A stretch of 15,567 bases of DNA from an uncultured Lachnospiraceae bacterium (GTDB lineage Bacteria; Bacillota; Clostridia; Lachnospirales; Lachnospiraceae): the NCBI GenBank assembly GCA_934394615.1, contig CAKRRJ010000055.1, positions 1-15,567 on the forward strand, in the 5' to 3' direction. Below the pieces are notes generated by a model. The model was given only the letters and a program-made list of their open reading frames with translations, was not told the origin of the DNA and made no database searches. A program made the position numbers and the translations under genes. This document shows, piece after piece, positions 1 through 15,567 of this stretch. Each line of letters begins with the position of its first letter. The first letter of the stretch is position 1.

Positions 1-145
1 GCACGACCACAGCAATGAGACCCCGGAGGAGCATGCGATGCATGCCGACGATGCGCACGACCACAGCAATGAGACCCCGGAGGAGCATGCGATGCATGCC
101 GACGATGCGCATGACCACAGCAATGAGACCCCGGAGGAACACGCG
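1..145 (+). repeat. 54-bp tandem repeat coding a His-rich loop of the zinc-binding protein
   Basis: Units begin at 1, 55 and 109, an exact 54-base period. The first two are nearly identical; the third diverges after about 37 bases and runs into further His-rich codons (AHAHAADTHDY). Each unit encodes 18 residues of the pattern HDHSNETPEEHAMHADDA. The array continues beyond the left edge, so total copy number is unknown. Because the period is a multiple of three, gain or loss of units keeps the frame. In this family the His-rich loop is thought to collect zinc and help load the binding site. Confidence 0.95.
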
Positions 146-736
146 GCCCATGCGCACGCCGCGGATACGCACGACTACATCGACCATGATGGCCATGAGG
201 AGGAGATCGAGTACGATGAGCACATCTGGACCTCCCCGGTCAATGCCATGACGTTAGTAGATGTGATCGGCGATATGCTTGCACAGGCGGATCCGGCCAA
301 TGCGGACGCGTACCGGCAGGGCGCGGCGGATTACAAAAAAGAACTCGAAGAGATCGACGCGGGCTTCCGCGAGGTTTCCGCAAACCGGAAGCGCAACATG
401 ATTGTTATGGGAGACAAGTTCCCGTTCCGCTATCTGGCAGATGAATACCAGCTGGATTACCGGGCGGCGTTTTCCGGATGCAGCTCCGACACAGAGCCGA
501 GCGCCAAAACCATTGCCTACCTGATCGATAAAGTAAAAGAAGAACAGATTCCGGCAGTTTACTACCTGGAACTGAGCAGCCACCGCGTTTCCGAGATCAT
601 CGGAGAGGAAACCGGGGCAGAGCCGCTGCTCCTTCATTCCTGCCACAATGTTACCCGGGCGCAGTTCGACAGCGGGATCACCTATGTGGAACTTATGCGC
701 CAGAATATAGAGAATTTAAGAAAAGGAATCGACTGA
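1..736 (+). CDS. znuA: Metal (zinc-type) ABC transporter substrate-binding protein, 3' part
   Basis: Only the C-terminal part is present: the reading frame is open at the left edge (first whole codon at base 2), so the signal peptide and first lobe lie outside. ZnuA/AdcA-type lipoproteins or periplasmic-type proteins capture Zn(II) or Mn(II) outside the membrane and hand it to a ZnuB/ZnuC transporter. Visible are a His/Asp/Glu-rich loop (bases 2 to about 205), then the DEHIWTSP block (His codon at 221) that normally carries a metal-ligand histidine, a GDKFPFRYLADEY block where many ZnuA proteins have His rather than Asp, a conserved DTEPS segment and the usual C-terminal YVELMRQNIENL helix. 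The His-rich loop favours zinc, but manganese is not excluded. The stop codon shares a base with the znuC start (TGATG), so the genes are translationally coupled. Family assignment is secure; substrate is inferred. Confidence 0.9.
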   Translation, partial: HDHSNETPEEHAMHADDAHDHSNETPEEHAMHADDAHDHSNETPEEHAAHAHAADTHDYIDHDGHEEEIEYDEHIWTSPVNAMTLVDVIGDMLAQADPANADAYRQGAADYKKELEEIDAGFREVSANRKRNMIVMGDKFPFRYLADEYQLDYRAAFSGCSSDTEPSAKTIAYLIDKVKEEQIPAVYYLELSSHRVSEIIGEETGAEPLLLHSCHNVTRAQFDSGITYVELMRQNIENLRKGID

Positions 737-1446
737 TGAACCCGATTATCAAATGTGAACATACCGATTTTGGATATGAAAACCACGATGCGGTCACTGA
801 CTTGAACCTGGAAATTTACCCGGGAGATTACCTTTGCGTGGTCGGCGAGAACGGGTCCGGTAAAAGCACGCTCATCAAGGGCATGCTGGGCCTCATCAAG
901 CCGACAGCAGGCACGCTGAGTGTCGCGGACGAGTTAAAGCGCGGCGGCATCGGCTATCTTCCGCAGCAGACCGCGGCGCAGAAAGATTTTCCGGCAACGG
1001 TCCAGGAGGTTGTGCTGTCCGGCACCCTGAGCCGCCGCGGAAACCGCCCGTTTTACTCGATGGCTGAGCGCAGGTTAGCCGCGCACAACCTTGACCGTCT
1101 CGGCATTGCGCACTTAAAAAACAAGTGTTACCGCGAGCTTTCCGGAGGCCAGCAGCAGCGCGTCCTCATTGCCCGGGCACTCTGCGCGACCGAACAGCTT
1201 CTGATTCTGGATGAGCCGATCACCGGTCTGGATCCATCCGCGATTCAGGATTTTTATCATCTCATCAAAAAACTAAACCGGGAAGACCATATCACGATCA
1301 TTATGGTGTCCCACGATATCGGAAATGTAATCGGCCAGGCAAATAAAATCCTGCACCTGCACCGGAAAGTTGTATTCTGCGGAAGCGCGGAAGACTACAA
1401 AAAGAGTGTGGCAGGAAAAGAATTTCTGGGAGGTGACGAAGCATGA
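736..1446 (+). CDS. znuC: Zinc/manganese ABC transporter ATP-binding protein
   Basis: This 236-residue cytoplasmic ATPase powers metal import by the ZnuABC-type transporter. All ABC motifs are visible: Walker A GENGSGKST at residues 37-45, Q-loop around Gln77-78 (LPQQ), signature LSGGQQQR at 135-142, Walker B LLILDEP at 155-161 and the switch His193 in VSHD. Length is normal for the family. The start ATG overlaps the znuA stop (TGATG) and the stop overlaps the znuB start (ATGA), an arrangement expected for subunits made in fixed ratio. Nothing is missing or disrupted. ZnuC versus MntB/AdcC naming depends on substrate, which is inferred from the His-rich binding protein. Confidence 0.95.
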   Translation: MNPIIKCEHTDFGYENHDAVTDLNLEIYPGDYLCVVGENGSGKSTLIKGMLGLIKPTAGTLSVADELKRGGIGYLPQQTAAQKDFPATVQEVVLSGTLSRRGNRPFYSMAERRLAAHNLDRLGIAHLKNKCYRELSGGQQQRVLIARALCATEQLLILDEPITGLDPSAIQDFYHLIKKLNREDHITIIMVSHDIGNVIGQANKILHLHRKVVFCGSAEDYKKSVAGKEFLGGDEA

Positions 1447-2270
1447 ATATGATCCTGGAAATGCTTTCCTATCCGTTTGTGGTGCGTGCCCTGGTGGGCG
1501 GCATCCTGGTGTCGCTCTGCTGCGCGCTCTTAGGTGTGAGCCTGGTATTAAAGCGCTACTCCATGATCGGAGACGGGCTTTCCCATGTGTCCTTTGGCGC
1601 GCTGTCCATCGCCGTTGCGGCAGGCTGGTCTCCGCTTAAGGTCTCCATCCCGCTTGTTGTGCTCGCAGCCTTTTTCCTGCTTCGCATCACCGAGCACGGC
1701 AAAGTCAAAAGTGACGCGGCGATTGCCATGATCTCCGCGAGTTCCCTGGCAATCGGCATCATTGTCACATCGCTGACCACCGGCATGACGACGGACGTGA
1801 GCAGCTACATGTTCGGAAGCATCCTGGCCATGAGCCGTGAGGATGTCATCCTGAGCGCAGTGCTTTCCGTGATCGTGCTGTGCCTGTTTGTATTCTGCTA
1901 CAACAAGCTTTTTGCTGTTACCTTCGACGAGAACTTCGCCAAGGCGACCGGAGTAAATGTAGAGCTTTATAACGTGCTGATTGCGGTGCTGACGGCAGTC
2001 ACCATTGTGCTCGGCATGCGCATGATGGGAGCCATGCTCATCTCCAGCCTCATCATTTTCCCGGCACTGACTTCCATGCGGATCTTTAAGAGTTTCCGCG
2101 GCGTAGTCATCTGCTCCGGCGTGCTGGCAGTGGTGTGCTTCCTCCTTGGCATTATTTTTTCCTACGGTTTTTCCACACCGGCTGGAGCAAGTGTGGTTTT
2201 GGTGAACCTCGCGGCATTTGTGGTGTTCAGCATCGCGCAGAGCATCCTCATGAGAGTGACAAAAAAATAG
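1443..2270 (+). CDS. znuB: Zinc/manganese ABC transporter permease
   Basis: This is a 275-residue integral membrane protein of the ABC-3 family, the channel subunit of ZnuABC/MntABC-type importers. Several long hydrophobic segments run through the whole length, broken by short polar loops. The family-typical N-terminal block LVGGILVSLCCALLGVSLVL is followed by KRYSMIGDGLSHVSFGAL, and a conserved MMGAMLISSLIIFPA segment lies near residues 198-212. The ATG overlaps the znuC stop by four bases (ATGA), so this is the third gene of the operon. A strong terminator follows about 15 bases after the stop, closing the operon. No truncation or frameshift is seen. Confidence 0.95.
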   Translation: MNMILEMLSYPFVVRALVGGILVSLCCALLGVSLVLKRYSMIGDGLSHVSFGALSIAVAAGWSPLKVSIPLVVLAAFFLLRITEHGKVKSDAAIAMISASSLAIGIIVTSLTTGMTTDVSSYMFGSILAMSREDVILSAVLSVIVLCLFVFCYNKLFAVTFDENFAKATGVNVELYNVLIAVLTAVTIVLGMRMMGAMLISSLIIFPALTSMRIFKSFRGVVICSGVLAVVCFLLGIIFSYGFSTPAGASVVLVNLAAFVVFSIAQSILMRVTKK

Positions 2271-2284
2271 AATAAAGATACAGA

Positions 2285-2342
2285 AAAAGATCCGTAAAGG
2301 GCCTTTCCGGGATACACCGGAAGTGCTTTTTACGGATCTTTT
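2285..2342 (+). terminator. Intrinsic terminator of the znu operon
   Basis: A long hairpin: AAAAGATCCGTAAA (2285-2298) pairs with TTTACGGATCTTTT (2329-2342). An inner stem is formed by CTTTCCGG and CCGGAAG around GATACA, and a T-rich right arm follows. The outer A- and T-rich arms could let it work in both directions. It isolates znu from the feo unit. Confidence 0.85.
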
Positions 2343-2410
2343 GTCATGCTTGGCTAAAATCCTGTCAACTTCGCAATAGTGACAACTTTTTCTCAATAAG
2401 AAAATATAGA

Positions 2411-2426
2411 GTTAGCAATACCTAAC
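2411..2426. promoter_or_regulatory. Operator-like inverted repeat upstream of the feo promoter
   Basis: GTTAGCAATACCTAAC is a perfect 5-base inverted repeat (GTTAG and CTAAC) with six bases between. It lies 28 bases upstream of the -35 element at 2454. It matches the site at 5644-5659 in both arms. The half-sites GTTAG/CTAAC also occur in the classical DtxR/IdeR iron box, but the spacing here is different, so regulator identity is inferred. Confidence 0.65.
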
Positions 2427-2453
2427 AAAAATGATAAAATTTTAGAAAAGTTA

Positions 2454-2482
2454 TTGACTGCTAACCGGGGTTAGCCTATACT
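2454..2482 (+). promoter_or_regulatory. Promoter of the feo unit
   Basis: The -35 element TTGACT (2454-2459) is followed by an ideal 17-base spacer and the -10 element TATACT (2477-2482). Transcription should start near 2489-2491. The spacer is almost filled by a palindrome, and a second operator-like element covers the -10, so a bound repressor would block RNA polymerase directly. Confidence 0.85.
2460..2475. promoter_or_regulatory. Palindrome in the feo promoter spacer
   Basis: GCTAACCGGGGTTAGC is a perfect inverted repeat with 6-base arms and a 4-base centre. It uses the same half-sites as the other elements but in opposite orientation (CTAAC first, GTTAG second). It lies exactly between the -35 and -10 elements. 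Confidence 0.65.
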
Positions 2483-2506
2483 AATTTAAAGTTAGCGAGC
2501 ACTAAT
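2470..2506. promoter_or_regulatory. Two operator-like elements 21 bases apart over the feo -10 and start
   Basis: GTTAGCCTATACTAAT (2470-2485) covers the -10 element, and GTTAGCGAGCACTAAT (2491-2506) covers the predicted start of transcription. Both fit GTTAGC-N5-CTAA(C/T). The 21-base offset is two helical turns, so two dimers would sit on the same DNA face. This layout predicts metal-dependent repression. Confidence 0.65.
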
Positions 2507-2569
2507 TGTGTGTATGTGTCATGCTGGCAATGAGAACTTGAAAACTATACTATTACAGAAAGAAGATGA

Positions 2570-2788
2570 ATGATGATGCCACTTACTATGGCGCCGGTTG
2601 GCCAGGCAAGCAAGATCCAGAGAGTTGGAGGAAACGATGAAACCAAACGTTTTCTGGCAAACCTCGGCTTTGTAGTTGGATCTGAAGTAACAGTAATTTC
2701 CGCGATCGGAGGCAATGTGATCGTGAACATTAAAGATTCCCGAGTTGCTATCAATCAGGATATGGCTCGTCACATCATGGTAGCGTAA
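2570..2788 (+). CDS. feoA: FeoA domain protein (first copy)
   Basis: This 72-residue (or 70-residue) cytoplasmic protein has the SH3-like FeoA fold. FeoA proteins associate with FeoB and are needed for Fe(II) uptake, though their exact role is unsettled. The core reads MAPVGQASKIQRVGGND, then RFLANLGFVVGSEVTVIS, then GGNVIVNIKDSRVAINQDMARHIMV, matching the family pattern of an LGF/MGI turn and a final strand ending in a hydrophobic IxV. Three in-frame ATG codons lie at 2570, 2573 and 2576. The upstream AGAAAGAAG is a weak ribosome site and fits the third ATG at least as well. The gene is first after the operator-covered promoter, with roughly 80 bases of leader. A second, distinct feoA follows 97 bases downstream. 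Confidence 0.9.
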   Translation: MMMPLTMAPVGQASKIQRVGGNDETKRFLANLGFVVGSEVTVISAIGGNVIVNIKDSRVAINQDMARHIMVA

Positions 2789-2828
2789 GCTCCTGTGAAG
2801 TGCGTAACTATATACAAATGAAATTTAT

Positions 2829-2858
2829 CTGCCGTTCCGCCAGCAAAGCGGATAGCAG
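2829..2858 (+). other. Hairpin between the two feoA genes
   Basis: CTGC and TCCGC pair with GCGGA and GCAG across a 7-base CAGCAAA loop, with a small internal loop. No T-run follows, so it is unlikely to be a terminator. It could stabilise or process the feo message ahead of the strong ribosome site at about 2868-2876. The function is inferred. Confidence 0.4.
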
Positions 2859-2885
2859 TGATCTTTGGGAAAGGAGAATAAGACG

Positions 2886-3104
2886 ATGACTTTAGGTGAT
2901 GCAGCAGTTGGAAGTACCGTTGTAGTAACCAAGATCAGTGGTGATGGTGCTTACAAGCGTCGTATTATGGACATGGGTATCACGAAAGGAAGCGAGCTTT
3001 ACATCAGAAAAGTTGCTCCTCTTGGAGACCCGGTTGAGATTACCGTCAGAGGCTACGAGCTTTCCGTCAGAAAAGATGATGCTCAGTGCGTAGAGGTAAA
3101 GTAA
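2886..3104 (+). CDS. feoA: FeoA domain protein (second copy)
   Basis: This 72-residue protein has the FeoA SH3-like fold: TLGDAAVGSTVVVTKISGDGAYKRRIMDMGITKGSELYIRKVAPLGDP-type spacing followed by the strand pair VEITVRGYELSVRKDDAQCVEV. It fits the canonical FeoA motif (MGI, then PLGDPVEI and RGYxLSLR) better than the first copy, so it is probably the classical FeoB partner. The ATG at 2886 is chosen because GGAAAGGAG lies 9-10 bases upstream; an in-frame TTG at 2865 would put the start before that site. It is followed after 50 bases by feoB. A role in modulating FeoB activity is family knowledge; division of labour between the two copies is unknown. Confidence 0.93.
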   Translation: MTLGDAAVGSTVVVTKISGDGAYKRRIMDMGITKGSELYIRKVAPLGDPVEITVRGYELSVRKDDAQCVEVK

Positions 3105-3154
3105 TTTAACCAAGAGTAATATGACAACAATGAGGAAAGAGAGCGAGGAAAAAA

Positions 3155-5338
3155 ATGGCAATTAAGATTGCACTTGCCGGAAACCCGAACTGTGGTAAAA
3201 CAACCATGTTCAACGCCCTCACCGGTGCAAACCAGTATGTAGGTAACTGGCCGGGCGTTACGGTAGAGAAAAAAGAAGGCAAATTAAAAACCAAAGGAAA
3301 ACATGAGGATGTGATCGTAACCGACCTTCCGGGTATTTACTCCATGTCTCCGTACACACTGGAGGAGGTTGTCAGCCGTGACTACGTGCTGAACGAGAAC
3401 CCGGATGTAATCGTGGACCTTGTGGATTCCACCAACATCGAGCGTAACCTGTACTTAACCACACAGCTCATCGAGACCGGTGTTCCGGTTGTAATTGCAT
3501 TAAACATGACCGATCTTCTGGAGAAGAGAGGCATGAAGATCGATGTTGAGCGCCTGTCCATGTTAATGAACTGCCCGGTTGTTGAGACCTCCGCATTAAA
3601 GCAGACCGGTCTTGACAAGCTGATCGACAAGGCAGTTGAGGTTGCTCACAAGAAGGAAGTTGACCTGCCGAAGGAAATCTTCACCGACGAGATGGAAAAG
3701 GCTGTCGCAGCAGTCTGCGAGGTTCTTCCGGACAGCGTTACCGTGAACAAAAAGAGATGGTATGCAGTCAAATTCCTTGAGAACGACAGCAAGGTAGTTG
3801 AGAGCGTAGCACTTCCGGCATCTGCAAAGACCGTTGTAGATTCCGTAAGAAAAGAGCTTGAAGAAAAGCATGATGACGATATGGAGAGTATTGTAACCGA
3901 CGAGCGTTACAAATTCATTCAGAAAGTCGTTTCCTCTTCCGTAAAGAAGGGCAAAGACAAGATGACCGTATCCGATAAGATCGACCAGATCGTAACCAAC
4001 CGTATCCTTGGTATTCCGATCTTCATCGCAATCATGTGGGTAGTTTACTACATATCCGTGTCTACCGTTGGTACCTTTGTTACCGACTGGACTAACGATA
4101 CGTTCGTAGGCGCAATTCAGGACGTTGCAACCACTTTCCTGGAAGGTGCAGGCGCAAGCGATTTCATTGTCAGCCTTGCTGTTGACGGTGTTATCGGTGG
4201 TCTGGGTGCCGTTCTTGGCTTCATGCCGCAGATGGCAATCCTGTTCCTGTTCCTGTCCATCCTTGAGGACTGCGGTTACATGGTACGTATTGCATTCGTT
4301 ATGGACCGTGTATTCCGTCACTTCGGACTGTCTGGTAAGAGCTTCATCCCGCTGCTGATTTCTTCCGGCTGCGGTATTCCTGGAATCATGGCTTCCAAGA
4401 CCATCGAGCAGGATAACGACAGACGTCTTACCATTATGACCGCTACCTTCGTTCCGTGTGGCGCGAAGCTCCCGGTTATCGCTCTTATGGGCGGCGTTAT
4501 GGCTGGTTATGTAACCGGCTGGGATATCGCTGGAATGATCACCCCGATCATGTACTTTGTAGGTATCGTTGCTGTATTAGTTGCAGCTATCATGTTAAAG
4601 AAGACCAAACCGTTCTCCGGTAAGCCGGCTCCGTTCGTAATGGAGCTGCCGCAGTACCACATCCCGTCTGCAAGAACCGTGCTTCTGCATGTATGGGAGA
4701 GACTGAAAGGCTTCTTCATCAAGGCAGGTACTGTTCTGTTCCTGGCTTGCGTAGTAATGTGGATCTTAAGCACCTTCGGTGTTCAGGATGGCGCATTTGG
4801 TATGGTTGAGGATTCCGCAGACAGCCTTATGGCTATCATGGGCGGCGCAATCGCTCCGCTGTTCGCACCTCTTGGATGGGGCGAGTGGCAGCCGGTTGCA
4901 GCAGCAATCTCCGGTTTCAGTGCAAAAGAGGGTATCGTTTCTACCATGGGCGTACTTGCAAACGTTGCAGGCGATGTCGAGGATGCAGATACCGTTGCTG
5001 CTGGTGTTGGCATGTGGTTCCCGACCGCTCTGGCTGGTTTCAGCTTCCTGATGTTCAACCTGCTTGACTCTCCGTGCCTGGCAGCTATTTCTACCATGGC
5101 AAAAGAGATGCAGAGCCGCAAGTGGTTCTGGTTCGCAATTGTATTCCAGAACGTATTCGCTTACGCAGTTACCCTGGTTGTATACCAGATTGGTTCCTTC
5201 TTACTGTATGGTTCCTTCGGTGTATGGACCGTGATCGCATTCGTAGTACTGCTGTTCATGCTGTTCATGCTGTTCCGTCCGGATCCGTACAAAGATCAGA
5301 AGACCTATGCAAAGAGATCTGTACAGTCTGCTTCATAA
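3155..5338 (+). CDS. feoB: Ferrous iron transporter FeoB
   Basis: This 727-residue inner-membrane Fe(II) transporter has an N-terminal GTPase. G-domain motifs are complete: G1 GNPNCGKTT at residues 9-17, the switch region VGNWPGVTVE near 28-37, G3 DLPG at 57-60, G4 NMTD at 117-120 and a SALK G5-type loop. A helical cytoplasmic segment (about 170-275) follows, then the membrane core with the family's Gate blocks, including GCGIPGIMASKTIEQDNDRRLTIM-like and PCGAKLPV sequences with their cysteines. The C-terminus is hydrophobic and ends in a short basic tail. Length is normal. Codon choice (GTT, GTA, CGT, GCA) is visibly more biased than in znuABC, suggesting high expression. It is cotranscribed with the two feoA genes from the regulated promoter at 2454. 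Confidence 0.97.
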   Translation: MAIKIALAGNPNCGKTTMFNALTGANQYVGNWPGVTVEKKEGKLKTKGKHEDVIVTDLPGIYSMSPYTLEEVVSRDYVLNENPDVIVDLVDSTNIERNLYLTTQLIETGVPVVIALNMTDLLEKRGMKIDVERLSMLMNCPVVETSALKQTGLDKLIDKAVEVAHKKEVDLPKEIFTDEMEKAVAAVCEVLPDSVTVNKKRWYAVKFLENDSKVVESVALPASAKTVVDSVRKELEEKHDDDMESIVTDERYKFIQKVVSSSVKKGKDKMTVSDKIDQIVTNRILGIPIFIAIMWVVYYISVSTVGTFVTDWTNDTFVGAIQDVATTFLEGAGASDFIVSLAVDGVIGGLGAVLGFMPQMAILFLFLSILEDCGYMVRIAFVMDRVFRHFGLSGKSFIPLLISSGCGIPGIMASKTIEQDNDRRLTIMTATFVPCGAKLPVIALMGGVMAGYVTGWDIAGMITPIMYFVGIVAVLVAAIMLKKTKPFSGKPAPFVMELPQYHIPSARTVLLHVWERLKGFFIKAGTVLFLACVVMWILSTFGVQDGAFGMVEDSADSLMAIMGGAIAPLFAPLGWGEWQPVAAAISGFSAKEGIVSTMGVLANVAGDVEDADTVAAGVGMWFPTALAGFSFLMFNLLDSPCLAAISTMAKEMQSRKWFWFAIVFQNVFAYAVTLVVYQIGSFLLYGSFGVWTVIAFVVLLFMLFMLFRPDPYKDQKTYAKRSVQSAS

Positions 5339-5383
5339 GCAATCCGTATTTGAATCTTATATCCATTTTGAAATTGAATTTTG

Positions 5384-5411
5384 CAGCTCCGGTTTTCACC
5401 GGCCGGAGCTG
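5384..5411 (+). other. Hairpin between feoB and the small Cys-rich gene
   Basis: CAGCTCCGG (5384-5392) pairs perfectly with CCGGAGCTG (5403-5411) across a 10-base loop. No T-run follows. It sits about 20 bases before the GTG start of the next gene, so it may protect or process the feoB message, or set the level of the downstream small protein. Confidence 0.5.
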
Positions 5412-5432
5412 TGCTGAAAGAAGGGAAACGAA

Positions 5433-5597
5433 GTGTTAGCAGATATTATTGTAGTGGCCGTCATCGCCGGATATTGTTTTTATGTGATCAAGAAGCGTCA
5501 TGATCAGAAAAAGTCGGGCGGATGTACTGGAAGCTGCGCCGGCTGTGCAGGCTGTGCAGGCTGCCATCCTTCCACCCCGGATTCTAAAGTAAAATAA
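5433..5597 (+). CDS. FeoB-associated Cys-rich membrane protein
   Basis: This is a 54-residue protein with a GTG start, preceded by AGAAGGGA at about 5419-5426. The N-terminal 18 residues (LADIIVVAVIAGYCFYVI) form one membrane segment. A basic linker KKRHDQKK follows, then a Cys-rich tail with seven-residue-scale CxxC spacing (GGCTGSCAGCAGCAGCHP, five cysteines). This is the plan of the FeoB_associated family, small proteins found next to feoB in Firmicutes and thought to assist iron transfer or act as a FeoC-like partner; the mechanism is not known. It lies 94 bases after feoB in the same direction and before a hairpin terminator, so it is probably the last gene of the feo unit. Confidence 0.85.
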   Translation: MLADIIVVAVIAGYCFYVIKKRHDQKKSGGCTGSCAGCAGCAGCHPSTPDSKVK

Positions 5598-5604
5598 GTA
5601 ATTT

Positions 5605-5632
5605 CAGAAGGGCAGTGCCGCTGCCCTTTCTG
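5605..5632 (+). terminator. Hairpin terminator after the feo unit
   Basis: CAGAAGGGCAG pairs with CTGCCCTTTCTG across a 5-base TGCCG loop region, with one extra T on the right arm. The T-run is short, so termination may be incomplete. Confidence 0.6.
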
Positions 5633-5643
5633 TAAAAACCTGA

Positions 5644-5659
5644 GTTAGCAATCACTAAC
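5644..5659. promoter_or_regulatory. Operator-like element upstream of the Fur-like gene
   Basis: GTTAGCAATCACTAAC repeats the element of the feo promoter: arms GTTAG and CTAAC, six bases apart, with the same CAAT centre as the site at 2411. It lies 27 bases before the ATG at 5686, just upstream of the ribosome site AAAAGGAGG. No convincing -35/-10 pair is visible around it, so the gene may also be reached by read-through from feo. Confidence 0.65.
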
Positions 5660-5685
5660 CAGAAACAACCAAAAGGAGGTACTTT

Positions 5686-5961
5686 ATGTCAGCTGAGGCT
5701 AAAAAAGGATTTATCATTTCTGAACTGAAAAAGAATGGCTGTCGGATTACCAGCCAGAGAAAACTTTTGATTGATGTGATTTTGCAGGATGAGTGCAGCT
5801 GCTGTAAGGAGATTTATTATAAAGCAGCAAAACGTGATCCAAGTATCGGTATGGCTACTGTTTACCGCATGGTAAAGACCTTAGAGGAAGCCGGACTGAT
5901 CCAGAGAAAAAATATGTACCGGATCGATTATGGCATGGGCGAGAATATGGCTTTCGTATGA
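5686..5961 (+). CDS. Short Fur-family DNA-binding protein (no metal-binding domain)
   Basis: At 91 residues this is far shorter than classical Fur (about 140-150). Residues 8-80 match the Fur winged helix: GCRITSQRKLLIDVI, then the recognition-helix block GMATVYRMVKTLEEAGLIQRKNMYRID with TVYR at 58-61. The C-terminal dimerisation domain, with its HxHxxCxxC-type metal ligands, is absent. Downstream codons in all three forward frames show no remnant, so this seems a natural short form rather than a frameshift. A Cys cluster ECSCC (Cys37, 39, 40) sits in the N-terminal domain. Start: ATG 5686 after a strong AAAAGGAGG. The operator-like element just upstream suggests control by the same regulator as feo. 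It could be a metal-blind repressor, a partner of a full Fur, or a Cys-based sensor. Confidence 0.85.
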   Translation: MSAEAKKGFIISELKKNGCRITSQRKLLIDVILQDECSCCKEIYYKAAKRDPSIGMATVYRMVKTLEEAGLIQRKNMYRIDYGMGENMAFV

Positions 5962-6025
5962 AACAGAGAAGAGGATTCTGCTTTAATAAGGAAGCAAAAG
6001 CTAACTTTTAGCGAAACAGAACCGT

Positions 6026-6070
6026 GAAAAGGGTGATTAATGAGAAAGATTATCATTAACTGCCCTTTTC
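6026..6070 (+). terminator. Terminator-like hairpin after the Fur-like gene
   Basis: GAAAAGGG and TTAATGA pair with TCATTAA and CCCTTTTC around GAAAGATTA, giving a long AT-rich stem with a G-C base. The right arm is pyrimidine-rich, and a second T-run lies at 6085-6091. Confidence 0.6.
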
Positions 6071-6102
6071 TGCTTTTGGGGGAATTTTTTTCAAAAAAAC
6101 AC

Positions 6103-6131
6103 TTGCATTTTAAAAGTACATGCGTTAGAAT
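6103..6131 (+). promoter_or_regulatory. Promoter of the DUF6110 / metal ATPase unit
   Basis: The -35 element TTGCAT (6103-6108), a 17-base spacer and the -10 element TAGAAT (6126-6131) form a good housekeeping-type promoter. The -10 is flanked by GCGT and ACGC (6122-6125 and 6132-6135), a short inverted repeat, and GCGTTA is repeated at 6122 and 6134, which may be an operator. The ribosome site GAGGAGG follows at 6164. Confidence 0.7.
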
Positions 6132-6179
6132 ACGCGTTAAACACAAAACACAAAAATACTTATGAGGAGGAATCCAGTC

Positions 6180-6512
6180 ATGTTAAAAGTTTTAAAAGCA
6201 TTAGATGTTAAGAAATCCGGAATTTTTGCAGCAGGTGTTCTGTTCGGAACTGCAGGTGTTAAGATCCTGGCAAGCGAGGACGCAAAGAAGGTTTACACCA
6301 ACTGCACCGCAGCTGTTCTTCGTGCAAAGACATGCGTGCTGAACGTAGCAGCAAGCGTACAGGCTAGCGCAGAGGACATTCTTGCAGAGGCTCAGCAGAT
6401 CAACGAGGAGCGCGCAGCAAAGGCAGAGGCAGCAGCATTCGCTGATGAGGCAGCAGAGGAAGTTCCGGCAGAGGCTGAGGAGACCGCAGAGGCAGCAGCA
6501 GACGCTGAGTAA
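6180..6512 (+). CDS. DUF6110 family protein, probable ATPase partner
   Basis: A 110-residue protein starts at the ATG at 6180, nine bases after GAGGAGG; an in-frame ATG at 6162 overlaps that ribosome site and is unlikely to be used. Residues 12-31 (KSGIFAAGVLFGTAGVKILA) form one hydrophobic or amphipathic segment. They are followed by the family-typical block SEDAKKVYTNCTAAVLRAKTCVLN with two cysteines, an amphipathic helix (ASAEDILAEAQQINEERAAK) and a low-complexity Ala/Glu tail. I recognise this as DUF6110, a family of unknown function that I recall as a neighbour of heavy-metal P-type ATPases. That suggests a small membrane-associated subunit or chaperone for the ATPase encoded next. A terminator lies between the two genes. 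Confidence 0.75.
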   Translation: MLKVLKALDVKKSGIFAAGVLFGTAGVKILASEDAKKVYTNCTAAVLRAKTCVLNVAASVQASAEDILAEAQQINEERAAKAEAAAFADEAAEEVPAEAEETAEAAADAE

Positions 6513-6551
6513 TTCTGAAAAAGAACGCAACAATGCCGTAACAGAATAAGA

Positions 6552-6587
6552 AAAAGGGATGCAAAAAACAGAAAATGCATCCCTTTT
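6552..6587 (+). terminator. Terminator between the DUF6110 gene and the ATPase
   Basis: AAAAGGGATGCA pairs with TGCATCCCTTTT around AAAAACAGAAAA, with a T-run inside the right arm. No promoter is evident between it and the ATPase start. Partial read-through would give much more DUF6110 message than ATPase message. Confidence 0.75.
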
Positions 6588-6630
6588 CCATTGAAAAGCC
6601 TGAATTCAGTTACGAAAAGAGGAAAATACC

Positions 6631-8721
6631 ATGAAATTTGTGATCAAACATGAGATCCGCGGAAGAATCCGTGTTCAGATCCTGCAGGGCCGCATGAGCA
6701 TTGAGCAGGCTGATACCCTGCAGTATTATTTTAATGCGAAACCGTATTCCATTTCCGTAAAAGTGCGCGAGCGCCTGAGCGAAATTGTGATTCACTACGA
6801 TGGAGACCGCGATACGGTTGTCCGTGATTTACAGACATTCTCCTATGCCAAGGCAGAGGTTCCGGAGTCTTATATCCAGAATTCCGGCCGTGCCTTAAAC
6901 AGTGAGTACTGGGATAAATTAATGACCCGTGTGATTCTGCGTGCCGGAAACAAACTGTTTTTGCCGGCAAGTGTGCGTGCGGTCATTACTTCCGTGAAAT
7001 CCGTAAAATATATCTGGAAGGGAATCCGCACTCTGGCAGCCAGAAAGATTGAGGTTCCGGTACTGGATGCAACCGCCATCGGCGTTTCTATTATAAGAAG
7101 TGACTTCGATACCGCAGGTTCCGTTATGTTCCTGCTCGGCGTTGGCGAGATCCTGGAGGAGTGGACGCACAAGAAGTCGGTTGGAGACCTGGCGCGCAGC
7201 ATGTCCTTAAACATCAGCAAGGTATGGCTGGTGAGCGATGGCCAGGAGGTACTGGTACCGACCAACACCATCCAGAAGTCAGATCTTGTCCGCATTCATA
7301 TGGGCAACGTGATCCCGTTCGACGGCGAGGTGGTAGACGGCGAGGCTATGGTAAACCAGGCTTCCTTAACCGGCGAGTCCATCCCGGCAGAGAAGGTTGC
7401 CGGCGCATCTGTTTACGCAGGTACCGTAGTGGAAGAGGGCGAGATCACCATCCGCGTCAAAGAGACCGGTGGATCCAGCAAGTTCGACAAGATCGTGACC
7501 ATGATCGAGGAGTCCGAGAAACTCAAATCCTCCCTGGAAGGAAAGGCAGAGCATCTGGCAGATACCCTGGTTCCGTACAGCCTGCTTGGTACAGGCCTTA
7601 CCTGGCTCATTACCCGCAACGCGACCAAGGCACTCTCTATCCTGATGGTAGACTTCTCCTGTGCCCTGAAGCTGGCAATGCCGATCTCCGTGCTGTCCGC
7701 AATCCGTGAGGCAAGCATGTACGACATTACTGTAAAGGGTGGAAAATACCTGGAGGCTATGGCCGAGGCAGATACCATTGTCTTTGATAAGACCGGTACC
7801 CTGACGAAAGCAGAGCCGACCGTAGTTGATGTGGTTTCCTTTAACGACATGACCGGCGACGAGCTCTTACGCATCGCAGCCTGCCTGGAGGAGCATTTCC
7901 CGCACTCCATGGCAAAAGCGGTTGTGGACGCTGCAAAGAAGAAACATCTGGTTCATGAGGAACTGCACAGCAAGGTAGAGTATATCGTTGCGCATGGCAT
8001 TTCCACTACACTGGAAGACGAGATGGGCGATAAGAAAGCTATTATCGGAAGCGCTCACTTCGTATTTGAGGATGAAAACTGCGCGATCCCGGAGGGCAAA
8101 CAGGACGTGTTCGACGCGCTGCCGCCGGAATATTCTCACCTGTACCTTGCCATCGAAGGCGAGCTGGCAGCCGTGATCTGCATTCAGGATCCGCTGCGTG
8201 AAGAGGCGCACGATGTCATTGCTTCCTTAAAAGAGGCTGGTATCAGCAAGATTGTTATGATGACAGGCGACAGTGAGCGTACCGCAAAGGCAATCGCAGC
8301 CATGGCCGGTGTGGACGAGTATTACTCTGAGGTTCTGCCGGAAGACAAGGCAAGTTTCGTGGAGAAAGAAAAGGCTATGGGCCGCAAAGTCATCATGATC
8401 GGTGACGGCATCAACGATTCCCCGGCACTTTCTGCAGCAAACGTAGGCATTGCCATCAGTGATGGAGCAGAGCTTGCAAGAGAGATTGCGGATGTTACCA
8501 TCGGCGCGGACAACCTGTACGAGGTTGTTACCTTAAAACTTATCAGTAATCATCTGATGAAACGCATCAACTGGAACTACCGCACCATTGTCGGTTTTAA
8601 CGCAGGCCTGATCGCATTAGGCGTTCTCGGCATCCTGCCGCCGGCAACTTCTGCCCTGATGCATAACACTTCTACACTCCTTATCAGCTTAAAGAGCATG
8701 CAGAACCTGCTTCCGGAATAA
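6631..8721 (+). CDS. Heavy-metal P1B-type ATPase with SCALK membrane motif
   Basis: This 696-residue ion pump couples ATP hydrolysis to metal transport, most likely export. Residues 1-70 (FVIKHEIRGRIRVQILQGR onward) resemble an HMA-like domain of the HMA_2 type and lack the metal-binding CxxC. The actuator motif TGES is at 247-250, the phosphorylated Asp is D386 in DKTGTLT, a variant HP motif reads EEHFPHSMAKA near 425, and the hinge GDGINDSPA is at 591-599. The membrane motif that sets metal choice is DFSCALKLAMP (341-351, Cys344) instead of CPC, SPC or TPC. Related Firmicutes ATPases are often labelled manganese exporter CtpC, but metal specificity cannot be read from sequence. AGAGGA precedes the ATG by about 8 bases. 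It is the second gene after DUF6110 and stands before a DtxR-type regulator. Confidence 0.92.
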   Translation: MKFVIKHEIRGRIRVQILQGRMSIEQADTLQYYFNAKPYSISVKVRERLSEIVIHYDGDRDTVVRDLQTFSYAKAEVPESYIQNSGRALNSEYWDKLMTRVILRAGNKLFLPASVRAVITSVKSVKYIWKGIRTLAARKIEVPVLDATAIGVSIIRSDFDTAGSVMFLLGVGEILEEWTHKKSVGDLARSMSLNISKVWLVSDGQEVLVPTNTIQKSDLVRIHMGNVIPFDGEVVDGEAMVNQASLTGESIPAEKVAGASVYAGTVVEEGEITIRVKETGGSSKFDKIVTMIEESEKLKSSLEGKAEHLADTLVPYSLLGTGLTWLITRNATKALSILMVDFSCALKLAMPISVLSAIREASMYDITVKGGKYLEAMAEADTIVFDKTGTLTKAEPTVVDVVSFNDMTGDELLRIAACLEEHFPHSMAKAVVDAAKKKHLVHEELHSKVEYIVAHGISTTLEDEMGDKKAIIGSAHFVFEDENCAIPEGKQDVFDALPPEYSHLYLAIEGELAAVICIQDPLREEAHDVIASLKEAGISKIVMMTGDSERTAKAIAAMAGVDEYYSEVLPEDKASFVEKEKAMGRKVIMIGDGINDSPALSAANVGIAISDGAELAREIADVTIGADNLYEVVTLKLISNHLMKRINWNYRTIVGFNAGLIALGVLGILPPATSALMHNTSTLLISLKSMQNLLPE

Positions 8722-8775
8722 GCATGTAACTGAGAATCTTTTTTCAAATACAGACATACAACTTTCTGAAAATAC

Positions 8776-8804
8776 TGGACTTGCATGGAAATATCGTTTA
8801 TGAT
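8776..8804 (+). promoter_or_regulatory. Probable promoter of the DtxR-family gene
   Basis: TGGACT (8776-8781), a 17-base spacer and TATGAT (8799-8804) form a moderate promoter after the ATPase stop. A perfect 13-base palindrome (8814-8826) lies at the predicted transcription start. Confidence 0.55.
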
Positions 8805-8813
8805 AGTAATAAC

Positions 8814-8826
8814 TCCCATGATGGGA
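8814..8826. promoter_or_regulatory. Palindrome between promoter and ribosome site of the DtxR-family gene
   Basis: TCCCATGATGGGA is a perfect inverted repeat (6-1-6). It lies 10 bases after the -10 element and directly before AGGAGG (8828-8833). It could be an autoregulatory operator. Its half-sites are unrelated to the GTTAG/CTAAC element. Confidence 0.4.
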
Positions 8827-8843
8827 CAGGAGGTTGTTGTTGT

Positions 8844-9209
8844 ATGCACGAATCAGGGGAAAATTATCTGGAAACAATACTGATGATCAAAGAAAAAAAA
8901 GGAGTTGTCCGTTCCATTGATGTTGCGCGGGCGCTGAATTTTAGTAAGCCGAGTGTCAGCAGGGCTATGGGACTTTTGAGGGACCAGGGCTTTATCTCCA
9001 TGGAACAGGGCGGTGACATCCAGCTCACAGAAGAGGGTCTTTCAAAGGCGAAATCTATCTATGCGCGTCACCTTCTCCTGACTGCTTTCCTGCAGGAAGT
9101 AACAGGAGTTTCCGAGGAAATGGCAGAAGAAAATGCCTGCCGTATGGAACACATCCTGGATCAGGAAGTAGTAGACGGGATCAGCAGCTATATGTCAAAA
9201 AGAAAATAA
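8844..9209 (+). CDS. DtxR/MntR-family metal-dependent repressor
   Basis: This 121-residue repressor has a winged helix (residues 4-65; SRAMGLLRDQGFI in the recognition region) and the metal-binding/dimerisation helices, but no C-terminal SH3-like domain, as in MntR. The ATG at 8844 is chosen because AGGAGG lies 10 bases upstream; an in-frame TTG at 8781 would give an unlike-family extension. Aligned by eye with MntR and DtxR, the ligand positions are Glu10, His76, Cys99, Glu102 and His103, while the position of MntR Asp8 / DtxR Met10 is Asn7. Cys99 matches the DtxR Cys102 iron-type ligand (Glu99 in Bacillus MntR). The local GTTAG/CTAAC sites are its most likely targets, because their half-sites resemble DtxR-family boxes; this is inference. 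A strong hairpin follows. Confidence 0.92.
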   Translation: MHESGENYLETILMIKEKKGVVRSIDVARALNFSKPSVSRAMGLLRDQGFISMEQGGDIQLTEEGLSKAKSIYARHLLLTAFLQEVTGVSEEMAEENACRMEHILDQEVVDGISSYMSKRK

Positions 9210-9223
9210 CAAAAACAATTCCG

Positions 9224-9252
9224 ATATGCCGGGCGTGAGCTGCCCGGCATAT
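9224..9252 (+). terminator. Hairpin after the DtxR-family gene
   Basis: ATATGCCGGGC (9224-9234) pairs perfectly with GCCCGGCATAT (9242-9252) across GTGAGCT. No T-run follows, and the -35 element of the next promoter starts at its last base. It may act as a weak or factor-assisted terminator. Confidence 0.6.
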
Positions 9253-9280
9253 TGACATTCTGAACATTTTGTGACAGAAT
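9252..9280 (+). promoter_or_regulatory. Promoter of the G3E GTPase pair
   Basis: A consensus -35 TTGACA (9252-9257), 17-base spacer and CAGAAT -10 (9275-9280). Transcription should begin near 9287, at the upstream edge of an operator-like element. Confidence 0.7.
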
Positions 9281-9290
9281 GAGAAACAGT

Positions 9291-9306
9291 GGTAGCGGCT
9301 GCTAAC
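9291..9306. promoter_or_regulatory. Operator-like element after the G3E promoter
   Basis: GGTAGCGGCTGCTAAC matches GTTAGC-N5-CTAAC with one mismatch in the left arm. It lies just downstream of the predicted start, where a bound repressor would block transcription. It connects this operon with feo and the Fur-like gene. Confidence 0.5.
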
Positions 9307-9343
9307 AGCCAAAACCAAGAGCATAAAGGAAGAAGGAAAGATC

Positions 9344-10522
9344 ATGACAAAGATTGATATTATTTCCGGCTTTTTAGGAGCAGGAAAAACTACTTTTATT
9401 AAGAAGCTTTTACAGGAAGCCATCAAGGGTGAGCAGGTCGTTCTCATTGAGAACGAGTTTGGCCAGATCGGTATCGACGGCGGATTCTTAAAAGATTCCG
9501 GCATTGAGATCCGTGAGATGAACTCCGGCTGCATCTGCTGTTCCCTGGTAGGTGACTTTGGAAAATCCCTGGAGGAAGTGCTGACCAAGTACAAACCGGA
9601 GCGTGTCATCATTGAGCCGTCCGGCGTTGGCAAGCTGTCTGACGTTATGAACGCAGTGCGCGACGTGGCAAAGAACCTGGATGTTAAATTAAACAGCGCA
9701 GTTACCATCGTTGACGCGACCAAGTGTAAAATGTACATGAAGAACTTCGGTGAGTTCTTTAACAACCAGATTGAAAACGCAGGTACCATCGTTATGAGCC
9801 GTACCGATGTAGCGGATTCCAAGAAGGTTCTGGCAGATGTGGACCTGCTGCGTGAGCACAACAAGGATGCGAGCATTGTTACCACCCCGATCGACCAGCT
9901 GACCGGCGCACAGCTCTTAGAGCTCATCGAGAAGCCGGATACCATGATGGAGGAGCTGCTCGCGCAGGTCAAAGAGGAGCATGAGCATCACCATCATCAT
10001 GACCATGATGACGAGTGTGGCTGCGAGGACCATGACCACGATCATGAGCACCATCATCACGACCATGACGATGAGTGCGGCTGCGAGGACCATGACCACG
10101 ATCATGAGCATCATCACGATCATGACGATGAGTGCGGCTGTGAGGACCATGACCACGATCACGAGCATCATCATCACGACCATGACGACGAGTGCAGCTG
10201 TGGCTGCCATGACCACGATCATCACCATCATCATGCAGATGAGGTCTTCTCCAGCTGGGGCCTTGAGACCATCGATGCCTGCAGCAAGGAGACTCTGACT
10301 GCCATTCTTGAGGAGCTGGCATACGGCAACGAGTACGGTGATGTTCTGCGTGCAAAGGGCATGCTGCCGAGCAGTGATAAAGAAGGCGAGTGGTACTACT
10401 TTGATATGGTTCCGGAGCAGTACGAGATCCGTACCGGAGCACCGGATTACACCGGAAAAGTCTGTGTCATCGGCGCAAACTTAAAAGAGGACGAATTAAA
10501 GAAAGCGTTTGGCAGAAACTAA
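9344..10522 (+). CDS. G3E-family (CobW-type) GTPase with His/Cys-rich insert
   Basis: A 392-residue cytoplasmic GTPase of the CobW/ZNG1 class, which delivers metals (often Zn or Co) to client proteins in known members. Visible motifs: Walker A GFLGAGKTT (9-17), ENEFG (36-40), the metal-binding CxCC at Cys63-Ile-Cys65-Cys66, Walker B-type IIEPSG (89-94) and SRTD (152-155) in place of NKxD. Residues 213-297 are a His/Asp/Cys repeat with 37 His and 9 Cys, placed between the GTPase domain and a CobW C-terminal domain (about 298-392). The ATG at 9344 follows AAGGAAAG. A regulated promoter lies at 9252, and the second GTPase begins 18 bases after the stop. The insert could store metal or raise local metal affinity. 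The client and metal are unknown. Confidence 0.92.
   Translation: MTKIDIISGFLGAGKTTFIKKLLQEAIKGEQVVLIENEFGQIGIDGGFLKDSGIEIREMNSGCICCSLVGDFGKSLEEVLTKYKPERVIIEPSGVGKLSDVMNAVRDVAKNLDVKLNSAVTIVDATKCKMYMKNFGEFFNNQIENAGTIVMSRTDVADSKKVLADVDLLREHNKDASIVTTPIDQLTGAQLLELIEKPDTMMEELLAQVKEEHEHHHHHDHDDECGCEDHDHDHEHHHHDHDDECGCEDHDHDHEHHHDHDDECGCEDHDHDHEHHHHDHDDECSCGCHDHDHHHHHADEVFSSWGLETIDACSKETLTAILEELAYGNEYGDVLRAKGMLPSSDKEGEWYYFDMVPEQYEIRTGAPDYTGKVCVIGANLKEDELKKAFGRN
9980..10234 (+). repeat. 60-bp tandem repeat coding the His/Cys-rich insert
   Basis: Four in-frame units start at 9980, 10043, 10103 and 10160, with lengths of 63, 60, 57 and about 75 bases. Each encodes H-E-H(3-5)-D-H-D-D-E-C-G-C-E-D-H-D-H-D; the last is altered to ECSCGC and ends in five His. 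Lengths differ by whole His codons, as expected from slippage that keeps the frame. The His run and the CxC pair in every unit give two kinds of metal-binding site. Confidence 0.95.
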
Positions 10523-10540
10523 TAAGGACAGGTATAGAAT

Positions 10541-11491
10541 ATGGGACCAATGATTGAAGATGAAGTAACGCCGGTATTTCTGATCAACGGATTTTTAGAG
10601 GCCGGAAAGACGGAGTTTCTCTCCTTTACCATGGAACAGGAGTATTTCCAGACTGAGGGCAAGACCCTTCTGATCGTGTGTGAGGAGGGCGATACCGAGT
10701 ACGATGACGCCCTGTTAAAAGACACGAAAACTTCCGTGGTATATGTGGACAGCTTAGATGAGATCACCCCGGACCGCTTAACCGAGCTGGAACTTTTACA
10801 CCAGCCGGAGCGTGTGCTGATCGAGTGGAACGGCATGTGGAACCAGGATGACTTAAAGCTTCCGAAAGACTGGACAATCTACCAGCAGATCACGATCATC
10901 GATATGTCAACCTTTGATCTGTATGTAAAGAACATGAAGTCGCTGTTAAATGCCATGGTGAAGAACTCGGAACTCATCATCTGCAACCGCTGCGACGGCA
11001 TTGAGGATCTGGAGCGCTATAAACGCATGTTAAAATCTATGAATACCCAGTGCGACATCGTATTTGAGGATGAGAACGGCGAGATCGATGAGATCTCTGA
11101 GGAAGATCTTCCGTACGATATGAAGGCAGATGTGATCAAGATCAGCCCGGAGGACTATGGCATCTGGTATATCGACTGCATGGACAAGCCGGACCGCTAT
11201 AAAGGCAAAGTAGTGGAGTTCACTGCTATGGTCATGAAATCCCCGAATTTCCCGAAGAACTACTTCGTTCCGGGACGTATGGCGATGACCTGCTGCGCGG
11301 AGGATATGACATTCCTCGGCTATATCTGCAAGTCCAAAGATGCAAGAAACTTAGAGACCAGACAGTGGGTGAAAGTGCGCGCGCGTGTTGAGATCGAATA
11401 CTGGCAGGACTACAATGGAGAGGGACCTGTGCTTTACGCGGAGGAAGTAGTTCCGGCTGAGCCGATCAAAGACGTTGTACAGTTTGGGTAA
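10541..11491 (+). CDS. G3E GTPase fused to a TIGR03943/DUF1980-like C-terminal domain
   Basis: This 316-residue protein starts with a G3E GTPase-like domain: GFLEAGKTE at 17-25 (Walker A) and NRCD (G4) near 147-150. The CxCC metal motif of the first GTPase is missing, and IIEPSG is replaced by LIEWNG. From about residue 210 (YKGKVVEFTAMVMKSPNFPK, then MTCCAED with Cys251-Cys252, then TRQWVKVRARVE) it resembles the C-terminal domain of TIGR03943/DUF1980 proteins, which in other Firmicutes occur beside a permease and are often linked with CobW-type genes. No membrane segment is seen. It follows the first GTPase by 18 bases with AAGGA before the ATG, so the two probably act together. The GTPase assignment is firm; the C-terminal match rests on pattern recognition only. 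Confidence 0.85.
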   Translation: MGPMIEDEVTPVFLINGFLEAGKTEFLSFTMEQEYFQTEGKTLLIVCEEGDTEYDDALLKDTKTSVVYVDSLDEITPDRLTELELLHQPERVLIEWNGMWNQDDLKLPKDWTIYQQITIIDMSTFDLYVKNMKSLLNAMVKNSELIICNRCDGIEDLERYKRMLKSMNTQCDIVFEDENGEIDEISEEDLPYDMKADVIKISPEDYGIWYIDCMDKPDRYKGKVVEFTAMVMKSPNFPKNYFVPGRMAMTCCAEDMTFLGYICKSKDARNLETRQWVKVRARVEIEYWQDYNGEGPVLYAEEVVPAEPIKDVVQFG

Positions 11492-12062
11492 CCGTTTACA
11501 AGTAAAGGTAAGAAGACAGCGCCATGATGGCGGCAGTGAAGACGGAGAAAGCAAGAAGAATCGTGTTCGATCAGGCGTATCAGGACCAGCGGAGCACGAT
11601 GCGCTCACGGATCTCTTAAACCGCGGGTCATTCGAGAAGATCCTGCGGATCTACGAGACAGGTACGTCTCCGTTTGCCCTGATCCTGGTGGATCTGGATA
11701 CGTTCAAATCTGTCAATGATACCTACGGCCATGCAGTCGGTGACGCGATCTTAAAGCAGGTATCGAACTGTCTGAAAAAGGCATTCCGAAGCGTCGACTA
11801 TGTCTGCCGGATCGGCGGCGATGAGTTTGCCGTGATCATGGTAGACATGACGACGGATTTACAGTATACCATCGAAGGCAAGATCGCTGCTGCCAATGAA
11901 CAGCTGAAAGCCGGTGAAAATGGCCTCCCGGCCGTTTCCTTAAGTGTTGGCGCGGCATTCTCTGACCGAAAAAATCCGGGTGAGAGCATTTTCAAAGACG
12001 CGGATAAAGCGCTCTATTACGTAAAAGAGCATGGACGGTGCGGCTGTAAGATTTACGAATAA
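11475..12062 (+). CDS. GGDEF-domain protein (diguanylate cyclase domain), uncertain 5' end
   Basis: About 150 residues from AEHDALTDLLNRGSF to the stop form a complete GGDEF domain, which makes cyclic di-GMP from two GTP. The active-site motif GGDEF (bases 11814-11828), the metal-binding block LILVDLDTFKSVNDTYGHAVGD and the product-inhibition site RxxD five residues before GGDEF (RSVD-YVCRI) are all intact. There is no sensory domain. The only in-frame start before the domain is TTG at 11475, which lies inside the preceding GTPase gene and lacks a clear ribosome site; no in-frame ATG or GTG lies between 11492 and the domain. An out-of-frame ATG at 11524 opens a 31-codon frame. The first roughly 40 residues look unlike protein, so this may be a 5'-truncated remnant or a domain translated by coupling. 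It ends at a shared bidirectional terminator. Confidence 0.7.
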   Translation: MYSLGNRLQVKVRRQRHDGGSEDGESKKNRVRSGVSGPAEHDALTDLLNRGSFEKILRIYETGTSPFALILVDLDTFKSVNDTYGHAVGDAILKQVSNCLKKAFRSVDYVCRIGGDEFAVIMVDMTTDLQYTIEGKIAAANEQLKAGENGLPAVSLSVGAAFSDRKNPGESIFKDADKALYYVKEHGRCGCKIYE

Positions 12063-12075
12063 GCAGTTACCTTCA

Positions 12076-12124
12076 AATCAAAAAGAGCTTTGCAGGAGAT
12101 GATCCCGCAAAGCCCTTTTTGATT
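12076..12124. terminator. Bidirectional terminator between the GGDEF gene and carbamate kinase
   Basis: AATCAAAAAG and GCTTTGC pair with GCAAAGC and CTTTTTGATT around AGGAGATGATCCC, with a single A-C mismatch. T-runs stand on the right arm for the plus strand and, by complement, on the left arm for the minus strand, so it can end both convergent genes. Confidence 0.85.
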
Positions 12125-12135
12125 ATGAAATGGAA

Positions 12136-13074
12136 TTACTCGATGGTGGTTCCGGCTTTTCCGCTCACGGCTTCCTCTGCCTTTGCCATAGTGGTGATGA
12201 TGGCACTGCGGCCTTTTCCGGCCTTAATAAAGGAGATGGACGCATCAATCTTCGGAAGCATGGTAGAAGCGCCAAACTGGCCTTCAGCGGCGTATTTCTC
12301 GGCCTCTTCCACGCTCATGCGGTCGATTGGAACCTCGTCGGCTTTGCCGTAGTTTACACAGACTTTCTCGACATCGGTGAGGATCATAAGAACGTCGGCA
12401 TCAATCTCTTTTGCAAGAAGGCCGCTGACGGAGTCTTTCTCAATGACTGCGGACGCGCCGCGAAGCTCACAGCCCTGTTCCATAACCGGAATGCCGCCGC
12501 CTCCGCAGGAGATTACGATCTGGTCTGCGTCCATGAGCGCGCGGATGGTGTCGATCTCAACGATGCCGACCGGCTTCGGAGCGGATACGATACGCTGCCA
12601 GCCTTTGCCCGGAACTTCGGTTACATAGTTGCCCTTTGTTTCCTCAGCATCGGCCTCTTCCCTCGTCATGTAACGTCCGACTTTTTTTACCGGATTATAG
12701 AAGGATTCGTCGTACGGGTCGACCATGACCTGGGTGAGCACGGTGGAGACCGGTTTGTAAATGCCTCGTTTTAAGAGTGCGGAACGGATGCCGTTCTGGA
12801 GGTCATAGCCGATGTAACCCTGGCTCATTGCGGAGCACACAGACATAGGAGCCGGAGTGTAGCCCTCGCCCTCATGGTTGAAACAAAGCTCATTCATAGC
12901 GGTGTGGATCATGCCGACCTGCGGTGCGTTGCTGTGGACAACGGCAACCTGCCAGCCGTTCTGGATGAAATCTGCAATTAATTTTGCGGTGGATGCCACG
13001 GCTTTTTTCTGCTCCGGCAGGTTGGTGCCGAGAGCATCGTGGCCAAGCGCCATAACAATTCTTTTCTTTGCCAT
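12136..13074 (-). CDS. arcC: Carbamate kinase
   Basis: This 312-residue cytoplasmic enzyme interconverts carbamoyl phosphate plus ADP and carbamate plus ATP, usually to gain ATP from arginine, agmatine or purine breakdown. Amino acid kinase-family blocks are clear: ALGHDALGTN at the N-terminus, HSNAPQVG, ISCGGGGIPV, ILTDVEKV and FGASTMLPKI near the end. The GHDALG and HSNAPQVG variants differ from GGNALG and HGNGPQVG of textbook enzymes, but I recall them as common in Clostridia. The ATG at 13074 (MAKKRIVMALGHD) gives family length and has AGAAAGGA upstream; an in-frame extension to 13146 would run into the promoter. No arcA or arcB is nearby, so the carbamoyl phosphate source lies elsewhere. 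Confidence 0.94.
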   Translation of the reverse strand: MAKKRIVMALGHDALGTNLPEQKKAVASTAKLIADFIQNGWQVAVVHSNAPQVGMIHTAMNELCFNHEGEGYTPAPMSVCSAMSQGYIGYDLQNGIRSALLKRGIYKPVSTVLTQVMVDPYDESFYNPVKKVGRYMTREEADAEETKGNYVTEVPGKGWQRIVSAPKPVGIVEIDTIRALMDADQIVISCGGGGIPVMEQGCELRGASAVIEKDSVSGLLAKEIDADVLMILTDVEKVCVNYGKADEVPIDRMSVEEAEKYAAEGQFGASTMLPKIDASISFIKAGKGRSAIITTMAKAEEAVSGKAGTTIE

Positions 13075-13117
13075 ATGATCGAATCCTTTCTGTATGTAAT
13101 TTTGGGGGTTTGCGTTC

Positions 13118-13146
13118 ATTATAGTGTTTCTGCTTGAAAATTGCAA
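13118..13146 (-). promoter_or_regulatory. Promoter of carbamate kinase
   Basis: Read on the minus strand: TTGCAA (13146-13141), 17-base spacer, perfect TATAAT (13123-13118). Transcription starts near 13111, leaving a leader of about 37 bases. Confidence 0.85.
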
Positions 13147-13163
13147 CCGGTTTATGGTATAGT
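13134..13163 (+). promoter_or_regulatory. Promoter of the CPBP-protein / glycosyltransferase operon
   Basis: TTGAAA (13134-13139), 18-base spacer, TATAGT (13158-13163). Its -35 lies within the spacer of the minus-strand carbamate kinase promoter, so the two divergent promoters overlap. TATAGTGT also recurs at 13172, a possible alternative -10. Confidence 0.55.
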
Positions 13164-13216
13164 GTGATTGTTATAGTGTTGTTAAGAAATAAATCAAAAA
13201 AACAAGAGAACACAGA

Positions 13217-14062
13217 ATGAAAAGATTGGAAAATGAAGCGTTTCGGACGGCATTTTTGCTGCTCTGGCCGCTTGTTTTTTATGAGCTGTGCATAGAGATG
13301 GCTGCCTGGCTCTGCGCGTTTTGCGGAATCGAAGACAGCCTTTTTGTGACCGGTGCGGGAGCACTTCTGGCACTTCCGTTTCTGGCAGCGGCTTACCGGA
13401 GAAAAAAGAGCTGCTGCGGGAATTTCCGATCTCAGAGCGTGCACAAAGAACCGGAGTGTAAAAGAAAGCGAAATGGCCGGATCGCGGCAGGAAGCGCTCT
13501 GGCGGCTTTTGCCGGGGCAGGAGCATGTCTTTTCCTGAATATGGTCCTGCTGGTGTTCCTTTGTCCTTCCGGTGGCTGGGAGAGCACGCGGGAGGCGGTG
13601 TACCGGACATCGCCGGCGGTCCGGCTGCTGGTCACGGTGGTGCTTGCGCCGTTTGTGGAGGAGCTGGTCTTTCGCGGCCTGTTCCGCATGGAGCTGGGGC
13701 GGCATATGAGTCCAGTGCCAGCGGCACTTGTGACATCCGTTCTGTTCGGACTGTATCATGGCAATCTGAGCCAGGGCGTGTATGCGTTTTGTCTGTCTCT
13801 GTGCCTGGAACTGGTGTGCGCGTGGAGCGGTTTGCTGCTTCCGGCAGTTGCCCTGCATGCAGGTGCCAATGCGGCCGCGGCTGTTTTTACGGCGCTGGTG
13901 GTGTTTGCCGGGCAGACGGGAGCCTGCGCGCGCTTTTTGCAGCTTCTGCCGGATGGGGGATCTGTTCTGCGGCCGCAGGCCGCGATCGCCTTTGCGGCTG
14001 TGGGAGCGTGCACCACGGCAGTATCGTTATATAAAACCAAGGAGGTTTTTCAGAAACTATGA
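13217..14062 (+). CDS. CPBP-family intramembrane protease-like protein
   Basis: This 281-residue polytopic membrane protein belongs to the CPBP (CaaX protease and bacteriocin-processing, formerly Abi) family. The conserved residues are in place: EExxxR at Glu148-Glu149 to Arg153 (VEELVFRGLF), FxxxH at Phe177-His181 (FGLYH) and HxxxN at His214-Asn218. Hydrophobic segments lie at about 10-35, 43-60, 93-118, 130-150, 170-180, 185-212 and later. Related proteins process prenylated or peptide substrates or take part in bacteriocin immunity; no such genes are near, so the substrate is unknown. A basic, Cys-containing loop (about 61-90) separates the N-terminal helices. Its stop overlaps the glycosyltransferase start (ATGA), so they form an operon. 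The ATG at 13217 has only a weak ribosome site (AAGAGAA). Confidence 0.85.
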   Translation: MKRLENEAFRTAFLLLWPLVFYELCIEMAAWLCAFCGIEDSLFVTGAGALLALPFLAAAYRRKKSCCGNFRSQSVHKEPECKRKRNGRIAAGSALAAFAGAGACLFLNMVLLVFLCPSGGWESTREAVYRTSPAVRLLVTVVLAPFVEELVFRGLFRMELGRHMSPVPAALVTSVLFGLYHGNLSQGVYAFCLSLCLELVCAWSGLLLPAVALHAGANAAAAVFTALVVFAGQTGACARFLQLLPDGGSVLRPQAAIAFAAVGACTTAVSLYKTKEVFQKL

Positions 14063-15078
14063 AATTATTATCCATTGCAATTCCCTGCTATAATTCTGAA
14101 AGCTATATGAGAAACTGTATCGAGTCCCTGCTTCCGGGCGGAGACGAGGTGGAAATCCTGATCGTGGACGATGGTTCCACCAAAGATAACACCGCCCAGA
14201 TCGCGGATGAGTATGAGGCACGTTATCCGGGCATCTGCCGTGCCATCCACCAGGAGAATGGCGGACATGGCGAGGCAGTAAACGCAGGCCTGCGGGCGGC
14301 TACCGGCATTTATTTTAAGGTTGTAGACAGCGATGACTGGGTTAATGCAGAGGCGTACAAAGAGGTTCTGGAAACCCTGCGCAGTTTTGTTATGGGTGAG
14401 CAGACTCTGGATATGCTGATTACCAATTTCGTATACGAGAAACAGGGAGCAAAGCACAAACGTGTCATGCAGTACCGCACGGCGCTGCCGAAACGCCAGC
14501 TCTGTACCTGGAAGGACGTGAAAGTGTTTATGCTGGGTCAGTACATCCTCATGCATTCCGTGATTTACCGCACGAAAATGTTAAAGGACTGCGGCCTGGA
14601 ACTGCCGAAGCATACGTTCTATGTGGACAATATTTTCGTATTCCAGCCGCTTCCGTATGTGAAGACTTTTTACTACCTGGATGTAAACTTTTACCGTTAC
14701 TTTATTGGCAGACAGGACCAGTCTGTCAATGAACAGGTTATGATCGGCCGCATTGACCAGCAGCTTCTGGTAACCCGCCTCATGCTGGGTTACTACCACA
14801 GCGCAAAGATCACGAATTACAAGCTCCGCCATTATATGGTGCGCTACCTGGAAATCATGATGACGATCTGCTCCATTCTGGCCATCAAGTCCGGCACGGA
14901 TGAAAATATGGCGAAGAAGAAACAGCTCTGGGAAGATGTGAGAGAGCAGGATCTGGCTCTTTACATGCGCCTGCGCTGGGGCTTTTTGGGACAGAGCATG
15001 AATCTTCCGGGCAAGAGCGGCCGTACCGTCTCCATTGCCGGCTATAAGATCAGCCAGAAGTTCTTTGGATTTAACTAG
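14059..15078 (+). CDS. Family 2 glycosyltransferase
   Basis: This 339-residue GT-A-fold enzyme should move a sugar from a nucleotide-activated donor to an acceptor. The N-terminal block SIAIPCYNSESYMRNCIESLL is followed by VDDGS (Asp37-Asp38), the GGHGEAVNAGLRAATG block and DSDDW (Asp90-Trp94), which holds the metal- and UDP-binding aspartates. The C-terminal half contains HTFYVDNIFVFQPLPYVK, typical of cell-wall or exopolysaccharide GT2 enzymes of Firmicutes. No strong membrane helix is seen, so it is probably cytoplasmic or peripheral. Start ATG 14059 overlaps the CPBP gene stop by four bases and is preceded by AAGGAGG at about 14039-14045. Donor and acceptor cannot be told from sequence. 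Confidence 0.92.
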   Translation: MKLLSIAIPCYNSESYMRNCIESLLPGGDEVEILIVDDGSTKDNTAQIADEYEARYPGICRAIHQENGGHGEAVNAGLRAATGIYFKVVDSDDWVNAEAYKEVLETLRSFVMGEQTLDMLITNFVYEKQGAKHKRVMQYRTALPKRQLCTWKDVKVFMLGQYILMHSVIYRTKMLKDCGLELPKHTFYVDNIFVFQPLPYVKTFYYLDVNFYRYFIGRQDQSVNEQVMIGRIDQQLLVTRLMLGYYHSAKITNYKLRHYMVRYLEIMMTICSILAIKSGTDENMAKKKQLWEDVREQDLALYMRLRWGFLGQSMNLPGKSGRTVSIAGYKISQKFFGFN

Positions 15079-15096
15079 TTTATAAAAAATTTAGAA

Positions 15097-15125
15097 TTGA
15101 CGATAGTTTTAAAATAGTGTATCAT
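15097..15125 (+). promoter_or_regulatory. Promoter after the glycosyltransferase gene
   Basis: TTGACG (15097-15102), 17-base spacer, TATCAT (15120-15125). Predicted start near 15132. It drives a leader of about 135 bases that ends at the terminator at 15228-15267. Confidence 0.7.
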
Positions 15126-15131
15126 TGATTC

Positions 15132-15270
15132 CGTTAATACTTTACTGAGAAAAAGTAATAATGAGCAAGATACCGGTACACATGTTTGTATCTGTTTCTT
15201 ACATGAAACAGGGTGGTTTCAAAAACAGAGAAGATTTCCGTCCCTGAAATGGGGGCGGATTTTTTATTCT
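15132..15270 (+). ncRNA. Structured leader or small RNA ahead of the TRAP-type gene
   Basis: Between a good promoter and a terminator lies a segment with two mutually exclusive hairpins: CTGTTTC (15192-15198) with GAAACAG (15205-15211), and TGAAAC (15204-15209) with GTTTCA (15216-15221). A 28-codon frame (15161-15247, starting MSKIPVHMFV) ends inside the terminator loop but has only a weak ribosome site. I recognise no known riboswitch class. It could be an attenuator for the downstream transporter or a free small RNA. Confidence 0.4.
15228..15267 (+). terminator. Terminator ending the leader
   Basis: CCGTCCC (15238-15244) pairs with GGGGCGG, allowing one G-U pair, with A/T-rich flanks ATTT and ATTTTTT extending the stem. 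The loop is about TGAAATG, and a T6 run follows at 15261-15266. Confidence 0.7.
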
Positions 15271-15330
15271 GAATATCAGAATGCGCCATTGGCGTATCTG
15301 CAGATTACCTGATTTCCGATTGCGCGGGAC

Positions 15331-15415
15331 GACTGCCGACAGCAGGTCTTTCACATTCCGGATGTCCGAAAATCTTAATTTAAATCTATACATCGAGTGA
15401 CTGCCGACAGCAGGT
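15331..15415 (+). repeat. Pair of 17-bp direct repeats upstream of the TRAP-type gene
   Basis: GACTGCCGACAGCAGGT occurs at 15331-15347 and again at 15399-15415, 68 bases apart; the following bases CTTT / TCTTT are also alike. Each copy can form a small hairpin (CTGC, loop CGACA, GCAG). The rest of 15271-15487 shows no gene. The repeats may bind a transcription factor or an RNA-binding protein. Confidence 0.6.
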
Positions 15416-15487
15416 TCTTTGTATACCAACAATTCCGAAACAAAACAGAACAGGTATCACATCAAAGGGAAAGGGGTTAAAGGGTAT

Positions 15488-15567
15488 ATGAAAACCTACA
15501 AAAAACTCATGAATGCCCTCGCAGGCCTGGAAAAGCTGGTGCTGGAAATCGCAACCGTGCTGATTCT
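15488..15567 (+). CDS. Probable TRAP transporter small permease subunit, 5' end
   Basis: The first 26 codons (MKTYKKLMNALAGLEKLVLE, then IATVLI) are present and the gene runs off the right edge. A short basic start followed by AGLEKLVLEIATVLI, where a membrane helix begins, resembles DctQ-type small subunits of TRAP (tripartite ATP-independent periplasmic) transporters, which import organic acids using ion gradients. The large permease and binding protein would be expected next to it outside the window. AAAGGG lies 5 bases before the ATG, and GGAAAGGGG a little further. The call rests on a short stretch and is tentative. Confidence 0.5.
   Translation, partial: MKTYKKLMNALAGLEKLVLEIATVLI

What the first reader, a model, noticed from the sequence alone, without database searches (positions are those of the whole stretch)
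2411..9306. A shared 16-base operator-like element links feo, a minimal Fur and a metallochaperone GTPase pair
GTTAGC-N5-CTAA(C/T) appears at 2411-2426, 2470-2485, 2491-2506, 5644-5659 and, with one mismatch, 9291-9306. Each lies in a promoter or just before a ribosome site of a metal gene; I found none by eye in the non-metal genes downstream. Half-sites resemble DtxR/IdeR iron boxes but the spacing differs. This would define a local regulon, with the DtxR-family protein at 8844 as best candidate regulator.
Basis: partly seen in the sequence, partly recalled or inferred. Interest (0 to 1): 0.75.

Follow-up and report, generated by a model that had tools for sequence, protein, structure and literature searches.

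The report
Iron-gene operator, IdeR half-site type
A short DNA palindrome sits on the promoter of the iron-uptake genes in this gut bacterium and in many relatives, and is most likely the landing site of an iron-sensing repressor of the DtxR family that binds there as a single dimer.

Summary
In detail: all five sites lie at the stated coordinates. The core is the palindrome GTTAG-N6-CTAAC; a weaker copy at 2450-2465 was missed. A matrix built only from relatives scores the three feo sites and the half-Fur site at 17.8-22.3 bits (about 0.008 per window expected at 16). The cobW site is chance-level and absent between DtxR and cobW in 18 of 18 relatives: dropped.

A perfect TTAG-N6-CTAA lies near feoA in 66 of 78 loci picked by FeoB similarity, against 1 control site, often wrapped round the -10 box. 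In relatives it also fronts flavodoxin, Dps-like, FecCD, DUF3793, DUF2325, DtxR and half-Fur genes: an iron regulon, not a local one.

The spacing does not "differ": it is the published single-dimer half-site of IdeR (PMC8464063). Best regulator: the SH3-less DtxR-family protein at 8844, the only PF02742 protein in the closest relative. Of 23 feo-bearing close relatives, 22 have DtxR and a feo site; the one without DtxR has no site but keeps Fur and half-Fur. Two other genomes contradict this. Binding, direction and metal are untested.

The parts
2411..2426 (.). operator site 1, upstream of the feo -35
   Evidence: perfect core; 17.9 bits with the relatives-only matrix
   Evidence: 9.8 bits; a one-mismatch copy over the -35 also appears in L005, L007, L008
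2454..2482 (+). feo promoter TTGACT-17-TATACT
   Evidence: -10 inside the site in 47 of 66 relatives with a site, plus a -35 at 16-18 bp in 38 of 66
2470..2485 (.). operator site 3, wraps the -10
   Evidence: 22.3 bits
2491..2506 (.). operator site 4, over the expected transcription start
   Evidence: 17.8 bits
2570..2788 (+). feoA1 (start may be the ATG at 2576, by the relatives' MPLTM)
   Evidence: PF04023 6e-18
2865..3104 (+). feoA2
   Evidence: PF04023 3e-21
3155..5338 (+). feoB
   Evidence: PF02421 1e-66
5433..5597 (+). FeoB-associated Cys-rich membrane protein
   Evidence: PF12669 9e-11
5644..5659 (.). operator site 5, 26 bp before the half-Fur start codon
   Evidence: 21.0 bits; half-Fur of relatives has such sites too
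5686..5961 (+). half-Fur (minimal Fur): DNA-binding half only
   Evidence: PF01475 positions 1-64 of 121; short form conserved
8844..9209 (+). DtxR-family protein, SH3-less, candidate regulator
   Evidence: PF01325 and PF02742 over cut-off; genome and co-loss evidence
   Evidence: 5.3 bits; absent in L001 and in 18 of 18 DtxR-cobW1 intervals

Best explanation
The element is a single-dimer operator of a two-domain (SH3-less) DtxR-family iron repressor, most likely the protein at 8844-9209. Its core has the geometry of the IdeR half-site. When iron is plentiful the metal-loaded dimer sits on the sites at 2450, 2470 and 2491, which cover the -35, the -10 and the start of feo about two helical turns apart, and on the site before half-Fur, and keeps RNA polymerase away; when iron is scarce it leaves and feoAB and half-Fur are made. 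Shown: the sites, their conservation, the fit to the promoter, the iron-type gene content in relatives, the association with DtxR. Inferred: direct binding, repression rather than activation, iron as the metal.
For: Perfect core near feoA in 66 of 78 loci chosen by FeoB similarity, 98 sites against 1 reversed-pattern control; -10 inside the site in 47 of 66; 94 strict sites against 10 controls in 16 genomes; of 76 sites fetched from 14 of them only 4 lie inside a called ORF, and neighbours include FeoA, flavodoxin, FecCD, Dps-like ferritin, AhpC, DtxR, half-Fur. DtxR divergent beside feoA in 24 of 69 loci; two sites between divergent DtxR and half-Fur in L016 and L022. Exactly one PF02742 protein in 9 of 16 genomes, closest relative included. 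Of 23 feo-bearing close relatives all 22 with DtxR have a feo site (18 perfect, 4 one-mismatch); G173, without DtxR, has none. Class sample: strict site in 74 of 109 DtxR+ and 8 of 39 DtxR- genomes, p = 4.6e-7 without correction for kinship. IdeR half-site geometry: PMC8464063.
Against: G113 (11 strict sites, some before a feoAB) and G039 (two perfect feo sites) have no DtxR that PF02742, PF01325 over the whole domain, or profile A1 detects; their completeness is unknown. The co-loss rests on one genome (G173), in which a second FeoA-type match was not fetched. In the closest relative the strict pattern is only 4 against 2 controls. No site precedes DtxR in the window, so autoregulation is not seen there. 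The Asn at the Met10 position is MntR-like, so the metal could be Mn. The inner G of TTAGG is not kept. The window's genome could hold other DtxR proteins.
Confidence: 0.8

Rival explanations
1. A Fur-family protein (half-Fur or a full-length Fur) binds the operator and DtxR is only a neighbour.
For: Half-Fur is linked to feo and carries the site; PF01475 proteins are in 41 of 41 genomes tested, including G113 and G039 (one each), which lack a detectable DtxR.
Against: G173 keeps a half-Fur and two longer Fur proteins but has no feo site and no strict site in 5.4 Mb; G167 has three Fur matches and no strict site. The operator has IdeR half-site geometry. Fur boxes read differently (recalled, not scanned).
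Confidence: 0.1
2. The DtxR-family protein is the regulator but senses manganese, as MntR does, and links iron uptake to manganese status.
For: Two-domain architecture and best profile matches among solved structures are MntR; Asn at the Met10 position, which PMC10317159 gives for MntR.
Against: Cys at the Cys102 position in 51 of 51 aligned sequences, where MntR has Glu; the genes with sites are of iron type.
Confidence: 0.15
3. Chance or promoter conservation: the palindrome is a by-product of a conserved -10 region.
For: The -10 hexamer lies inside the site in 47 of 66 loci; the 9291 match is at chance level.
Against: 98 sites against 1 control; the TTAG half is not part of the -10 and is kept; sites outside the -10, between feoA2 and feoB or before half-Fur, keep the palindrome.
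Confidence: 0.01

Closest known systems
IdeR/DtxR iron box TTAGGTTAGSCTAACCTAA and its half-site TTAGG-N4-CCTAA (PMC8464063)
   Same: TTAG-N6-CTAA geometry, one dimer per palindrome, iron genes
   Different: no full 19-bp box in the feo loci; inner G/C not kept, outer G/C and A/T kept instead; cognate protein lacks the SH3 domain
IdeR/DtxR proteins of Actinobacteria
   Same: PF01325 + PF02742; the ACR.EH motif with Cys, Glu, His at the primary site and His79 kept
   Different: no SH3 domain; Asn in place of Met10; Glu83 and His98 positions not kept
MntR
   Same: two domains, about 120-140 aa; best profile matches; Asn at the Met10 position
   Different: Cys where MntR has Glu; below the NCBIfam MntR cut-offs; IdeR-like operator
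Fur regulons of other bacteria (recalled)
   Same: iron control of feo, flavodoxin, uptake genes
   Different: different operator; by co-loss in G173 a different regulator

Membership tests
DtxR superfamily (protein at 8844) | N-terminal Fe_dep_repress and C-terminal metal-binding/dimerisation domains | tested here: met
   45.0 bits (cut-off 26) and 55.7 bits (cut-off 27)
IdeR/DtxR proper | C-terminal SH3-like domain | tested here: not met
   121 aa; only the two N-terminal domains match; 46.9 bits against a cut-off of 290 for the NCBIfam DtxR model
IdeR/DtxR proper | primary-site sulfur ligands Met10 and Cys102 | tested here: not met
   Cys kept in 51 of 51; Met10 position N in 32, M in 11, D in 8
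MntR | Asp/Asn for Met10 and Glu for Cys102 | tested here: not met
   Asn yes, Glu no; 67.6 of 153 and 58.9 of 138 bits
IdeR single-dimer operator | two TTAG/CTAA repeats 6 bp apart | tested here: met
   published consensus
IdeR single-dimer operator | inner G/C (TTAGG...CCTAA) | tested here: not met
   G follows TTAG at frequency 0.05
IdeR single-dimer operator | one DtxR-family dimer bound per site, metal-dependent | not testable with these tools
   needs EMSA or footprint
Fur-box operon | Fur box in the feo promoter | not tested
   no Fur-box scan was run

The most novel reading that the evidence does not exclude
A wide group of anaerobes (gut Lachnospiraceae, Erysipelotrichales, some Spirochaetales) runs its iron economy with a stripped-down, SH3-less DtxR that reads single-dimer half-sites and has a hybrid Asn/Cys metal site. 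It stands in for Fur as the master iron regulator, and a DNA-binding-only half-Fur under its control is a second-tier regulator without a metal or dimerisation domain.
Probability: 0.35. Interest if true: 0.68.

Novelty: new variant of a known kind. Interest (0 to 1): 0.5.

Why it matters
It gives abundant gut anaerobes a testable iron operator and a named candidate regulator; the listings of my nine searches on this topic showed no paper on a DtxR-controlled feo operator in them. A 2023 review (PMC10317159, passages seen) says it remains to be investigated whether IdeR half-sites occur in other species and what they do; here half-site geometry is the usual feo operator. The Asn/Cys metal site makes a question about metal choice in the DtxR family testable.

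Tried and rejected
Rejected: cobW as a direct regulon member; 'spacing differs'; a purely local regulon; Fur or half-Fur as binder (G173; one genome only); chance.

Led nowhere or limited: a scan of the window's own genome (none held). L012 (short upstream) and L066 (no feoA1) were dropped before the 78-locus count. In one search G048 counts as DtxR-, but it has a DtxR fragment at a contig end; I did not recompute. Of the 39 DtxR- genomes only G113, G039, G048, G056, G073 and G111 were rechecked with profile A1. The 18 strict sites of G013 and G014 were not listed and not fetched (of 94). Of 84 distinct proteins next to sites, 20 went to Pfam; others are named by resemblance only. No structure was predicted and no Fur-box scan was run.

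Full report
What is there. The window carries genes that I name znuABC-like from their ORFs (not scanned), then feoA1-feoA2-feoB, a FeoB-associated Cys-rich peptide, a 91-aa Fur-domain protein, DUF6110, a heavy-metal P-type ATPase, a 121-aa DtxR-family protein and two CobW-type GTPases. The base after GTTAG is not conserved in relatives (C 0.38, T 0.34, A 0.23, G 0.05), so the core is the palindrome GTTAG-N6-CTAAC. A further copy with one core mismatch lies at 2450-2465.

More than chance. A matrix built from relatives only (98 sites, 66 loci) scores the window at 2469 (22.3 bits), 5643 (21.0), 2410 (17.9), 2490 (17.8), then 2449 (9.8), 5989 (6.7) and 9290 (5.3). About 0.008 hits per window are expected at 16 bits or more and 0.58 at 6 bits or more. 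The cobW site is therefore at chance level. It is absent before cobW in the closest named relative, Brotaphodocola catenula (L001, FeoB 87% identical), and no perfect or equivalent one-mismatch site lies between DtxR and cobW1 in the 18 of 19 related loci that hold both genes (L188 ends before cobW1). An indirect effect by read-through stays possible: in G170 a site, a half-Fur and cobW1 lie in this order on one strand.

Fit to the promoter. The feo promoter is TTGACT-17-TATACT at 2454-2482. Sites at 2450, 2470 and 2491 cover the -35, the -10 and the expected start, 20 and 21 bp apart. In 47 of 66 relatives with a site a -10-like hexamer lies inside the site, and in 38 of 66 a -35 lies 16-18 bp before it. 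This fits blocking of RNA polymerase (inference).

Conservation. Of 78 with usable upstream sequence 66 have a perfect TTAG-N6-CTAA from -350 to +40 of feoA1; there are 98 such sites against 1 control site. Of the other 12, 9 have a one-mismatch copy, one of them (L044) at a doubtful place, +20; L027 (only 63 bp upstream), L052 and L070 have none. Record titles name Lachnospiraceae, Erysipelotrichaceae and Spirochaetales; many are metagenome bins and may be misassigned.

Genome-wide. RGTTAG-N6-CTAACY occurs 94 times against 10 reversed-pattern controls in 16 genomes. The 76 sites of 14 of these were fetched; 4 of 76 lie more than 30 bp inside an ORF as called by my simple ORF picker. Among 20 of 84 distinct neighbouring proteins scanned there are ABC exporter, DUF3793, DUF2325, flavodoxin, AhpC, Dps-like ferritin, FecCD, pyruvate formate-lyase-like, lactate dehydrogenase, methyltransferase and some without a family. 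FeoA, DtxR and half-Fur genes are recognised by sequence in the same list. In B. catenula the strict pattern gives only 4 against 2 controls, but looser sites front feo, half-Fur and a unit whose first genes resemble DUF3793 and flavodoxin.

Which regulator. DtxR lies divergent beside feoA in 24 of 69 loci. In L016 and L022 two sites lie between divergent DtxR and half-Fur. Exactly one PF02742 protein is found in 9 of 16 genomes, B. catenula among them. Of 24 close relatives 23 have a FeoA match (G170 only a 41% match in a long fused frame). The 22 of these with a DtxR match have a feo site within 700 bp: 18 perfect, 4 one-mismatch, 21 perfect sites against 4 controls. G173 has no DtxR and no such site and no strict site in its genome, yet keeps a half-Fur and two longer Fur proteins; its second FeoA match was not fetched. 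G167 has no DtxR, no FeoA match and no strict site. In 148 genomes of the class, 74 of 109 DtxR+ and 8 of 39 DtxR- genomes have a strict site (226 sites against 59 controls; 22 against 15), Fisher p = 4.6e-7, not corrected for kinship.

Against this: G113 has 11 strict sites, some before a feoAB, and G039 has two perfect feo sites, but in neither is a DtxR detected by PF02742, by PF01325 over the whole domain, or by profile A1. G048, scored DtxR-, has a DtxR fragment at a contig end.

Relation to the known. PMC8464063 (passages seen) gives the IdeR box TTAGGTTAGSCTAACCTAA, in which each dimer reads two of four repeats, and proposes TTAGG-N4-CCTAA as the single-dimer consensus. That is TTAG-N6-CTAA, the geometry found here; the inner G/C is not kept and no full 19-mer occurs in the feo loci. 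PMC10317159 (passages seen) says that half-sites elsewhere and their function remain to be investigated, and that MntR has Asp or Asn for Met10 and Glu for Cys102. The 8844 family has Cys in 51 of 51 aligned sequences (some from the same genome) and at the Met10 position N in 32, M in 11, D in 8: a hybrid. It lacks the SH3 domain and stays below the NCBIfam cut-offs for MntR and DtxR. It works like IdeR at a half-site but I file it as neither IdeR proper nor MntR.

Half-Fur. PF01475 matches only positions 1-64 of 121. Of 25 related sequences aligned, 19 are 82-101 aa and 6 are 132-137 aa. In the 24 genomes I count 27 half-length matches in 22 genomes; 9 of 27 have a strict site within 250 bp upstream of the match and three more a one-mismatch site. 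The order feoB, half-Fur, DtxR, cobW1 recurs in 8 of 19 loci.

Literature. Ten searches were made, nine of them on this topic. The titles and abstract starts listed show no such operator; only two papers were opened. The library lacks most subscription journals, and regulon databases were not available, so absence from print is not shown.

Noticed in passing
5686-5961; L176, L178-L180, L182, L183, L185, L187, L189, L191-L193, L242, L243, L016, L022, L025, L013: A conserved half-Fur: only the DNA-binding half of a Fur protein (82-101 aa), often between feoB and DtxR; its action without dimerisation and metal domain is unexplained.
   Followed up: partly
6162-8721: DUF6110 protein followed by a heavy-metal P-type ATPase, between half-Fur and DtxR, with no operator before either; similar pairs near feoB in L003, L008, L038, L067.
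   Followed up: no
L147:9505-12501, L161:1-2976, L166 (about 992 aa): A large cell-wall-binding protein directly behind operator sites in three genomes; the L147 copy has choline-binding repeats, an FMN-binding domain and a weak Shr-like haemoprotein-interacting domain: possible haem or electron-transfer role.
   Followed up: no
G113 (L270) and G039 (L245): Operators before feo in genomes where no DtxR is detected: incomplete assemblies or another regulator.
   Followed up: partly
L131, L139, L134, L140, L157, L163: Sites also front fermentation genes: enolase-like by resemblance, pyruvate formate-lyase-like and lactate dehydrogenase by Pfam for L134 and L157.
   Followed up: no
L128, L163, L142 and similar: DUF3793 and DUF2325, families without known function, recur behind the operator, which suggests a role in iron physiology.
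   Followed up: no
1-150 and about 9980-10290: Repeated His/Asp-rich stretches in the znuA-like protein and in the first CobW GTPase, as read from the translations.
   Followed up: no
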